From contig JAFQRJ010000010.1 of NCBI GenBank assembly GCA_017410145.1, forward strand, positions 1 through 64,000: a stretch of DNA of 64,000 nt. The letters are read 5' to 3'. Origin of the DNA: Tyzzerella sp. GTDB taxonomy: Bacteria > Bacillota > Clostridia > Lachnospirales > Lachnospiraceae. The position numbers were made by a program, and so were the translations under genes. Shown in pieces: positions 1 to 64,000 of this stretch (positions within the stretch are counted from its first letter, which is position 1; each line of letters starts with the position of its first letter). The notes beneath the pieces were generated by a model, which worked only from the letters and a program-made list of their open reading frames with translations, made no database searches and was not told the origin of the DNA.

Positions 1-367
1 ATTTAAGCACTTGGTTGTTAGCATCATCTAGATCCGATGTATATTCCAATGTTCCTGTACTTGGACTCTGATTTCTCCATTTACCCGCATATTCTGAAGT
101 TGTTTCGAAATCTTGATATGCAACATAATTTGGAAGCGTCAAAGCAACGTTTTGTTGCTCCTGTACATCTACCGGATTTGATGAATCACTGTTATTGGTC
201 CAACCATCTGTGGTGTCAAACCCGCCATTCGTAATGAGATTCGTACTCTCTGCTGCCTGAACATCTGCTGCCTTTTCCGGTTCTGTCACTACTATCAACC
301 CCACAATCATGGAAACTGAAAGTAAAATACTCAGACACCGTTTCAAAAAAGTATGTTCTTTTTTCAT
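1..367 (-). CDS. Secreted protein with carbohydrate-binding-like N-terminus (3' end outside window)
   Basis: Only the first 122 codons are inside the window. The start is the ATG complementary to 365-367, preceded by an AAGGAGGG Shine-Dalgarno. The product begins with a positively charged, hydrophobic signal peptide and an AxA-type cleavage region near residue 40. It is followed by a stretch (NLITNGGFDTTDGW) typical of the first strand of CBM4/9-like beta-sandwich modules. The signal peptide and first about 70 residues are clearly paralogous to the start of the large anchored protein at 2233-5895. It lies 25 bp downstream of the GH35 gene and is probably the next gene of the same carbohydrate operon. 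The catalytic part, if any, is not visible. Confidence 0.8.
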   Translation of the reverse strand, partial: MKKEHTFLKRCLSILLSVSMIVGLIVVTEPEKAADVQAAESTNLITNGGFDTTDGWTNNSDSSNPVDVQEQQNVALTLPNYVAYQDFETTSEYAGKWRNQSPSTGTLEYTSDLDDANNQVLK

Positions 368-392
368 GTGTAATCCCTCCTTGTTTTTTACA

Positions 393-2228
393 CTACATAA
401 TTGTTTCCGGACCCTCATCTGTCTTCATCGAATCCAAAATATGATAGTCCTTAATAGAAATTACAGGATTTGATGAAGGCTTTTCATCAAATACGATAAT
501 CTCATTTTCATCTTTCAAAATGGCCCCTGGAAGATATAACGAACGCTGCGGTCCAATTTCCCAATACCTTCCAAGATTAAAACCATTTACTACTATAAAA
601 CCTTTTGTAAAGTTATCAGGATGAATAAAACAATCCTTCTTCTCTTCTGCTTTAAAGGTTCCTCTATAAAATATAGGTCTGTTCTCTACGACTTCCTTGT
701 CCGTTTTATATTCCAATCTTTCTAATTGTTCCATTGGAAGTGTATAGACATCCCAATTACACAGAATGTGACTTGGACCAAATTTCTGATACATGATTAC
801 ATGCTTTAGAATACCTTTTCGGTCTCCCTTATCCATTTCATGTCCGAAATTAACCCGTCCTTGATTCTCAACTAAAATATCTAATGTTCCACCTTCATCC
901 ATCCAGCCATCTACCTCTAGATAATCTTTTTCATCATTACGATGAATAATGCCGCGATAGATACCATTGAAATAAACAAGTGCGCGGTCTGCCACACCAT
1001 CAATCGCTAACATATGAATTCTTTCTGTTGGACAAACTTTCGTGCGATATAAGATATAGCCATAATTTTGTCCATAATATTCCATATTATGAAGATAGGA
1101 AGATGTATAATGGTTTCCAATTTGCGTAAGATTTTCAAACAGACCTGCTTTTTCCGTTAATTTTATATCACCAAGTGACATAAGGGGTACAGGTTCAGGT
1201 GTTGGCAGTTCCACACCTAAATGCTGACTCATGATTTTTTGCACTGCCTTATATTTTGGAGTAATTTCCCCCCATTCTGTAAGTAATGCATCATAATCAT
1301 AACTTGTTACATCCGGTAAATATGTATAACGTCGTTTTTGTTCCGGATGTTCGAGAAACATATTGGCACCATTAGTGAAACCAAAGTTTGTTCCTCCATG
1401 AAACATATAAAAAGAAAAACTCATGTTTTGTTCTAAATGCTTTTGAAGTTCTTCTGCAACATATTCTGTTTTATAAATTTGTGCCGGTCTTCCCCAATGA
1501 GAAAACATTCCGATCCAAAATTCCACGTGGAATGCCGGTGCATCTGGCTGACGTTTCCAAAGTGCATCTGTGTGCTCTGAATTCAGGACTCCATCTGTAT
1601 AGCCAAAATCCAATGCACAAAGACAACCATCTGCGTGTCCTCCGTCTAAGAACATTTGCATATGTCCATCTGATGTAAAAATAGGCACATCCACACCACA
1701 ATCAATCAACATATCAACACATTTGTTCATGTATTGTGTGCTATTTCCAAAAGAACCATATTCGTTCTCTGCTGCAATTAAAATGACGTTTCCACCATTT
1801 GTTTCTAAATAAGGTATAATATGTGGCATCAAGTGTCTAAAATACGTTCTCACATAATCCAAATATTCTCCCTCATCCGTACGAAATCTCATACGTTCAT
1901 CTGCAAGAAGCCACCCTGGCAAACCTCCAAACTCCCATTCAGCACAGATAAACGGGCCTGGCCGTACGATAACGTACAGCCCCAACTCCGTTGCTATTTG
2001 AATGAAACGCTCTATATCTAGACGACCGGTAAAATCATATTCTCCTTGATATGGTTCATGCAGATTCCATGCACAATATGTCTCTACTGTATTTAAACCA
2101 CAATTTTTTAATTTTAAAAGTAAATCATACCACTTATCCGGCATGCTACGGAAATAATGAATAGAACCGGCATGTATCTCGATTGGCTCATCGTTGATAT
2201 AAAATTGTCTGTCTTTCCATGTTACCAA
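393..2228 (-). CDS. Glycoside hydrolase family 35 beta-galactosidase, cytoplasmic
   Basis: Full-length GH35 protein of 611 residues. It has the N-terminal GSIHYFR strand (about 21-27), the AENEYG motif whose second Glu (about 156) is the expected acid/base, the HVEFWIG segment with the expected nucleophile Glu (about 236), and the FHGGTNFG motif near 290. The C-terminal third is the beta-rich region usual for the family. There is no signal peptide, so it should remove terminal beta-galactose from imported oligosaccharides in the cytoplasm. The only suitable start is TTG, four bases after the upstream stop codon with a GGGGGA ribosome site before it, which implies translational coupling. Family assignment is firm; the exact substrate is not known. 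Confidence 0.95.
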   Translation of the reverse strand: MVTWKDRQFYINDEPIEIHAGSIHYFRSMPDKWYDLLLKLKNCGLNTVETYCAWNLHEPYQGEYDFTGRLDIERFIQIATELGLYVIVRPGPFICAEWEFGGLPGWLLADERMRFRTDEGEYLDYVRTYFRHLMPHIIPYLETNGGNVILIAAENEYGSFGNSTQYMNKCVDMLIDCGVDVPIFTSDGHMQMFLDGGHADGCLCALDFGYTDGVLNSEHTDALWKRQPDAPAFHVEFWIGMFSHWGRPAQIYKTEYVAEELQKHLEQNMSFSFYMFHGGTNFGFTNGANMFLEHPEQKRRYTYLPDVTSYDYDALLTEWGEITPKYKAVQKIMSQHLGVELPTPEPVPLMSLGDIKLTEKAGLFENLTQIGNHYTSSYLHNMEYYGQNYGYILYRTKVCPTERIHMLAIDGVADRALVYFNGIYRGIIHRNDEKDYLEVDGWMDEGGTLDILVENQGRVNFGHEMDKGDRKGILKHVIMYQKFGPSHILCNWDVYTLPMEQLERLEYKTDKEVVENRPIFYRGTFKAEEKKDCFIHPDNFTKGFIVVNGFNLGRYWEIGPQRSLYLPGAILKDENEIIVFDEKPSSNPVISIKDYHILDSMKTDEGPETIM

Positions 2229-2232
2229 TTAA

Positions 2233-5200
2233 CTATTCCCCCTGCTCTTGTTTATTTTTTCGTTTCTTGTTAGCGATTATCAGTAAGATACATAATAAGG
2301 CTAATAAAACACCACTTCCAATTCCAATCACAATGATTGGTGTGTTGCTTGCATGGATAGATGAATTTGCACCTTCATCATCTGCCTCATCATGATATTG
2401 GATATTTTCTATCGCATAGTTCTTATCATCTTCAGCTGGTGCTACGATTTCTTCTTTCTGCTGCGAAACAACATCCTTCTGTTCCTCTGAAGATTCTGCC
2501 TTATTTTGATTATCTGCAACTGTTTCATTCTCCGCCATGAGGTCATAGTCTGTTGTAAATGTTTTGTCGATTATCCATTCATCATTTGCATCACGTATTA
2601 GTCTTACTTGATTTGCAATCTTAATTGGCTGTGTAGAGTTACAAGTTGCATCTGCACATAGAATCGTTCCTGCATCAATCTGCAACGCATCTAATTCGTG
2701 CAATCGTAATCCATCCATGTAGAACATATTGCCTGTGATAGAATAAGCCGCAATCTCACTTGTATAATTATATTTACCCGCATTTGTCTCTGTTACGCCT
2801 CGTAAGATAGTGCCTGTTGCAGTCGTCCAATCGCCATAGATATCATCTATTTCCTTCCCGCCTGATAATATGACCTTGAAGATGGCTGCACTGCCTTTGA
2901 CACAATCAAATACTATCTTCACTTCCAACGGTTCTTGTTTGCTGATTTCTTCCATATAATCCGCATCTAACCAAGATTCACCTTCCTTTATAACACTCAC
3001 TTTGCGTGTAAGCTTGTATGGCTGGCCTTCTGTATTCTTCGCCCATGTTCCTGTTACAACCGGTGTCAATTTTGTGCCTTTCTTAAGTTCAAAACTCTCG
3101 GTTGGATATCCTGCTCTTCCATCTACAGGAACTGCATTAAAACAATGTGGGTAAATAAAAAATGCATTGTTGTCAGGATAATATTCAAACAAAATCTGTG
3201 TTTCTTCACCGTCAATCACAGCATCTGCACGATAAAATCCTGCTTCAGGTTTTTGATTAGAGTCCATCGTCCATGTAAACATAAAGGAATCGTTTATTAT
3301 CTTGTCAAAAGCAATTGTCAAATCCAAAGCATCTTTCTCAACCGGTTTGTTCCCCTGTTCGTAAATAACCTGATTTATCAAATCAATTTCATAATCCTTA
3401 TCGAATTGAATTACGGTCTTGCCATCCTGCGCGACAAACTCTGTATCTTTGTCAATCAAAAGTGTTTCCCTTGCTCCATCTGTATAGAAGAACACTTCCC
3501 CATTGCCTGGAAAATAAACCACATGTTCATTATCACTTCCATCTGCCTTCAAAATTCCTGTCGCTGTGATGTCAGCAGTCTTGATTTCATCTGGTCCACT
3601 AATTATGACACTAAACACTTGGTTTTCCATTCCTGGATTATAAATTCCCATCGCATTTCCTAGGGCAACTACAATTGGTTCTGTCGGTTCGTCCTGTCCC
3701 GGTCCATCTGGTGGCGTCTGTTCGCCTTCCACTTCCCAACCAGTATCAGTCTTTACAACGACCAAATCTTCCGCTATCTTTAAAGTCTGACCTCCTTCTA
3801 CTGCTGTTGACCATCCTGTTGTATTTGGGTCGATCTGCTGCAATAGAGTGTCTTTTTCAATCTCAAATTTCGTAGTAGGTTCTTGTTTTGTTGGATCAAT
3901 AAGCCCAAAGAAATTAACCCAGATTACAAAACCGTCTGCTGTCTTTTCCAATGGTACTTCAAATTCCGTGTCATCCACTTTCACAGTTGCCTTGTAATAA
4001 CTTCCTGTCACAGTTGAAATGTTACTTGATGTAAAATACCAACTATTGTCAACTTCTACCATTTTATATCCCAGATCAATTGTTGGCAATTCTGGTGGTG
4101 TTGGTTCAGGTGCTTTATATTCCTGCCATACTCCACCCGTATATACCACTCGTAATGTATTACTGATAACTACACTATTTCTACTTGTATCTTCTACACC
4201 TGTATTAACGTCAATAGGTGCCATTACAGCATTTTCTGCAATTTCAAAACTTGTCGTCGGTGTGGTTCCTCCGAAATTTGTAAATTCCCATATGGCAAGT
4301 CCATTTGGATACCAGCTTTGCGGATATTCAATAATGACATCTGCCGTTGCATTATCATCAATTTTTATCGGAACCTTGTAATGACCGCTTTCAATCTTAG
4401 AAATATCATCCACTGTAAAATACCAACCACCATTATAATTATCAAAAGAAAGTTCTACACTTTGTAATTCTGGTTGTACAGCAGCTCTTTCTTTTAGCAC
4501 AACATCATCAAGAAATACTATGCCCTCTCCTGTTTTGTTAAATCGAATGCTCGACACATCTGATGTCGCAGTAAATGTGCCAGATATGGTATTCCAATCG
4601 GTTATGCTCTCACTTTCACTGTTATGATTCCAAATAGCATTTTCCCCTGCTCCAAAACCGACTTCAAAATCATTTCCGGTTGCATCTGTTTTAACAGCAA
4701 AAGAATATTCATATGTTTTTCCTGACTGAATTGCTACTGGATATGTCACTTCTGTCATGTTTTTCATCACAAGAACATTATCTAGTTCCGCATCCAAACA
4801 AGTTCCGATACCCTCGGTATAGGTTCTAGCCACTCGCTCTGTCTCAGCCACAAAATCATCAATATAAATTTCTCCGCTTCCACCAACACACTGAAATACT
4901 AGGTGTCCTGCATTTCCTGACGGCACTGTATAACTCATCTCACGTGTTGCCCATGTAGTGGTTGCTGTCTGCCATGTATAAAACGGAACTGCATTTGAGA
5001 GCCCTTCATCTCCGCAGAACAAATGGAAGGAGACATTCGTGGAACCCTTGATATCAAAACTGATTTGATAGGTTGTACCTGCCGTAAGTCCAGATAACAC
5101 ATGGAATACTTTCCCATTAGTCACATTGGAAATCTTTAAAACTTTATTTTCGTTTTCCTCTACAATTGCTGTCGGAAGACTATGTACGCTTCCCCAAAGT

Positions 5201-5895
5201 TCAGCATTTCCTGATTCAAAATCACTATTTGAAATAACATTCGTTAATTCGGTTTTTACTTTTTCTTGAGTAACCGAAAAATTATCAATATACATCTCTC
5301 CACTTCCACCAACACATTGGAATACAAGATGTCCGGCATTGCCCGTTGGCACTGTGTAACTCATCTCATGTGTTGTCCATGTAGTGGTTGCTGTCTGCCA
5401 TGTATAAAATGGATCCGCATTACTTAAGCCTTCATCTCCACAGAATAAATGAAAAGAAATGCTTGATGAACCCTTGATAGCAAAACTAATCTGAAATGTC
5501 TCGCCTGCGGTAAGCCCGGATAAAACATGAAATACTTTTCCGTTAGTCACATTGGGAATCTTTAAAACTTTATTTCCGCTTTCCTCTACAATTGCCATTG
5601 GAAGGCTATGTACGCTTCCCCACAAGTCCGCACTTCCTGATTCAAAATCACCATTTGAAATGTATTCTTTCACTTCTTTATCTTGAACTGCCTGCTGCAT
5701 AGACACTTCAATAGGGGTTGATACATCACTGTTATTCATCCAACCTTCTGTAGTGTCAAAACCACCATTTGCAATTAAATTTTCTGTGTCACTCGCTTGT
5801 GCCTGATTTGGCTCCGAGATTGTTATCATGCCGACTACAAGTGCAATTGATAAGATTACACACAAAACACGTTTTAATAAATTTTGTCCCTTCAT
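2233..5895 (-). CDS. Large surface-anchored multimodular protein with duplicated carbohydrate-binding-like domains
   Basis: A 1220-residue exported protein. The start chosen is the ATG at 5895 (AAAGGAGAG eight bases upstream), ten codons inside the longest frame. Visible modules: signal peptide to about residue 35; a short paralogous 'NGGFDTTEGW' stretch; two near-identical CBM-like beta-sandwich repeats at about 75-215 and 220-360, each opening with NGDFESG or NSDFESG and holding SFHLFCGDEGLSNA; a third diverged CBM-like domain to about 480; then several WYFT-containing repeats to about 1080. It ends with a single membrane helix (about 1183-1205) and a Lys/Arg-rich cytoplasmic tail, so it is membrane rather than sortase anchored. 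No catalytic domain is recognised. It sits between the DUF4838 lipoprotein and GH35 genes and probably captures polysaccharide at the cell surface. Confidence 0.85.
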   Translation of the reverse strand: MKGQNLLKRVLCVILSIALVVGMITISEPNQAQASDTENLIANGGFDTTEGWMNNSDVSTPIEVSMQQAVQDKEVKEYISNGDFESGSADLWGSVHSLPMAIVEESGNKVLKIPNVTNGKVFHVLSGLTAGETFQISFAIKGSSSISFHLFCGDEGLSNADPFYTWQTATTTWTTHEMSYTVPTGNAGHLVFQCVGGSGEMYIDNFSVTQEKVKTELTNVISNSDFESGNAELWGSVHSLPTAIVEENENKVLKISNVTNGKVFHVLSGLTAGTTYQISFDIKGSTNVSFHLFCGDEGLSNAVPFYTWQTATTTWATREMSYTVPSGNAGHLVFQCVGGSGEIYIDDFVAETERVARTYTEGIGTCLDAELDNVLVMKNMTEVTYPVAIQSGKTYEYSFAVKTDATGNDFEVGFGAGENAIWNHNSESESITDWNTISGTFTATSDVSSIRFNKTGEGIVFLDDVVLKERAAVQPELQSVELSFDNYNGGWYFTVDDISKIESGHYKVPIKIDDNATADVIIEYPQSWYPNGLAIWEFTNFGGTTPTTSFEIAENAVMAPIDVNTGVEDTSRNSVVISNTLRVVYTGGVWQEYKAPEPTPPELPTIDLGYKMVEVDNSWYFTSSNISTVTGSYYKATVKVDDTEFEVPLEKTADGFVIWVNFFGLIDPTKQEPTTKFEIEKDTLLQQIDPNTTGWSTAVEGGQTLKIAEDLVVVKTDTGWEVEGEQTPPDGPGQDEPTEPIVVALGNAMGIYNPGMENQVFSVIISGPDEIKTADITATGILKADGSDNEHVVYFPGNGEVFFYTDGARETLLIDKDTEFVAQDGKTVIQFDKDYEIDLINQVIYEQGNKPVEKDALDLTIAFDKIINDSFMFTWTMDSNQKPEAGFYRADAVIDGEETQILFEYYPDNNAFFIYPHCFNAVPVDGRAGYPTESFELKKGTKLTPVVTGTWAKNTEGQPYKLTRKVSVIKEGESWLDADYMEEISKQEPLEVKIVFDCVKGSAAIFKVILSGGKEIDDIYGDWTTATGTILRGVTETNAGKYNYTSEIAAYSITGNMFYMDGLRLHELDALQIDAGTILCADATCNSTQPIKIANQVRLIRDANDEWIIDKTFTTDYDLMAENETVADNQNKAESSEEQKDVVSQQKEEIVAPAEDDKNYAIENIQYHDEADDEGANSSIHASNTPIIVIGIGSGVLLALLCILLIIANKKRKNKQEQGE
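4850..5690 (-). repeat. In-gene tandem duplication of a CBM-like module
   Basis: Two head-to-tail copies of about 420 bp (approximately 4850-5265 and 5270-5690) inside the large anchored protein gene. They are still visibly similar at DNA level, with long shared blocks, for example around the codons for FHLFCGDEGLSNA and for HLVFQCVGGSGE. This points to fairly recent duplication of one carbohydrate-binding-like module. Confidence 0.8.
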
Positions 5896-5909
5896 AATAA
5901 CTCTCCTTT

Positions 5910-7856
5910 CTATTGAATACCCCAATCAGACCACAATTCTTGAATATTTCCATTCTCACGATATGTTACAAGCCCAAGACGCTCAAAGTCATAACGGAAC
6001 TCTTTACGTGCTTCCATAAGAGCAGCTTCTGTATACTCTGTGTAATAGATTGAAAGCATCAAATAACGGAACTGCATACTCTCTAGTAAAATTCGGTTAT
6101 AAAGAACAGTGTATCGTTCCGGATTTGTTTCTCGTAATGGTTCAATATCTTCATATGCTTCTTCAATCAAATCCATATATGAACAAAGCTGATTATATGT
6201 CCAATAAGTAGAATCAACCAAATTGTCAGATATGTAACCAGTTGCTCCTAAATTCGCATATACATGGTTAATCCACTCACGTTCTTGATTAAACAAGTCT
6301 TGCATTGTATCTGATGCATCTTCAAAATAATTATCAAAGAAATCATTAATGAGTTCATTCATATTGAGCGCATTATTCCACTGCAATTTGCTCATTACAT
6401 ATGCCTTCAGACGACTAAAACCTGTATTTATATTTTTTTGATACATATCTGTCTGATCTAACAGCATGGTCGTTCCATTATCCAATAATAATTGATAATT
6501 CTGTTGCATTACTTCTACTGTATCAAAGAATAACAAACCACTTTGTGGAAGCAAAGAATAGGTCCATGCGTATAAATTTTTACTGAGTGATGCCCATCCA
6601 AGCACCTGTCCATGTGGCTTTGTTACATCTGAAACTTCAGCATTCGTAAACGGTATATCATATTCTGCTTTAATTGGTGCAAACATGACTCCTGAACGTT
6701 CATTTAACACAACGTTTTCATCAATAGGCTTCCATTGTTTTGTTTCTTCATCATATGTTGCCGGTGGATTGACCGTTGCATAATATGCAAATATAACCAA
6801 ATGTGTCGGCTCTTCTCCCGGGCGGTTTTCTGCAAACCATGCATCAACATCTTTTTGAACCTTGTTCACAAATTGAATAATGGTTGCAGAATCTGTTCCA
6901 TATTTTTCTTTGTTTGCAGAACATGCTTCACAAGTACACCAATCATGATTGTCTTCCATGCCCATCAGCATATTCGGTGCGTCAGAGTCTTTGATTAATG
7001 CAATTAGATTTTTAGTGTATTCCGCACGCATTTCATCATTGGAATAGCAAAGTTGTGCAGGTTTCTCTGCCTCGTTTTCTCCTACTCCAGTCCATACTGT
7101 CTCCGAAAACCAGTCTTTGTACTTGTCTGATTTCCAATCATAAACAGTCGGGGCAATAATTTTCATACTGTTATGTGTCAAATGTCCTGTCACAAAAATT
7201 TCTTCTGTTTCATTGAAACGCATGCGATGACTGATAGTTGGATTATAAATAATCTCACCATAGTTACCTTCACGCCAATCAAAATCCGGTACAACTGATA
7301 AATCGTATGCAAGCATTTTTGCATTCTTAGTCTCTGTTAATCGAATTTCATCGGCTGCATAGAATTCATAATCAAATGCATAATACAAGAATTCATATAC
7401 TGCATTTCTAGTTCCGATATCCGAATATCCACGAAGATATACATCATCGTCAATTTGTTTGATTACAAAACCGTTATATTTTAATTCTTCATAGGTCGGT
7501 GTCACTTTAGCTACATCTGCTGCCATGGTTGCACCTACAAAAATATATTTCCCTGTTTCAAAATCATCCGTTTCTTCCACTATAGAAAGTTTTGCTCCTG
7601 ATGCTCCGTGAATAAAGTATTGCAATTCATTTGCAGCAAAAATTTCATTTTCTGTGGCATTTGCTGGATAAACAATGACGTAATCACTTGTTCCGTCTTT
7701 AATAAAATCGATCTTTGTTTCTTCAATAATTGGTTTAGTATTTTGTTTGCTGTCGCTACTTACTATATTGCTTTCCTTAGAGCAGCCTATAAGACAGCCT
7801 GCCATCAAACTCACGATGATTACGCAGGACAATATCTTTTTATTTATCTTCATCAT
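5910..7856 (-). CDS. DUF4838-type lipoprotein, possible glycoside hydrolase
   Basis: A 648-residue lipoprotein: the N-terminus is a signal peptide ending in a lipobox (LIGC, Cys about 25). The body resembles DUF4838 proteins, which are distantly related to the alpha/beta N-domain plus TIM-barrel architecture of GH20/GH67-type enzymes. Residues 55-120 resemble the non-catalytic N-domain (ATENEIFAANELQYF). Further on come the VPDFDWREGNYG stretch, a DNHDWCTCEAC Cys motif near 305-315, and a barrel-like region ending in helices. Its ATG overlaps the stop codon of the upstream gene (ATGA), so translation is coupled; a second ATG follows at once. The context is a sugar-uptake operon, so it most likely acts on an oligosaccharide outside the membrane. 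Catalytic activity is inferred, not shown. Confidence 0.75.
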   Translation of the reverse strand: MMKINKKILSCVIIVSLMAGCLIGCSKESNIVSSDSKQNTKPIIEETKIDFIKDGTSDYVIVYPANATENEIFAANELQYFIHGASGAKLSIVEETDDFETGKYIFVGATMAADVAKVTPTYEELKYNGFVIKQIDDDVYLRGYSDIGTRNAVYEFLYYAFDYEFYAADEIRLTETKNAKMLAYDLSVVPDFDWREGNYGEIIYNPTISHRMRFNETEEIFVTGHLTHNSMKIIAPTVYDWKSDKYKDWFSETVWTGVGENEAEKPAQLCYSNDEMRAEYTKNLIALIKDSDAPNMLMGMEDNHDWCTCEACSANKEKYGTDSATIIQFVNKVQKDVDAWFAENRPGEEPTHLVIFAYYATVNPPATYDEETKQWKPIDENVVLNERSGVMFAPIKAEYDIPFTNAEVSDVTKPHGQVLGWASLSKNLYAWTYSLLPQSGLLFFDTVEVMQQNYQLLLDNGTTMLLDQTDMYQKNINTGFSRLKAYVMSKLQWNNALNMNELINDFFDNYFEDASDTMQDLFNQEREWINHVYANLGATGYISDNLVDSTYWTYNQLCSYMDLIEEAYEDIEPLRETNPERYTVLYNRILLESMQFRYLMLSIYYTEYTEAALMEARKEFRYDFERLGLVTYRENGNIQELWSDWGIQ

Positions 7857-9070
7857 TTACTGCTCCCTTCTACATAAATGTTTGTCACTAAACGACCAAT
7901 GTTACCGCTTTCATCTTGTGCGCAAAATGTGATAACATATTCACCAGGTGTAGTAGGTATGAAACTCGCTTTTTCACACGTCATGTATCCTTCCGGGTGC
8001 AACACATTAGTCCATGTGATAAATTCTCCAGTTATATTATCGTTAATTTTTAGTTCTGGAAATACAACCGCTTCACCTAATGTTACCTTTTTAGTCATTT
8101 CTTTCTTAAATTGGATGACCGGTGTTCCTTTATCCTTAACATTGATTTGATAACCCATACCACGTGTCTCATTTATTCCATCTGATGCTATGTAGACAAC
8201 GCGATAGGTTCCATATTGTGAAAATTTAATTCTATATTCTTCATTACCATCCACTTTATCTAATAATGTTCCCGACTCATCTTTTATCACATTGCCTTCT
8301 GGATCCTGTACTGTTAATTTCAGTATTGTCTCATCACTAAACACATCAAACGCTGCCGCTTTTGGTAATGTAGCGATAGAATTATGCACCATGTTGGTTT
8401 GACCTGTTGGAATACAAAGCGTAGGTTCCACATTGTCTATTGCGTAATTCTTTCCAAATGGTTGCTCATTGATAGCATTAATACTGAAGGTTGCTCCAGC
8501 CTTACCTGTCACAACAAATTTCAAGTTAACTCCCTTAGATGCAAACCCGTTAAAGTCTTTTCCATTAGTGCAGCTATTTGCTGTCATCTGGTATGCTTCT
8601 AAAGCATCAGTAAAGGTATTTGTATTCTCATTAAACTTGAGTGAAATAGGCGTATCATTTTTCAGATAGGTTGCACCTTCGGTCAGATATGACCGAGTTT
8701 CATCATTATACCTAACAACAGTGTTTTGTTTATTTAATTTAATAAAATTAACTTTAACGCTACAATCTTCATCTTGCGAATCAGTTAGAATAACTGTCAG
8801 TTGATTTAATTTCTCGTCTCTATCATTTACACCGTTCCATAGAAACGAAAAACCGGAAGCCGCCAAAACATTTTTAAATTGAATGGTAGCTGTTTCTTCT
8901 GTTAATGTAATAAAAAGTGACTCTTCTTTTAGTTCTGCAGTGGCTCCTGTTAACTCAAAATAACTTAGCTGATCTACTTCTTTGCTATTCTCCGCAAAGG
9001 AAGTAGCTGCAACTCCAATAACAACCAACAAAAGCACTACAATTGTTGAGAGAATTTTCTTCTTTTTCAT
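7853..9070 (-). CDS. Secreted protein with C-terminal Ig-like domains, unknown function
   Basis: A 405-residue exported protein with a clear signal peptide (charged MKKKK, hydrophobic core, cleavage after SFA near residue 27). Residues 35-220 form a beta-rich domain without a family I can name. Residues about 235-315 and 320-400 look like two bacterial Ig-like/HYR-type domains (TYRVVYIASDGINET and GEYVITFCAQDESGN). No anchor or catalytic motif is seen. Its start codon overlaps the stop of the permease gene by one base (TAATG), and its stop overlaps the next gene, so it belongs tightly to the ABC-importer operon. It may be an extracellular glycan-binding accessory protein. Confidence 0.7.
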   Translation of the reverse strand: MKKKKILSTIVVLLLVVIGVAATSFAENSKEVDQLSYFELTGATAELKEESLFITLTEETATIQFKNVLAASGFSFLWNGVNDRDEKLNQLTVILTDSQDEDCSVKVNFIKLNKQNTVVRYNDETRSYLTEGATYLKNDTPISLKFNENTNTFTDALEAYQMTANSCTNGKDFNGFASKGVNLKFVVTGKAGATFSINAINEQPFGKNYAIDNVEPTLCIPTGQTNMVHNSIATLPKAAAFDVFSDETILKLTVQDPEGNVIKDESGTLLDKVDGNEEYRIKFSQYGTYRVVYIASDGINETRGMGYQINVKDKGTPVIQFKKEMTKKVTLGEAVVFPELKINDNITGEFITWTNVLHPEGYMTCEKASFIPTTPGEYVITFCAQDESGNIGRLVTNIYVEGSSK

Positions 9071-9939
9071 TATCCTTTAATACCTCCCACTTGTAGATTT
9101 TCTGTAAATTTTTCTGTAAAACATGCAAATAGAACTAAACTAGGAATACATAAAAGTACACATGCTGCCATTTGCATGGTTTCTGTTGTACTTGACAGTT
9201 CTGCAAAGTTCAATAAAGAAAGTGACAATGTCGGATAAGATGGAAGAAAATACATTGGAGTTGTATAATCCGACCAAAAATTAACAAAGGACAATATAAA
9301 TACAACTGACATGGTTGGCATTCCCATCGGCACCATGATTCTTGTAAATATCTGCATATTGCCTGCGCCATCCATATATGCTGCTTCTACATATTCATTT
9401 GGCAGACTCTTATACATTGAATGAAATAACAAGGTATATAATCCTACGAACCCAAATTTCAAAAACCACATACCTGGTATCGTATTATAGATACCGATTG
9501 TTTGGGACATCTGAATCTCAGAAACTGTCGTTCCTACAATTGGAAGTCCCATTAAAACATAAATCATTGAAATAATAAATCTACTAAATTTATATGGAAA
9601 CTTTGCAGTACAATACCCGACAATACATGGACAAATGCTAGCAGCTGCGGCACATCCTAACGAATATAGTGCTGAATTAAACAAAAGTCCATCAAAATAA
9701 AATGCTCCTGGTGTTCCGTCCGGCATGGTAACTGGATAATTAAACTGCACAAATACTTGCTTGAAATTATCCAATGTCCATTTGGAAACACCAAAAATAT
9801 TATCCGTAAAGCTTCCCCAGTCACGAAAAGCAGAATTAAGCGCCAACAAATATGGGTACAGTATTGCTGATGCATAAATCACAAGAAACACGCATATTAT
9901 CTTTGCGCCAACTGGTGTTTTTATCTTGTTTTTTCGCAT
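9070..9939 (-). CDS. Carbohydrate ABC transporter permease, MalG-like (CUT1)
   Basis: A 289-residue inner-membrane protein with six predicted membrane helices, starting with a short cytoplasmic tail (MRKNKIKTPVGAKI). The EAA loop that docks the ATPase is visible as YVEAAYMDGAGNMQIFTRIMVP near residue 185, as expected for MalG-type permeases. It pairs with the MalF-like permease whose 3' end it overlaps by 19 bp, and with the binding protein further upstream. No ATPase gene occurs in the operon; CUT1 systems in Firmicutes often share one MsmK-type ATPase encoded elsewhere. Confidence 0.93.
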   Translation of the reverse strand: MRKNKIKTPVGAKIICVFLVIYASAILYPYLLALNSAFRDWGSFTDNIFGVSKWTLDNFKQVFVQFNYPVTMPDGTPGAFYFDGLLFNSALYSLGCAAAASICPCIVGYCTAKFPYKFSRFIISMIYVLMGLPIVGTTVSEIQMSQTIGIYNTIPGMWFLKFGFVGLYTLLFHSMYKSLPNEYVEAAYMDGAGNMQIFTRIMVPMGMPTMSVVFILSFVNFWSDYTTPMYFLPSYPTLSLSLLNFAELSSTTETMQMAACVLLCIPSLVLFACFTEKFTENLQVGGIKG

Positions 9940-10913
9940 GTCAATGCCGCCCCCTTTCTACGTTTGCCTTTCTTTTTCCGACTTTCCATATCTTCGAATG
10001 GATCCAGGCGATTTAAAAATCCTCGCACCGTAAAAACAATGATGGCCGTTAAGATTGATAAAACAATTCCCAGAGCTGCGAAATAAGGATATCGAACTTG
10101 GGTCGTGTCTTGCATAATTCCTGACGTTAAATAGTACCCCATGGTCGGAACTGCTGAGCCACCCGAAATTTTTGAGAATGCATACATCCCATAATCACCA
10201 ATCAGAATGGTGGCAACTCCAGCTGTTAAAAAGGTTTTAAATGTCGGGAAGATCATTGGCATTGTAATATGCCAAAACTCCTGCACCATATTCGCACCAT
10301 CAACTTGTGCAGCTTCTGCAATACTCTCGTCTATTCCACTCATTGCACTGCTATAAAACAAGAATCCGCTTGCCATAGAATAAAAAATATTATAGACAAG
10401 TATGGTAACCAATCGAGTTTCTGCATTTACCAAAAGCCCCATTGCATCTTTCTTTCCCGTAATCATCTCCACCAAAATTGGCCATCCTCTGTCTGCTAAA
10501 TAATAGAATATTGTAATTGCCACCACTGCAGAAATAATAGATGGTAGGAACAATATAATTTTCAGTGGTCTGGATAATGCAAACTTTTTATAAAAATAAA
10601 ACGAAATTATAAGCGATGTCGGCATTGTAATCAAAAAGTTAATAATATAAAATTGTATGGAATTTAATAGCGATGTCTGTAAATACTCGTCTGACAAAAT
10701 GTCTTTGACTACATTGATAAAGTTATTAAATGTCCACGTGATATTCATTTGAATATCATACTCTTTCAAACTAAGTATAATGGAGTTAAAATTTACACCA
10801 ACCCACATGATGCAAAATTGTAAAATAGGAATTGCCATCATTAGACAGTAAAATCTTAAATCTTTTTGCTTCTTTGATTGCAATGTTGATACTTTTTTGT
10901 TGGTAATTTTCAA
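9921..10913 (-). CDS. Carbohydrate ABC transporter permease, MalF-like (CUT1)
   Basis: A 330-residue membrane protein with about six helices. The EAA loop (SIAEAAQVDGANMVQEFWHITMP) lies near residue 220, diagnostic of the binding-protein-dependent permease family. The C-terminal tail is very basic. It is the first permease after the solute-binding protein and overlaps the second permease gene, so the two are probably made in equal amounts and form the heterodimeric channel of a sugar importer. Confidence 0.93.
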   Translation of the reverse strand: MKITNKKVSTLQSKKQKDLRFYCLMMAIPILQFCIMWVGVNFNSIILSLKEYDIQMNITWTFNNFINVVKDILSDEYLQTSLLNSIQFYIINFLITMPTSLIISFYFYKKFALSRPLKIILFLPSIISAVVAITIFYYLADRGWPILVEMITGKKDAMGLLVNAETRLVTILVYNIFYSMASGFLFYSSAMSGIDESIAEAAQVDGANMVQEFWHITMPMIFPTFKTFLTAGVATILIGDYGMYAFSKISGGSAVPTMGYYLTSGIMQDTTQVRYPYFAALGIVLSILTAIIVFTVRGFLNRLDPFEDMESRKKKGKRRKGAALTCEKTR

Positions 10914-10941
10914 TTTAGTTACCTCTTTTCTACGATTTCAA

Positions 10942-12621
10942 TTATTTTAAAATATCCTTATATTCTTTCCATTGATAATTTTTTCGATAATTGAAAATTC
11001 CTTCATAATAATCCCGAGCCGAATATTTAAAAACGCCACTTTCTTTTGTGGTTAAGACATTTGCAACAGCTTCTCCTGCTTCTTGATCTGGTGCATATTT
11101 TGTTCTCATAAGACGAACCAACCGAAAATCTGCAGGTGAATAAGTGTACAGCTCATTTGTATCCATCGGAAGAGCCACTCTTGAATTTTGCATCATTTCA
11201 ATCATAGATTGTGCAAATGATGTTAAACCTTCAGTATCCACTTCATAATCATATGGTTTTGTAAGACTGGTCATCTGTGTGAATTCTGCCATCTGTACGT
11301 CTGTATGAACAAATTGCAAAAATTTCTTTGCTACTTCAATTTTTTCAGGTGCTATATTTGATTTAATAAAACAATATGTGTCAAGTGCTGCTACAACAAC
11401 GTTTTCTGTTCCAACATACTCTTGTGTTGCCTTTGGTAGCGGCATCACCTTGTATTCCATATCTGCATCATATTTTGTAGCATTGGTTCCATATGTCTCT
11501 TTGAATGAAGCAACTGCTTCATTCTCCCACCAGAAACCATCAACCATGATAGCGACATTCTTTTGAGAACTGATGGTAGGATTACGAACAAATTCAAGTT
11601 GTGACTGTGTAATCTTAAAGGAACCTGACAAACTCTTATTTACATTGTAATTACTTGTATCTTGTAAAACAGTTTCGGCAAATTTTGTCGCATAAACAAT
11701 ACCTGGCTGGCGAGACAATTCATAGGCATTCTCTTTTGTAATTTCTACATTTTCTGTTTTAAATTCCATTGTATCCCAGTTGATTGTATCTGTTTTTACA
11801 AGTTCTGCTGTACCTGTAAAGTTAAAGTTCAACATATATTGGTCATAACCCATATTATCAGCTGCCATTTCTGCTACAAGCCATGTAAAGTATTCTTGGC
11901 TTGCTCCTGGAAATTGGAATGGCGTGCAATTGTCTTTTTTTATCTCTTCAAGCAACGCATAGAACTGGTCATATGTAGCAGGCATACCATCGTCATATGT
12001 GCCTGGCTTTCCGTCCGGACCAGTTCCTAATTTGCCACTTGCATTTGTAAAACTGCCATCCTCAGCAATATACCAGCTTTCCTCATCAAACAATGTTGCA
12101 TTATAGACCATACAATAACTACTTTCCCAGAATGGAAGTGCATATATTTTTCCTTCAATCGTTAATGCATTCAGATTGGATTCGTCCATTTTATCTGCAA
12201 TACTTTTTTCTTCTCCAAACTCAGATAAAGTTTCATTCACACATTCAGTTAGGTCTAACATTTTCCCATTTCTTGCCCACCATTGATAAAACACACCTTC
12301 TGTAAAAAACACTTCGTCATGTGTATCATTGCTTAAAACAATATCCTTTAACGTTTCACCTTCCATAGTAGTCTTGTTATTGGAACCGATAATGACCTGA
12401 ACACCTTTTTTCCCTTCTTCAAAAGAGACATCCTTGTACTTTTCTTCAAACTTTTCAATGGCGGATTCGAGCCATTCCGTGCCAACGCCACCATTCCAGT
12501 TTCCAACCGTTAAAGTTGTTTTACTAGAATCTAGTTCCACCGTACTACGAGCTCCACATCCTACTGTAGTAAATAATAGAGATACGCTCAATAATAATGT
12601 TGCAAATCTTTTTAATTTCAT
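10942..12621 (-). CDS. Extracellular solute-binding lipoprotein (family 1, sugar ABC importer)
   Basis: A 559-residue lipoprotein; the signal peptide ends at a lipobox with Cys 22 (TTVGC). The rest has the two-lobe pattern of family 1 sugar-binding proteins: an early TLTVGNWNGG strand, GKIYALPFWESSYCMVYNATLF in the middle, NVAIMVDGFWWENEA and a helical C-terminal lobe. It is longer than the usual 420-450 residues, matching the large oligosaccharide-binding members. It lies 29 bp upstream of the MalF-like permease and presents its ligand to that importer. The ligand is unknown; the neighbouring GH35 suggests a beta-galactose-containing oligosaccharide. Confidence 0.92.
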   Translation of the reverse strand: MKLKRFATLLLSVSLLFTTVGCGARSTVELDSSKTTLTVGNWNGGVGTEWLESAIEKFEEKYKDVSFEEGKKGVQVIIGSNNKTTMEGETLKDIVLSNDTHDEVFFTEGVFYQWWARNGKMLDLTECVNETLSEFGEEKSIADKMDESNLNALTIEGKIYALPFWESSYCMVYNATLFDEESWYIAEDGSFTNASGKLGTGPDGKPGTYDDGMPATYDQFYALLEEIKKDNCTPFQFPGASQEYFTWLVAEMAADNMGYDQYMLNFNFTGTAELVKTDTINWDTMEFKTENVEITKENAYELSRQPGIVYATKFAETVLQDTSNYNVNKSLSGSFKITQSQLEFVRNPTISSQKNVAIMVDGFWWENEAVASFKETYGTNATKYDADMEYKVMPLPKATQEYVGTENVVVAALDTYCFIKSNIAPEKIEVAKKFLQFVHTDVQMAEFTQMTSLTKPYDYEVDTEGLTSFAQSMIEMMQNSRVALPMDTNELYTYSPADFRLVRLMRTKYAPDQEAGEAVANVLTTKESGVFKYSARDYYEGIFNYRKNYQWKEYKDILK

Positions 12622-12637
12622 TTTCCTAACCTCCTGT

Positions 12638-14458
12638 TTATTTAACCAAAACTTCTTTTCCGTTATATTTTATACTTGTAATCTCAACAACATCTCCTGC
12701 AAAAAAATCATACATGTTAATTGTAATTACTCCAAATTTATTAATTTCGCTAAAATAAAAATCTTTTGTAACCTCTTTATTTGGATTCGGAACGGTATCT
12801 GCTGCCTCTGGATAATTGTCAACCTTCTCTTCGCAAATCCAATACAACTTATTTCCGGCGTCAATACGTCGTCCCCATGTTCCGTTTCCTTCTACTTTTT
12901 CCCCGAAAATATCGGATACTTTATAGGTAACACTCAAAGTAACATCTGTATAACGTGGTATCCCGGTCAGCATTGTTTGTACTTTGAAGGTTTCACTAAT
13001 TTTTCCTTCACTTACAAAAATACCATTACCTTCCGGCACACGAGCAGTTTTTACATCTGTAACAATCATTAGTTCGTCTTTATTAAAATCGATAGGTGTC
13101 AAAGTAAATTTGCCATCTTTCACCTCAACGGTAAACTTAGATGTTTTAGTTTGTGTTGGAAGTGGTATCTCAGTTGCTTTGTAGTCTGCATTGATGTCAT
13201 ACTCGTTCAGCCATACAAATGGTCCGCTATCTGGGTTCGATCCCGCAATTCGTCTTCCCCACATACCATTTCCTTCCAATACACCTCCTGCAGCATCACA
13301 GACATAATAGGTAACACTTACAGTGTGTGTTCCATCGCTTAACTTTACGGGAAGTTCAAACTTGTATTCATCTGGTGCCTCTATATAATATTCACCCGGA
13401 GAACGAAATACTGCAAGAAAGCGATCTAATGATGTGACATCAAGTTTCTCCACTTCTTCTACATCATTTGCTATACCACCTGCTGAATTCAAAACAGTCT
13501 TACCGTTATATGTAATATCAGCCACAACAATTCTGTCACCAATACTAAAATCATAAACCGGAATTAGTACATTTCCTCCTCTATCCACAGTTAATTTCAT
13601 AGTCGTTTTATATATCTCATCAGAATTTGGTATTGTACCGCCACTTTTTTCAAATCCTTCAACTGTAGTATCACAGAACCAAAAATATTGGTCGCCCTTA
13701 TCAAGAATTCGACGTCCCCATGTTCCATTTCCTGTCATACGATTACCATTCGAATCCATAAGATACATGGAAACTTCCAAATCATAGATACCTTTTTTTA
13801 AATTTGATCCTACTTTGAAAATACCTTGTGTTTTGCCATCCCCAATATAAACAGCTGGATATTGTGCCAAAAGTGACATATCAAATACGCGCCCATTTTT
13901 ATACGTATATACACTTTCGGAAGATAACAATAATTTATTTCCATTCGATGTTCCAACTGCAACAACGGTAATCATTTGTTCTGATAAATTAGTGATTGGA
14001 ACGCGATATACTCCATCCTCGCTTTTTTTAGCAATTTGAATTCCATTCCCATCATGTGCATCATAGGAATAACTTATTGCACCATCAACAGGTAACCATG
14101 AAAAATATAATTTATTTTCATAACCTTCCACACCGACAATTGCCTTTTTCATAAAAGACGCAACAACTTCTATTGTTCCGATGTCTTTGCGTTCTCCATT
14201 CTCATTCAAATAACGAACTGTTACGGTAAATTCTCCATCATGTTCAAATGCGGATGTCAAATCATAGTTTGTCTTATCAGTATGTCTACCACCGTTTCCC
14301 AAGTCCACCTCATAAGAACATGCATCTTTTACTTCATTCCACATTAGAACACCTTTTTCAAGTTTTAATGAATCTGCTGCTGACTGCCTTCCGCACCCCG
14401 AAACAAATAATGCAAAAAATAAAATTGTTGTTATGAGTGCTGAAATTTGTTTTTTCAT
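12638..14458 (-). CDS. Lipoprotein with three GNGxWGRRI repeats, first gene of the sugar operon
   Basis: A 606-residue lipoprotein (Cys 22 in SGCGRQ). The ATG at 14458 is preferred over the one at 14464 because GGGAG then sits seven bases upstream. Residues about 40-190 look like two fibronectin/Ig-like domains. The remainder is three repeats of about 125-145 residues, each with E/TGNGT/MWGRRI, an aromatic W or F-W patch a few residues on, and an ITSIKYNGK-like strand at the end. I do not recognise this repeat as a named domain. The repeated Trp and aromatic positions would suit carbohydrate binding. As the first gene behind the promoter at 14525-14553, it probably works with the binding protein at the cell surface. 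Confidence 0.75.
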   Translation of the reverse strand: MKKQISALITTILFFALFVSGCGRQSAADSLKLEKGVLMWNEVKDACSYEVDLGNGGRHTDKTNYDLTSAFEHDGEFTVTVRYLNENGERKDIGTIEVVASFMKKAIVGVEGYENKLYFSWLPVDGAISYSYDAHDGNGIQIAKKSEDGVYRVPITNLSEQMITVVAVGTSNGNKLLLSSESVYTYKNGRVFDMSLLAQYPAVYIGDGKTQGIFKVGSNLKKGIYDLEVSMYLMDSNGNRMTGNGTWGRRILDKGDQYFWFCDTTVEGFEKSGGTIPNSDEIYKTTMKLTVDRGGNVLIPVYDFSIGDRIVVADITYNGKTVLNSAGGIANDVEEVEKLDVTSLDRFLAVFRSPGEYYIEAPDEYKFELPVKLSDGTHTVSVTYYVCDAAGGVLEGNGMWGRRIAGSNPDSGPFVWLNEYDINADYKATEIPLPTQTKTSKFTVEVKDGKFTLTPIDFNKDELMIVTDVKTARVPEGNGIFVSEGKISETFKVQTMLTGIPRYTDVTLSVTYKVSDIFGEKVEGNGTWGRRIDAGNKLYWICEEKVDNYPEAADTVPNPNKEVTKDFYFSEINKFGVITINMYDFFAGDVVEITSIKYNGKEVLVK

Positions 14459-14496
14459 CTGCATTCTCCCTCAACTTTTTTCCATATTTTACCTTT

Positions 14497-14511
14497 TATC
14501 ACTCTGTGATA
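14497..14511. promoter_or_regulatory. Perfect palindrome, probable operator of the sugar operon
   Basis: TATCAC-TCT-GTGATA, a perfect inverted repeat with six-base arms and a three-base centre. It lies just downstream of the -10 box of the sugar operon promoter, where a bound repressor would block initiation. The adjacent ROK regulator is the obvious candidate ligand-responsive repressor, but that link is inferred. Confidence 0.55.
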
Positions 14512-14524
14512 TATGGTCTATTTC

Positions 14525-14553
14525 ATTATATATGTAAAAAGAGACGTAGTCAA
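14525..14553 (-). promoter_or_regulatory. Sigma-A type promoter of the carbohydrate operon
   Basis: On the minus strand TTGACT (14548-14553), a 17-base spacer and TATAAT (14525-14530). The -35 box lies inside the terminator hairpin of the upstream ROK gene. The first gene downstream is the triple-repeat lipoprotein. Confidence 0.75.
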
Positions 14554-14564
14554 TACTACGCCTC
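14541..14564 (-). terminator. Hairpin terminator after the ROK regulator gene
   Basis: A 10-bp stem (GAGGCGTAGT pairing with ACTACGTCTC, one wobble) with a four-base loop, followed on the minus strand by a T5 run and on the plus strand by a T10 run. It lies 31 bp after the ROK stop codon and overlaps the next promoter. Confidence 0.75.
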
Positions 14565-14594
14565 CTTTTTTTTTTATTTTATAATAATTTTTTT

Positions 14595-15650
14595 TTAGAT
14601 TACCCTATCAATTTGTCTGTCAATTAAAATCAACGCTGCTCCAATCGCTTTTGCATTTCTATCTAATGCAGAAAGTTTTAAGCTGACATTTTTATTATAG
14701 CTATAATGTTGTAAATATTTTTGCACTGTTTCAAAGATTAGTTCCTGATAATCTGGTTCCGCTATATGCATTATAATTATCTCAGGATTTAACAGTGAAT
14801 TTACCATCGCAATACTTCGTCCAATATAATTGCTTAATTCTTGCATATCAATCTCTGTATCGCGCTTGTTAATATGTTGTCCTAACATATCATGCCATCC
14901 GTCTTCTTTAACATTTAGGATGGTATGATCAAGTTCACCCGCTCTCCCTTGTGAGCCTAAATAAATTTGACCATTTATCATGATAGACATACCCATACCT
15001 AAGCCATAATTATAGTTTACAGCCAACACATCCTTTACGTCACTCTTTTGTAAGACACCGCAATTGCATTCACACTTCATAAGGCAATCCGGGTCATGGG
15101 CTAATACAACATCTACCCGATATCGCTCTTCCATAAGTTGTTTTAACGGAACATTATTCCAATTTTTAATAGAGCTAATGCTAATGGAAATACCTTCCAT
15201 AATGTCTACAATACCTTGCACAGCAAAACCTATACCTATGATTTTCTTGTCACAATATTGAATAATAATTCTGTCTATAACTTTAATTATAGTTTCTAAA
15301 ACAACTTCTCGTTCCGGTTCATCCCATGTTTCTCGAACCTTATATATCACACGACCTTTCATATCTGTAAGAACAACACGTATTCTTTGACTGTTAAGAT
15401 CCACGCCGATAAAATAATTATTTTTTCGATTGATATCAACCAAATCTCTAGTACGTCCGGCTGTCATCTCCTGTTCTTCAACCACAATATAGCCTTCTTC
15501 TAGAAATCGCTTTGTCACCTGCGAAACATGTCCCCAACTAAGTCCCGTCATTTCCTGCAACTCACGTTTTGAAATTGGTCCCTGTTCTTTAATTGTCTGC
15601 AAAATTGTCTGTACACCGCTTCTTTGTGCCAGTGTTTTATGGAATTCCAT
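14595..15650 (-). CDS. ROK-family transcriptional regulator
   Basis: A 351-residue protein with an N-terminal winged helix-turn-helix (about 15-70, ISKRELQEMTGLSWGHVSQVTKRFLEEG) and a C-terminal ROK/ASKHA sugar-kinase-like fold (FIGVDLNSQRIRVVLTDMKG at about 90-110, then LGMGMSIMINGQIYLGSQGRAGELDH). The classical ROK zinc motif CxCGxxGCxE is not preserved; CECNCG occurs earlier instead, so metal binding and true kinase activity are doubtful. It is transcribed just before the sugar operon and separated from it by a terminator plus promoter. It is probably the local sugar-responsive repressor, like XylR or NagC. Confidence 0.88.
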   Translation of the reverse strand: MEFHKTLAQRSGVQTILQTIKEQGPISKRELQEMTGLSWGHVSQVTKRFLEEGYIVVEEQEMTAGRTRDLVDINRKNNYFIGVDLNSQRIRVVLTDMKGRVIYKVRETWDEPEREVVLETIIKVIDRIIIQYCDKKIIGIGFAVQGIVDIMEGISISISSIKNWNNVPLKQLMEERYRVDVVLAHDPDCLMKCECNCGVLQKSDVKDVLAVNYNYGLGMGMSIMINGQIYLGSQGRAGELDHTILNVKEDGWHDMLGQHINKRDTEIDMQELSNYIGRSIAMVNSLLNPEIIIMHIAEPDYQELIFETVQKYLQHYSYNKNVSLKLSALDRNAKAIGAALILIDRQIDRVI

Positions 15651-18290
15651 CTATTTCACCTGTCCTGCTAATACTTCCTCTGCTTTTGCAATTGCATCTG
15701 GGATGCCAGATGGATTCTTTCCACCAGCCTGTGCCATGTTTGGACGGCCACCGCCGCCACCGCCAACAAGAGCCGCGATACCCTTAATTAAATTTCCTGC
15801 ATGTGCACCTTTTGCCATAGCTCCATCTGTAGCCATTGCAATTAAGTTTACTTTATCACCAGCGTTGGATGCAATGACAATCACACCATCGCCCAATTTA
15901 TCTTTGAGTTGGTCTCCCAAATCACGAAGGCCGTTCATATCCACACCTTCTACAGCAGTTGCAAGAAGTTTCACACTTTTTACTTCCTTCACCTGATCCA
16001 TAACATCTCCGAGGGCTTCTTTTGCAGCCTTGCTCTTCATGGATTCGATTTCACTTTGCAATACTTTGATTTCAGCAAGCATATGTTCAATCTTATCTGT
16101 TAAGTTCGCAGGTGTTGCTTTGGCTGCTTTTGCAGCTTCAACTAACGTCTTTTCAATATCTTTGTAGTAAGCAAATACTGCATCTCCGGTAAGTGCTTCA
16201 ATACGACGTACGCCAGCAGCCACACCGCCTTCAGAAACAATCTTAAAGGTAACAATGCTTCCTGTATTTGCTACGTGTGTACCACCACAAAGTTCTTTTG
16301 AGAAATCTCCCATCGAAACCACGCGAACATCTTCTTCGTATTTTTCACCAAAGAGTGCCATTGCACCAGTTGCTTTGGCTTCTTCAATGTTCATAACCTG
16401 TGTTACAACCGAATGATTTGCAGCAATTTCATTGTTTACAATCTCTTCAACCTTAGCAATCTCCTCTGCGGTCATCGCTGAGAAATGCGCAAAGTCAAAA
16501 CGGAGTCTGTCCGGTGTCACTAAAGAACCTTTCTGTTCTACGTGGGAGCCAAGCACCATCTTAAGTGCTTTTTGAAGTAAGTGTGTTGCACTGTGATTTC
16601 CACAGGTATTTGCTCTTTCCTTCGAAGCAACTTCCAAAGTCACTACGTCACCTACTTTAAACATGCCCTTTGTCACTTTACCAACATGTCCGACTTTTCC
16701 ACCTAATAACTTAATGGTATCTGTTACAACAAATTCTGCGTCAGCAAGCTTGATAACACCGGTATCTCCTTGCTGTCCACCCATGGTTGCATAGAATGGT
16801 GTCTCATCTACGAAAATGGTTGCGTTTTCACCTTCTGTAACCGCTTCCACAAGCTCTGTTTCTGTGGTAAGTACGCTAATCTTAGAATCATGTACTAACT
16901 TATCATAGCCAACAAATACGCTGGTAACAGCTGCGTCAATTTCATCATATACAGTTGCATCTGCACCCATGTAATTTGTCACTTTACGTGCAGTACGAGC
17001 TTTCACCCTCTGTTCTTCCATAGCAGCCTTAAATCCAGCTTCATCAATAGAAAAACCTGCTTCCTCTAAGATTTCCTTTGTTAAATCCAACGGGAATCCA
17101 TAAGTATCATACAACTTAAATGCATCTGCTCCTGAAAGTGCAGTTTTACCTTCTGCTTTTAATTCCTCTTGCATAGATGCCAAGATGCTAAGACCTTGGT
17201 CAATTGTTTTGTTAAATTTATCTTCTTCCTGTGTTAATACCTTAAAGATAAATTCTTTCTTTTCATCCAATTCCGGATAACCGTCTTTGGAACCTTCGAT
17301 AACTGTTTCGCTTAATTTTGCTAAGAACTTACCATCAATTCCGAGCAAACGTCCGTGACGAGCTGCACGACGAATCAAACGGCGAAGTACATAACCACGT
17401 CCTTCATTTGTAGGCATAATACCATCTGAAATCATAAAGGTTGCAGAGCGGATATGGTCTGTAATCAAACGGATGGATACATCTTTGTTCTCATCTGTCT
17501 TATATACTACATTTGCGAATTCACAAACCTTGTTGCGGAGCGCACGAATGGTGTCAACGTCGAAAATAGAATCCACATCTTGAACAACAGATGCAAGTCT
17601 TTCCAATCCCATACCTGTATCAATGTTCTTTTGTTCTAATTCCGTATAGTTTCCTTTGCCATCGTTATCAAACTGTGTAAATACGTTGTTCCATACTTCC
17701 ATGTAACGGTCACAGTCACAGCCTACCGTACAGTCCGGTTTTCCACAGCCGTATTTTTCACCACGGTCATAATAAATCTCCGAACATGGACCACATGGAC
17801 CGGAACCGTGTTCCCAGAAGTTATCTGCCTTACCGAATTTAAAGATTCTTTCCGGTGCGATTCCCATCTCTTTATTCCAGATATCGAATGCTTCCTGGTC
17901 GTCTACATATACAGATGGATACAATCTGTCCGGATCTAAACCTACTACTTCTGTTAAAAATTCCCATGACCAAGCAATCGCTTCTCTTTTGAAATAGTCT
18001 CCAAAGGAGAAGTTACCAAGCATTTCAAAGAATGTACCGTGACGTGCTGTTTTACCAACATTTTCAATATCGCCTGTACGGATACATTTCTGACAGGTTG
18101 TGACTCTTTTTCTAGGTGGAATCTCAGCACCTGTAAAGTATGGTTTTAACGGAGCCATACCGGAGTTGATTAATAATAAGCTGTTGTCGTTATGTGGAAC
18201 TAACGAAAAACTTTTCATAGCAAGATGATCTTTGCTTTCAAAGAAATCCAAAAACATTTTTCGCAGTTCATTTACTCCATATTGTTTCAT
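15651..18290 (-). CDS. alaS: Alanyl-tRNA synthetase
   Basis: A class II synthetase of 879 residues. The start at 18290 (MKQYGVNELRKMFLDFF) matches the usual N-terminus; a longer in-frame extension runs out of frame with the small gene in front and lacks support. Visible parts: the catalytic core with RHGTFFEMLGNFSFGDYFKREAI, the editing domain with NHSATHLLQKAL and CGGTH (zinc-binding His and Cys), and the C-Ala domain ending in the glycine-rich GGGGGGRPNMAQAGG. It starts one base after the stop of the 41-codon membrane-peptide gene, and its ribosome site lies inside that gene. No T-box leader is present. Confidence 0.98.
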   Translation of the reverse strand: MKQYGVNELRKMFLDFFESKDHLAMKSFSLVPHNDNSLLLINSGMAPLKPYFTGAEIPPRKRVTTCQKCIRTGDIENVGKTARHGTFFEMLGNFSFGDYFKREAIAWSWEFLTEVVGLDPDRLYPSVYVDDQEAFDIWNKEMGIAPERIFKFGKADNFWEHGSGPCGPCSEIYYDRGEKYGCGKPDCTVGCDCDRYMEVWNNVFTQFDNDGKGNYTELEQKNIDTGMGLERLASVVQDVDSIFDVDTIRALRNKVCEFANVVYKTDENKDVSIRLITDHIRSATFMISDGIMPTNEGRGYVLRRLIRRAARHGRLLGIDGKFLAKLSETVIEGSKDGYPELDEKKEFIFKVLTQEEDKFNKTIDQGLSILASMQEELKAEGKTALSGADAFKLYDTYGFPLDLTKEILEEAGFSIDEAGFKAAMEEQRVKARTARKVTNYMGADATVYDEIDAAVTSVFVGYDKLVHDSKISVLTTETELVEAVTEGENATIFVDETPFYATMGGQQGDTGVIKLADAEFVVTDTIKLLGGKVGHVGKVTKGMFKVGDVVTLEVASKERANTCGNHSATHLLQKALKMVLGSHVEQKGSLVTPDRLRFDFAHFSAMTAEEIAKVEEIVNNEIAANHSVVTQVMNIEEAKATGAMALFGEKYEEDVRVVSMGDFSKELCGGTHVANTGSIVTFKIVSEGGVAAGVRRIEALTGDAVFAYYKDIEKTLVEAAKAAKATPANLTDKIEHMLAEIKVLQSEIESMKSKAAKEALGDVMDQVKEVKSVKLLATAVEGVDMNGLRDLGDQLKDKLGDGVIVIASNAGDKVNLIAMATDGAMAKGAHAGNLIKGIAALVGGGGGGRPNMAQAGGKNPSGIPDAIAKAEEVLAGQVK

Positions 18291-18291
18291 T

Positions 18292-18417
18292 TTACTCTTC
18301 ATCCTTTTCTTCTTTTTTCTTGCGTAAGTATTTTCCGAGCAGAATACCTCCAAAGGCAACTGCCGCGATCACAATCATTTTAAATAATGTTTGAAATAAT
18401 GCTACTAAAAATGTCAT
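18292..18417 (-). CDS. 41-residue single-span membrane peptide, co-transcribed with alaS
   Basis: A short gene with an ideal GGAGG ribosome site seven bases before its ATG. The peptide starts MTFLVALFQTLFKMIVIAAV, continues with a small-residue hydrophobic span ending GGILLGKYL, and ends with a highly charged tail (RKKKEEKDEE). It therefore looks like a membrane peptide with a cytoplasmic Lys/Glu tail. The alaS start codon comes one base after its stop, and the alaS ribosome site is within its last codons, so the two are translationally coupled. I do not recognise a family. A good promoter lies directly upstream. Confidence 0.75.
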   Translation of the reverse strand: MTFLVALFQTLFKMIVIAAVAFGGILLGKYLRKKKEEKDEE

Positions 18418-18439
18418 AAATACCTCCAATCGAAACTTT

Positions 18440-18468
18440 ATTATAACACAATTATTATTTCAATTCAA
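18440..18468 (-). promoter_or_regulatory. Promoter for the small membrane peptide and alaS
   Basis: TTGAAT (18463-18468), 17 bases, TATAAT (18440-18445) on the minus strand. The -35 overlaps the last codons of the upstream hydrogenase gene, and the -10 lies 23 bp before the small gene's ATG. Confidence 0.7.
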
Positions 18469-19963
18469 TTTCTTCTAATTCTTTTGGTGGTAATGGTTTG
18501 GTAGAATTTTTTACAAAATCAGCCAAAGCCTTCTGTGCCTTTGCAATTGGAATGTTGGTTCCCGCACCTGCAACACATCCTCCCGGACATCCCATACCTT
18601 CAATGAGACAACCGTTTTTCTTTCCTGCCTTTGCAAGTGTCAATATTTTCTTACACTCCGCAAGGCCTTCCGCGTGTTCAATCTTAACTTCCGTTCCCGG
18701 ATAGTATTCGTTGATACATCTTTCAATTGCACTGGCAACTCCACCTGCAACCGCATAACCACGACCGGCCCCTGTTGCATTATGGAAGGAGGATTCAGCT
18801 TCAAATTTTGTTAAATCTATATTCTTTGCATCAAACATACCCTGTAATTCTTCAAAAGTAATAACGAAATCTACATCGCTTCGTACAGTACGACGTGAAG
18901 CCTCCAATTTTTTAGATGCACAAGGTCCGATAAACACAACCTTTGCATTTGGATGCTCTTGCTTAATAGTTCTTGCAGTAGCAACCATTGGTGTCAGTTC
19001 TTGAGAAACCTTATCTGCTAAATCCGGAAAATATTTCTTCGCAAGCACAGACCAAGCCGGACAACAAGAAGTCAACAAGAACGGTAATTCCCCGGTCACA
19101 ACCTTTTCCACATAATGATGTGCTTCAGCAATGGCACCAATATCGGCTCCAAGTGCCGTCTCATATACTTCTGAAAAACCAAGTTCCTGAAGGGCCGCCT
19201 TGATATTTCTCGGGGTAATATTCGGTCCAAACTGCCCTACAAATGCCGGTGCTATTTCAGCAATGATTTCTTGTCCCTCTTTTAAAGCTCGACACAATTG
19301 AAATACCTGTGATTTGTCAGAAATGGCTCCAAAAGGACAGCTTACCATACATTGACCACAAGATACGCATTTATCATTATCAATATATGCACGTCCTAAT
19401 TTATCAGATTTAACAGCTCCGACCCCGCAGGCTTTCTGACAAGGTCTTTCCTTCTTGGAAATCGCATCATACGGACAAATGGCCTTGCATTTGCCACATT
19501 TAATACATTTACTCTGGTCTATATAAGACTTGTTCTTCACCATTGTGATGGCCCCCACCGGGCAAACCTGTCTGCACGGATGTGCAACACATCCTTTGCA
19601 CATATCACTTACTTCATATCCCTTTTCCTCGCATGCATTACATGCAGATGGAATCACCTGCATCAGTGGCGGTTCATAATATTTCTCCGAAATGTTACTT
19701 TCTTCGATTCCCGCTGTCAAATGCACCATTCGATCTTCCGGTCGCAATGACATTCCCATCGCTAAACGTACACGTTCTCTAACAATTTCACGAGACTGGT
19801 ATATGCTTTCACGATATAATTCTGTATCTTCATTTACGATTTTATACGGTACTGCTTCAATATCATCATTCATACTTTGGGAAGTAGAATTAAATGCAAT
19901 TCTAGCAATTTCTTCAAAGACTTGTCTACGTACCTTTGTAATCGGTGTCTCTATTCCTCTCAT
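18455..19963 (-). CDS. Monomeric [FeFe]-hydrogenase, group B-like, with ferredoxin domains
   Basis: A 502-residue iron-sulfur protein. Cys clusters at about 108-135 and two 4Fe-4S ferredoxin motifs (CIKCGKCKAICP about 153-164; CVSCGQCMVSCP about 199-210) precede the H-cluster domain. The H-cluster signatures are TSCCPAW (298-304), GPCASKK (346-352) and GMGCPGGCVAGAG (456-468). L1 and L2 differ from the group A forms TSCCPGW and MPCxxK, so it fits group B, whose members are common in gut clostridia and poorly studied. The C-terminus lacks any NADH-binding part. It starts 12 bp after metH with a strong AAGGAG site, as the last gene of metF - activation protein - metH. It probably exchanges electrons with ferredoxin; a dedicated link to the folate pathway is inferred only from gene order. 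Confidence 0.9.
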   Translation of the reverse strand: MRGIETPITKVRRQVFEEIARIAFNSTSQSMNDDIEAVPYKIVNEDTELYRESIYQSREIVRERVRLAMGMSLRPEDRMVHLTAGIEESNISEKYYEPPLMQVIPSACNACEEKGYEVSDMCKGCVAHPCRQVCPVGAITMVKNKSYIDQSKCIKCGKCKAICPYDAISKKERPCQKACGVGAVKSDKLGRAYIDNDKCVSCGQCMVSCPFGAISDKSQVFQLCRALKEGQEIIAEIAPAFVGQFGPNITPRNIKAALQELGFSEVYETALGADIGAIAEAHHYVEKVVTGELPFLLTSCCPAWSVLAKKYFPDLADKVSQELTPMVATARTIKQEHPNAKVVFIGPCASKKLEASRRTVRSDVDFVITFEELQGMFDAKNIDLTKFEAESSFHNATGAGRGYAVAGGVASAIERCINEYYPGTEVKIEHAEGLAECKKILTLAKAGKKNGCLIEGMGCPGGCVAGAGTNIPIAKAQKALADFVKNSTKPLPPKELEEIELK

Positions 19964-19974
19964 CTGCCTTCTCC

Positions 19975-22341
19975 TTAGTTCGCCTTAAATAAACTTTGCG
20001 CATAGTATACGCTCTGCATTGCATCTTTTCCATAGAAATCTGCATCAATCATATCTGCATATTCCTGGTTCAATACAGCGCCACCAACCATTACTTTACA
20101 CGTTGGGAGCTGATTACGCAACAATTTTATTGTTTTTTCCATGTTAATAACAGTTGTGGTCATCAGCGCACTAAGTCCAACCAGTCGCACCCCATGTTTT
20201 ATTGCTTGCTCTACAATCACTTCCGGCTCTACATCTTTGCCTAAATCAATGACATGAAAGCTATAATTTTCTAATAAAACTTTCACAATATTCTTCCCAA
20301 TGTCATGGATGTCACCTTTTACTGTAGCAAGAATGATTTTTTCTTTCTTTACTTCGCTGTCACCTTCCGCTGACATCTGTTCTTTTAACACTTCAAATGC
20401 CTGTTTAGCTGCCTCAGCACTCATAAGAAGTTGTGGTAAAAACACCGTTCCGTTTTCAAATCCTTTACCCACCTTATCTAATGCAGGTATGAGACATTCC
20501 TGAATGATATCCATCGGATTTTGTTCCCTAACCAACTCTTTTACAATCAAATAAGCTTCTTCTTTGAGGCCTCTTTCAATAGCTGTATTTAAGTTTAAAT
20601 CATTCTTACCGACTGTGGTTTGATTCGTCTCTGAAACATGTCCACAATTCGCAATATATTGCCCGCAATTCTCATCATATCCCATCAGTGCGCAATACGA
20701 ATAATATGCATTCATCATTGCCTCAGAGGCTGGGTTGATAATCGCAGATGTAAGTCCTCCTTGCATTGCCATGGTGTAGAAGTTGGAGTTAATAATTGGG
20801 CGATTCGGAAGTCCAAATGAAACATTTGACACACCTAGCACTGTCTGAACACCATATATTTCACGCACTTTTTTAAGTGCATCCAATGTTACTTTTGCAC
20901 CGTCAGGCTCTGAACTGATTGTCATGGTCAGCACATCAATTACAACATCTTTTTTATCAATACCATACTTTTTGGCTTCCTCTATGATTCTTCCGGCGAT
21001 TGCTACACGTCCTTCTGCTGTATTCGGAATTCCATTTTCATCTAAGGTTAACCCCACTACAACTCCACCGTATTTCTGAATCAACGGGAAAACGGCATCC
21101 ATAGATTCTTGTTTTCCACTTACGGAATTGACCATTGGTTTGCCATTGTATATTCGCATTGCTGCTTCTAAGGCCTCTACATTCACCGTATCAATCTGAA
21201 GTGGCAGATTTACAATACTTTGAATCTCCGTAACGGCTTCTTTCATCATGGACACTTCGTCGATATCCGGTAGCCCCACATTTACATCCAAGATGTGTGC
21301 GCCTTTGTCTTGCTGCATGATTGCTTCTTTCAAAATATAATCCAAATCATGCTCTTTTAAAGCTTGCTTGAATTTACTCTTTCCGGTAGGATTGATCCGC
21401 TCGCCGATAATAATCGGTGCTTGTCCGATTTCCACCGTTTTTCCATAGGAAGATACCAGTGTAGCCGTTTTATAGGTAGGCTTTACAATCTCCATCCCTT
21501 TACACTTTTCAACCATCGCCTGAATATGCTCCGGTGTGGTTCCGCAACAGCCTCCTATCACACAAGCTCCGCATTTTACAATTTCACAGAGTGCTTCTGC
21601 GAAAGCATTTGGCAATACATCATAATAAGTATTTCCGTCTTTTTGTTTTGGCAAACCGGCATTTGGTTTGACAATAATCGGTAAGGACGTATATTTTCTA
21701 ATCTCTTTTAGAATCGGTAACATTTGCTCCGGTCCCATTCCACAGTTGATTCCAAGCGCATCTACACGCAAGCCTTCCAACAAGGCCACAACAGTAGCTA
21801 CATCGGCACCCGTCAAAAGTTTACCATGTTCATCAAATATAACTGTCGCCGTCACAGGAAGATTGGTATTTTCCTTTGCTGCCAGTACTGCGGCCTTCAA
21901 TTCATATGTGTCACTCATTGTTTCAATATGAATCATCTGGGCTCCCGCCTGCTCCCCATAAATAGCCGCCTCTTTGAATGCTTCATATGCATCCTCAAAA
22001 GACAAGTCTCCCATCGGTTTGAGTAGTTTCCCTGTGGGACCCATGTCAAAAGCTACAATCACATCTTCTGATACGCTCTCTACATTTTTCACAGCCGCTT
22101 CTATAACCGCTTGCAAAGAATATGGTGTTCCATGATACTTTATGCGATTTGCACCAAATGTATTGGTTAACAAAATATGGCTTCCAGCTTCATAATAAGC
22201 GCGGTGAATATTTTGTATAATCTCTCTCTTTTCTATGTTCCAGTTTTCCGGCAGTTCACCTGGGAGAAGTCCTTCTTTTTGAAGTAAGGTTCCCATTCCG
22301 CCATCGAAAAACAATAATTCTTTTCCTAATTTTCTAAGCAT
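19975..22341 (-). CDS. metH: B12-dependent methionine synthase, without reactivation domain
   Basis: A 788-residue protein with three MetH modules in order. The homocysteine S-methyltransferase barrel (about 1-290) has the zinc ligands NCG near 200 and GGCCGTTPEH near 270. The pterin (methyltetrahydrofolate) barrel (about 310-570) has GERINPTGKSKFKQAL. The B12-binding cap and Rossmann domain (about 600-788) has GDIHDIGKN supplying the cobalt-ligating His. The C-terminal AdoMet-dependent reactivation domain of long MetH is absent and is encoded by the gene immediately upstream. It makes methionine from homocysteine with a methyl group from methyl-THF made by MetF. Spacing to the activation gene is two bases. 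Confidence 0.95.
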   Translation of the reverse strand: MLRKLGKELLFFDGGMGTLLQKEGLLPGELPENWNIEKREIIQNIHRAYYEAGSHILLTNTFGANRIKYHGTPYSLQAVIEAAVKNVESVSEDVIVAFDMGPTGKLLKPMGDLSFEDAYEAFKEAAIYGEQAGAQMIHIETMSDTYELKAAVLAAKENTNLPVTATVIFDEHGKLLTGADVATVVALLEGLRVDALGINCGMGPEQMLPILKEIRKYTSLPIIVKPNAGLPKQKDGNTYYDVLPNAFAEALCEIVKCGACVIGGCCGTTPEHIQAMVEKCKGMEIVKPTYKTATLVSSYGKTVEIGQAPIIIGERINPTGKSKFKQALKEHDLDYILKEAIMQQDKGAHILDVNVGLPDIDEVSMMKEAVTEIQSIVNLPLQIDTVNVEALEAAMRIYNGKPMVNSVSGKQESMDAVFPLIQKYGGVVVGLTLDENGIPNTAEGRVAIAGRIIEEAKKYGIDKKDVVIDVLTMTISSEPDGAKVTLDALKKVREIYGVQTVLGVSNVSFGLPNRPIINSNFYTMAMQGGLTSAIINPASEAMMNAYYSYCALMGYDENCGQYIANCGHVSETNQTTVGKNDLNLNTAIERGLKEEAYLIVKELVREQNPMDIIQECLIPALDKVGKGFENGTVFLPQLLMSAEAAKQAFEVLKEQMSAEGDSEVKKEKIILATVKGDIHDIGKNIVKVLLENYSFHVIDLGKDVEPEVIVEQAIKHGVRLVGLSALMTTTVINMEKTIKLLRNQLPTCKVMVGGAVLNQEYADMIDADFYGKDAMQSVYYAQSLFKAN

Positions 22342-22343
22342 TT

Positions 22344-22988
22344 TTAGCCCCTTTTGTATTTACAATCTGTTTTCTTACAATTCTCACACGCATTTGAATC
22401 ACAGTCCGTTTGAGTTTCGCTGATTCCAATCACTGCCGTCACGGATTTTGTCGGTGTAAGCATGTAACTTTCTGTCATAGAAAGTCCAATCATCTTCGGA
22501 GTGTCTAATAGAGATATGAAATCCTTCTGGTGTAAAATAGAAAAATCACCATATCCCGGACTAAATCTCGGTCTAATATATTTCCCCTGTTTTTGTAACT
22601 GCTCAGCAACTTCGTTCTGCAATTCATCACAAAATTCTTCTAGAAGTGCGGCGGCGCAAGCCTGCATAACAACTGTTTTTGCCATATCTACAACTTGGGT
22701 TTTTCGAATCAGACGATCCACATCTGTTCCCAAAGTCGCCGCAAACAAAACAACTTGCTTGCAATCCCTTAAATTTGTTCGCAAATTTCTACTGAAAATC
22801 TCAATATTTTCAATAACAAGCTGATTTTCATCTTTTACGCATAGATCAAAAATTTGAGAAATAGATTTTTTCTCTGCAATCCGAACCAACTCTTCAAAGG
22901 ACTCCTCTATACTTTGCAGTGTTTTTTCATCTACTGCGTGTTTTCCATATCCCAGGTATCGAATTGTTTCTTTTGTCCGTACATCCAT
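22344..22988 (-). CDS. Stand-alone methionine synthase activation-domain protein
   Basis: A 214-residue protein similar to the MetH reactivation (Met_synt_B12) domain. It shows the RPRFSPGYGDFSILHQ motif (about 138-153) and LTES-like SMTESYMLTPTKSVTAVIGIS that contact AdoMet and cobalamin. It ends in a Cys-rich tail (CENCKKTDCKYKRG) that could bind a metal or an iron-sulfur cluster and supply an electron; the tail function is inferred. It lies between metF and the short metH, and so completes a two-protein methionine synthase. It should reductively methylate oxidised cob(II)alamin in MetH. Confidence 0.88.
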   Translation of the reverse strand: MDVRTKETIRYLGYGKHAVDEKTLQSIEESFEELVRIAEKKSISQIFDLCVKDENQLVIENIEIFSRNLRTNLRDCKQVVLFAATLGTDVDRLIRKTQVVDMAKTVVMQACAAALLEEFCDELQNEVAEQLQKQGKYIRPRFSPGYGDFSILHQKDFISLLDTPKMIGLSMTESYMLTPTKSVTAVIGISETQTDCDSNACENCKKTDCKYKRG

Positions 22989-23002
22989 ATTGGTTCCTCA
23001 TA

Positions 23003-23869
23003 TTATTTCACAATCTCCGATAAATTCGACATAATCGCCGCTGCAACCTCAGGCTTATTCATGGAATACACATGAATATTATGAATGTCGTTGGCAATCA
23101 AATCGATAATCTGGTCTGTTGCATAAGCAATCCCTGCCTGCTGCATTGCTTTTGGGTTGTTACCAAACTTATCAACTATTGCGCGAAATCTTGCCGGAAG
23201 TTCTGCTCCTGATAACTGGCAACTTCGCGCGATCTGCTTTCCATTGGTAACTGGCATTATTCCCGGAAGTACCGGTACTGTTATGCCTTTTTCACGAATA
23301 CGATACAGGAAATTATAGAATACTGAATTATCAAAAAACATTTGACTTGTCAAAAAATCAACGCCACAATCCACTTTTTGTTTTAAATGCAAAATATCTT
23401 CTTCCTTGTGTTCGCTTTCCACATGTCCTTCCGGATAACAAGCCGCACCGATACAAAAATCTCCCTGTGTTTTGATATCCTCGATTAATTCGTATGCATA
23501 TTTGTACTGATTTGGAATCGAAAATGCACTGTCCTGTGGAATATCCCCCCGGAGAGCCAGAATATTCTGAATACCTGCCTCCTTCATTTCCCTGATTCTT
23601 TGGCGTACTTCTTCTTTGGTAGATGAAACACAAGTCAAATGTGCAATACTATCCACACCCAAATCATTTTGAATGTGCGATGCGATTTTTACCGTATTTT
23701 TGCTGGTTCCGCCGCCCGCACCATAGGTCACGCTGATGAAGGAAGGAGCAAGAGTTGAAATCTCATCAACTGCTGCACGTACACTATCAAACTTCGCATC
23801 TGTTTTTGGTGGAAATACTTCAAATGAAATATGTACTTTGTTTTCTAATAATTTCTCTTTTATCTTCAT
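23003..23869 (-). CDS. metF: 5,10-methylenetetrahydrofolate reductase
   Basis: A 288-residue TIM-barrel flavoprotein. Visible are HISFEVFPPKT near the start (catalytic Glu), SVTYGAGGGTSKNT (about 47-60), the LRGDIP loop (about 104-109) and DFLTSQMFFDN (about 175-185). It reduces methylene-THF to methyl-THF, the methyl donor for MetH two genes downstream. The ribosome site is AAGGTGAAG. No MetV/RnfC2-like subunit is adjacent. No S-box, T-box or other leader fits in the 40 bp between the glgA terminator and the start codon. Confidence 0.97.
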   Translation of the reverse strand: MKIKEKLLENKVHISFEVFPPKTDAKFDSVRAAVDEISTLAPSFISVTYGAGGGTSKNTVKIASHIQNDLGVDSIAHLTCVSSTKEEVRQRIREMKEAGIQNILALRGDIPQDSAFSIPNQYKYAYELIEDIKTQGDFCIGAACYPEGHVESEHKEEDILHLKQKVDCGVDFLTSQMFFDNSVFYNFLYRIREKGITVPVLPGIMPVTNGKQIARSCQLSGAELPARFRAIVDKFGNNPKAMQQAGIAYATDQIIDLIANDIHNIHVYSMNKPEVAAAIMSNLSEIVK

Positions 23870-23911
23870 GTTGCTTCACCTTCTTGTTTAAATAGAGTCT
23901 AACAAGATAAA

Positions 23912-23933
23912 ACCTCCCGCCTTGGCAGGAGGT
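23912..23933 (-). terminator. Rho-independent terminator after glgA
   Basis: Stem ACCTCC/GGAGGT extended by GCC/GGC around a short loop, followed on the minus strand by TTTTATCTT. It lies 8 bp after the glgA stop. Confidence 0.85.
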
Positions 23934-23941
23934 CTGTCTTC

Positions 23942-25381
23942 TTAAATATATTTATACAGTTCTTCGTATTGTTTTGCAGATGTTTTCCATGAGAAATCTT
24001 TTGTCATGGCACGTTCTACAAGCTTGTTCCAATCACGTTTTTTATCATAGTATATCTTTTCAGCGTAACGAACTGTATTCATCATTTCATGTGCGTTGTA
24101 GTTTGAAAAACTAAAACCTGTACCGGTTTTTTCATACTCGTTATACGGCTCTACCGTATCTTTGAGTCCACCTGTTTCACGAACAATTGGCAATGTTCCA
24201 AAACGCAAACTCATCAGCTGGCTTAGACCACATGGTTCAAACAGAGATGGCATTAAGAATGCATCACAGGAACCATAAATTTTATGAGACATAGCCTCTG
24301 AGTAATAAATATTTGCTGAAACCTTATTTGGATACTTCCATGCAAAATGACGGAATGCATTCTCATAACGTTCATCACCCGTTCCAAGAATAACAAATTG
24401 TACTTCATCCTGACACATTTCATCCATCACATACTCAACCAAATCAAAGCCTTTCTGGTCTGTTAATCTGGATACAATCCCTATCATCATCTTCTTAGGG
24501 TCTTTTTCCAATCCTAACTCTTCCTGAAGCGCAACTTTATTTTTTGCTTTGATTTTTCTAAATGTTTCAACAGAATAATTATATGGCAAGAATGGGTCTG
24601 TCTCCGGATTGTATTCTTCATAGTCAATACCATTTACAATACCTGAAAGACAATTACTTCTTGCATTCATAAGTCCGTCTAATTTTTCACCGTAGAACGG
24701 CATCTTAATTTCCTCAGCATATGTATTGCTTACCGTTGTAACTCTGTCTGCGTAAACAATACCACCTTTTAAAAGGTTAGCATCATGGTATGCTTCCAAT
24801 TTGTCCGGTGCAAAATAATATTCCGGAAGTCCCACGATGTTACGAACATCCTTCGTTCCCCAAACACCTTGGAATTTCAAATTGTGAATTGTCATCACTG
24901 TCTTTATGCCTTGATAATATTCACCGGCAAAGCGGAAATGATCTAAATAAACAGGCACTAGACCCGTCTGCCAATCATGACAATGAATGACATCCGGTCT
25001 GAAATCAATCACAGGCAAAATGCTTAACACTGCTTTCGAAAAATAACCGAATCTTTCAATGTCCCAAAGTCCATCACTTGTATATGGCTTGTCCCCATTA
25101 AAATATTCTTCATTGTCAATAAAATAGAATGTAATTCCATCTAATTCTAATTTAAAAATACCTACATATCGTTCCTTCCAATTGTAACCCATGTAGAAAT
25201 TTGTTACGTACTCTAATTTCTCTTTCCATTGTTGCTTCATGCATGCGTATTTCGGTAAAACTACGCGTACATCAAATTCTTCTTTGTTAAAGTTTTTCGG
25301 CAATGAACCTACTACATCAGCCAACCCACCTGTTTTAATAAAAGGTACGCATTCTGATGCGGCAAACAATATTCTTTTCAT
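23942..25381 (-). CDS. glgA: Glycogen synthase (ADP-glucose type)
   Basis: A 479-residue GT5 glycosyltransferase. It shows the N-terminal KTGGLADVVGSLP motif (about 17-29, ADP-glucose binding), HDWQTGLVPVYL near 155, VSRLTDQKGFDLV near 305 and the EPCGLSQL loop near 380. It extends alpha-1,4-glucan from ADP-glucose for glycogen storage. It is monocistronic here, between its own strong promoter and a terminator, and other glg genes are absent from the window. Confidence 0.97.
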   Translation of the reverse strand: MKRILFAASECVPFIKTGGLADVVGSLPKNFNKEEFDVRVVLPKYACMKQQWKEKLEYVTNFYMGYNWKERYVGIFKLELDGITFYFIDNEEYFNGDKPYTSDGLWDIERFGYFSKAVLSILPVIDFRPDVIHCHDWQTGLVPVYLDHFRFAGEYYQGIKTVMTIHNLKFQGVWGTKDVRNIVGLPEYYFAPDKLEAYHDANLLKGGIVYADRVTTVSNTYAEEIKMPFYGEKLDGLMNARSNCLSGIVNGIDYEEYNPETDPFLPYNYSVETFRKIKAKNKVALQEELGLEKDPKKMMIGIVSRLTDQKGFDLVEYVMDEMCQDEVQFVILGTGDERYENAFRHFAWKYPNKVSANIYYSEAMSHKIYGSCDAFLMPSLFEPCGLSQLMSLRFGTLPIVRETGGLKDTVEPYNEYEKTGTGFSFSNYNAHEMMNTVRYAEKIYYDKKRDWNKLVERAMTKDFSWKTSAKQYEELYKYI

Positions 25382-25422
25382 ATTTAATCCTCCATATTAA
25401 TGAAATAAATCATTCCTATCCT

Positions 25423-25451
25423 ATTATACTCATTGCCAAACTAATGGTCAA
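25423..25451 (-). promoter_or_regulatory. Promoter of glgA
   Basis: TTGACC (25446-25451), 17-base spacer, TATAAT (25423-25428) on the minus strand, starting four bases after the spo0A stop codon. A GGAGG ribosome site precedes the glgA ATG. Confidence 0.8.
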
Positions 25452-25454
25452 GTT

Positions 25455-26246
25455 TTATCGTGGTTTGCGTTCCAGTCGGATTGTATCTGCTATTAACGCA
25501 ATAAATTCTGAATTTGTTGGTTTTCCCTTTCCATAACTCACCGTATATGCAAACAATTGGTCCAACACATCTACTTTCCCTCTGCTCCACGCTACTTCTA
25601 TTGCATGCCGAATGGCACGTTCTACGCGACTGGATGTAGTGCGGTGTTTCTTTGCAACCGTTGGATACAAAATTTTTGTAATTGCATTTAGAACATCCAT
25701 ATCTTCTACTGCCATCATAATGGCATCTCGGAGATAATGATATCCTTTGATATGTGCAGGGATTCCAATTTCATGAATCATATTTGTAACTTTATCTTCT
25801 AAATCTTCTTCTGGCGCGTTTTCAACATTTAAATTGATGTCTTTCGGTTTATATATTTCAGTTTTTGTTTCACCTTGTAAGTATTTTATTCTTTTCAAAA
25901 CAGTTTCATTTTGAAATGGTTTCATAATATAGTAACTTGCTCCTTTTCGAAAGGCATCTTCCGTAATCTTTTCTTGTCCAACAGCAGTGATAATAATGAA
26001 TTGTGGATGTTTTTTGAGACTTTTGTCTTTGGCAACTTCGTCCATAACACTTAATCCGTCCATTTTCGGCATGATCAAATCTAATAAAACAACATCCGGT
26101 TGCTTTGTTTTGATAATCTGATACATGTCCTCTCCATTATTCGCTTTTCCGACAAGCGTTAAGTCTTTGTCCTTACTCACAATTTCTCCCAAAATCTCCA
26201 AAATCCGTTCATTATCGTCTCCAATTGCAACGTTTAAATGCGCCAT
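25455..26246 (-). CDS. spo0A: Sporulation master regulator Spo0A
   Basis: A 263-residue response regulator. The receiver domain (1-125) has the acidic pocket (GDDNE, 9-13), phospho-acceptor Asp 56 in [11 protein letters not shown], and the conserved Thr/Lys (IITA, MKPF). The C-terminal sigma-A-contacting HTH domain shows the nearly invariant Spo0A string ([18 protein letters not shown]). It binds 0A boxes and commits the cell to sporulation. Its own promoter contains a 0A-box core. It is separated by about 27 kb from spoIVB, its usual neighbour. Confidence 0.98.
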
Positions 26247-26291
26247 ATCAACCTCCTTGACCTTTCCTTACATTTTTTACCTCATTTAAAC

Positions 26292-26321
26292 ATTATAAAT
26301 CTACGGCAAAAAAAGGTGCAA
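26292..26321 (-). promoter_or_regulatory. Promoter of spo0A
   Basis: TTGCAC (26316-26321), 18-base spacer, TATAAT (26292-26297) on the minus strand. The -35 lies within the terminator stem of the upstream histidine kinase gene. Confidence 0.6.
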
Positions 26322-26362
26322 GGAAATGTATCACCTTTATTTCGACACATTTCTTTGCACCT
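26314..26362 (-). terminator. Long terminator hairpin after the histidine kinase gene
   Basis: A 16-bp stem with one mismatch (AGGTGCAAAGAAATGT pairing with ACATTTCCTTGCACCT) and a 17-base loop, followed by a T7 run on the minus strand, 20 bp after the kinase stop codon. Confidence 0.85.
26341..26347 (-). promoter_or_regulatory. Putative 0A box upstream of spo0A
   Basis: TGTCGAA on the minus strand matches the TGNCGAA core bound by phosphorylated Spo0A. It lies about 20 bp upstream of the proposed spo0A -35 box, a position suited to autoactivation. The match is short and lies in a terminator loop, so chance is possible. Confidence 0.45.
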
Positions 26363-26382
26363 CAACATTTTTTTACAAATGA

Positions 26383-28599
26383 TTATTTCTTCCAAGTGAG
26401 TATCACTTTAAACAAGTCCCCATCTACTTCTATCTTAAATTTGCCTTTCTGCAATTCAACAAAGCTTTTGGCAATCGCAAGACCAAGTCCACTGCCTTCG
26501 GATTTTCTAGAAACGTCACCTCTTACGAATCGCTCTGTTAAGCGTTCCGGGTCAAAGTCTAACTCTTGCGCAGAAGTATTTCGGAAGACAACCCTTACAT
26601 CACTATCGCAATTCTCCACATCTACATACACTCTGGAATACGGCATGGAATATTTTAACGCATTGCTGATTAGATTTTCAAACACGCGGTATGTTCTCTG
26701 ACCATCTAATGAAAGCATCACTTTTTCTTCTGGCAGATTCCACCTAAATGTCAGATCACTTACCTCTAGGCGGTCTTCCATTTCCGATTTCACCTGTTTC
26801 ATTAAACTCACTACATCCACATCCATAAAATTCATCTGAACATTTCCGGACTGCGCCTTACTTACTTCAAACAAGTCTTCGATTAGCACTTTCAGTCGTT
26901 GCGATTTTTTATCCAAAGTATCAATATAGACTTTTCGCTCATCCTCTGTAGTATCCTCTTTTTTTAGCAAATCTACATATGTGATAATTGCTGTCAGCGG
27001 TGTCTTTAAATCATGGGAAACATTTGTAATAAGCTCCGTCTTCATGCTCTGACTCTTGGCTTCCTCCACAACCGCTTTTTCAAATCCTTGCTGCACTTTT
27101 TCGAGCGAATCTCCGATTGGCTGAAAAATACCTAACTCTTCTTCCAAAGAGATTTTTAGATTCCCCTCTGCCATTTGATTGGTTGCATTTAGAACGCTGT
27201 TGTATTGTTTGTAAAGTTTTTCACTGTAATTATATAGGAAAATATAGAGAGCAACCGAATAAACAACAAGTGTCAACATGGTTAGAATCCACATAATGAC
27301 ATAAAAATCATCCATAGCATACCAAGCCGTTACATATGCAACAAAAAACAGCAAACTACAAGCACCGGCTATAATCACAAAGTTAACTAGAACTACAACT
27401 AGAATGCTTTTATTCCTTTTCTCTCTCAAATCAATTCTACTTAATCGTTTAAAAAACTTGACACATTGAATTCTTATCCAACGAAATATTATTAAAAGTA
27501 ACAGTCGATGTTTCAAATAATAAATAGGTCTAAATAGCAATTGGCGAACAGATGTAATCACAATATATTCTACAAAAAAGCAAAGTGCCCAACCTAGCAT
27601 GTTTGCCGCAAGCAACGCCCCATACGTCACATTTCCACCGATAGCTGTATCTATGATTTCAAACGACGGATACTCTGTCAGCATACAAGTTTCACCCATT
27701 GCATAAAACATTCCAATAAATCCTGCAACAGCACCAACACCAAGTCCCACAATTATCTCAAACGGAATGCAGAACAGTTTCTCCCATCCGGTATGAAGAC
27801 CTTTAAAAAATGGTAATACAAATGCCATCAGTGCAACAAAAAGGATTCCTGCAAGCATAATCCAGACCACACCTACATCAATCATTAATCCTTCTGTATA
27901 AACATTGTAATAATCCACGAGCCACACCATATCACGTTCCCAATCTTCACGCAATGCAAAGGTGATTTCAAAATTCTTTGGCTTTAACTGTTCCTCATTA
28001 ATTTCAACATTTTTTTCTGTTTCATATGCCCGTACATTTCTCAAATACTGCTCCACAGATTCCATAGCTTTAAAATGATAGGTGTAGTCATCATGATTTA
28101 TAATCCAGACATTGTTATTTCCGATTTCTTCGACTTGAATATTTTCGCCCAAATTTCCTTGTTCGTCAAAAGTAAGCGTCAGATAACCGATATTCTCTGA
28201 ATCATTCAAATTACCTTTTCCGGTACCTGTAGTACGATTATCATGGTCATATGTTGCAGAATAAGCAAACATCTCCTCCATATATTGATAATCATTTTTC
28301 CATCCGGCCCAATCCACTACTCGGAAATCCACTAACTCTCCGGTTGCCTCCTGCAAAAGACCGCCATAGATATAATAACTGGCTTCCATTGCATAATTCA
28401 GAAACTGCTCGTCGACCTCCCATTCCACTCCGTCATGGCCATAGTCTTCTAAGTATTCCTCATATTCCTCCTTCTGTTTATGCTGCATCGCAGTTGATAT
28501 CCTCGGATATAAAGAAGTAATCAAAAACGCCGGCACTAAGATGCATAATGTAATAATAATCGTTGTCAGTTTATGAGATTTTTTCAATTTTGTATCCAA
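26383..28599 (-). CDS. Membrane sensor histidine kinase
   Basis: A 738-residue kinase. An N-terminal membrane helix is followed by a large extracytoplasmic region (about 40-235), then a cluster of about five to six membrane helices (about 238-450), a HAMP-like linker, the H-box NVSHDLKTPLTAI (about 525-537), and the ATP-binding N, G1 and G2 boxes (LISNALKYSM; GSGLGLAIAKS). The catalytic part resembles VanS-like kinases that pair with OmpR-family regulators. It overlaps the regulator gene by 29 bp and should phosphorylate it. The stimulus is unknown; the two-part sensor (ectodomain plus a polytopic membrane region) is larger than usual. Confidence 0.93.
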   Translation of the reverse strand: MDTKLKKSHKLTTIIITLCILVPAFLITSLYPRISTAMQHKQKEEYEEYLEDYGHDGVEWEVDEQFLNYAMEASYYIYGGLLQEATGELVDFRVVDWAGWKNDYQYMEEMFAYSATYDHDNRTTGTGKGNLNDSENIGYLTLTFDEQGNLGENIQVEEIGNNNVWIINHDDYTYHFKAMESVEQYLRNVRAYETEKNVEINEEQLKPKNFEITFALREDWERDMVWLVDYYNVYTEGLMIDVGVVWIMLAGILFVALMAFVLPFFKGLHTGWEKLFCIPFEIIVGLGVGAVAGFIGMFYAMGETCMLTEYPSFEIIDTAIGGNVTYGALLAANMLGWALCFFVEYIVITSVRQLLFRPIYYLKHRLLLLIIFRWIRIQCVKFFKRLSRIDLREKRNKSILVVVLVNFVIIAGACSLLFFVAYVTAWYAMDDFYVIMWILTMLTLVVYSVALYIFLYNYSEKLYKQYNSVLNATNQMAEGNLKISLEEELGIFQPIGDSLEKVQQGFEKAVVEEAKSQSMKTELITNVSHDLKTPLTAIITYVDLLKKEDTTEDERKVYIDTLDKKSQRLKVLIEDLFEVSKAQSGNVQMNFMDVDVVSLMKQVKSEMEDRLEVSDLTFRWNLPEEKVMLSLDGQRTYRVFENLISNALKYSMPYSRVYVDVENCDSDVRVVFRNTSAQELDFDPERLTERFVRGDVSRKSEGSGLGLAIAKSFVELQKGKFKIEVDGDLFKVILTWKK

Positions 28600-29281
28600 C
28601 TCCCCACACCACCTTTAAGTATTTTGGTTCTTTCGGGTTGATTTCTATCTTCTCCCGAATATGTCGTACATGAACCATAACGGTATCCGTGTTAATTGCG
28701 CGCTCCTCCCAGACTCTTTCATAAATTTCTTCTGCGGAGAACACACGTCCCGGAGATTTGATAAGAAGCTGCAAAATCTTAAATTCCATTGGTGTCATTT
28801 TCACAAGTTCGCCGTCCACTCTGACTTCAACTGTATCCTCATTTAGTTCCAACCCTCCAATGGTATAGACATTTTCCTGCTTTGCTTTTTCCTCATGAGA
28901 CATCCCTGAAAATCTCGTGTATCTTCGAAGCTGTGAATTCACCCTTGCAAGTAACTCCAATGGTTGAAATGGCTTAGTTACATAGTCATCAGCACCCATA
29001 TTGAGCCCCATGATTTTATCCACTTCTTCCGATTTTGCTGAAAGCATAATAACCGGAAAACTATATGATTTACGAAGTTCCATCACCATTCTTATTCCAT
29101 CCATTCGTGGCATCATGACGTCAATGATTGCCAAATGAATCTCCTGATTCCGAATAACCTCCAATCCTTCAAAACCATCGCCTGCTTTAAATACTTCATA
29201 GCCCTGACTTTTCAGATAGATTTCAATGCCATCTCGAATCTGCTCGTCATCCTCCACAATTAATACACGATATTGTTGCAT
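28571..29281 (-). CDS. OmpR-family response regulator
   Basis: A 236-residue regulator from the ATG at 29281, which has AAGGAG nine bases upstream; an ATG eleven codons earlier lacks a ribosome site. The receiver domain has Asp 54 in IIDVMMPRMDG and KPF near 103. The C-terminal winged helix (KMTPMEFKILQLLIKSPGRVFS ... DTVMVHVRHIREKIE, here split) is standard. It is encoded directly before, and overlaps, its histidine kinase. Target genes are not evident. Confidence 0.95.
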   Translation of the reverse strand: MQQYRVLIVEDDEQIRDGIEIYLKSQGYEVFKAGDGFEGLEVIRNQEIHLAIIDVMMPRMDGIRMVMELRKSYSFPVIMLSAKSEEVDKIMGLNMGADDYVTKPFQPLELLARVNSQLRRYTRFSGMSHEEKAKQENVYTIGGLELNEDTVEVRVDGELVKMTPMEFKILQLLIKSPGRVFSAEEIYERVWEERAINTDTVMVHVRHIREKIEINPKEPKYLKVVWGVGYKIEKIS

Positions 29282-29344
29282 GTCTATTTGCTCCTTATCT
29301 TTTCGTTCTTTCATGTACGATTATATCATATTTTGAGAATCTAA

Positions 29345-29387
29345 AAAGAACCTCTAGAAAATCCGAAAGATTTTCTAAAGATTCTTT
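29345..29387 (-). terminator. Terminator overlapping the 3' end of the HipA-like gene
   Basis: A 19-bp stem with two G-U pairs (left arm 29345-29363, right arm 29369-29387, loop CGAAA), followed by a T-rich stretch on the minus strand. The right arm includes the last codons and stop of the HipA-like gene. Confidence 0.75.
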
Positions 29388-30439
29388 GCTCTTTCAAGTA
29401 ACTTTTCCCATTGTCCTTGTTCCAAATATTTAGGACACTTCATCTCAAACAATACCTTTATGTCCATTTTTAATTCTGCCTGCGCCGCTTTAGCCGCTTC
29501 ATATAAAGTCATATCTTCTTCTGTTGTCTGCGATGCAATGTTATCATACCCTGCAAATGCATGATCATGGTCAAATAATGGGCAGAAAGAAACAATTTTT
29601 CCTGTCTGATTATCCATCAAAAATCCCCAATTTTGCTCATGTCTGTCATTGTTGTTCAAAATATAGTCTGCAATCTGCATTTTATAATAAATTTCCGGAT
29701 TTATCTTCCTTGCTTCGTCATATGGATTTAATCCATAAATTGCACAAAAGCTTGCAAATTCTTCAAATGTGACCAATGCAACATCTTCTGAAGTAAATAG
29801 CTTAGAATTGACAATGGCTTCACCGACGCCTTGTATCCATGCTTTTCTTTCAATAGATAAATACAAGTTAACTTCATCCTCCGTGGACTCTCTGTATGGA
29901 ATGTGTTCTATTCCAAGCGCATCTAGTATTTCACATGCCGGCAGTTCATATTTTCCGACTTTATGAAGATACAATCCATCCTCATGTCTGATCCACCCCT
30001 TCGCACTTGCTCCCAAGGTAGTTAGTTCAGGTGTGTGAATATTTTGTTTCACATCAACATCCACTTTAAATTGTTTGTTTCTACCAGATAAGGAAACTTC
30101 TGTAACAAATAGTGTCAGCGGATTATAAAACAAATTAACATCTTCCCAAGTCTGAGTATCTCCATCTTGCTTCACCCAATAAGCATCTTCCAAGCTCAAA
30201 CCTCGACAGGCTTTAAAAATTGCATAACGATTATTTTGCGACAATCGGAGTGTATTTAAGATTTCTTTTGCATAACTACGTCCAAGAGACAAGGTACGAT
30301 TCATAGCCCATTCAACAAACTCTGAATAGGCAATCTTTTCCTTTCGAAGTGCGAAAGGCAAACGGTCAAAATCCAACACGGTACATGTGCCATCATCTTT
30401 TATCTCTAATACGGGCGTATTCTTTAAAAGTAACTGCAT
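29375..30439 (-). CDS. Orphan HipA-like serine/threonine kinase
   Basis: A 354-residue protein. The C-terminal half has the HipA/PI4K-like kinase signatures YILNNNDRHEQNWGFLMD (catalytic Asp and Asn, about 250-267) and CPLFDHDHAF (metal-binding Asp, about 277-286). The N-terminal 120 residues are less conserved than in E. coli HipA and the Gly-rich loop is not clear. No HipB-like HTH antitoxin gene lies next to it; the neighbours are an ECF transporter gene and a response regulator. A perfect 10-bp inverted repeat covers its promoter. It could be a toxin kinase or a regulatory protein kinase; the substrate is unknown. Confidence 0.75.
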   Translation of the reverse strand: MQLLLKNTPVLEIKDDGTCTVLDFDRLPFALRKEKIAYSEFVEWAMNRTLSLGRSYAKEILNTLRLSQNNRYAIFKACRGLSLEDAYWVKQDGDTQTWEDVNLFYNPLTLFVTEVSLSGRNKQFKVDVDVKQNIHTPELTTLGASAKGWIRHEDGLYLHKVGKYELPACEILDALGIEHIPYRESTEDEVNLYLSIERKAWIQGVGEAIVNSKLFTSEDVALVTFEEFASFCAIYGLNPYDEARKINPEIYYKMQIADYILNNNDRHEQNWGFLMDNQTGKIVSFCPLFDHDHAFAGYDNIASQTTEEDMTLYEAAKAAQAELKMDIKVLFEMKCPKYLEQGQWEKLLERAKNL

Positions 30440-30458
30440 AGCAAACCTCTTTTACTTA

Positions 30459-30491
30459 AGTAGTAAATACATTTTAGCATAATTTACTACT
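30459..30491. promoter_or_regulatory. Inverted repeat flanking the -10 box of the HipA-like gene
   Basis: AGTAGTAAAT (30459-30468) and its exact complement ATTTACTACT (30482-30491), separated by 13 bases. The spacer holds a TG-C-TAAAAT extended -10 box on the minus strand, about 30 bp before the HipA-like ATG. A dimeric repressor binding both arms would block transcription. Confidence 0.6.
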
Positions 30492-30502
30492 ATATAACAC
30501 CC

Positions 30503-31036
30503 CTAAAATGATTGTGCGGACATTTTTGCCATCACAAGGTTGAGCGGCTTATAAAGCACTAACATAATCACAAAATTAGCTATCCCGTGAATGAGGTCAA
30601 ATGGTATGCCTGCAACCCAATATGCAAATGCACCATATATTCCACTGGTAAAAATATACGGGATTGCACACAAAAATCCGAAGGACAAACCAAATATACC
30701 GGAAACCATGCTCCACTCCCATGCACCTTTCATTTTCCGTAGCAACAATGTAACAATCGCTAATAATGGCCATGCATACAGATACATGATCCACCACAAA
30801 TGAATGCCATACACTGCTCCTTCAATCAGGATAAATACAGGGATTATATAAAAGATGCGTTTCCCAAAATATAGGGTGAACATAATAATCCAAAAACTGG
30901 TTAACTCTACATTTGGAATATGTGCCAATGTAAACTTACATACCTCAATAATCGCAACCATAAGTGCCATGATGGTAATATCTTTTATTGTCAGTCTTGA
31001 ATTATTCTGCCTTCGTGTAAACAATTTCAAATGCAT
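30503..31036 (-). CDS. ECF transporter S-component, probable cobalamin or related substrate
   Basis: A 177-residue membrane protein from the second ATG (31036, AGAGG six bases upstream); an ATG at 31042 is the alternative. It has about five to six hydrophobic helices with the small-residue and aromatic pattern of ECF S-components (TIMALMVAIIEVCKF at the start, FDLIHGIANFVIMLVLY near the end). Its reading frame overlaps the DUF4430 gene, and both lie behind a cobalamin riboswitch, which makes B12 or a precursor the best guess for the substrate. The shared ECF A/A'/T module is not in this window. Confidence 0.75.
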   Translation of the reverse strand: MHLKLFTRRQNNSRLTIKDITIMALMVAIIEVCKFTLAHIPNVELTSFWIIMFTLYFGKRIFYIIPVFILIEGAVYGIHLWWIMYLYAWPLLAIVTLLLRKMKGAWEWSMVSGIFGLSFGFLCAIPYIFTSGIYGAFAYWVAGIPFDLIHGIANFVIMLVLYKPLNLVMAKMSAQSF

Positions 31037-31409
31037 CTCCATCCTCTACCGGTTGCTGTGAAATTCCATAATTACAGTACTCACCATTTACATTAAAACT
31101 CCAATATGCACCATCACTATCATAAACTGCACGTTCTCCGTTCACACTTGTAACAGATAAACCATATGGTCCGTTTTCAGCCTCATAGGTGAATCCATCT
31201 TCTTTTGCCTCATCCATCGCTTGTTCTAGGAACTCTGCATCCGTCTTCAGTTCGTAAACCTCTGACTCTCCTTTTGAATCCACCACCTCAATGGTAATTG
31301 CCTTGCTTCCTTCTACCGGTTTTTCACGGAAATTTGTCCAGATAAGAGTCATTGCAACAATCACTATGACAAGTATCCCTGAACCCAGTATTACTTTTTT
31401 CTTGTTCAT
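31002..31409 (-). CDS. Membrane-anchored DUF4430 protein, probable cobalamin-binding surface protein
   Basis: A 135-residue protein from the ATG at 31409 (AAGGAG nine bases upstream). An N-terminal hydrophobic helix (about 8-26) anchors or exports it. The rest matches the DUF4430 fold, which is related to the C-terminal domain of transcobalamin and intrinsic factor: TIEVVDSKGESEVYELKTDAEFL, then GAYWSFNVNGEYCNYGISQQPVEDGDAFEIVYT (here in two parts). The cobalamin riboswitch directly upstream and the S-component gene overlapping its 3' end support a role in capturing a corrinoid outside the membrane. Confidence 0.82.
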   Translation of the reverse strand: MNKKKVILGSGILVIVIVAMTLIWTNFREKPVEGSKAITIEVVDSKGESEVYELKTDAEFLEQAMDEAKEDGFTYEAENGPYGLSVTSVNGERAVYDSDGAYWSFNVNGEYCNYGISQQPVEDGDAFEIVYTKAE

Positions 31410-31461
31410 TTTGTTTTTCTCCTTTTCCTTTTGGTATTTATTTATCAAAAGTAAATAAAAA

Positions 31462-31491
31462 GACCTTTTGCTATAACACTAGCAAAAGGCC
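31462..31491 (-). terminator. Terminator of the cobalamin riboswitch expression platform
   Basis: Stem GGCCTTTTGCTA / TAGCAAAAGGTC with a six-base loop followed by T5 on the minus strand, between the aptamer and the DUF4430 start codon. It is the likely off-state structure when cobalamin is bound. Confidence 0.85.
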
Positions 31492-31554
31492 GTAACACCA
31501 AAAGAAAATCGAGTTTCTTTCTCATGTACTAACCAATTACTCGTGGTCTTCCAG

Positions 31555-31725
31555 TACCATAACAGGCAGGTCTTCTGACTTCGTAATCAACGCTTTATTC
31601 CGTCTTCCCAGTATTACCAGTTCTACCAGTGACATATTGAAATAAAACTCCTACGTTACAGCGACGAGTTCGTGCAGGACTTACACCTGCTTCCCTTTTC
31701 ACCGAATGAAGAATGCTCTTATTCG
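31555..31725 (-). ncRNA. Cobalamin riboswitch aptamer
   Basis: Read on the minus strand, the region has the conserved landmarks in order: GGGAAGCAGGTG, TAAGTCCTGCAC, CGCTGTAA, CACTGG, TACTGGGAAGAC and the B12-box-like GAAGTCAGAAGACCTGCC. Boundaries are approximate. It precedes the DUF4430 and ECF S-component genes, with a terminator between, so it should switch off corrinoid uptake when B12 is plentiful. Confidence 0.93.
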
Positions 31726-31759
31726 ACACCTACTATGTTCTTATTTACTTTGATTTCAA

Positions 31760-32059
31760 TTATTGAATTGGAACTGCAGGAAGTTCTACATCACCATCAT
31801 GATTGTCTCCGTCATTCTCTGACAAGTCCATTTGCGATTGATCATCTTCTACACCATTTTCCAATGGTATTTCAATTTCTCCCTCATCCTTTGTTCCATC
31901 TGCTTTATCTGTCTCACCAGATTTTATGTCATCAGAAATTTCTTCTGATATCTTATCATCTTTTTTATCATTTTGCAACGTTGGAATTTGCTTTATTACA
32001 AGAAATATTCCAATAAGCAAGCATATAAAAATCAGGACAAAAATATATTTTTTTTTCAT
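31760..32059 (-). CDS. Small acidic membrane-anchored protein ending ELPAVPIQ
   Basis: A 99-residue protein from the ATG at 32059 (GGAAG five bases upstream); an in-frame TTG six codons earlier is the alternative. A single hydrophobic helix follows MKKKY (about 5-22), then an outside domain of low complexity, rich in Asp, Glu and Lys (KKDDKISEEISDDIKSGE). The last residues, VELPAVPIQ, resemble the VDLPEVPI stretch near the end of the peptide encoded just upstream. I do not recognise a family. It follows the 36-residue peptide gene by 18 bp. Confidence 0.6.
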   Translation of the reverse strand: MKKKYIFVLIFICLLIGIFLVIKQIPTLQNDKKDDKISEEISDDIKSGETDKADGTKDEGEIEIPLENGVEDDQSQMDLSENDGDNHDGDVELPAVPIQ

Positions 32060-32077
32060 CGTTACTTCCACTTTCAA

Positions 32078-32188
32078 CTAGAATCCCAATGTGATAGGTA
32101 CTTCAGGTAAATCCACACTTCCGGTAATCACATCTTCCAGTTCGTCTGCAATAAATTCAATTGTTGGTTCTTCATATTGAATAATCAT
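32078..32188 (-). CDS. 36-residue acidic peptide, unknown
   Basis: A short gene behind the transglutaminase-like gene with AGGGAGG about 11 bases before its ATG. The peptide begins MIIQYEEPTIEFIADELEDV, continues with ITGS and ends VDLPEVPITLGF. It has no signal peptide or membrane span. From memory, the pattern YE-P--E-----DVIT-S recalls short peptides of unknown role in clostridia, possibly RiPP-like precursors, but no modification enzyme is adjacent. The VDLPEVPI end is echoed in the next gene's product. Confidence 0.5.
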   Translation of the reverse strand: MIIQYEEPTIEFIADELEDVITGSVDLPEVPITLGF

Positions 32189-32210
32189 TTATCTTCAGAC
32201 CTCCCTTTCC

Positions 32211-35072
32211 TTACTTGCTATAATCAAGCGCTGCTTGATTATACAAATATAATGCTTTTACCAGATTTTTCCAGTCTGTTTCTGCCGTACTGTCATTCAA
32301 AACTGTTCTTACATAACTAAGTGCTCCGTATTTTACAGATCCAAATACAGCATTCGTATCTTTTGAACGAATTGTTACTGTATACATATCTTGCAATTCA
32401 TCTGCACATATGCCTGTAATTGCAACATAGCACTGAGTATCTTTTGTACCTGTCACTAACGATTTTTTTGAACCTACCAGTTCAAATGAATAATCAGCCA
32501 ATGTTTTCCCACTTTCTGGAGTAAAATAGAATCGAAGTTCTGTTTCAGACTCTAAAAGTAAGGTCGCCGTCAGTTTATCTACATTTGTTCCAGTTGGCGC
32601 ATATGCTTCTAAGTCAATAGTTTCCATTGTTAACACCGGATCAGTAGCAGAACTATACAATTGATTATTTGCCAATTCACTTGTATCTTTAAAATATATT
32701 TGTGCATAGCCACCATAGTTTAACATGGCACGAATCATTGCCTTTTCGGGTTCGTAAGTTCCACTTGCAAGTTCACGTATGACATCTGCATATTTCTTCA
32801 CCGAGTAAGTGATTTTGCTTCCTTCTACACCATCTACAACCATCTGCGCTTGAATTGGTTTCGTCATTTCTTTTGCATTTACTTTGCACACAAAAACATG
32901 TTTTTCTTTCCCATTCAAATTACTTTGCACTACGGTTGTATCTTTTACTTTGATTCTTGTTTCTTTTCCATTGACTGTTACTTTCATGTAATCATCATCA
33001 GCAACACTATCATCTAATGTTACCATAAATTTGACAGCAATTTTATCATTAAGACTAATCTTTGCAGTATCAATTTTTGCAACTATATCGGTAGGATTTT
33101 TAACATTCCAATTAATTTTTGTTGCACCATAATTTTGTTTTACGGAATCTGTCCAAGTACTATTGCTATTTACTACGTTAGCAGAAACTGTTCCGCATCC
33201 ATAAAAAGAACTTGCATGGATACTTGGCGCGTTACCCATGAATGTTATATTCTGTAAACCTGTACATTCACTAAAGGCATAAGCATCAATCGATGTAACA
33301 TTTGCTTGAAGTTGAATTTCTTTGATATTTTCACAACTATCAAATGCACCATATGGTATTGTGGTATCCTTTGTAATAATTATACTCTGTAATGTTGGTG
33401 GTATAGAATAAGGATATCCTGCATTGCCATAATATTGTATCGTACCACCATTTTCGCGTCCAAATACATATCCTAACACCGCATCTTCAGTACCACTTGC
33501 ATCTATATTTGAACCTACAAATGGTAAGACGACTCTCTTTAAATTCTTGCAACCATAAAATGCATATTCTTCAATATTTGCAACGCTGTCTGGAATTACA
33601 AGTTCAAGTAATGCAGAACAATTATAGAAGCTGCGAGATGCCACTTCATCAATACCATCATTTAAAACAATAGACGTAAGATTACTACAATTACAGAAAG
33701 CGCCCGATTCCAAATTATCATCCTTGGTTACGACTACTTTTTGCAAACTTGACGGAATATCGTAATAATAACCAGTTCCTGTAGAATCGTATTGCAATGT
33801 TCCACTTGCTTCTGTTTTTCCAAAGATCGCACCTAATACCGCTTTGTCTTCAGTTGCAGTTTTCGAAAGACCCACATAAGGGATTACCAAACTTTCTACA
33901 CAATCATATCCTGTAAAACAACCTTCTGCTATACTTGTTATTCCCTCGCCAATCACGATAGATGTAATCTCATCTCTATATTGGTACCACGGAACGCGGT
34001 CTGCTCTTAAATATGCAGGAATCGCTCCATTTCCGCCAATCAATAATATGCCATTATTATAGGTATATGAAAGCTCACCCAAATAACCATTATATCCATA
34101 ATCAGGGATGTCTGGATAATCAAATACTACTCCTTCAGATATCACATTTGCTTTGATATGGTCTTGTTTGAAGATAAGACAATTAAAACATGGAGATTTA
34201 TCTCCACAAAGGAAATAATCATAACGTAGACCTGTGTTCTGATCATCCCATGTGGCATCAACGGCATACCAATTTCCATCCGACATCAATACCTTATTCC
34301 ACATATGCGCTTCATAATCGCCAGGGGAACCAGCTTCACCAGTGATCAACATACATTCTAACTGCATCTGGTCACAAAGAATTTTGTATGCCTTGGCATA
34401 ACCTTCACATACAACACCACTATCCTGGCTTGCTTCAAAAATCGGATACGCTGTATGTGTTTCCGGATATCCGGAAGGATTTATTCGACCATTTTCACTA
34501 TAGTATGCTTTCTGACAAATCCAATCATGAATTGCCATATATTTATCAAACATGGTTGCACCTGCAGATAACCTATTGGTTATCTCTGCTACCGCATTTT
34601 TTACACCACTATTAAATCCTGATATTGTACTTTCTGTTACACTAAATCGATTTGAAAATGTTATTGAAATTTCATACACTTTATATGTCGCCCCGGAATG
34701 TGCAATACTATATCCAAGACTATATCCTCCAATCCAATACAATTGTGGATAATCTTGAATAAATGCATTTACTGCATAAGCTAAGTCCTTGGAAAATGCA
34801 TCCTGAAGCTCTGATTCTGAACTATATATCTTTGATTTTGTTGGTTGGAACGTGAATGCTGCAGTTTCACCATTTGCCAATCCGTCAATCCCAACATATT
34901 GTTCAACTAGTGCATCATAAATCTCTTTTTGAACTTCCGTCAACTGCACTCCATAAGAAGACACATCTTGTTGCGCTGCATAAACAGGGACCGAAGCCGA
35001 ATTTGTTGGTATCAGTCCTAAACACAATATGATGATGAGTAACCATGCTAGACTTTTCTTTCCTCTACGCAT
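32211..35072 (-). CDS. Secreted transglutaminase-like protein with BspA-type leucine-rich repeats
   Basis: A 953-residue exported protein; the start at 35072 has GAGGAGG six bases upstream, while the longer frame's ATG is part of that ribosome site. After a signal peptide (cleavage after VYAA near 33), the transglutaminase-like/CYK3 domain shows the full triad: Cys about 222 (SGVVCEGYAK), His about 256 (YEAHMWNKV) and Asp about 272 (YAVDATWDD). BspA-like LRR_5 repeats follow (about 365-650: IGEGITSIAEGCF, LNDGIDEVASRSFYNCSALL). The C-terminal 300 residues are beta-rich and unassigned. No sortase or membrane anchor is seen. It may cross-link or cleave proteins or bind host surfaces; the activity is inferred. 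Confidence 0.88.
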   Translation of the reverse strand: MRRGKKSLAWLLIIILCLGLIPTNSASVPVYAAQQDVSSYGVQLTEVQKEIYDALVEQYVGIDGLANGETAAFTFQPTKSKIYSSESELQDAFSKDLAYAVNAFIQDYPQLYWIGGYSLGYSIAHSGATYKVYEISITFSNRFSVTESTISGFNSGVKNAVAEITNRLSAGATMFDKYMAIHDWICQKAYYSENGRINPSGYPETHTAYPIFEASQDSGVVCEGYAKAYKILCDQMQLECMLITGEAGSPGDYEAHMWNKVLMSDGNWYAVDATWDDQNTGLRYDYFLCGDKSPCFNCLIFKQDHIKANVISEGVVFDYPDIPDYGYNGYLGELSYTYNNGILLIGGNGAIPAYLRADRVPWYQYRDEITSIVIGEGITSIAEGCFTGYDCVESLVIPYVGLSKTATEDKAVLGAIFGKTEASGTLQYDSTGTGYYYDIPSSLQKVVVTKDDNLESGAFCNCSNLTSIVLNDGIDEVASRSFYNCSALLELVIPDSVANIEEYAFYGCKNLKRVVLPFVGSNIDASGTEDAVLGYVFGRENGGTIQYYGNAGYPYSIPPTLQSIIITKDTTIPYGAFDSCENIKEIQLQANVTSIDAYAFSECTGLQNITFMGNAPSIHASSFYGCGTVSANVVNSNSTWTDSVKQNYGATKINWNVKNPTDIVAKIDTAKISLNDKIAVKFMVTLDDSVADDDYMKVTVNGKETRIKVKDTTVVQSNLNGKEKHVFVCKVNAKEMTKPIQAQMVVDGVEGSKITYSVKKYADVIRELASGTYEPEKAMIRAMLNYGGYAQIYFKDTSELANNQLYSSATDPVLTMETIDLEAYAPTGTNVDKLTATLLLESETELRFYFTPESGKTLADYSFELVGSKKSLVTGTKDTQCYVAITGICADELQDMYTVTIRSKDTNAVFGSVKYGALSYVRTVLNDSTAETDWKNLVKALYLYNQAALDYSK

Positions 35073-35135
35073 AACAAACCTCCTCATTATTAAACATCTA
35101 CATTCTATCCTCTTATTTTACTCTCTTTCATTTAT

Positions 35136-36776
35136 TTATGCAATCTGCATTTTCTCAACAACCTCTCCCAATTGTTCACAGAGACTCTTGGCTGTTTTTA
35201 TATCAGAAGACTTCAATGCCAACTCAATTCTTATCTCCAATTCTTTTTTCTTCTGTTCCAATTCCAAATAGTCTTTATCAAAATGATTCTCATAAATCAT
35301 CTTTCTAAAAGAACGAATGCGCATTCTGCGAATCGATTTGTCGTCCACATATAAAATGTAATCTGCACAATTCACGATATTATAGAAATCATGCGACACC
35401 ATAAGCACTGCGCCCTGATACTCCGCAATCGCCTTTTCTAATGCTACCTGTGCGTATGTGTCCAAATGACTTGTTGGCTCATCCAAAAGAAGTAAATCCG
35501 CATCACTTTGACAAATCTTTTCTATCTGCAACAGGTTCTGCTCTCCACCGGAAAGTTTACTAGCATGGTCTGTATCGTCTCCATAAACTTGGGATAAAAA
35601 TCCTACCTTCACACCTTCTGCAATAGTAATAGACGGATGATTATTTTTATAAATATCCCGTAACAACGTGGTCTTTCCTGTTCCGTTCGCACCTACGATA
35701 GCTACCTTCTCGTTGCCATGAAGTTCAAAGCATACATCCGATAATAAGAGTTCATCAAATGCAACTTCATATCCCCATATGCTAAGAGCCACTTTATCAG
35801 GGTCTGATTCCACTACAGGAAGTGTGATTTCTGGCCTACAAATATCAACAAAAGGCTCCTTAATCTGTCTTGCACGTAATCTTGCAAGGTGAGTTCCCCT
35901 TGCATGAAGGGTGCGCCCCAAAGCCGCAATGCTTGCGTTAGTTGCTGCAGTTCGCATGCGGTTTACTATCTCTTCATTTCGAGCAATTTCATCTTGGTCC
36001 TTCTTTGCTAATTCTTGTAATTCGATTTTCTTCTGTAGAAGCGCAAAATTATATTCAATATAACTTCCGTCAAACTCTTGAATATCTGTATTTTCTAAAT
36101 GTAAAATTTTATCAAAACAGTGGTTCAACAAATATCTGTTGTGTGTAATAACTAAAAGTGTTCCTTTATGAGAATTAATAAGTGCACACAAACCATTCAA
36201 ATTTTCAAAGTCCAAAAATACATCTGGCTCATCCATGATTAGTAAATTCGGTTGCAAAAGCATTTCCTTCATAACCTGAAGAAGCTTGTATTCTCCCCCA
36301 CTCAATTGCGAAAGCAATGTGTTTTCTCGTTTACTCATTCCTGCCGTTTTTAACTGCTTTCGAATATTACTTTCGTAGTTATCTCCGTCCATAGCCTGGA
36401 ACTCATCCAATAATTTCTGATATGTTTCAAATAACACATCCAAGTTTTCACTCGATGCCATTTCTTCACATACTTTTGTCGTTTCTGCTTGATTCTTAAC
36501 AAATACTTCGCTTAAAAATTTAAATACTGTGATTTCTTGATTCTTTGCATCTCTTGAAAATTGGCTAACGTAACCAATTCGACAACTTTCATCTCTGATA
36601 ATTTCCCCATCATAGAGATAGTTCTCTGGATTCATAAGCATATCCGCAAGCGTTGTCTTGCCTGTACCATTGCTACCGATAAAGGCGCAGTGTTGTCCGT
36701 CTTCTAATGTAAAAGAGACGTCTTTATACAATTCCTTTTCTGGAAATTCATACGATAATTTTTCTACTTGAATCAT
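35136..36776 (-). CDS. ABC-F family ATPase, possible ribosomal protection protein
   Basis: A 546-residue protein of two ABC domains without membrane segments. The first has Walker A GSNGTGKTT, signature LSGGE and Walker B LLIMDEPDVFLD; the second has GANGTGKTT, LSGGEQ and LLLLDEPTSHLD. A charged inter-domain linker (about 230-300, KKIELQELAKKDQDEIARN) is typical of ABC-F translation factors, including those giving resistance to lincosamides, streptogramins A and pleuromutilins. The start at 36776 has AAGGTGG upstream. It is divergent from the MATE gene with interleaved promoters. Whether it gives resistance or is a housekeeping factor cannot be read from sequence alone. Confidence 0.88.
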   Translation of the reverse strand: MIQVEKLSYEFPEKELYKDVSFTLEDGQHCAFIGSNGTGKTTLADMLMNPENYLYDGEIIRDESCRIGYVSQFSRDAKNQEITVFKFLSEVFVKNQAETTKVCEEMASSENLDVLFETYQKLLDEFQAMDGDNYESNIRKQLKTAGMSKRENTLLSQLSGGEYKLLQVMKEMLLQPNLLIMDEPDVFLDFENLNGLCALINSHKGTLLVITHNRYLLNHCFDKILHLENTDIQEFDGSYIEYNFALLQKKIELQELAKKDQDEIARNEEIVNRMRTAATNASIAALGRTLHARGTHLARLRARQIKEPFVDICRPEITLPVVESDPDKVALSIWGYEVAFDELLLSDVCFELHGNEKVAIVGANGTGKTTLLRDIYKNNHPSITIAEGVKVGFLSQVYGDDTDHASKLSGGEQNLLQIEKICQSDADLLLLDEPTSHLDTYAQVALEKAIAEYQGAVLMVSHDFYNIVNCADYILYVDDKSIRRMRIRSFRKMIYENHFDKDYLELEQKKKELEIRIELALKSSDIKTAKSLCEQLGEVVEKMQIA

Positions 36777-36806
36777 AACTATTTCCCACCTTTTTCTAGT
36801 CAATTA

Positions 36807-36835
36807 ATGATACCATATTGAATGTTTAGGGTCAA
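36807..36835 (-). promoter_or_regulatory. Promoter of the ABC-F gene
   Basis: TTGACC (36830-36835), 17-base spacer, TATCAT (36807-36812) on the minus strand. It overlaps the oppositely directed MATE promoter. Confidence 0.75.
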
Positions 36836-36846
36836 TAAACTATAAT
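36818..36846 (+). promoter_or_regulatory. Promoter of the MATE gene
   Basis: TTGAAT (36818-36823), 17-base spacer, TATAAT (36841-36846). Its -35 box lies inside the spacer of the ABC-F promoter on the other strand. Confidence 0.75.
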
Positions 36847-36878
36847 GATAGGTATGAAAGAAAAAGAAGGTGTTTGTA

Positions 36879-38354
36879 TTGAAAAGTAGCGTAAAAATAG
36901 AAACAACATTAGACAGACTTCCTTACGGAGACGAGGCGACATCCAAAGGTTTAAAAGTAACAAAACTCCTTCCGACAGGAGTAAAATCAAAAGATTTATA
37001 TAGAGATATTATTCGTATTGCATGGCCAAGTTTTGTGGAATTATTATTGACACAATTGGCTTCTATGGTAGACCTTATGATGGTTGGTTCCATGGGTGGA
37101 AAGGCACATCCGGAAATTGGCAAACAAGCACTTGCAGCTGTGGGATTGACTACACAGCCTAAATTTCTCTTAATGACAGCTTTTATTGCAATGAATACGG
37201 GTGTTACAGCTCTGATCGCTCGTAACAGAGGAATAAATGATAAAAAGCAGGCCAATCTGGTTGCCAGACAAGGCTTGCTCTTTACATTCTGTGCTACAAT
37301 CATTCTTTCTATCCTTGGATACCTGTTTGCACAACCAATGGTTATCTTCATGGGTTCAACGGAAGATATTGTAACAAAATGGGCAACCCAGTATCTACAG
37401 ATTCAGATGATTGGTTTCCTTAGTTTTGCTCTGACCAGTACCATTACCGCTTCGCTTCGTGCAGTTGGTGATTCTAAGACCTGCATGATATATAACCTGA
37501 TTGCGAACGTAGTAAATGTTATTTTCAACTGGCTGTTGATTTACGGCAACCTTGGATTCCCTGAACTTGGTGTTGCAGGTGCATCTCTAGCAACTGTCAT
37601 CGGGCAAGTGGCGGCATTTATCATGGCATTCATTGTTATATTACGTGGAAATGGTTTCCTTAAATTAGAATTCAAGTTGGGATTCAAGCCTGATAAAATC
37701 GTACTTGGCAATATGCTCCATATTGGCTTTCCTGCCATGGTTGAACAATTATTAATGCGTGTCGGTATGATTATATTTGCAAAGACGGTTGCATCACTTG
37801 GTACAACTGCCTATGCGACACATCAAGTATGCATGAATATTCAGGCTCTCTCCTTTATGACCGGTCAGGCATTTGCTGTGTCTGCAACCACTTTGATGGG
37901 GCAATCACTTGGCAAACGCCGGACAGATATGGCACAGGCATACTGTAGCAGAACACGAAAGGTCGGACTTTTGTTCTCCCTTCTGCTTGCAAGCATATTT
38001 GCCTTGTTCGGAAGCCAAATAGTTGAATTGTATAACAGTGACCCTGCCATTATTCAGATAGGCGGTCGCATCATGTTTTTTGTGGCCTTCCTGCAACCAT
38101 TTCAGAGCGCGCAATTTATCATTGCAGGCGGACTTCGTGGAGCGGGCGATACACGGGCTACTGCCATAATTACATTTATCACAGTCCTTCTCATACGCCC
38201 GGCTGTGGCCATTGCCCTTGTAAATCTTGGACTTGGGCTCTATGGTGCTTGGGCAGGATTGGCTGTAGATCAACTCATCCGTTCTGGCCTTGTTCTGAAT
38301 CGGTACAATAGTGGAAAATGGAAATTAATCAAACTGAAAAGTGAACAATCATAA
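36879..38354 (+). CDS. MATE family multidrug/sodium antiporter
   Basis: A 491-residue membrane protein with about twelve helices in two homologous halves, each opening with a MATE motif (WPSFVELLLTQLASMVDLMMVG and IGFPAMVEQLLMRVGMIIFAK, here given in parts). The start is taken as TTG at 36879 with AGAAGG eight bases upstream; a GTG three codons earlier would overlap the ribosome site. It should export cationic drugs or metabolites using a Na+ or H+ gradient. It is one of only two plus-strand genes and shares an intergenic control region with the ABC-F gene. Confidence 0.93.
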   Translation: MKSSVKIETTLDRLPYGDEATSKGLKVTKLLPTGVKSKDLYRDIIRIAWPSFVELLLTQLASMVDLMMVGSMGGKAHPEIGKQALAAVGLTTQPKFLLMTAFIAMNTGVTALIARNRGINDKKQANLVARQGLLFTFCATIILSILGYLFAQPMVIFMGSTEDIVTKWATQYLQIQMIGFLSFALTSTITASLRAVGDSKTCMIYNLIANVVNVIFNWLLIYGNLGFPELGVAGASLATVIGQVAAFIMAFIVILRGNGFLKLEFKLGFKPDKIVLGNMLHIGFPAMVEQLLMRVGMIIFAKTVASLGTTAYATHQVCMNIQALSFMTGQAFAVSATTLMGQSLGKRRTDMAQAYCSRTRKVGLLFSLLLASIFALFGSQIVELYNSDPAIIQIGGRIMFFVAFLQPFQSAQFIIAGGLRGAGDTRATAIITFITVLLIRPAVAIALVNLGLGLYGAWAGLAVDQLIRSGLVLNRYNSGKWKLIKLKSEQS

Positions 38355-38355
38355 C

Positions 38356-39267
38356 TTATTCACCTTCAAGAACTGCAAGCATTAAAATACCCACAATAAT
38401 TATACCAATAAATATGTACTGTTTCTTTGTCAGTTTTTCCTTTAAGAAAATTCTGGACAGCAACAATGATACAACACACACACATGAAAGGATTGGTGCT
38501 GCGATAGCGCCATTTCCGCTCATGGCATATACATAAGTTAGCTGTCCAGCTGTTTCGCAAACAGCAGCTACCATTTTATCCTTCTGCTTTGGTAATTCAA
38601 ATTTAACACCCTTGCATTTCATAAAAATAAATAATGCCAAACCACAGATTGCAAAGGTTAATTCATAAGAAATATTTGCTACTAATTCGATACTTTCTTC
38701 TGTTACGCCCACCAACGGACTTGTCTCCATTTCCAAAAAGAAAATGTCCAGAAAGCTTCCTAATGCATCAATAATGGCATAACAGAATGGCATTGCAAAA
38801 GCAACGATGGCCAATCTTTTTCCCAGTCTCTGTTTTCTATTTACATCTGAGCTTCGTTCCATTTGGGTTACGCCTATAATACCGATTACAATTACTGCAA
38901 TCCCAACCCAAACTTCAGGAGCAATTCTTTCTCCTAAAAAAATTACACACAAAAGAGAGCACATTGCCCCTGCAGTATTTTCAATAGGATCTGCTAAGGA
39001 TTCCTCAATAAATCGAATCCCAAAGAACGAGCATGCCATGGATAAAATATAACATAATGAAACCGGTAAATAAGCAACCAAATTCATCGGATTATATACG
39101 ATATCAGAAGTCAGCAGGGTAAATATTGCATGGATTCCCATCACTGCTCCTACCAAAACACATACTCTTAAATGATCATATTTCTTATCCTCATGCGAGC
39201 CTTTTTTATAGAAAAGTTCTGCCACTCCCCACAATAAAGTTGTTACAAGTGTGAATACTAACCACAT
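38356..39267 (-). CDS. EamA/DMT-family transporter
   Basis: A 303-residue membrane protein with ten helices in two EamA repeats, one ending EVWVGIAVIVIGIIGV and the other KKQYIFIGIIIVGILML. Members move small metabolites or amino acids; the substrate here is unknown. It is convergent with the MATE gene, the stop codons being one base apart, and has a GGAGG ribosome site seven bases before its ATG. Confidence 0.9.
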   Translation of the reverse strand: MWLVFTLVTTLLWGVAELFYKKGSHEDKKYDHLRVCVLVGAVMGIHAIFTLLTSDIVYNPMNLVAYLPVSLCYILSMACSFFGIRFIEESLADPIENTAGAMCSLLCVIFLGERIAPEVWVGIAVIVIGIIGVTQMERSSDVNRKQRLGKRLAIVAFAMPFCYAIIDALGSFLDIFFLEMETSPLVGVTEESIELVANISYELTFAICGLALFIFMKCKGVKFELPKQKDKMVAAVCETAGQLTYVYAMSGNGAIAAPILSCVCVVSLLLSRIFLKEKLTKKQYIFIGIIIVGILMLAVLEGE

Positions 39268-39330
39268 AAAAAATCCTCCTATAAATTTTTTTACATTATA
39301 TCACAAAAGTTGGAAAATACAACCAAAAAA

Positions 39331-39354
39331 GCAATGTACATTAATGTACATTGC
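39331..39354. terminator. Bidirectional terminator: 24-bp perfect palindrome
   Basis: A perfect palindrome centred on TTAA and flanked by A6 on one side and T6 on the other. It includes the last codons and stop of the DUF454 gene, and closes the CydDC-like operon. Confidence 0.85.
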
Positions 39355-39727
39355 TTTTTTGAATCTTAATCGTCTTTACACCAAATGCAAAATAAAGAAT
39401 ATGAAATATCCAAACACTTGCAAGAACAATTCTTCCAAGGATTACAGCATGCATCATGGCAAACCCAATTGACATCAGTACTGTAACAGTGACCATAATA
39501 CGTATCTTTGTGGCCTTTGTCATGCCCTGCCCTTTCACATAACTTTCCAAGTTGTCTTGATACAATTTTGTACAGACAAACCAGTCGTGAACCTTTTTCG
39601 AGCTTCTGGCAAAACAGTATGCCGCTAACAATAAAAACGGAACCGTAGGCAGTATCGGTAATACCGTTCCTGCCGTACCCAATCCCAAACTAATACTTCC
39701 TACAACCATATAAATTATCTTTTTCAT
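39341..39727 (-). CDS. DUF454 (YbaN-like) inner-membrane protein
   Basis: A 128-residue protein with three to four hydrophobic helices and the family signature SLGLGTAGTVLPILPTVPFLLLA at residues 12-34 (given without a break only in part here), then FARSSKKVHDWF. The molecular role is unknown. Its ATG overlaps the stop of the CydC-like ABC gene by one base, so it is the last gene of a four-gene operon with the bis-His membrane protein and the ABC exporter pair. Confidence 0.88.
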   Translation of the reverse strand: MKKIIYMVVGSISLGLGTAGTVLPILPTVPFLLLAAYCFARSSKKVHDWFVCTKLYQDNLESYVKGQGMTKATKIRIMVTVTVLMSIGFAMMHAVILGRIVLASVWIFHILYFAFGVKTIKIQKSNVH

Positions 39728-41397
39728 TAACTTACCCTTCCGTGCTCTACCGAATACACTTTATCTACAATCCGCATCGTAGACTGACGGTGTGACACAA
39801 GCACAACCGTTTTATTTTCTCTTTCTTCTTGTAGTGACTTCAAAATAATGGCTTCATTCAGACTATCCAGATTGCTGGTGGGCTCATCCAGAAGCATAAA
39901 CGGTGCATTATGAAGAAATGCACGCGCCAGCCCAATCCGCTGCCTTTCACCACCGGACAAGGTATCACCAAGCTCACCAACCGGTGTGTCATAACCCTTT
40001 GGAAGACTTAAAATAAAATCATGTACCGACGCTTTCTTACAAGCAGTTTCAATCTCTTCATCTGTGGCATCAAACTTTGCAATGCGAAGATTATTCCGAA
40101 TGCTGTCATGGAACAAATGTGTTTCCTGTGTCACGAAGCTTTCCATATTACGCAGATTATGAGTATTTATTTCATTCACATTGACGTCAGATATCTTCAC
40201 CTCTCCTTTTTGTGAATTCCAGAAACGCATAAATAGTTTTAAAAGCGTTGATTTTCCACTGCCACTTTTCCCAACAATACCAATGACAGAACCCTTTGGA
40301 ATCTCCACAGATACATTGTCTAATATGTTTTCATTACCTATTTCTTCACAGTAGGAGAAGGAAACATTTGCTGCAATGACGCCGTCAAAGTCCACATTTT
40401 CTTTACCAGACACTTCTTCTGTAACAGGTGTTTCATCTAAAATATCCAGCACACGATTTCCTGCCGCAAATGTATGTTGCAAGGTGCTTCCAAGGTCTGC
40501 CAGTGCAATTACCGGACCGAAGGAACTCATCATCGCAATGGTCGGAATCAACACACCTAGAAATTCGATTGTTCCATTTTGATATAGCATAGCCGAAGCA
40601 AATAGCATCACAAGGTCAAAGATTAAAATCACCGTATTTGTAAGTGCCTTGTTTCTCCCTGCTGTTTCTTTCATTCGCTTTTCTTCAGCGGAAAGCTCAT
40701 CTGTCTTCCTGTTTATTTCCTGCAACCTGACCATTCCTTGTCCATACTGTAATGTTTCATATAAACCACGAAGGCTATCCAACACAAAGCTCGAAAGTTC
40801 CCCTGATTTAGAACGAAACTTGATACCATCCTCTCCACTGAGTTTGGAAATCAACATAGGAATGATACCCCCAACTACCGTATATGCCAGAAATGCGATT
40901 ACACCTAGACTCCAATGATAACTTCCAATGAATATGCACAAGATACCAGAAAATAAGGTTGCGATTGCAATCGGTGAAATGGTGTGTGCATAAAACACTT
41001 CCAGAAGTTCTATATCCGCTGTAATGACTGAGATTAGATTTCCTTTATCCTTTCCATCTAATTTTGCCGGGCAAAGTCGGCGCAGTGCACGAAACACTTT
41101 GTCGCGAATGAGCGCTAACAGTTTAAATGCGATAAAGTGGTTACATGCCTGCTCTGCATAACGAAGGATACCTCGCATGATTGCAAATATAATGACTGAA
41201 ACAAATAATACTACTATTGTAAATGGCGTCTCTATTCCAAGCACTTCCGCAACCGCATAACCACCAAAAATTGTAATAAATGAAGCAGTCAAATGACCAA
41301 CCAATCCCATCATAATGGCAAGCAACATAAAACCTGTCAGTGGTTTCACCAGACCAATCAATCTCAACATCACTCTTAATCCACTTCGCTTTTTCAT
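39727..41397 (-). CDS. ABC exporter half-transporter, CydC-like
   Basis: A 556-residue fusion of six membrane helices (about 1-310) and an ATPase domain with Walker A GKSGSGKST (about 375-383), signature LSGGERQRIGLARA (about 475-488) and Walker B FMLLDEPTSNLD. It pairs with the half-transporter encoded two bases upstream. CydDC exports cysteine and glutathione and is needed for cytochrome assembly in other bacteria; many clostridial relatives are unstudied. The bis-His membrane protein at the head of the operon makes a heme or thiol link attractive. Confidence 0.85.
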   Translation of the reverse strand: MKKRSGLRVMLRLIGLVKPLTGFMLLAIMMGLVGHLTASFITIFGGYAVAEVLGIETPFTIVVLFVSVIIFAIMRGILRYAEQACNHFIAFKLLALIRDKVFRALRRLCPAKLDGKDKGNLISVITADIELLEVFYAHTISPIAIATLFSGILCIFIGSYHWSLGVIAFLAYTVVGGIIPMLISKLSGEDGIKFRSKSGELSSFVLDSLRGLYETLQYGQGMVRLQEINRKTDELSAEEKRMKETAGRNKALTNTVILIFDLVMLFASAMLYQNGTIEFLGVLIPTIAMMSSFGPVIALADLGSTLQHTFAAGNRVLDILDETPVTEEVSGKENVDFDGVIAANVSFSYCEEIGNENILDNVSVEIPKGSVIGIVGKSGSGKSTLLKLFMRFWNSQKGEVKISDVNVNEINTHNLRNMESFVTQETHLFHDSIRNNLRIAKFDATDEEIETACKKASVHDFILSLPKGYDTPVGELGDTLSGGERQRIGLARAFLHNAPFMLLDEPTSNLDSLNEAIILKSLQEERENKTVVLVSHRQSTMRIVDKVYSVEHGRVS

Positions 41398-41399
41398 AT

Positions 41400-43163
41400 C
41401 TACTCACCTCTTCCTAAATTTTCAAGGGTTTGTTGTGCATTCCATAGTCTTGTATATGTTCCTCTATTCTTCAACAACTCTTCATGTGTACCGCATTCAA
41501 AAACTTTTCCCTGTTCCATCACATAAATCTGTTCAGACGAAACAACATTCGCAAGACGATGGGAAATTAAAATCACTGTTTTGGTTTTTGACAAGGCTTG
41601 AATCTCCCGCATGATGTCAATTTCACTTTCCACATCGATATTGGAAGTTGCCTCGTCGAAGATGTACACGGGGCTATCATGCAAAAGTGCTCTTGCAAGT
41701 GCCAATCTCTGACATTGCCCTCCCGAAAAGTTGGAAGCCTTTTCTTGAAGCTTCGTTTCTAACCCTTCTTCGCTTCTTAAAAACTCTGCCAGATTTACCC
41801 TCTCTAATATGCTCCACAGTTCCTCATCAGTTGAGCTTGGATTTCCCACCAATAGATTATCTTTTACTGTTCCTTTGAAGAGATAACTTTGATGACTGAC
41901 ATAGGTAATATTTCTCATGAGACTGCCTTGCGAAAGCCCTGACAGTTCCTTACCGCCAATCTTTACTGATCCTGTATATCCTTGATTTCTTCCCATTAAG
42001 ATGGCTGAAATTGTGGATTTACCACAGCCGCTTTCCCCAACAATGGAGGTAAGTGTTCCCATTGGAAATTTCATATTTACACCATGCAGTATTTCTCGTT
42101 CTTCCTTGGAACAATTTTTTTCTACTTCCTGACCGGTAACATACGAAAACTGTAGGTTCTCACAACTTATCGTGCAGTCTTCCGGCACTTCTGCCGTCAT
42201 GTCTTCCGCTTTCGGCAAATCAAGTAACCGAAATATTTTTTCACTTGCTGCCATTCCATTCATAGCAATATGAAAGAAAGAGCCTAAAAGCCGCATTGGT
42301 ATAAAAAAATCTGCTGAAAGTAAAATAATCAGTAATGCTCCAGAAAAAGAAACATTCCCCTTTGTATATTGGGTCACCGATAAAACCACTCCAAGCGCTG
42401 CCCCGCCATAGGCAATCAGGTCCATAATAGTAATGGAATTCAGTTGCATGGTAAGTACCTTCATGGTGATTTTACGGAACTTTTCCGACTCCTCATTCAT
42501 TTCCTTTTGTTTAAACTCATCTGCCTGATAAATTTTTAAAGTGGTTAAGCCTTGTAAATTTTCTAAAAACGTATCTCCAAGCGCTGTATACTGCCCCCAA
42601 TATTTAGCCAAAAGCTTCTTCGCCCATGTCTGCACCAACGCAATGGATATCGGAATCAATGGCACGCAGACAAGCAGTGCAATCGCACTTGGGAAATTCA
42701 CAAAACTTAGGATTACAAATAGGGTCAACGGAGCCAACATGGCATAGAAAAACTGTGGCAGATATGCACCAAAATACGTTTCCAATTGGTCTACACCTTC
42801 TACCGCCACTTGAACAACTTCTGATGTTTTGATTTTCTCGTTATAGGAAGTCCCTGGTCTGAGAAGTTTCTTGTAAATCAATTCTCTAAGTGTTCTCTTT
42901 ACTTCCTTTGAAGAAAGATATCCCATCTTGCTTGCAAGCGTTGTACAGATGTATCTTACAATCACTGTGACTAATGCAATCCCCAGTGTAATAGTAACGT
43001 CTTTTATCTGGGCGCTCTTTTCCAATAGCTGTCCTAATAGTGACGTAATTGCAATCATCATAGTAATATTGGAAAGCAACGAAATCCATTGAAAAAGCAC
43101 ATTTTGGGCAATATATTTTTTGCTCTCAGGTACTATTCCAATCAACCTTTTGTTAATCATCAT
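41400..43163 (-). CDS. ABC exporter half-transporter, CydD-like
   Basis: A 587-residue membrane-ATPase fusion. The transmembrane domain (about 1-310) contains ENLQGLTTLKIYQADEF, characteristic of CydD. The nucleotide-binding domain has Walker A GESGCGKST, signature FSGGQCQRLALARA and Walker B YIFDEATSNID. The start has GGAGG nine bases upstream. It probably forms a heterodimer with the CydC-like product. The substrate is inferred from family only. Confidence 0.85.
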   Translation of the reverse strand: MMINKRLIGIVPESKKYIAQNVLFQWISLLSNITMMIAITSLLGQLLEKSAQIKDVTITLGIALVTVIVRYICTTLASKMGYLSSKEVKRTLRELIYKKLLRPGTSYNEKIKTSEVVQVAVEGVDQLETYFGAYLPQFFYAMLAPLTLFVILSFVNFPSAIALLVCVPLIPISIALVQTWAKKLLAKYWGQYTALGDTFLENLQGLTTLKIYQADEFKQKEMNEESEKFRKITMKVLTMQLNSITIMDLIAYGGAALGVVLSVTQYTKGNVSFSGALLIILLSADFFIPMRLLGSFFHIAMNGMAASEKIFRLLDLPKAEDMTAEVPEDCTISCENLQFSYVTGQEVEKNCSKEEREILHGVNMKFPMGTLTSIVGESGCGKSTISAILMGRNQGYTGSVKIGGKELSGLSQGSLMRNITYVSHQSYLFKGTVKDNLLVGNPSSTDEELWSILERVNLAEFLRSEEGLETKLQEKASNFSGGQCQRLALARALLHDSPVYIFDEATSNIDVESEIDIMREIQALSKTKTVILISHRLANVVSSEQIYVMEQGKVFECGTHEELLKNRGTYTRLWNAQQTLENLGRGE

Positions 43164-43177
43164 GGCTAACTTCCTCC

Positions 43178-43507
43178 CTATTTTGCCCTTTTCATGCGTC
43201 TATGGAAAATAAAAATGTGAATTGCCAAGAAAAATACACTTGCAATTGAAATTGCTTTATGTAGTGCAAGTACAACTGGCATTTCGTCTAATATCATTCC
43301 AAACAAGCCGCTTGCAAAAGAAATCACAATGACGCCTAACAATATCCATCTCTTCCACTGCATTTGTCTTCGGTAAATAATCGTATGTACAATGCAAAGC
43401 AAGAGGAATAAGACCGATGCCATTTTGTGAATTGCAATACCAGTAAGTGGTACTAAGTTTGTGATAATAAAGCTGATTAATAGTAGATAATTTAAAACTT
43501 TTTTCAT
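43178..43507 (-). CDS. Four-helix membrane protein with two His pairs, probable heme-b binding (DUF4405-like)
   Basis: A 109-residue protein with four membrane helices. Helix 2 carries His 27 and His 41, helix 4 carries His 83 and His 97; both pairs are spaced by exactly 14 residues, as in bis-His cytochromes b. The two halves look like an internal duplication (IHKMASVLFLLLCIVH versus LHKAISIASVFFLAIH). It heads an operon with a CydDC-like exporter and a DUF454 protein behind a palindromic operator. Electron transfer or heme sensing is inferred from the His pattern. Confidence 0.75.
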   Translation of the reverse strand: MKKVLNYLLLISFIITNLVPLTGIAIHKMASVLFLLLCIVHTIIYRRQMQWKRWILLGVIVISFASGLFGMILDEMPVVLALHKAISIASVFFLAIHIFIFHRRMKRAK

Positions 43508-43529
43508 TATTGTTCTCCTTGTGTAACTT

Positions 43530-43549
43530 TAGTTAGTCATTACTAACTA
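43530..43549. promoter_or_regulatory. Palindromic operator of the bis-His / CydDC-like operon
   Basis: TAGTTAGT-CATT-ACTAACTA, a perfect inverted repeat with 8-bp arms. It lies between the -10 box and the start codon of the operon, a typical MarR- or TetR-type repressor position. No regulator gene is adjacent. Confidence 0.65.
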
Positions 43550-43553
43550 CTAG

Positions 43554-43580
43554 AGTATAAAAAACACCTTGGTTTGTCAA
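43554..43580 (-). promoter_or_regulatory. Promoter of the bis-His / CydDC-like operon
   Basis: TTGACA (43575-43580) and TATACT (43554-43559) on the minus strand. The spacer is only 15 bases, shorter than ideal, which can make a promoter dependent on an activator that distorts DNA. Confidence 0.5.
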
Positions 43581-43597
43581 GATGGTTTTTATTGGAT

Positions 43598-43857
43598 TTA
43601 TTCCACTGTTATTGACGCCAGCCTCATTATTTCAGATACACTATACTTTGGTGATATTCTTACAAACATGTGTATATGTTCTGAACATGCTTCTGCTTCT
43701 ATATTTTCTATCCCTTTTCTTTTACACAATTCATTCAGTATTTTTGTTATATCTTTTTTAATCTGTTTGTATATAACTTTTCATCTGTATTTTGATGCAA
43801 ATATGATATGGTACTTACATTCCCACATGGCATGTACTAACTATTTTTGTCCTTCTT
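43598..43857 (-). pseudogene. IS200/IS605-family TnpA transposase remnant
   Basis: On the minus strand the frame reads LVHAMWECKYHIIFASKYR, a stop (TGA at 43781-43783), then KVIYKQIKKDITKIL, and later ACSEHIHMFVRISPKYSVSE, ending early at ITVE. This is the Y1 transposase with its HUH motif (HIH) intact. It has a frameshift near the N-terminus, an internal stop, and no catalytic-Tyr C-terminus. It is a dead fragment, so the element cannot move itself. Confidence 0.85.
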
Positions 43858-43861
43858 GGAT

Positions 43862-43882
43862 ACCTCCTGCATAGCAGGTGGT
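43862..43882. mobile_element. End hairpin of the IS200/IS605 remnant
   Basis: ACCTCCTGC-ATA-GCAGGTGGT, an imperfect 9-bp stem with one mismatch just outside the TnpA start region, where IS200-type elements carry their subterminal hairpin. The opposite end is not recognisable. Confidence 0.55.
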
Positions 43883-43905
43883 CTATTTTATCTGTCGATA
43901 CAAAA

Positions 43906-43932
43906 AAAGTTACGTCAAAACGACGTAACTTT
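43906..43932. terminator. Hairpin with T-run, between IS remnant and accessory gene
   Basis: Stem AAAGTTACGTC / GACGTAACTTT with a short A-rich loop. A7 precedes it, so it reads as a terminator on the minus strand. Confidence 0.6.
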
Positions 43933-43947
43933 GTTGTTTTAAAATAC

Positions 43948-43988
43948 AAAAGGGTCTATCTCACTAGATCAGTGAGTCAGACCCTTTT
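43948..43988 (-). terminator. Terminator after the TPR-like accessory gene
   Basis: Long stem AAAAGGGTCT ... AGACCCTTTT with an inner CTCACT/AGTGAG pairing, 16 bp after the stop codon of the gene at 44005. Confidence 0.7.
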
Positions 43989-44004
43989 GCTATGAAATAA
44001 TTAA

Positions 44005-44883
44005 TCAATTCATTCTTAAAATATCATAAGGGAAATCAATATCAAATTCGTCTAAAATACTACTTATTGAGCCTGACGAATCAAGTGCGTTGTACAAATC
44101 ACGCATTACAGCCAAGTCCCTTCTAGCTGTGTCCGAATTGCATTTTTCTGCATATTCACATGCTTTTTTAGCATACTTGCAAGCAGAGTCCTTATTGTTA
44201 AGACCAAAAGCAAATATTTGCGATAATGCATAACAGTTAGCAAAAAGCGGTGGCAGGTAATACTCGCTATCTATGTTTTTCAACAATTCTAGTGCACGAA
44301 CAACCTTATCAAAGCCTGCGGCAGCACCACTATAATCGCCTTCTTCTAAAAGTTCTTTTGAAACTTTTAATATACTTAAAGCCAGATCTGAGCATTTTTC
44401 TTCGTTATTACGAACATATTCACTGGTCCAGGTAAAACTATCATACTCATTTATTGGTTTTGTTGAGGAAATAGAAGTTTGTGATCGCTCGTGCTGTTTC
44501 TTTTCTTCGTTTGGTTTTTCTTCTTCATTTTCAAGTTTTTCTGGCGTACTTTCCACAGATTCTTCGGTTTCTGATTCAGAAATAATGGAATCAAACTCAG
44601 CACCAAGTTTGATTTCTTGCATTTCCCAGCAATCCTTCTTCCAAAAAGGCTTTACCGCAACTATAAATAATCCACGGAAGATAAATAAAATAATGTACGA
44701 TAAAAATCCGTAACAGATACCTGCAAACATTTTTCCACCTTGGACGCCCATCGCAATTGATATTACCAAAGCAAATAGCAAATACCAGCATATGTTACTA
44801 GAGTTGTTGGAAGAATCTTTAATTCTCCGTTTAGCACTATCAAAGACTATTTTTCCGTTCTGCAAGATTGGACTACCGCTCAT
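44005..44883 (-). CDS. Chimeric membrane protein with helical C-terminus, unknown function
   Basis: A 292-residue frame. Its first 13 residues (MSGSPILQNGKIV) are not native: they match the SpoIVB-tail fragment described separately, and no ribosome site precedes the ATG. After the junction come a polar stretch, two membrane helices (about 30-55 and 58-78), a Glu-rich linker (ETEESVESTPEKLENEEEK) and a helical C-terminus (about 150-292) that looks like two or three TPR-type repeats. The true start may be lost or lie internally. It could be the tail of a membrane-anchored TPR protein; I do not recognise the family. Confidence 0.5.
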   Translation of the reverse strand: MSGSPILQNGKIVFDSAKRRIKDSSNNSSNICWYLLFALVISIAMGVQGGKMFAGICYGFLSYIILFIFRGLFIVAVKPFWKKDCWEMQEIKLGAEFDSIISESETEESVESTPEKLENEEEKPNEEKKQHERSQTSISSTKPINEYDSFTWTSEYVRNNEEKCSDLALSILKVSKELLEEGDYSGAAAGFDKVVRALELLKNIDSEYYLPPLFANCYALSQIFAFGLNNKDSACKYAKKACEYAEKCNSDTARRDLAVMRDLYNALDSSGSISSILDEFDIDFPYDILRMN

Positions 44884-44912
44884 GATTGTGTCAAGTATGG
44901 ACCAACACTTTT
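44842..44912 (-). pseudogene. Short SpoIVB-tail-like fragment (copy 2)
   Basis: The minus strand reads CWSILDTIMSGSPILQNGKIV. It matches the fragment at 46688-46837 ([21 protein letters not shown]) and, from SGSPI on, the real SpoIVB. The homology breaks off after GKIV, where the chimeric gene's own sequence begins. An identical GTGTTGGTCC starts both fragments at DNA level. Confidence 0.75.
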
Positions 44913-44960
44913 TTTCTAAAACAAAAATAAATTCTACTTCATATCAATTATGCCTATCGT

Positions 44961-45209
44961 TTATTTTTTTATATCGTACTTTTTATTCAGCTCTGTAATT
45001 GCATCCGAAACTAGTATCTCGCCAGAAAGAATTCCCTTAACCCCTTCAATACACTCACTATCAAAGTCCATACCTTCCATTCTGAAGCAAGATTCAAGGC
45101 TATTTACTTTTCTATCAATTGTCATACTTGTATCACCTATGTTTTCTAGTTGGATTTTTAACCATGCCAGTTCATAACTGTTTTCTATTTCAATTTTATC
45201 AACCTTTAT
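44961..45209 (-). pseudogene. VbhA-like antitoxin gene, probably lacking its start
   Basis: An open frame of 82 codons to the stop at 44961-44963. It contains YELAWLKIQLENIG, then NSLESCFRMEGMDFDSECIE and GEILVSDAITELNKKY. The S-x-x-x-x-x-E-G helix and the 'L-SGEI---AI-EL--KY' end recall VbhA-type antitoxins of Fic toxins. No ATG, GTG or TTG occurs at the beginning of the homology; an internal ATG at 45125 has AGGTG eight bases upstream and would give 54 residues. No Fic toxin gene is nearby. Assignment by resemblance only. Confidence 0.5.
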
Positions 45210-45281
45210 AAAATCGCAAAATTACGAATACACTGCTGGATCATTTTTATTCAATCCCGTCTTATTACAAAATTCTTATGT

Positions 45282-46514
45282 CTATAATTCCTTGTTTTTG
45301 GATATATAATCCAGCATATTACAATGAATAATCCCGTCTCTTTTTTGGAGCAATTGATCCAATGTAAACAAATATTTCGGATAATTGTCTCGTATCTTAG
45401 AGAATGGTTTGTATTCTCTGTCTTCAGTTACTTTATCCATAATTGTCATTGAAACCTGAACATATTGGTAATTGTCGTCTTTTCTTGTAATAAAATCACA
45501 CTCCAAAGTTCCTATTTTTCCAACACTCATTGCATATCCCTTTGCCCTCAAGTATGTGTACATCACATTTTCCAACACTGGACCATAATTGATTCTTGTA
45601 TCTGTATTTCTCGAAAAATATATTCCCAAATCAGCAAGATAATATTTTTCTTCACCACGCAGAGATTTTTTTGAACGCAAATCAAACCTTGGACATTTGT
45701 AGATAATTTTCGCATTTTCCAATATTTCTATATAAGTGCGAAGCGTCTCTCTTCTGATTGGAATCTTTTCCTCGTTATGAAAATAATCCAAAATATTTGT
45801 AAGACTAGTTGTTGCACCGAAATTATTTATAATATACGTCATGACCTTATCGAACACAGTTTTATTTCTGATTTTGCGATGTTTGACAATATCTTTATCA
45901 ATAATTTGACTAATTACGTTTTTTACATAAAAATCTTTATCGTCTTTCCCTTCAAATTCAAGTGTTTTAGGCAAACCTCCAAAGCGAATATATTCATTGA
46001 ATTCCTCCATATTACTTTCACTAACTGGGAGCCCCCTAAATTTCTTCATTTCAATAAATTCGTAGAAATTCAAAGGAAACATCTCAATTTCAATATATCT
46101 ACCGGTTAACTTTGTTGCCAACTCTCCACTCAACAAATAGGAGTTTGAACCCGTAATAAAAATCGAAAAATTTCCTTCTTCTCTGAATGCATTAATTACT
46201 TCTTCAAAACCTTCCACATTTTGAATTTCATCTATAAAAAGATACTTGTAATCCTCATCTACAATTCTTTCATCAATTGCTTGTTCTAATTGCTGCGCTG
46301 TTTTGATGTTTTTAAATCCTCTTTTGTCAAGATTAATCTGAATAATATCTTTTTCTGCGATTCCAATTGATAACAACTCGTTTATAACAGATAACATAAA
46401 ACAAGATTTTCCACATCGCCGAATACCTGTAATAACCTTAATTAAATCACTATTGATAAAGCCTTTTATCTTGTTCATGTAATATTGTCTGACATAAATT
46501 TTACTGTTTGTCAC
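45282..46514 (-). CDS. AAA-type ATPase with DUF4143 domain
   Basis: A 410-residue protein with GTG start (GGAGGTG seven bases upstream). Walker A is GIRRCGKS (about 30-37), Walker B is YLFIDEIQN (about 90-98), followed by ITGSNSYLLSGELATKLTGRY. The C-terminal DUF4143 part carries a PD-(D/E)xK-like pattern, LECDFI ... YQYVQVS, suggesting a degenerate or active nuclease fold. Such ATPases are widespread, often scattered in accessory DNA, and their role is unclear; defence or toxin-like functions have been suggested. It has its own promoter. Confidence 0.88.
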   Translation of the reverse strand: MTNSKIYVRQYYMNKIKGFINSDLIKVITGIRRCGKSCFMLSVINELLSIGIAEKDIIQINLDKRGFKNIKTAQQLEQAIDERIVDEDYKYLFIDEIQNVEGFEEVINAFREEGNFSIFITGSNSYLLSGELATKLTGRYIEIEMFPLNFYEFIEMKKFRGLPVSESNMEEFNEYIRFGGLPKTLEFEGKDDKDFYVKNVISQIIDKDIVKHRKIRNKTVFDKVMTYIINNFGATTSLTNILDYFHNEEKIPIRRETLRTYIEILENAKIIYKCPRFDLRSKKSLRGEEKYYLADLGIYFSRNTDTRINYGPVLENVMYTYLRAKGYAMSVGKIGTLECDFITRKDDNYQYVQVSMTIMDKVTEDREYKPFSKIRDNYPKYLFTLDQLLQKRDGIIHCNMLDYISKNKEL

Positions 46515-46534
46515 GATACTTCACCTCCAATCAT

Positions 46535-46563
46535 ATTATATCGTATTTTTTAGTTAAATGCAA
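46535..46563 (-). promoter_or_regulatory. Promoter of the DUF4143 ATPase gene
   Basis: TTGCAT (46558-46563), 17-base spacer, TATAAT (46535-46540) on the minus strand, 20 bp before the GTG start. Confidence 0.7.
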
Positions 46564-46630
46564 GTTAAGGCGTATATTTGTTTAATTTTTGTAATTTTTA
46601 CCTCTTTAAACACTTAATATACAGAAAAAT

Positions 46631-46655
46631 AGGCCTTTACTTTTCGCAAAGACCT
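46631..46655 (-). terminator. Terminator after the SpoIVB-tail fragment / RhuM gene
   Basis: Stem AGGTCTTT / AAAGGCCT with one wobble pair, followed by ATTTTT on the minus strand. It follows the SpoIVB-tail fragment by about 30 bp, as a terminator would follow a real spoIVB 3' end. Confidence 0.7.
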
Positions 46656-46687
46656 ACACTATCTTATCTAAACCAATCTTTTACAAC

Positions 46688-46837
46688 TCAATCTCCTGCT
46701 TTCAACATATCCTCTATAAAAATCCCATATCCCCTCGTGGGGTCATTCACCAGCACATGGGTCACCGCACCAACTATCTTTCCTTCTTGTAGAATAGGAC
46801 TGCCACTCACGAGTGTGTCAATATAGGACCAACACTC
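46688..46837 (-). pseudogene. SpoIVB 3'-end fragment (copy 1)
   Basis: The minus strand encodes [19 protein letters not shown], then [19 protein letters not shown] and [11 protein letters not shown] before a stop. From SGSPI onward it is nearly the same as the last 36 residues of SpoIVB (53219-53331), and the DNA is visibly about 80% alike over roughly 115 bp. Only the peptidase tail with the serine motif is present; the rest of the gene is missing. It directly follows the RhuM gene, whose last codons overlap the frame. Confidence 0.85.
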
Positions 46838-46850
46838 GTCTGCTCTGTTT

Positions 46851-47837
46851 TTACTTATTTTCTGCTTTGCTCTCAATCAACTTGATTGCATCTAAATAAT
46901 CTCTTTCTACTTCACTTAATGTTTTTTGCTGATACTTTCTGTATTCCTCGGTTGCTTTATTCATAGCTTGCGTATGCGAAACCGAACCCGCTCCAATAAG
47001 CAACTGTTCACCCGACATAGTTAGAATTCTATCCAAGTGCTCAACCCAATCCTTCATTGTCATCGTTTGTTCGCGTTCTGCCTGTCTCTCTGCAAAATCA
47101 AGATAACCAGACACAAGTTGACCAAGCGAACGAAGTTCTTTCTCATCAAGATAATTTTTCGCAATCTTAACATCGCTTAAATGAGGTCTACTCCCCTTAA
47201 AAGACGTAAGCCCCATAAATTCTTTTTCACTGTCGGCTCGGTTATAGATAACCTCTGCTGCAGTCTGTCCGTGAATGGCATAGTGTATCTTATTCTGAAC
47301 CTTTTTGAAGAATTCAATAGATATTTCTGCGTTAGGATCATAATCTATACTCGTGGCATAAATATCAAGAATTTGACGATAAAACACTTTTTCGGAAGCG
47401 CGAATATCACGGATTCTTTCTAAAAGTTCTTTGAAATATCCACCGCCGCCCAAAGATTTAAGGCGTTCATCATCCATGGTGAATCCTTTGCGGATATATT
47501 CATTCAGACGCTTTGTTGCCCACTGCCTAAATTGTGTACCGCGCAAGGATTTTACTCGGTAACCGACAGAAATGATAACATCCAGATTATAGTAATCAAC
47601 CTGATATTCTTTTCCATCTGTCGCAGTTGTTGCAAAATTTGCAACAACTGAATTCCTAACAAGTTCACCTTCTGTAAAAATGTTTTTTATATGTCTTGAA
47701 ATAGTCGATTTATCTCTTTCAAACAAAGCTGCCATCTGATCTAATGTCAGCCATACAGATTCATCATAAAATCTAACATCAACAGCAATTTGATTGTCAT
47801 CGGTTTTGAAAATCACTATATTATTTTCAAGATTCAA
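46851..47837 (-). CDS. RhuM-family protein
   Basis: A 328-residue protein. The start is taken as TTG at 47837, eight bases after AAGGGG; a GTG three codons earlier would overlap the ribosome site. The N-terminal half has [23 protein letters not shown], an HTH-like motif, followed by the RhuM core [20 protein letters not shown]; the C-terminal half is helical with [15 protein letters not shown]. RhuM-type proteins are frequent in genomic islands beside restriction or mobile genes and have no settled function. Here the neighbours are also accessory. Confidence 0.88.
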
Positions 47838-48025
47838 ACTTCTCACCCCTTGTAGATTTGTTGTTTCATAGTCAATTTTTTCACATGAAAATCATAGCAC
47901 AAATGTTCGATTTTTACAATATCTTTTAATTTATCTCTAAATACAAATAGCAGCAAGCTCCCGCCTACTGCTATCTAATTCTACTGCGTTTCTTTTCGCT
48001 GTTCGGCACTTGCCGAATGTCAACA

Positions 48026-48061
48026 AAAAGAAGAACATATTTTTCGAAATGTTCTTCTTTT
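48026..48061 (-). terminator. Terminator after the GH2 gene
   Basis: Stem AAAAGAAGAACAT / ATGTTCTTCTTTT with a 10-base loop, beginning 10 bp after the GH2 stop codon. A second small palindrome (TTCGGCA/TGCCGAA, 48002-48017) lies just beyond. The rest of the 48-47.84 kb gap holds nothing I recognise. Confidence 0.8.
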
Positions 48062-48071
48062 CATTCTCTAT

Positions 48072-50339
48072 TTATCTAGTTTTTTTGATTTTATTCAATT
48101 GACGATTCATTTTTAGCAACTCTTCTTTTGTAAAGGTAACATTACGCATACCTAACATACCCGTAAAACGAAGAACTGTAAATCCGCCAATCATATCCAT
48201 CACGCCGCTGTTCATTTCTGGATTCTTCTTTTTCTTTGTCTTCTTTCCTTCTGATTTTGGTGTGCCTTGACTCATTTTTTTTGCCAAAGTTAGAAACAGG
48301 CCTACAAACCAAAGTTTTCCACGAAACGTCTTCATGATGTCGCCAATTTTATCATTAAGACTGAATCGACCTTCTACTTCAACAATATCGAACCAGTTAA
48401 GTACGGCACCTTGCTCTCGCAGAATATAATCTGGATTCATGGTATCTACTTTTCGAATGATGCTTTCATCCTTATATTCACCTGCAAGAGCTTCCAGTTT
48501 TATTTCTCCTTGATTTGGAACATCAAAGTAAAAGAAATGGTCTTTCGCAGTTTTCTTCCCTAAACTCACACCGTTTGCAAACAATTCAACCTCTGGAAGA
48601 TTTGAATAAATAGTAACCTTTGTTGTATCTTCTACACGGTCCACATATCGTTTCCCACACAAATGAACAAATGGTTCGTCGCTAAGCCATGCCTTATAGG
48701 CATAGAAAGAGTCCTTCTTATATTTGCGATCGAAAGTAATAAGTCCTTTGTGATTTTGTCCGTTTTCACCACCTTCTGCTCTCGCATCTGCTCCAAAATC
48801 GAACATATTCCAGCAATGTGTTGCCCAAAGATAATTTCTAGTAAAAAGTTGGCAAATCAAGGATTCATGATAAATTGCTTGGTACTCTTCTGAATAATCA
48901 CCACTTTCCGGCTTAGAGTTATGCCAATTGAGCGCTTCACAGCCATATTCACTCACACCTATTGCCTTATCCGGATATTTCTCATGGAACTTATCAAACC
49001 AAGGACCATAGTCTTCCAGATTGCCACCATACCAACCAAAATAGTGATTGTAGCTCACTACATCTGATATGTGAACAATCTCTTCTTCCATACCACACAT
49101 GGAAATGCAAGCCATAGTGGTTGGTCTTGTACTGTCCATTTCGTGTACTAAATCATTCAGCACATAATGATTGCGAATCATATCCTGGTCTTTCGCCCCA
49201 TCCATTGTGATTTCATTCGATAGACCCCACATACAGATACTTGGATGGTTATAGCACTGTGTAATTAACTCTCTCATTTGTGATATTGTATTTTCATTCC
49301 CACCTGGCATATGTCGGGAAATATAAGGAATTTCTGCCCATACAACCATTCCCTTCTCATCACACAGGTCATAAAAATACTGGTCATGCTGATAATGTGC
49401 AAGACGAATAGTATTTGCTCCCATCTCGCAAATCAAATCCATATCTTCCCTATGGTGTTCAGGTAATAATGCGTTTCCAATTCCTAGTCTATCCTGATGA
49501 CGTGCTACGCCTCGGAGAGGATACTCTCTTCCGTTGAGAATAAATCCTTTTTCGGGATTTATTTCAAAACTACGACATCCAAAGCGAGTGAAAACCTTGT
49601 CTATTTCCTCATCACCGCGTAAAATGACACACTCTGCTGTATACAGATACGGATTCTTCACTCCATCCCACAAATGTGCATCAGAAATAACAAATTCTAT
49701 ATTCGTTTCTCGTACACACTTCTCTGCTACAACTTTTCCAGACGCATCCAGAATACGATATTGCAACCCATCTGTCTCTTGCAGTTCAGCAACATATGTC
49801 TCAATCGCCACCTTTGCATCCTTATCGTTCATAATCGGAGTCACATGAATCCCTGGAGTACCCCAATCAGCTAATTTAAAATGTGTGTCCGGCACAGCAA
49901 TGATATTTACATCTCGATAAATACCACCATAAAAGGTAAAATCTGCTGTTTGTGGATATACTGTTTCGTTTGCCTCATTATTCACTAATATAGATAGACA
50001 ATTTTCTTCCCGTAAGGTATTTGTAATCTCTACTCTCCATGTAGAGTATCCACCGTCATGATGAGAAAGATGTTTTCCATTCATATACACGTCAGCAGTG
50101 GAATTTGCGCCATTGATTTCTAGATAATAACGCTGCGCATCTGGTAATTCACTTTTTATAATACTTTTCGCATAACAACATGTACCACGAAAATAATCAT
50201 TACCACCATCTTGACCATCTTTCGCATTCCAAGTGTGAGGTAGGTCGACCTTATCGCCATTCATCGGTAATACAGTTGGCACTTGTGACAAGTCTTTCAC
50301 AAATGACCAATCACAATTAATATTTAATACTGTTCTCAT
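48072..50339 (-). CDS. Glycoside hydrolase family 2 protein (beta-galactosidase-like)
   Basis: A 755-residue GH2 enzyme. The sugar-binding jelly-roll (about 1-150), Ig-like domain (about 160-255) and TIM barrel (about 260-560) are in order. The acid/base is Glu 376 in WGLSNEI and the nucleophile Glu 464 in GVSEYG. There is no signal peptide, so it acts in the cytoplasm. The last about 110 residues are an unusual extension: a hydrophobic patch, a Lys-rich stretch (KKTKKKKNPEMNSGV) and an ending MNRQLNKIKK, which I recall from other clostridial glycosidases. It lies three bases after the GPH symporter gene, so it cleaves what that symporter imports. Beta-galactoside or beta-glucuronide specificity is not settled. 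Confidence 0.93.
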   Translation of the reverse strand: MRTVLNINCDWSFVKDLSQVPTVLPMNGDKVDLPHTWNAKDGQDGGNDYFRGTCCYAKSIIKSELPDAQRYYLEINGANSTADVYMNGKHLSHHDGGYSTWRVEITNTLREENCLSILVNNEANETVYPQTADFTFYGGIYRDVNIIAVPDTHFKLADWGTPGIHVTPIMNDKDAKVAIETYVAELQETDGLQYRILDASGKVVAEKCVRETNIEFVISDAHLWDGVKNPYLYTAECVILRGDEEIDKVFTRFGCRSFEINPEKGFILNGREYPLRGVARHQDRLGIGNALLPEHHREDMDLICEMGANTIRLAHYQHDQYFYDLCDEKGMVVWAEIPYISRHMPGGNENTISQMRELITQCYNHPSICMWGLSNEITMDGAKDQDMIRNHYVLNDLVHEMDSTRPTTMACISMCGMEEEIVHISDVVSYNHYFGWYGGNLEDYGPWFDKFHEKYPDKAIGVSEYGCEALNWHNSKPESGDYSEEYQAIYHESLICQLFTRNYLWATHCWNMFDFGADARAEGGENGQNHKGLITFDRKYKKDSFYAYKAWLSDEPFVHLCGKRYVDRVEDTTKVTIYSNLPEVELFANGVSLGKKTAKDHFFYFDVPNQGEIKLEALAGEYKDESIIRKVDTMNPDYILREQGAVLNWFDIVEVEGRFSLNDKIGDIMKTFRGKLWFVGLFLTLAKKMSQGTPKSEGKKTKKKKNPEMNSGVMDMIGGFTVLRFTGMLGMRNVTFTKEELLKMNRQLNKIKKTR

Positions 50340-50342
50340 ATA

Positions 50343-51737
50343 TTATTCGCCTCTTTTTTCTTTTAAGATAGCTGTGTTTTCTGCGACTTTCTTCTTGCTC
50401 AGTGGATAAATAACAAACAGACAAATACCCACAATCAAATACAGAAGCATAGGAACAAGTGTTGCAATGTTATAGATTCCGTTTTTTACAGACTCTGTTT
50501 GTCCTGTAAACGAGCCTTCCATATATCCAATCCATCCAAGACTCCATCCACCAAGGGCACTGGCAATTGCCTGTCCTAATTTTCTCGAAAATGAACAAAC
50601 TGCATAAATCGTTCCGTCGTCACGTTTCCCACTACGAACTTCTTGATCATCAATAACATCACTTACAAACGCCCAAATGATAAGATTGAACAAACCAAAA
50701 CCAAGCAAACCTACAATGTTTACAACTGTGTATAGCCACATATTTGTTGTTTTCATAATAAACAATGCGCCAAAAGCAACTGTTCCCATAATAGACGCGA
50801 AAATACCAAGTTCCTTTTTACCAAATTTACGAGCCAATGGAACTGCGCAAGGTGCCAAAATCAGAGCCGGTGCAAATCCTGCTGCATTCATAACAGAAAG
50901 TCCCATTGTATTTCCAAAATAATCTTTGAATATGTAGTTATTAATTGTTTGATTGAGCATCTGCGCACCGAGATAACAGATAAACACTAGTGAAATACCA
51001 ATAAGAGCACGGTTTCCAGCCAATGCTTTGAGCGTATCTTTGAATGAAACACTTTTTCCTTCTTCTGAAATTTTCACTCTCTCTGTACACAGAAAGTAAC
51101 AAATAATGTAGCAAGCAACTGCCAAAAGCGAAGTGATTAACGCCACAACTGGAAATGCTGTTGCATTCGCAACTTTTGTACCATCTTCCAACGTAGTATA
51201 CAAGAACATTGGAACTACAACCCCAACAAGAATCTGCGGAATCATAGATCCCACACCACGAAACGTTGACAATGCTGCTCTGTCGTCTGGTTCATTGCTC
51301 ATAACAGATGCCATAGAGCCATATGGGATATTAATTGCAGTATAACAAATACTTCCCCACAAAAGATATGTTACAAACATGTAGATAATGCGAACTGTCA
51401 TCGGCGAATTTACCGTAAATGTCTGATACATTAAAAATGATGCCAACGCCACAGGTCCACATGCACGAAGTAACCACGGACGGAACTTGCCATTTTGTGT
51501 CGCCTTGGTCTTGTCACAAATACGTCCCATAGCAGTATCTGTAAATGCATCCACAATACGCGAAATTAAAAACATTGTTCCTACTAAACCTGCATTGATA
51601 CCTAATACATCGGTATAAAACACCTGCAGATAAAGACTTGCAAAGATAAATGTGAAATCATTGGCTACATTTCCAAGCATATAACCAACCTTGTCCCTTC
51701 CTCCAAAAGGACGTTTTTGTGTAATTGTTTTGTTCAT
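50343..51737 (-). CDS. GPH-family sugar:cation symporter (MelB-like)
   Basis: A 464-residue membrane protein with twelve helices. It shows the MelB-type start KVGYMLGNVANDFTFIFASL, then DAFTDTAMGRICDKTKATQNGKFRPWLL (given here in parts), a GPH signature between helices 2 and 3. It imports a glycoside with Na+ or H+. It forms a two-gene operon with the GH2 gene and is divergent from the AraC-type regulator, which probably controls it. Confidence 0.93.
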   Translation of the reverse strand: MNKTITQKRPFGGRDKVGYMLGNVANDFTFIFASLYLQVFYTDVLGINAGLVGTMFLISRIVDAFTDTAMGRICDKTKATQNGKFRPWLLRACGPVALASFLMYQTFTVNSPMTVRIIYMFVTYLLWGSICYTAINIPYGSMASVMSNEPDDRAALSTFRGVGSMIPQILVGVVVPMFLYTTLEDGTKVANATAFPVVALITSLLAVACYIICYFLCTERVKISEEGKSVSFKDTLKALAGNRALIGISLVFICYLGAQMLNQTINNYIFKDYFGNTMGLSVMNAAGFAPALILAPCAVPLARKFGKKELGIFASIMGTVAFGALFIMKTTNMWLYTVVNIVGLLGFGLFNLIIWAFVSDVIDDQEVRSGKRDDGTIYAVCSFSRKLGQAIASALGGWSLGWIGYMEGSFTGQTESVKNGIYNIATLVPMLLYLIVGICLFVIYPLSKKKVAENTAILKEKRGE

Positions 51738-51844
51738 AATGAGTTTCTCCTTCCATTACAATTCATTACAAACATTTTATCCAAAACTGCTCCATACATA
51801 GTAGGATAAATTTTATCAATTATCGTATAATTTTTACCATATTG

Positions 51845-51873
51845 TTGATTATCCAAAAAACATGTCTTATAAT
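51845..51873 (+). promoter_or_regulatory. Promoter of the AraC-type regulator gene
   Basis: TTGATT (51845-51850), 17-base spacer, TATAAT (51868-51873). It shows that the upstream ATG near 51862 cannot be the translation start. A 13-bp palindrome (GATAAA-T-TTTATC) lies nearby at about 51814-51826, between the divergent genes. Confidence 0.75.
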
Positions 51874-51906
51874 ATGTATAGTAAAGCAAAACAAGGGGTT
51901 TTATTT

Positions 51907-53136
51907 ATGAACTATGATCTTCAATTGAATTTTTTAAGAGATTTTCTACATTCGCTACACATATCAAGCAGCATCATATCTAATCCTTCCGAAAAAATAT
52001 CTTCTGAAGTAGACCTTGGATTACGTGCATTTTTATTCGAAACAGATAACTATAATACCATTTTAGAAAATTCGCTATCATCAGCTAAAGAAAAAACCAT
52101 ATATCGTTTTTTTGATGAATATAACTGTAAATATATTTTCTTAAAATTACCAAATTGTAAAGACGATACATATTTTTTTATCGGTCCATATCTTTTGGAA
52201 ATGCTAGATTATGACTATTTGACAAAAAAAGCTGAAACACTTGCTTTATCAGAATCACAAAAACGACAGTTAGAATTATATTACAATTCGCTTCCAGTTA
52301 TCGAAGATGAAAATTACCTATTGACACTCGCCAATACTTTTGGGGCGACCATATGGGGAAAAGAATCTCAATTTGAAATGGATTATGTAGAATACGAAAT
52401 TCCAGACAGAAACACTCCTATTCCAGTTTCCCCTGATTATTCCGAACAACACAGAACACAAATAACTCTATCTGTATTAGAAGCGAATTACGAAAAAGAA
52501 AAACAATTGATGAAAGCAGTCAGTCAAGGAAATTTACATTTGGTTACTGCTGTTGCATCTTCTGTGTATAACAATGGTACCGAACAGCGTTTACCGGATT
52601 CTCTACGCGACCGCAAGAACTATTTAATCATTTTAAAAACTCTTTTGCGAAAAGCTGCTGAACATGGTAACGTGCATCCACTACATATTCATCGACTCAC
52701 CTCGAAGTACGCCAAACGAATTGAAGAAACACGTTCATTAAAGGAAAGCCTACAGCTTCAAGAAAATATGATTCGCGATTACTGCATTTTGGTGAATAAA
52801 CACTCCCTTAGCCAATACTCCTACTATGTTGGTAAAGCTATTACTATCATTAACTATGACCTGACAGCAGATTTGTCATTACACTCAATTGCCTCACAAC
52901 TTAATGTAAATAGTAGTTATCTTTCTAATTTATTTCACAAGGAATGTGATTGTACATTGACTGCATACGTGAATCGTAAGCGTATCACCCATGCTGTTTC
53001 CATGCTAAAAAACACAGATAAACTTATTCAGGATATCGCTTCTGATTGTGGATTTCAAGATACAACATACTTCATACGTTTATTTAAAAAACAGTTCGGA
53101 TGCACTCCATTACAATATCGTGGGAACTGCATATAA
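51907..53136 (+). CDS. AraC-family transcriptional regulator
   Basis: A 409-residue protein; the ATG at 51907 has AAGGGG eight bases upstream and lies after the promoter. The C-terminal 100 residues are the two-HTH AraC domain (LSLHSIASQLNVNSSYLSNLF, split here, and IQDIASDCGFQDTTYFIRLFKK). The N-terminal 300 residues are a helical sensory region without a cupin motif. It is divergent from the GPH/GH2 operon and is the likely activator of it in response to the sugar. Confidence 0.92.
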   Translation: MNYDLQLNFLRDFLHSLHISSSIISNPSEKISSEVDLGLRAFLFETDNYNTILENSLSSAKEKTIYRFFDEYNCKYIFLKLPNCKDDTYFFIGPYLLEMLDYDYLTKKAETLALSESQKRQLELYYNSLPVIEDENYLLTLANTFGATIWGKESQFEMDYVEYEIPDRNTPIPVSPDYSEQHRTQITLSVLEANYEKEKQLMKAVSQGNLHLVTAVASSVYNNGTEQRLPDSLRDRKNYLIILKTLLRKAAEHGNVHPLHIHRLTSKYAKRIEETRSLKESLQLQENMIRDYCILVNKHSLSQYSYYVGKAITIINYDLTADLSLHSIASQLNVNSSYLSNLFHKECDCTLTAYVNRKRITHAVSMLKNTDKLIQDIASDCGFQDTTYFIRLFKKQFGCTPLQYRGNCI

Positions 53137-53153
53137 CGCCGAACACAAATCAA

Positions 53154-53198
53154 AAATAGCAGGCCAGCCAGTAAACAACCTTACGCTGTCTGCTATTT
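53154..53198. terminator. Terminator between araC-type gene and spoIVB
   Basis: Stem AAATAGCAG / CTGCTATTT with a long inner loop; the minus-strand product ends in TTTTTGATTTG. It serves spoIVB and possibly the convergent regulator gene. Confidence 0.65.
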
Positions 53199-53215
53199 CC
53201 GATTTCCGCACGGAC

Positions 53216-54274
53216 TCATTGCTTTAACATATCCTCAATAAATATCCCATATCCTCTCGTCGGGTCATTCACCAGCACATGCGTCACCGCACCCACCAAT
53301 TTCCCATCCTGTGCGATTGGACTTCCGCTCATTCCCTGTACGATTCCTCCTGTCAACTCCAACAGTTCTTCGTCCACTACTTCAATGACAATTCCTTTGT
53401 TCACATTTCCTGTGTAATAATCCACATTTTTTATCTTAATATCATATTCCTTCATTGTGCCGTTTACGGTACAACGAATCGTTGCATTGCCAATCTTGAT
53501 ATCATCTTTTTCGCAGATTTCTATTGGTTCCTGGTTTTCTAAAAGTTTATCAATATTCTCGATTTTTCCATAAATTCCGTTTTCCGTATTTTTTTCGACT
53601 GTGCCTAAAATGTTATAGCGATTATAAATAATCACGCCTTCCAATCCACCAGGCTCCCCTTTTTTACCCTTTTGTACACCAATAATATTTGTCTCATAGA
53701 CGGTTCCTTCTGATATTTCTAATAATTCCTCCGTATCTGTGTCATGAATACCATGTCCCAATGCACCAAATTCACTATTTGTCGTCACAAAGGTCAGTGT
53801 CCCAAGACCTTGCACATTATCCTTCACCCAAATTCCCAATTTGTACTTTTGCTCCCCTACCTGTACAGACTGCATTTTCACATCAATATACTCTTCTTCT
53901 CGTCTTAGGTTCAGTATGACCTCAGACGATTCCAGTTTCGCCACTGCCCTGATCAAATCCTTCTTTGTATCAATGTTCTCCCCATTCATCCCAACGATAT
54001 AATCTCCGGATTTGACCAAGTTTTTTGCAGGCTCGTATGCATTGCCATCCACACATTCAATAGATTCTGTTGCAAGCACAAGAACGCCATCCATTTCCAT
54101 ATAGATACCAATTGGCACTCCGCCTGGAATGACCATTTCGCCATCTATGGACTTGGTACTTACCTGCTGATTTTCCTCTTCTTCTTGCAATGTTGTTACG
54201 CCCAAGCCGGTACCCATAGTCATTGCAAGAAGAACGAACATAATTAATATTCGTTTATACCACCATCTTCGCAT
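53216..54274 (-). CDS. spoIVB: SpoIVB serine peptidase (stage IV sporulation signal)
   Basis: A 352-residue S55 peptidase. An N-terminal membrane anchor (about 8-27) is followed by a PDZ domain (about 65-135) and the peptidase domain with FGALGHGIHD (catalytic His about 174-177) and VQGMSGSPIAQDGK (catalytic Ser about 316-318). In the forespore it cleaves SpoIVFA and so triggers pro-sigma-K processing in the mother cell. It follows recN as usual, but spo0A is not next to it. The last 36 codons recur twice as fragments at 44.8 and 46.7 kb. Confidence 0.96.
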   Translation of the reverse strand: MRRWWYKRILIMFVLLAMTMGTGLGVTTLQEEEENQQVSTKSIDGEMVIPGGVPIGIYMEMDGVLVLATESIECVDGNAYEPAKNLVKSGDYIVGMNGENIDTKKDLIRAVAKLESSEVILNLRREEEYIDVKMQSVQVGEQKYKLGIWVKDNVQGLGTLTFVTTNSEFGALGHGIHDTDTEELLEISEGTVYETNIIGVQKGKKGEPGGLEGVIIYNRYNILGTVEKNTENGIYGKIENIDKLLENQEPIEICEKDDIKIGNATIRCTVNGTMKEYDIKIKNVDYYTGNVNKGIVIEVVDEELLELTGGIVQGMSGSPIAQDGKLVGAVTHVLVNDPTRGYGIFIEDMLKQ

Positions 54275-54324
54275 TCCACAACCTCCTTATTCATTTGAGG
54301 CACTTTAAATAGAATCTCGCAAAA

Positions 54325-54356
54325 AAAGCAGATACTCTTTTTTAAGTGTCTGCTTT
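54325..54356 (-). terminator. Terminator after recN
   Basis: Stem AAAGCAGACACT / AGTATCTGCTTT (one wobble) followed by T7 on the minus strand, 22 bp after the recN stop. Confidence 0.85.
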
Positions 54357-54377
54357 ATTATGTGGATTATTCACTTT

Positions 54378-56063
54378 TTAAATCTGGTGATATTTTGTGC
54401 GCTTTGCCAATTCCTTCATCTCGGCCGCACTTTCCATTACTTTTTCAGTAATTTCTGCACCACCTAAAATTCTGGCAAGTTCATCAATTTCCTCCTCTTT
54501 GTTTAATAAAGAAATACTTGTCCTTGTTTTTCCTTCTGTAACCTTCTTTTCAATTGCGAAATGTGCATCTGCCATGGCTGCGATTTGAGCCAAATGTGTA
54601 ATGCAGATGATTTGATGATTTCGTCCTATCAGAGCCATTTTTTCTGATACTTTCTGCGCAGTGCGACCGCTGATTCCCACATCAATTTCATCAAAAATCA
54701 AAGTTTCAATTCTATCTTTTTCCGCCATTACGGTCTTGATGGCAAGCATGATTCTGGATAATTCCCCTCCGGAAGCCACATCGCCAAGAGGACGAACCGG
54801 TTCGCCCGGATTCATGGATATCATAAATTCCACTTCGTCTGTTCCGATTAAGCTATAATGTTCTAAGGCTGTAAACACCATCTCAAACTTCACATCAAAG
54901 AAATTCAAATCTAGAAGGTTCTCTTTAATTGCTTTGGTCAATTCTTTTGAAGCTTCTTGTCGCATTTTCGAGAGTTGCAAGGATAATGAACTTAGTTTCT
55001 GTTCTGCTTCTGCTAAATTTCTGCGCAGCGTCTCCAAATAAGAATCATAATCTTGTAGTTTTCTTAGTGTTTCTTCTTTTTCTTCGCAATATGTAAGAAT
55101 TTCTTGAATGCTATTTCCATATTTTGACTTCAAATGATTGATTTCATTTAATCGTTTTTCTACTTCATAAAAATCTTCTTCTGAGAAATCAAAAGACGAA
55201 CTATAATCGGATAGTTCTCGATTAAAATCATTTAACAAATTATCCACTTCTGTTAGCTGTGCATATAGTTCATTTGCTTTTTCATCATAACGAGCTGCTT
55301 CCTGCAGACAATAAATTGCACGGCTTAAGTTATCACTAGCATTCTGATTTGCATTGGCTGTATAACCATATGCCTCCTCTATATTCGCAGTAATCTTCTT
55401 GCCATTTACCATGCGACGATATTGTTCTTCTAAAAGTTCATCTTCCTGCTCTTTTAAATTCGCTCCTCTGATTTCCTGAATTTCAAATTCAAGAAAACTC
55501 ATTTCTTTGTTGCGGGCTTTCTCATCTAGGTTCGCTTCTTGCAGTTCTTCTTTATACTGTTTATAAATCTGATACGCAGCGGCAACCTTTTGCTTTACAT
55601 CGTTTATCGTATCCTTGGCAAATTCATCTAAAATTGATAAATGGTTTTTCTTATACAAAAGAGACTGGTGTTCATGTTGTCCGTGGATATCAATTAATAT
55701 TCCCGCAACTTCTTTTAACTGTGAAATTTGAACCGCCTCGCCATTGATTTTACTTACACTGCGTTTTCCAATCATTTTTCGGCTAAGGGTTATCATCCCA
55801 TCTTCCGGATAAACGTCCAAATCTTTTAATAAGTTAATTTGAACTTCATCTTCCACAAAAAAGCCGAGTTCCACGTATCCCGGTTCCTCTTCATTCCGCA
55901 AAATGTCGGATGAATATCTTCCGCCGAGGGCAAGATTAACAGAGCCGAGAATAATGGATTTCCCGGCTCCGGTTTCACCTGATAAAATATTGAGTCCTTC
56001 CTTAAATTCTACTTCAATCTCGTCTATTAAGGCGAGATTTTTTACATACAAATTATGCAGCAT
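54378..56063 (-). CDS. recN: DNA repair protein RecN
   Basis: A 561-residue SMC-like ATPase. The start at 56063 (MLHNLYVKNLALIDEI) matches the family; the longer frame is the argR gene's other frame. Walker A is GETGAGKS (about 30-37), a long coiled coil spans about 160-380, and the signature VASGGELSR and Walker B LIFDEIDVGISG lie near 455-495. It acts at double-strand breaks. Its start overlaps the end of argR by about 10 bp upstream spacing, in the order typical for Firmicutes. Confidence 0.97.
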   Translation of the reverse strand: MLHNLYVKNLALIDEIEVEFKEGLNILSGETGAGKSIILGSVNLALGGRYSSDILRNEEEPGYVELGFFVEDEVQINLLKDLDVYPEDGMITLSRKMIGKRSVSKINGEAVQISQLKEVAGILIDIHGQHEHQSLLYKKNHLSILDEFAKDTINDVKQKVAAAYQIYKQYKEELQEANLDEKARNKEMSFLEFEIQEIRGANLKEQEDELLEEQYRRMVNGKKITANIEEAYGYTANANQNASDNLSRAIYCLQEAARYDEKANELYAQLTEVDNLLNDFNRELSDYSSSFDFSEEDFYEVEKRLNEINHLKSKYGNSIQEILTYCEEKEETLRKLQDYDSYLETLRRNLAEAEQKLSSLSLQLSKMRQEASKELTKAIKENLLDLNFFDVKFEMVFTALEHYSLIGTDEVEFMISMNPGEPVRPLGDVASGGELSRIMLAIKTVMAEKDRIETLIFDEIDVGISGRTAQKVSEKMALIGRNHQIICITHLAQIAAMADAHFAIEKKVTEGKTRTSISLLNKEEEIDELARILGGAEITEKVMESAAEMKELAKRTKYHQI

Positions 56064-56073
56064 ATTATTTTCC

Positions 56074-56523
56074 TCACAACACGATTTTACGGATTTTATC
56101 CATGACAACAGCCGTATCTTCCATTGTACGAATTGCACACATAATGGTGTCGTCCCCTGCAATACATCCAACCACTTCATTCCATCGCATTTCATCAATT
56201 GCCGCAGCAACTGCCATGGCCATTCCGGATACGGTCTTAATCACCAAAATGTTCATTGCCATATCCATAGAAACAAATCCATCTTTTAAAATACGGATAT
56301 ATTTATCACGAAGTGCATTTTCTGTAGCCTTTAAAACCACATATTTCTGACGTCCGTCATCAGTTGCTACCTTTGTGAGCTTCAAATCACGAATATCTCT
56401 CGAAACCGTTGCTTGCGTAATCTGAAAGCCTTCCTCTCGCAAACGGTCTGCCAATTCTTCCTGTGTTTCTATATCATATTTATTTACCAATTCTACGATT
56501 TTTACATGTCTGTTTACTTTCAT
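56074..56523 (-). CDS. argR: Arginine repressor ArgR
   Basis: A 149-residue regulator with an N-terminal winged helix (about 1-70, ELADRLREEGFQITQATVSRDIRDL in parts) and a C-terminal hexamerisation/arginine-binding domain with GCIAGDDTIMCA (about 118-129, Asp pair contacting arginine). It controls arginine biosynthesis and breakdown. It lies two bases after nadK. Confidence 0.97.
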   Translation of the reverse strand: MKVNRHVKIVELVNKYDIETQEELADRLREEGFQITQATVSRDIRDLKLTKVATDDGRQKYVVLKATENALRDKYIRILKDGFVSMDMAMNILVIKTVSGMAMAVAAAIDEMRWNEVVGCIAGDDTIMCAIRTMEDTAVVMDKIRKIVL

Positions 56524-56525
56524 TG

Positions 56526-57338
56526 CTAGTTCCCTTTCATCTTCTCTCTCATTATTTCCAAGAAACTAATTTTACTTAATTTTACCAATTTGGCAGTCGC
56601 TTCTGCTTTTCGAATCTGAATCCTATCACCAGTATGTACAATGATATCTTCAACCCCGTCAAAGGAAACCACAGCTTCTTCTATATCCCCATCTCTGCCT
56701 TCACATACTTCCAACACAATCTCATCCTCTGCTGACAAAACGATGCTGCTTGTATTTAACGCATGGGAACAGATTGGTGTAATGACAATTAATGAAGCAG
56801 TTGGTGCTACAATTGGTCCGCCGGCTGACAGATTGTAAGCCGTGGACCCTGTCGGTGTTGATACGATAACGCCGTCCGCCCGATAGGTGTTTAACAGCTC
56901 TCCATTTACATAAATACGAAACTGAATCACACGTACTTTTCCAAAACGTGTCAATACAATATCATTCAACGCAAGATTCGGTACCTGGTCTTTTACCTGT
57001 CCTTGTAGTAACATCCGTTTTTCTACATAGATTTCCCCAGCCATCAACTGGTCAATGCTCTTTTCCAGATCACTTACCTCTACCTCTGTAAGATAGCCTA
57101 AAGTACCCATGTTAATTCCAAGCATCGGCACATCCCCGGAAGGAAGCTCTCTTGCCGCACGAATCAATGTACCATCACCGCCAAGCACAAGAATGCAGTC
57201 AACGTCATCCGGCATCGAATCATTTTCCTCTGCCAGCATACACACGCCACCTTTATTTTCGATATAAGCTTGTATATTCTTTGTAACCTCTAAATCCTTA
57301 TCTTTTGTTCGATTTGTAATAATATAAAATCTTTTCAC
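56526..57338 (-). CDS. nadK: NAD kinase
   Basis: A 270-residue protein with the GGDGT motif (53-57), the NMGTLGYLTEV loop and VSTPTGSTAYNLSAGGPIV (about 160-178). It makes NADP from NAD with ATP or polyphosphate. It is part of the tlyA-nadK-argR-recN run. Confidence 0.97.
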   Translation of the reverse strand: MKRFYIITNRTKDKDLEVTKNIQAYIENKGGVCMLAEENDSMPDDVDCILVLGGDGTLIRAARELPSGDVPMLGINMGTLGYLTEVEVSDLEKSIDQLMAGEIYVEKRMLLQGQVKDQVPNLALNDIVLTRFGKVRVIQFRIYVNGELLNTYRADGVIVSTPTGSTAYNLSAGGPIVAPTASLIVITPICSHALNTSSIVLSAEDEIVLEVCEGRDGDIEEAVVSFDGVEDIIVHTGDRIQIRKAEATAKLVKLSKISFLEIMREKMKGN

Positions 57339-57352
57339 GATTCTTTACACTC

Positions 57353-58162
57353 CTATTTTGCAAGAGTTTCAAATGCATTCTCCACAACCTGTTTCCAATC
57401 AATTGCAACATCTGTAATTGTTCCTATTTCCTCTACCTTTTGTAAATGTGCCAGATATTCAATATTTCCTTCCGGCCCCTTGATCGGCGAGAAATCCAAA
57501 TTAAGTACATTAAATCCAATGGAAACGGCATAGGATAATACCATTTCTATAACCTCATAATGTGTGCTTTTCTCGCGAACCACACCTTTTTTTCCTACTT
57601 TGTCACGTCCCGCTTCAAATTGTGGTTTGATAAGCGCAACAATCTGACCGTCTTCTTTTAAATAATTTCGGATAGGTAAAAGTACTTTTGTAAGCGAGAT
57701 AAAGGAAACATCTATTGACGAAAAATCAATCGTTTCTCCCAAATCATCCGGTGTCACATATCGGATATTGGTCTTTTCCATACAGACAACACGCTCGTCC
57801 TGTCTCAATTTCCATGCAAGTTGATTGGTTCCCACATCAATGGCAAACACCTTTTTTGCGCCATTTTGTAACATACAGTCCGTAAAACCACCGGTAGAAG
57901 AACCCACATCGGTACAAACCTTGTCTTGCAATTGTACGTCAAAGTTTGCAATTGCTTTTTCTAATTTCAAGCCACCACGACTGACGTATGGAAGTTTACT
58001 ACCTTTTACTTCAATATGCACCTCTTCCGGGAATGTACTACCTGCCTTATCTTCCCTCTGTCCTTCCACAAACACATTTCCAGACATAATGATTGCTTTC
58101 GCCTTCTCTCTGGACTCCGCCAGATTTCTTTTTACCAATAATACGTCTAAACGTTCTTTCAT
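57353..58162 (-). CDS. tlyA: TlyA-family rRNA 2'-O-methyltransferase
   Basis: A 269-residue protein from the ATG at 58162 (AGGAG five bases upstream). The N-terminal S4 RNA-binding domain (about 1-60, RLDVLLVKRNLAESREKAK) is followed by an FtsJ-type SAM domain with DVGSSTGGFTDCMLQNGA (about 80-97) and a KPQFEAGR motif. It methylates 16S/23S rRNA; older annotation calls it hemolysin A. It starts 8 bp after dxs. Confidence 0.95.
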   Translation of the reverse strand: MKERLDVLLVKRNLAESREKAKAIIMSGNVFVEGQREDKAGSTFPEEVHIEVKGSKLPYVSRGGLKLEKAIANFDVQLQDKVCTDVGSSTGGFTDCMLQNGAKKVFAIDVGTNQLAWKLRQDERVVCMEKTNIRYVTPDDLGETIDFSSIDVSFISLTKVLLPIRNYLKEDGQIVALIKPQFEAGRDKVGKKGVVREKSTHYEVIEMVLSYAVSIGFNVLNLDFSPIKGPEGNIEYLAHLQKVEEIGTITDVAIDWKQVVENAFETLAK

Positions 58163-58170
58163 CTGTTCTC

Positions 58171-60042
58171 CTATTTCCTCATCGTTGCACATGCAAATTC
58201 CACCTTGTTTACAATGGATTCTGCATCTAAATGAATCGTTTTACGAAGTAGTCCAATATTCCCATGTTCAATGTAAGCATCCGGTATACCATTCACAAGC
58301 ACCTGCACATCTAGTTTTTGCTCTGCCAAATACTTTACAACACCTGCGCCATATCCACCGGAAATAGCTGCATCTTCAATTGTAACAAACAGCTTATGTT
58401 CCTGTGCCAACTCATGTAAAACATCCGTATCCATTGGTTTCACGAAACGGCTGTTTATTAAGCTACAGTTATAACCTTTTTCTTTTAGAGTCTTCCATAC
58501 AGCCTCTGCAACTTCCATCATATGGCCTACAGATAGAATTGCAATGTCTGATTCTTTATAGATTATTTCGCTTTTCCCATGAACAATCGTGGCCTTAAAT
58601 TCCTGCAATTCCTCGTATACATTGCCTCTCGGATAGCGAATGGCAACCGGACCGTCATGCAATGCTGCCCATTCCATCATTGCCCTAAATTCCCATCTGT
58701 TCTTCGGTGCCAGAATGGTAATGTTCGGAATATGATTTAAATATGCTACATCATAGGCTCCCTGATGAGTCTCTCCGTCACTTCCCACAAGACCTGCTCT
58801 GTCAATGGCAAAGATAACCGGTAACTTTTGCATACAAACATCATGTACAATCTGGTCATACCCCCGTTGTAAGAACGCCGAATAGATAGCAACTACAGGT
58901 TTCAGCCCTGCCGCCGCCAATCCAGCTGCAAACGTAACAGCATGCTGCTCTGCAATTCCCACATCAAAGAAGCGTTCCGGAAATTTCTCTTGGAACTTTG
59001 AAAGACCGGTTCCGTCCTTCATGGCTGCAGTAATGGCTACTAGCTTCGGCTCTTTCTCTCCCAAATCACACATGATTTTAGAAAATACATCTGTGTAGGT
59101 GTCCTTTTTCTTCTCATCCAAGACATTTCCCGTTTCCAAATCAAAAGGAGCAATGCCATGAAATTTGGAAGGATTTAATTCTGCAGGCGCATATCCCTTT
59201 CCTTTTTCAGTTAATACATGTACCAAGACAGCATTATCCATCTTCTGTGCTTCTTTAAAAACACGGTATAATTTCTTCACATCATGCCCGTCCACAGGTC
59301 CCAGATAAGTGATACCCATATCCTCAAACAGCATTCCAGGCACAAAAAGTTGTTTGATACTGTTTTTCGTTTTTCGAATATTATTTACCAGACGTTCCCC
59401 AACACCCGGAATCTTATTTAAAGTATTGGTAACACCTTTTTTCATATTATTATAAAAATCAGTTGTGCGAAGGCCGTCCAAATACATATGCATTCCGCCA
59501 ACATTTTCTGAAATAGACATATTATTATCGTTTAACACAATAATAAAATTACTATTCAAATGAGCCGCGTTATTCAGGGCTTCGTACGCCATACCACCTG
59601 TCAAGGAACCATCTCCTATAACAGAAACCACACGATAATTCTCCCCCAAGATTTCTCTTGCTTCTACATATCCTAGACCTGCCGAAATAGAAGTGGAGCT
59701 ATGTCCTGTGTCAAATGCATCACAGTTGCTCTCTTTTCTTTTTGGGAAACCACTCATGCCTCCAAACTGTCTTAAATGCTTAAATCCATCTTTTCGCCCC
59801 GTTAAAATCTTATGCGTGTAGGACTGATGCCCCACATCCCAAATCATTTTATCCCTCGGAAGTGAAAATGCCAGATGCATGGCCATAGTAAGTTCTACAA
59901 CACCTAAATTCGAGGCAAGATGCCCGCCTGTTTTGCTAATATTTTCCACTAAAAACTGGCGAATTTCTGCCGCAAGCACGTCCAATTCAGCCCAGTTTAG
60001 TTTCTTTATGTCATTCGCTTTCTGAATTCGCTCCAATATCAT
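58171..60042 (-). CDS. dxs: 1-deoxy-D-xylulose-5-phosphate synthase
   Basis: A 623-residue thiamine-diphosphate enzyme with GHQSYTHKILTGR (about 72-84), the TPP motif GDGSLTGGMAYEALNNA (about 145-161) and the transketolase-like RAGLVGSDGETHQGAYD (about 405-421). It joins pyruvate and glyceraldehyde-3-phosphate in the first step of the MEP isoprenoid pathway. It follows ispA by 13 bp. Confidence 0.98.
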   Translation of the reverse strand: MILERIQKANDIKKLNWAELDVLAAEIRQFLVENISKTGGHLASNLGVVELTMAMHLAFSLPRDKMIWDVGHQSYTHKILTGRKDGFKHLRQFGGMSGFPKRKESNCDAFDTGHSSTSISAGLGYVEAREILGENYRVVSVIGDGSLTGGMAYEALNNAAHLNSNFIIVLNDNNMSISENVGGMHMYLDGLRTTDFYNNMKKGVTNTLNKIPGVGERLVNNIRKTKNSIKQLFVPGMLFEDMGITYLGPVDGHDVKKLYRVFKEAQKMDNAVLVHVLTEKGKGYAPAELNPSKFHGIAPFDLETGNVLDEKKKDTYTDVFSKIMCDLGEKEPKLVAITAAMKDGTGLSKFQEKFPERFFDVGIAEQHAVTFAAGLAAAGLKPVVAIYSAFLQRGYDQIVHDVCMQKLPVIFAIDRAGLVGSDGETHQGAYDVAYLNHIPNITILAPKNRWEFRAMMEWAALHDGPVAIRYPRGNVYEELQEFKATIVHGKSEIIYKESDIAILSVGHMMEVAEAVWKTLKEKGYNCSLINSRFVKPMDTDVLHELAQEHKLFVTIEDAAISGGYGAGVVKYLAEQKLDVQVLVNGIPDAYIEHGNIGLLRKTIHLDAESIVNKVEFACATMRK

Positions 60043-60055
60043 AAGAGCACCCCTT

Positions 60056-60946
60056 TTATTTTTCTCTGTGAATCAGTGATTTTAAAAGCTCCTCCAAGAA
60101 CAAATCATTGGTTTCAAAACGATGCAATAATTCAATTGCTTCCAATGAAATCTTCTCCACATATTCCTTCGCTTTATCAAGCCCAACCAATGTCACATAC
60201 GTTGTCTTTTCATTTTTTTCATCACTTAAAATCGGTTTCCCAAGTACCTCTGCTGTACTTGTCACATCCAAGATATCATCTTGAATCTGGAATGCAATAC
60301 CAACATTTTTCGCAATGGTCTCTATATCCTTGATTGCTTCTTCACTTGCTCCTGCAAGAATTGCTCCAATCATCATGGAGCTTTCAATCAAAGCACTTGT
60401 CTTTAATTCATAAATAAAATCTAACACTTCTTTGGAAACCGCATTGCCTGCACTCTCCACATCTACAACCTGACCGCCAATCATACCATAGATTCCGGCT
60501 TTTTGGGCAAGCACCTGAATTGCCTTCCCAATCTCCAATGCTTTTGTCTGATACATGGAAAATGCTTTTGCTGCCGTCTCAAATGCATAGTTTAAAAGCG
60601 CATCTCCGGCAAGTATTCCCATGCCTTCTCCGTATACCACATGTGTGGTCTTTCTTCCTCGGCGATAATCATCATTATCCATGGCCGGAAGGTCATCATG
60701 TACTAGGGAATATGTATGAATCATCTCGATTGCTGCCATAAAAGGCTCGATAATATCGCTATTACCACCAAACAAATGAAATGTTTCCAGCATGAGCATC
60801 GGGCGAAGTCTCTTTCCTCCCGCCATAACGCTGTATTCCATTGCCTCCATGATTACCTTTTGATACCCTTCCTGCTCAGGAAGATATTTCTTCAAAATGG
60901 TTTCAATTACTTCTACCTTTTTGCCTTGCTCTTCTTTAAAACTCAT
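60056..60946 (-). CDS. ispA: Farnesyl diphosphate synthase (short-chain polyprenyl synthetase)
   Basis: A 296-residue all-helical enzyme. The ATG at 60946 has GGAG six bases upstream; two earlier in-frame ATGs lack this. The two Asp-rich motifs are DDLPAMDND (about 80-88) and DDILD (about 220-224), with GGKRLRPML near 47. It elongates DMAPP with IPP and supplies isoprenoid precursors. Its start overlaps the end of xseB by 11 bp. Confidence 0.96.
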   Translation of the reverse strand: MSFKEEQGKKVEVIETILKKYLPEQEGYQKVIMEAMEYSVMAGGKRLRPMLMLETFHLFGGNSDIIEPFMAAIEMIHTYSLVHDDLPAMDNDDYRRGRKTTHVVYGEGMGILAGDALLNYAFETAAKAFSMYQTKALEIGKAIQVLAQKAGIYGMIGGQVVDVESAGNAVSKEVLDFIYELKTSALIESSMMIGAILAGASEEAIKDIETIAKNVGIAFQIQDDILDVTSTAEVLGKPILSDEKNEKTTYVTLVGLDKAKEYVEKISLEAIELLHRFETNDLFLEELLKSLIHREK

Positions 60947-61139
60947 GTTGTTCTCCATTTTCATCCAAAATCAACATTTTTTTCTCGATTGTGTTAATCT
61001 TCTCATTGCAGACCTTTAATAAATCTACCCCTTTATGATACAACTGGAAAGATTCTTCCAAAGACACATTTTCGCCTTCTAATTTTTCTACAATCTCATC
61101 CAATTGCTCAAATACTGTTTCCAATGTTTGCTCTGTCAC
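60936..61139 (-). CDS. xseB: Exodeoxyribonuclease VII small subunit
   Basis: A 67-residue helical protein with the family pattern VFEQLDEIVEKLEGENVSLEESF and LYHKGVDLLKVCNEKI. It starts with GTG (AAGGAGG six bases upstream) inside the end of xseA, overlapping it by 32 bp, and its own end overlaps ispA. It forms the ExoVII complex with XseA. Confidence 0.96.
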   Translation of the reverse strand: MTEQTLETVFEQLDEIVEKLEGENVSLEESFQLYHKGVDLLKVCNEKINTIEKKMLILDENGEQHEF

Positions 61140-62343
61140 TGTAATCCTCCTTCATAGTATCTTCGACTTTTGCCTTCACGATACCATCTGTCATATAGAT
61201 TGTCAGTCTATCCTTAGGCTGAACCTGCTCAATACTTTTTACCACATTGCCATCCTCAGACGCCACATAAGAAAAACCTTGGTTTAACTTCGCCAATGGT
61301 GATGCACCCTTCATTCGTTCAATCTGGATAGCAAGCCTTTGCTTTGCAAGATTTAACTTCTTTTCCATGATGTTACGAAGCTTCTGTTCAATTTCCACGC
61401 TTCTTTGCTGTTTTTCTCGCAGTTTATTTTTCGGATGCAGATATTTCATCCTCATATGATAACGCTCTACCTTCATACGTTCCACCTGTAATTTTTGGTA
61501 AAGCGACTTTTTTAATTTCAAATGCATTTCATCCATATAGTTCTGAAATGCCTGATACTCAAACACAGCCAGTTCCGCTGCAGCCGAAGGTGTCGGCGCA
61601 CGCATGTCTGCCACATAATCCGCAATGGTAGTATCCGTCTCATGACCTACTGCTGAGATAATCGGTGTGCGACAATCAAAAATTGCTCTCGCAACCGGTT
61701 CTTCATTAAATGCCCATAAGTCTTCAATGGAACCGCCTCCACGTCCAACTATAATCACATCCACGCCATGCTTATCCAACATTTCAATACCCTTGACAAT
61801 GCTGGCAGCTGCACCATCGCCCTGCACCAGTGCCGGATATAAAATCAACTGTACGTAAGGATTTCTTCGTGCTGAAATATTCATAATATCACGAATGGCT
61901 GCCCCCGTAGGCGCAGTTACAATTCCAATCTTCTTTGCAAACTTCGGAATCGGCTGCTTATACTCCGGTGCAAACATGCCCATTTCACCAAGTTCGCGCT
62001 TCAAAGCTTCAAACTTCTCATACAAAAGACCTGCGCCATCCAAAATAATCTCTTTGGCATAGAGCTGATATTTGCCATCCCGCTCGTAAGTGGTAACATT
62101 TCCGAGTACAATCACCTGCTGGCCATCCTGCATCTTAAATGCCAATCCGCTTCGTTGTCCTGCAAACATAATACACGCAATAGAGCCGGACTCATCCTTC
62201 AAAGAAAAATAAATATGTCCTGAGGTGTGATACTTGCAGTTGGAAACCTCACCCTTGATATAAATACGATTCAGCATGAAATCCTGTGTAAACATATTTT
62301 TGATATATGCATTCACCTGTTTTACTGAATATACATTACGCAT
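61108..62343 (-). CDS. xseA: Exodeoxyribonuclease VII large subunit
   Basis: A 411-residue protein: N-terminal OB fold (about 1-100, IYIKGEVSNCKYHTSGHIYF), the catalytic domain with GIVTAPTGAAIRDI and VGRGGGSIEDLWAFN (about 185-200), a coiled-coil region and the C-terminal segment. It degrades single-stranded DNA together with XseB. It sits between nusB and xseB as in other Firmicutes. Confidence 0.97.
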   Translation of the reverse strand: MRNVYSVKQVNAYIKNMFTQDFMLNRIYIKGEVSNCKYHTSGHIYFSLKDESGSIACIMFAGQRSGLAFKMQDGQQVIVLGNVTTYERDGKYQLYAKEIILDGAGLLYEKFEALKRELGEMGMFAPEYKQPIPKFAKKIGIVTAPTGAAIRDIMNISARRNPYVQLILYPALVQGDGAAASIVKGIEMLDKHGVDVIIVGRGGGSIEDLWAFNEEPVARAIFDCRTPIISAVGHETDTTIADYVADMRAPTPSAAAELAVFEYQAFQNYMDEMHLKLKKSLYQKLQVERMKVERYHMRMKYLHPKNKLREKQQRSVEIEQKLRNIMEKKLNLAKQRLAIQIERMKGASPLAKLNQGFSYVASEDGNVVKSIEQVQPKDRLTIYMTDGIVKAKVEDTMKEDYSDRANIGNSI

Positions 62344-62352
62344 AAATTTGCC

Positions 62353-62751
62353 CTACTTTACAACCTTTGCTAAAATACCATTTACGAAAGACGGACCATC
62401 ATCGCTGCTGTATTTCTTTGCCAGTTCTACTGCCTCGTTAATAGCAACACCGGTTGGAACATCCTCATCCCATTTAATCTCATATACAGCCAGTCTCATA
62501 ATCGTAAGGTCCACACGGTTCATTCTCGATGTCTTCCATCCTTCGGAAACTGTATTTAAAAGAGCATCTATCTCTTCTTTTTTCTCCACAATCGCTCTGT
62601 ATTTATCTAAAATATACTCTTGGTCTTTTCCTGTAGCCTCTTCCAGTTCTTCGAAATAGAAGCCCTCCTGCTCCTTCATCTCCTCAGCACTATTAAACTC
62701 AATTCGGAATAACATTCTGAAAATATGTTCTCTAAGCTCTGTTCTACTCAT
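62353..62751 (-). CDS. nusB: Transcription antitermination factor NusB
   Basis: A 132-residue all-helical protein beginning MSRTELREHIFRMLFRIEF, with GWKTSRMNRVDLTIMRLAVYE (in parts) and INEAVELAKKYSSDDGPSFVNGIL near the end, which is diagnostic. It binds boxA RNA with NusE for rRNA antitermination. AAGGAG lies nine bases before the ATG. The gene normally follows asp23; here a toxin-antitoxin cassette lies between. Confidence 0.97.
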   Translation of the reverse strand: MSRTELREHIFRMLFRIEFNSAEEMKEQEGFYFEELEEATGKDQEYILDKYRAIVEKKEEIDALLNTVSEGWKTSRMNRVDLTIMRLAVYEIKWDEDVPTGVAINEAVELAKKYSSDDGPSFVNGILAKVVK

Positions 62752-62855
62752 GTTCCACTTCTCCTTAAGTTTCGTGTTTGATTTTATACCTCATAATATT
62801 ATACTACAAATGTGGAAGGCTTGGCAATGAATTATGCATAAATATGCAAATGTTT

Positions 62856-62927
62856 TCAGTTTTCACCAAATTGAAATTCTCTGACCGATACGTCTTGAAA
62901 TTCAGATGCGTTTTTGAATAACGCCAT
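62856..62927 (-). CDS. 23-codon frame inside the left direct repeat, doubtful
   Basis: An ATG-started frame (MALFKNASEFQ ... VREFQFGEN) that lies entirely within the left copy of the repeat flanking the toxin-antitoxin genes. The right copy keeps the stretch FQDVSVREFQF with only conservative changes but in a frame without the same start. No ribosome site is obvious. It may be a leftover of a former gene. Confidence 0.3.
   Translation of the reverse strand: MALFKNASEFQDVSVREFQFGEN
62861..62918. repeat. Direct repeat, left copy, flanking the toxin-antitoxin cassette
   Basis: A 58-bp block differing at only three positions from 63611-63668, in the same orientation. Weaker similarity continues for about 25 bp further. 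It lies 28 bp beyond the toxin stop codon. Confidence 0.9.
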
Positions 62928-62946
62928 TTTAGATTATTTTGAACCT

Positions 62947-63210
62947 CTACTTGTCATTATAATGACCTTTACATTGAATAACATTGATATTGTCATTCTC
63001 GACTTCATACACTAGTCTGTCTTTTTTGTTAATTCTTCTGCTCCAACTATCAGGACTCCATTTTAACGGTTCTGGCTTACCTTCACCTGCAAAAGGAGTC
63101 CTTTGAATTTCTTTTAATAACTTGTTAATCTTCTTAAGTATCTTTTTGTCCGTCGCCTGCCAATACAAATACTCTTCCCAGGCGTTTTCTGAAAATGTAA
63201 TTTTACTCAC
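62947..63210 (-). CDS. yoeB: YoeB/Txe-type mRNA interferase toxin
   Basis: An 87-residue protein from GTG at 63210 (GGAGG nine bases upstream, inside the antitoxin gene). It starts VSKITFSENAWEEYLYWQ and contains EPLKWSPDSWSRRINKKDRLVY, with the conserved ending IQCKGHYNDK (catalytic His-Tyr). This is the YoeB family of ribosome-dependent RNases. Its start overlaps the antitoxin gene by eight bases, the standard coupling of such pairs. Confidence 0.95.
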   Translation of the reverse strand: MSKITFSENAWEEYLYWQATDKKILKKINKLLKEIQRTPFAGEGKPEPLKWSPDSWSRRINKKDRLVYEVENDNINVIQCKGHYNDK

Positions 63211-63475
63211 TCTCCATCGCCTCCAGTTCCTCCATGGTCTTTTGTACAATCTTGCCCTCTTTAATCTGCTGTATCGACTCTTTTATATTTTCCATATTAT
63301 CTTTTGAATAAAACGGATCTCTAGGTGCAATAATTTCAAAAGGAATTTTTCTATCACGCAATGCTCTTTTTGCATAAATCATAAAAAATGTCGTGATATT
63401 CATTCCCATCTCTGCGCACATATCATCTAATTCTTTTTTCATTTTATCCTCAATTCTTAAACTTACTGTAGTCAT
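63203..63475 (-). CDS. RelB/DinJ-type antitoxin
   Basis: A 90-residue protein. The N-terminal ribbon-helix-helix (TTVSLRIEDKMKKELDDMC ... GMNITTFFMIYAKRAL) dimerises and binds DNA; the segment IPFEIIAPRDPFYS and the acidic C-terminus wrap the toxin. It pairs with the downstream YoeB-type toxin, a mixed DinJ-YoeB arrangement. It should autorepress through the inverted repeat in its promoter. Confidence 0.94.
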   Translation of the reverse strand: MTTVSLRIEDKMKKELDDMCAEMGMNITTFFMIYAKRALRDRKIPFEIIAPRDPFYSKDNMENIKESIQQIKEGKIVQKTMEELEAMESE

Positions 63476-63499
63476 ATTAATACCTCCATTTTTAATACC

Positions 63500-63539
63500 A
63501 TGTAATATATTATATTATTTTTCTTTCATTATATTACAT
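63500..63539. promoter_or_regulatory. Inverted repeat operator of the toxin-antitoxin operon
   Basis: ATGTAATATA (63500-63509) and TATATTACAT (63530-63539), perfect complements separated by 20 bases. One arm overlaps the -10 box, as expected for an autorepressed toxin-antitoxin promoter. Confidence 0.7.
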
Positions 63540-63556
63540 TTTTACAAAATTTTCAA
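63528..63556 (-). promoter_or_regulatory. Promoter of the toxin-antitoxin operon
   Basis: TTGAAA (63551-63556), 17-base spacer, TATAAT (63528-63533) on the minus strand. A GGAGG site precedes the antitoxin ATG. Confidence 0.8.
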
Positions 63557-63610
63557 TGCAAATATTCTACAATCTACAATCATAGGCATCCAACCTCCGT
63601 TCTTCAATTT

Positions 63611-63668
63611 TTCATCAAATTGAAATTCTCTGACTGATACGTCTTGAAATTCAGATACGTTTTTGAAA
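63611..63668. repeat. Direct repeat, right copy, flanking the toxin-antitoxin cassette
   Basis: Second copy of the 58-bp block at 62861-62918, three differences, same orientation. It lies between the toxin-antitoxin promoter and the terminator of asp23. Confidence 0.9.
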
Positions 63669-63730
63669 CAAACGCAATTTAGACACCTTGAATGATTTGA
63701 AACAAATCTATGTCATGTTTTGATGTTAAA

Positions 63731-63758
63731 AAAGTGTAGCATATCTCAGCTACACTTT
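63731..63758 (-). terminator. Terminator after the Asp23-family gene
   Basis: Stem AAAGTGTAGC / GCTACACTTT with an eight-base loop, followed by T6 on the minus strand, 27 bp after the asp23-like stop. Confidence 0.85.
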
Positions 63759-63785
63759 CAATAAAATTTTTCTTTATGCATTTAC

Positions 63786-64000
63786 TTACGCATTAACTTC
63801 AATTCCTGCAACGCGGATATTCACATCAGCGACCTTAAGTCCTGTCATGTTTTCAATAGCACCTTTTACCTTTTCCTGAACCTTTTCAGAAACAGTCTTA
63901 ATGTTATATCCATATTTCAAATTCAATGCAGCATCAACTGTTACCACATCTTCTAACACATCAACCTTTATACCTTTTGACAATGTCTTGATGCCAATTT
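63786..64000 (-). CDS. Asp23/Gls24-family envelope protein (5' end outside window)
   Basis: Only the last about 71 codons are present; the frame stays open to the window edge (IGIKTLSKGIKVDVLED at the edge), so the in-frame TTG near 63983 is not the true start. The sequence VDAALNLKYGYNIKTVSEKV and IENMTGLKVADVNIRVAGI is the hallmark of the Asp23 family. The gene normally precedes nusB in clostridia. Confidence 0.92.
   Translation of the reverse strand, partial: IGIKTLSKGIKVDVLEDVVTVDAALNLKYGYNIKTVSEKVQEKVKGAIENMTGLKVADVNIRVAGIEVNA

Follow-up and report, generated by a model that had tools for sequence, protein, structure and literature searches.

We analysed a stretch of 64,000 nucleotides, hereafter the window, from Tyzzerella sp. 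(Lachnospiraceae; GCA_017410145.1, contig JAFQRJ010000010.1, positions 1 to 64,000, forward strand); its source genome, G000, is a MAG that is 68% complete. The window encodes an intact spoIVB, a block of AraC, MFS_2 and GH2 genes, and two units in which a half-site motif, P, is followed by a displaced copy of the spoIVB 3′ end (Table 1).

Table 1. Features of the spoIVB locus in the window
Feature	Position	Strand	Basis
spoIVB, intact, target gene	53216-54274	-	Peptidase_S55 PF05580
Attachment point in spoIVB, codons M/S of QGMSGSP (ATG/AGCG)	53326..53332	-	Exact breakpoint in relatives
Present spoIVB tail, 37 codons	53219..53329	-	Sequence and alignments
AraC-type regulator, between spoIVB and RhuM unit	51862..53136	+	PF12833
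MFS_2 sugar transporter	50343..51737	-	PF13347
GH2 glycoside hydrolase	48072..50339	-	PF02836
RhuM-family gene, cargo, directly ahead of half-site 1	46851..47846	-	PF13310, E 4.8e-112
P half-site 1, element right end, carries TTGACA	46808..46834	-	Mismatch-free pattern match
Fragment 2, displaced spoIVB tail, 39 codons and stop	46688..46807	-	Alignments, own-genome search
Terminator-like hairpin behind fragment 2	46629..46657	-	12-pair stem
AAA_14/DUF4143 ATPase, cargo	45282..46514	-	PF13173 and PF13635
Putative remnant (earlier label VbhA-like)	45090..45242	-	Two blocks, 95-96% nt identity to G008
P half-site 2	44881..44907	-	Motif and mismatch-free pattern match
Fragment 1, truncated displaced spoIVB tail, 12 codons	44845..44880	-	Alignments, own-genome search
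292-aa ORF continuing from truncated tail, no Pfam match	44005..44883	-	ORF and Pfam search
spo0A (by similarity), 27 kb from spoIVB here, directly after spoIVB in three congeners	25455..26246	-

The two displaced tails both begin at the codon boundary QGM/SGSP and are preceded by a 27-bp motif, alike but not identical between them. An earlier note on this DNA had described an imperfect copy of the spoIVB 3′ end, a shorter piece near 44842-44912 and an identical GTGTTGGTCC opening both fragments, and all three observations hold: the tail in fragment 2 shares 81% identity with spoIVB along 108 bp, and the shorter piece comprises the 12-codon tail and its motif. A search of the own genome with a 49-aa query (E up to 10) returned three matches, all at the window locus, namely fragment 2 itself (6.6e-30), spoIVB (2.2e-18) and fragment 1 (2.2e-6). 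The lead-in CWSxxDTxxSGSP is indeed common to the fragments, but corresponds to recombination half-site DNA read in frame and not to a protein feature. The terminator assigned to fragment 2 is plausible, a 12-pair stem being present, but not significant, since region 44700-53400 contains 4 terminator-like sites versus 4.1 expected in shuffles.

Among 10 genomes of the genus, including its own, all five mismatch-free matches to the P pattern (5/5) lie at such arrays and none elsewhere. A scan with a matrix built from such sites themselves detected P ahead of 15 of 19 displaced tails, with no match ahead of four.

In relatives, the motif and tail terminate elements carrying tandem large serine recombinases (LSRs). 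The LSR triplet lies next to the right end P, with the spoIVB tail beyond it, and the left end P′ abuts the 5′ part of spoIVB. A tail is present at 16 of the 17 loci encoding LSR3 (at least 55% identity, three query sources included), the contig of the 17th ending at the junction, and at 0/49 of the remaining loci of the scan. All three recombinases were found at 16 of these 17 loci, LSR1 being absent from L071, and at 3/3 IMG/VR loci. Resolvase and Recombinase domains were detected by Pfam in two of these proteins, LSR1 and LSR3 of L049. In the left parts scanned, the G433 element encodes a coupling protein and a TraG P-loop protein, and the G442 element a relaxase and MobC; by eye, the G429 element has no obvious conjugation module. 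Relatives of LSR3 in plasmid and phage collections all share less than 60% identity with it (best 51.5%). At L070 the first recombinase is cut by the contig edge, and one of the 16 tails is cut after 12 codons by a contig end.

An element left end cuts spoIVB at the QGM/SGSP codon, after the ATG, in 12 of the 17 LSR3 genomes, and no intact copy of the gene was found in 11 of the 17. These left ends represent a small number of versions of the same element end, joined to different spoIVB genes, and follow the cut gene directly, without an intervening tail. Joining the flanks restores the reading frame in 11 cases out of 11; both halves of the split gene lie on one contig in only 3 of the 12 genomes, and the pairing of ends is assumed for the others.

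The outer and inner arms of P and P′ are mirror images; between the arms, P carries TTGACA and P′ either TATAAT or CATAAT. Joining the element ends creates a −35/−10 sequence reading into the left end in all 12 genomes (12/12), a promoter-like sequence whose activity is predicted; as with the flanks, the two ends are mostly on different contigs. A TG is common to both junctions (by eye), and six left-end loci searched against Rfam yielded nothing at E 0.1. In the 18 sources scanned, no tail has a P′ end next to it; a single P′-like match (L034 at 10984, score 19.3 versus a shuffle maximum of 14.6) is not associated with a tail.

The best explanation overall is that the window fragments are very probably attR scars of triplet-LSR elements inserted at QGM/SGSP of spoIVB, each scar comprising a P half-site and a displaced spoIVB tail. 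The recombinases would catalyse integration and excision, and excision would restore spoIVB and turn on the left-end genes. The window array may then be what is left of two or more insertions, one after another, whose recombinases and left ends were lost, with spoIVB having regained a tail. G000, 68% complete, has no LSR3 match at E 1e-5, and we therefore read the array as a remnant and not as an ICE. The earlier note saw no integrase, and no recombinase was detected in the window array; a likely integrase, the LSR triplet, exists in relatives. Integration inside spoIVB with displacement of the old tail, also proposed earlier, is supported by the triplet elements and by three congeners without fragments, in which spo0A lies 88-113 bp behind spoIVB. 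At two of the 17 LSR3 loci, L072 and L073, spo0A comes after the displaced tail.

In 11 comparisons, displaced tails that are not truncated share 77-100% identity with the spoIVB tail of their own genome (40-47% for two truncated ones), as would be the case if the fragments were segmental duplications of spoIVB arising by homology, with no mobile element. However, the tails have their first codon in common and are preceded by a motif absent from spoIVB, this motif adjoins recombinase triplets in relatives, and an identical element end meets different tails in different hosts (L072-L075; G175/G253; IMG/VR L134/L136), making duplication alone extremely improbable.

How an intact spoIVB came to stand beside displaced tails, as in the window, G008, G009, G434 and G313, admits two answers. 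In the first, in line with the replacement tail of the earlier note, small units composed of a tail, cargo and P move in trans into spoIVB, in an integron-like manner, and each replaces its tail. Besides the intact genes, this is consistent with cargo that is 95-98% identical between congeners at the amino acid level versus 58-62% for spoIVB, and such units could be produced by ordinary excision from composite elements that make use of an internal attR. Between G000 and G008, however, the DUF4143 unit has a tail only 77% identical, a following stretch at 36-80% (50-bp windows) and cargo at about 95%, so that the window tail ahead of DUF4143 looks host-derived. The absence of P′ beside such units likewise argues against them. 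Together with the tail-less left ends in the 12 genomes, the host-derived look of the window tail leaves the claim that elements bring a replacement tail unsupported in that form, and we regard mobile tail-carrying units as rather unlikely.

Alternatively, unequal or illegitimate recombination with a copy free of the element could have given spoIVB back its 3′ end after insertion, leaving the right part of the element, with P and the old tail, downstream; we give this an even chance. A host-like tail alongside horizontally acquired cargo and the lack of P′ beside array tails are both in line with this. An intact spoIVB, the recombinase triplet and a displaced tail stand in a row in G434, and G313 has the same order, except that its 10-kb insert lacks the triplet; these arrangements indicate that the tail was regained somehow. 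The intact and the displaced tail share 100% identity in G434 and 96% in G313, and the similarity stops about 12 bp and 4 bp, respectively, beyond the stop codon. Such near-identical pairs, with differing end points, resemble duplication of a host tail and speak for restoration over mobile units, but both end points lie no more than about 20 bp from the stop codon, nearer than would be expected of random breakpoints, and the restoring event has no direct sighting. A point against the scar reading itself comes from G349, where the array lies on a contig away from spoIVB and the displaced tails are unlike that of the genome's own spoIVB. Discordance between tail and 5′ part was discarded as proof of element-borne tails, tail identities of 66-85% nt among nine congeners being too noisy. 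A 337-aa ORF of G313, tyrosine recombinase-like by eye, was likewise rejected as integrase, with only weak pieces at array loci (E 0.3 or worse).

As for the cargo proposed earlier, RhuM and DUF4143 do lie inside units and cargo is variable, but nothing in these data ties the GH2/MFS/AraC block to element movement. The DUF4143 ATPase has a homologue in G008 (98% aa identity) that matches the PADLOC candidate PDC-S01. Judging by this unit and the single 10-kb case, candidate defence genes are also located behind spoIVB.

The gene spoIVB is a forespore gene, so that its repair by excision would be inherited. The elements could thus form an inheritable sporulation switch, with spoIVB off when the element is integrated and excision both repairing the gene and assembling a promoter for partition/transfer genes, but we consider this quite improbable. 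If true, the circle could enter the spore, as a forespore counterpart of skin, and would have to persist as a plasmid-like circle. The elements skin in sigK and SPbeta in spsM are site-specific and split sporulation genes, excision restoring the frame, and differ from the present case in that the split genes act in the mother cell, which is not transmitted (PMC4191935); the in-frame joinability reported here is read from sequence alone. The truncated product and the 11 genomes in which no intact copy was found would also suit hosts that have irreversibly given up sporulation. The 5′ parts and tails are nevertheless open and rejoin in frame, and a recent insertion would look alike, which leaves decay alone a doubtful explanation. 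In Schaedlerella arabinosiphila DSM 106076 and Eubacterium sp. 14-2, both parts of the split spoIVB lie on a single contig and no further copy was found, making element-controlled sporulation directly testable in named isolates.

Among known systems, SCCmec inserts near the 3′ end of rlmH through the large serine recombinases Ccr and leaves stacked remnants, as the spoIVB elements appear to do. All three LSRs match CcrA and CcrB, and LSR1 and LSR2 also match CcrC, but with scores far below the NCBIfam cut-offs (best CcrB, 109.7 bits versus 900); a match to XisF is likewise below its cut-off. The recombinases are of the serine type, unlike the tyrosine recombinase IntI of integrons. Tn4451/Tn4453 also encode a large serine recombinase, and their joined ends reportedly form a promoter serving the recombinase gene, whereas here the promoter-like sequence faces the left-end genes and the recombinases lie at the far end. 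Streptococcal triplet serine-integrase ICEs target hsdM, mutT and traG and combine three serine recombinases lying side by side at one end with a disrupted protein gene, very short direct repeats and conjugation modules (Ambroset et al. 2016, PMC4701971). The relatives' elements likewise have three serine recombinases, site-specific gene disruption and, in two of them, conjugation/mobilization genes; they differ in their target, spoIVB of Lachnospiraceae and other Clostridia, in the promoter-like halves at their ends and in the scar arrays. IME_Rho_tet inserts mostly in MAFF2 genes, and the available part of its description has no mention of spoIVB (PMC12904643). Triplet serine-integrase ICEs are thus already known, but the spoIVB target and the scar arrays appear to be new, a literature search of limited reach having found no report combining spoIVB with a serine recombinase. 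The analysis identifies a site at which triplet-recombinase elements insert repeatedly in Clostridia, a single exact codon boundary within the gene of a sporulation protease, and the scars may explain short SpoIVB-like fragments in genome annotation.

Two displaced copies of the spoIVB 3' end, which the earlier note had reported, were recovered: a 49-aa fragment query matched three places in the window genome (G000; 1.89 Mb, 68% complete), all at the window locus on contig C9. The likeness of fragment 2 to the spoIVB tail was also borne out (81% identity over 108 bp); fragment 1 retains 12 codons of the tail. We compared 36 junctions, from 17 spoIVB genes and 19 displaced tails (18 labelled as fragments plus one in locus L043, first marked as a doubtful spoIVB, which comes after a RhuM-like ORF). 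Displaced tails start at the codon boundary between QGM and SGSP, the latter presumably containing the catalytic serine of SpoIVB, and are preceded by a motif such as TGTTGGTCCTATATTGACACACTCGTG, here called P. A weight-matrix scan (matrix derived from such sites; cut-off 15, shuffle maximum 12.8) matched P at 15 of the 19 tails, missing one L045 copy (one-base shift), L036 (degenerate), and the L048 and L043 tails, where it found no recognisable P. Further matches lie in L149, itself an array, and in L036, with only a few tail-like bases after it; a weak match (15.5) within the L040 spoIVB was taken as chance. A pattern search that allowed two mismatches or fewer returned 69 matches across 10 genomes, and the reversed control gave 35. 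Zero-mismatch matches number five, all at arrays (two each in G000 and G008, one in G009), and a third G008 copy is a shifted variant outside the reach of this pattern.

Three tandem large serine recombinase genes (LSR1, LSR2 and LSR3) lie immediately upstream of motif and tail in L044 and L049. A genome scan with LSR3 detected 66 loci, 17 of them at 55% identity or above, including the three genomes from which the query was taken. A spoIVB tail is present downstream of LSR3 in 16 of these 17 (the L082 contig stops 12 codons into it), at about 1.0 kb from the recombinase gene in L077 and 0.35 kb in L078. In the remaining one, L071, the contig itself stops right at the motif; at E 0.05, no tail was found at the 49 remaining loci. 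The tandem triplet occurs in 16 of the 17 (at the edge of the L070 contig, LSR1 is clipped); L071 has LSR2 and LSR3 only. One common element end is followed by four different tails in L072-L075, and the same pattern of common end and different tails was seen in genomes G175 and G253 and in IMG/VR contigs L134 and L136.

The 5' part of spoIVB, a gene expressed in the forespore, ends in QGM in 12 of the 17 genomes and is followed by the other element end, P'. Intact spoIVB is present in six (G441 has both intact and split genes) and was not found in the other 11 draft assemblies with a 59-aa peptide query. Both halves share a contig in three genomes (see table). Joining the flanks gave a single open frame in 11 of 11 cases, eight from separate contigs (G443, whose tail was not seen, is excluded); in the integrated state the frame ends at once in eight and after 12-21 codons in three. 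Behind the displaced tail lies spo0A at two of the 17 loci, L072 and L073, the order to be expected at the native site; a number of the contigs are short.

Coordinates of spoIVB tails, split genes and other features
Locus	Position (strand)	Feature
Window	44845-44880	fragment 1
Window	46688-46807	fragment 2
Window	19293	P'-like match (13.1)
Window	~48000	palindrome related to CGGCGAAAGCCG
L034	10984 (+)	P'-like match (19.3) within ORF, far from any tail; chance or old end
L036	5323	P match
L043	5937	displaced tail
L047	9752-10765 (-)	337-aa ORF within defence-gene insert
L071	5203-5376 (-)	Spo0A-like match, opposite strand, ~5 kb ahead of LSR3
L134	6843-7874 (+)	further serine recombinase gene beginning just past tail, suggesting nested elements
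L143	855-1958 (-)	conserved 367-377-aa protein near left end
G432 (Schaedlerella arabinosiphila)		spoIVB halves ~115 kb apart
G433 (Eubacterium sp. 14-2)		spoIVB halves ~108 kb apart
G429		spoIVB halves ~50 kb apart

The L071 match lies in the sole locus without LSR1. The P' scan found no P' beside a tail in 18 sources; its matches were mostly P sites reversed, apart from two P'-like ones in L034 and the window (shuffle maximum 14.6).

When the element ends were joined in silico, the sequence contained a predicted promoter-like arrangement, with TTGACA-N17 (10 of 12) or TTGACA-N18 (two) upstream of TATAAT (10) or CATAAT (two). These 12 joins come from related elements and are not independent cases; nine pairs were drawn from different contigs, the G440 join used a second right end of its locus, and the G443 right end is a contig end. 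The first ~75 bp inside the left end of L137-L147 form a conserved leader that contains an inverted repeat and a TGACCA stretch, likewise conserved; by eye, some changes occur on both sides of the stem, and no Rfam match was found in six loci searched.

ICEs with triplet serine integrases are known from streptococci, where their targets are other than spoIVB (PMC4701971). Mother-cell sporulation genes split by elements have been described, in a paper whose text does not contain 'spoIVB' (PMC4191935), and a literature search with this term found no such spoIVB case in titles or abstract openings.

The left end encodes a coupling protein and a TraG-type ATPase in G433, and a relaxase, MobC and an actin-like protein in G442; the first left-end ORF of L147 matches ParA models below their cut-offs. 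A 10-kb insert in G313 carries Nsn-, PrimPol- and HEC-02-like genes, and the window cargo includes RhuM and DUF4143 genes. The conserved left-end protein of L143, by eye also present in L141, L142, L146 and L157, has no NCBIfam match and precedes apparent conjugation genes in L142 and L157. The 337-aa ORF of L047, without PADLOC match, resembles by eye a tyrosine recombinase lacking the catalytic residues.

Displaced tails occur in four of 10 genomes of the genus (G000, G003, G008 and G009), the G003 tail being degenerate. Across the family, the query matched in 252 of 397 genomes at E 0.01, with at least two matches in 11; split spoIVB genes yield a single match each, which undercounts them. 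Match contexts were inspected for part of the list, a part that does not include the additional matches in G295 and G380.

In G001, G005 and G006, spo0A lies 88-113 bp behind spoIVB; in the window the two are 27 kb apart, and genes not tied to elements also fill this interval. The window order fits repeated insertion at spoIVB, which would have recovered its tail after each event, by a route that we infer. Some points count against the element reading as a whole: LSR3 was not found in the 68%-complete window genome; the G349 array stands apart from the G349 spoIVB, which has spo0A directly behind; and a large share of the genomes being MAGs, some contigs may be wrongly placed. The G349 array (L043, contig C25) carries RhuM/Fic-type genes.

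The DUF4143 protein is 98% identical to its G008 counterpart, versus 62% for spoIVB, and the BRO genes of G008 and G009 are 95% identical, versus 58% for spoIVB; the tail ahead of DUF4143 shares only 77% identity with its G008 counterpart. Cargo thus seems, from these identities, to have moved between species without that tail. In G269, the tail is 81% identical, and the sequence that follows it shows higher similarity, a mosaic-like pattern. By eye, a similar terminator loop, AAGCTTGCTT, and a palindrome like CGGCGAAAGCCG lie behind the spoIVB tail in L035, L048 and L056, from different genera, and are perhaps a REP-like repeat.
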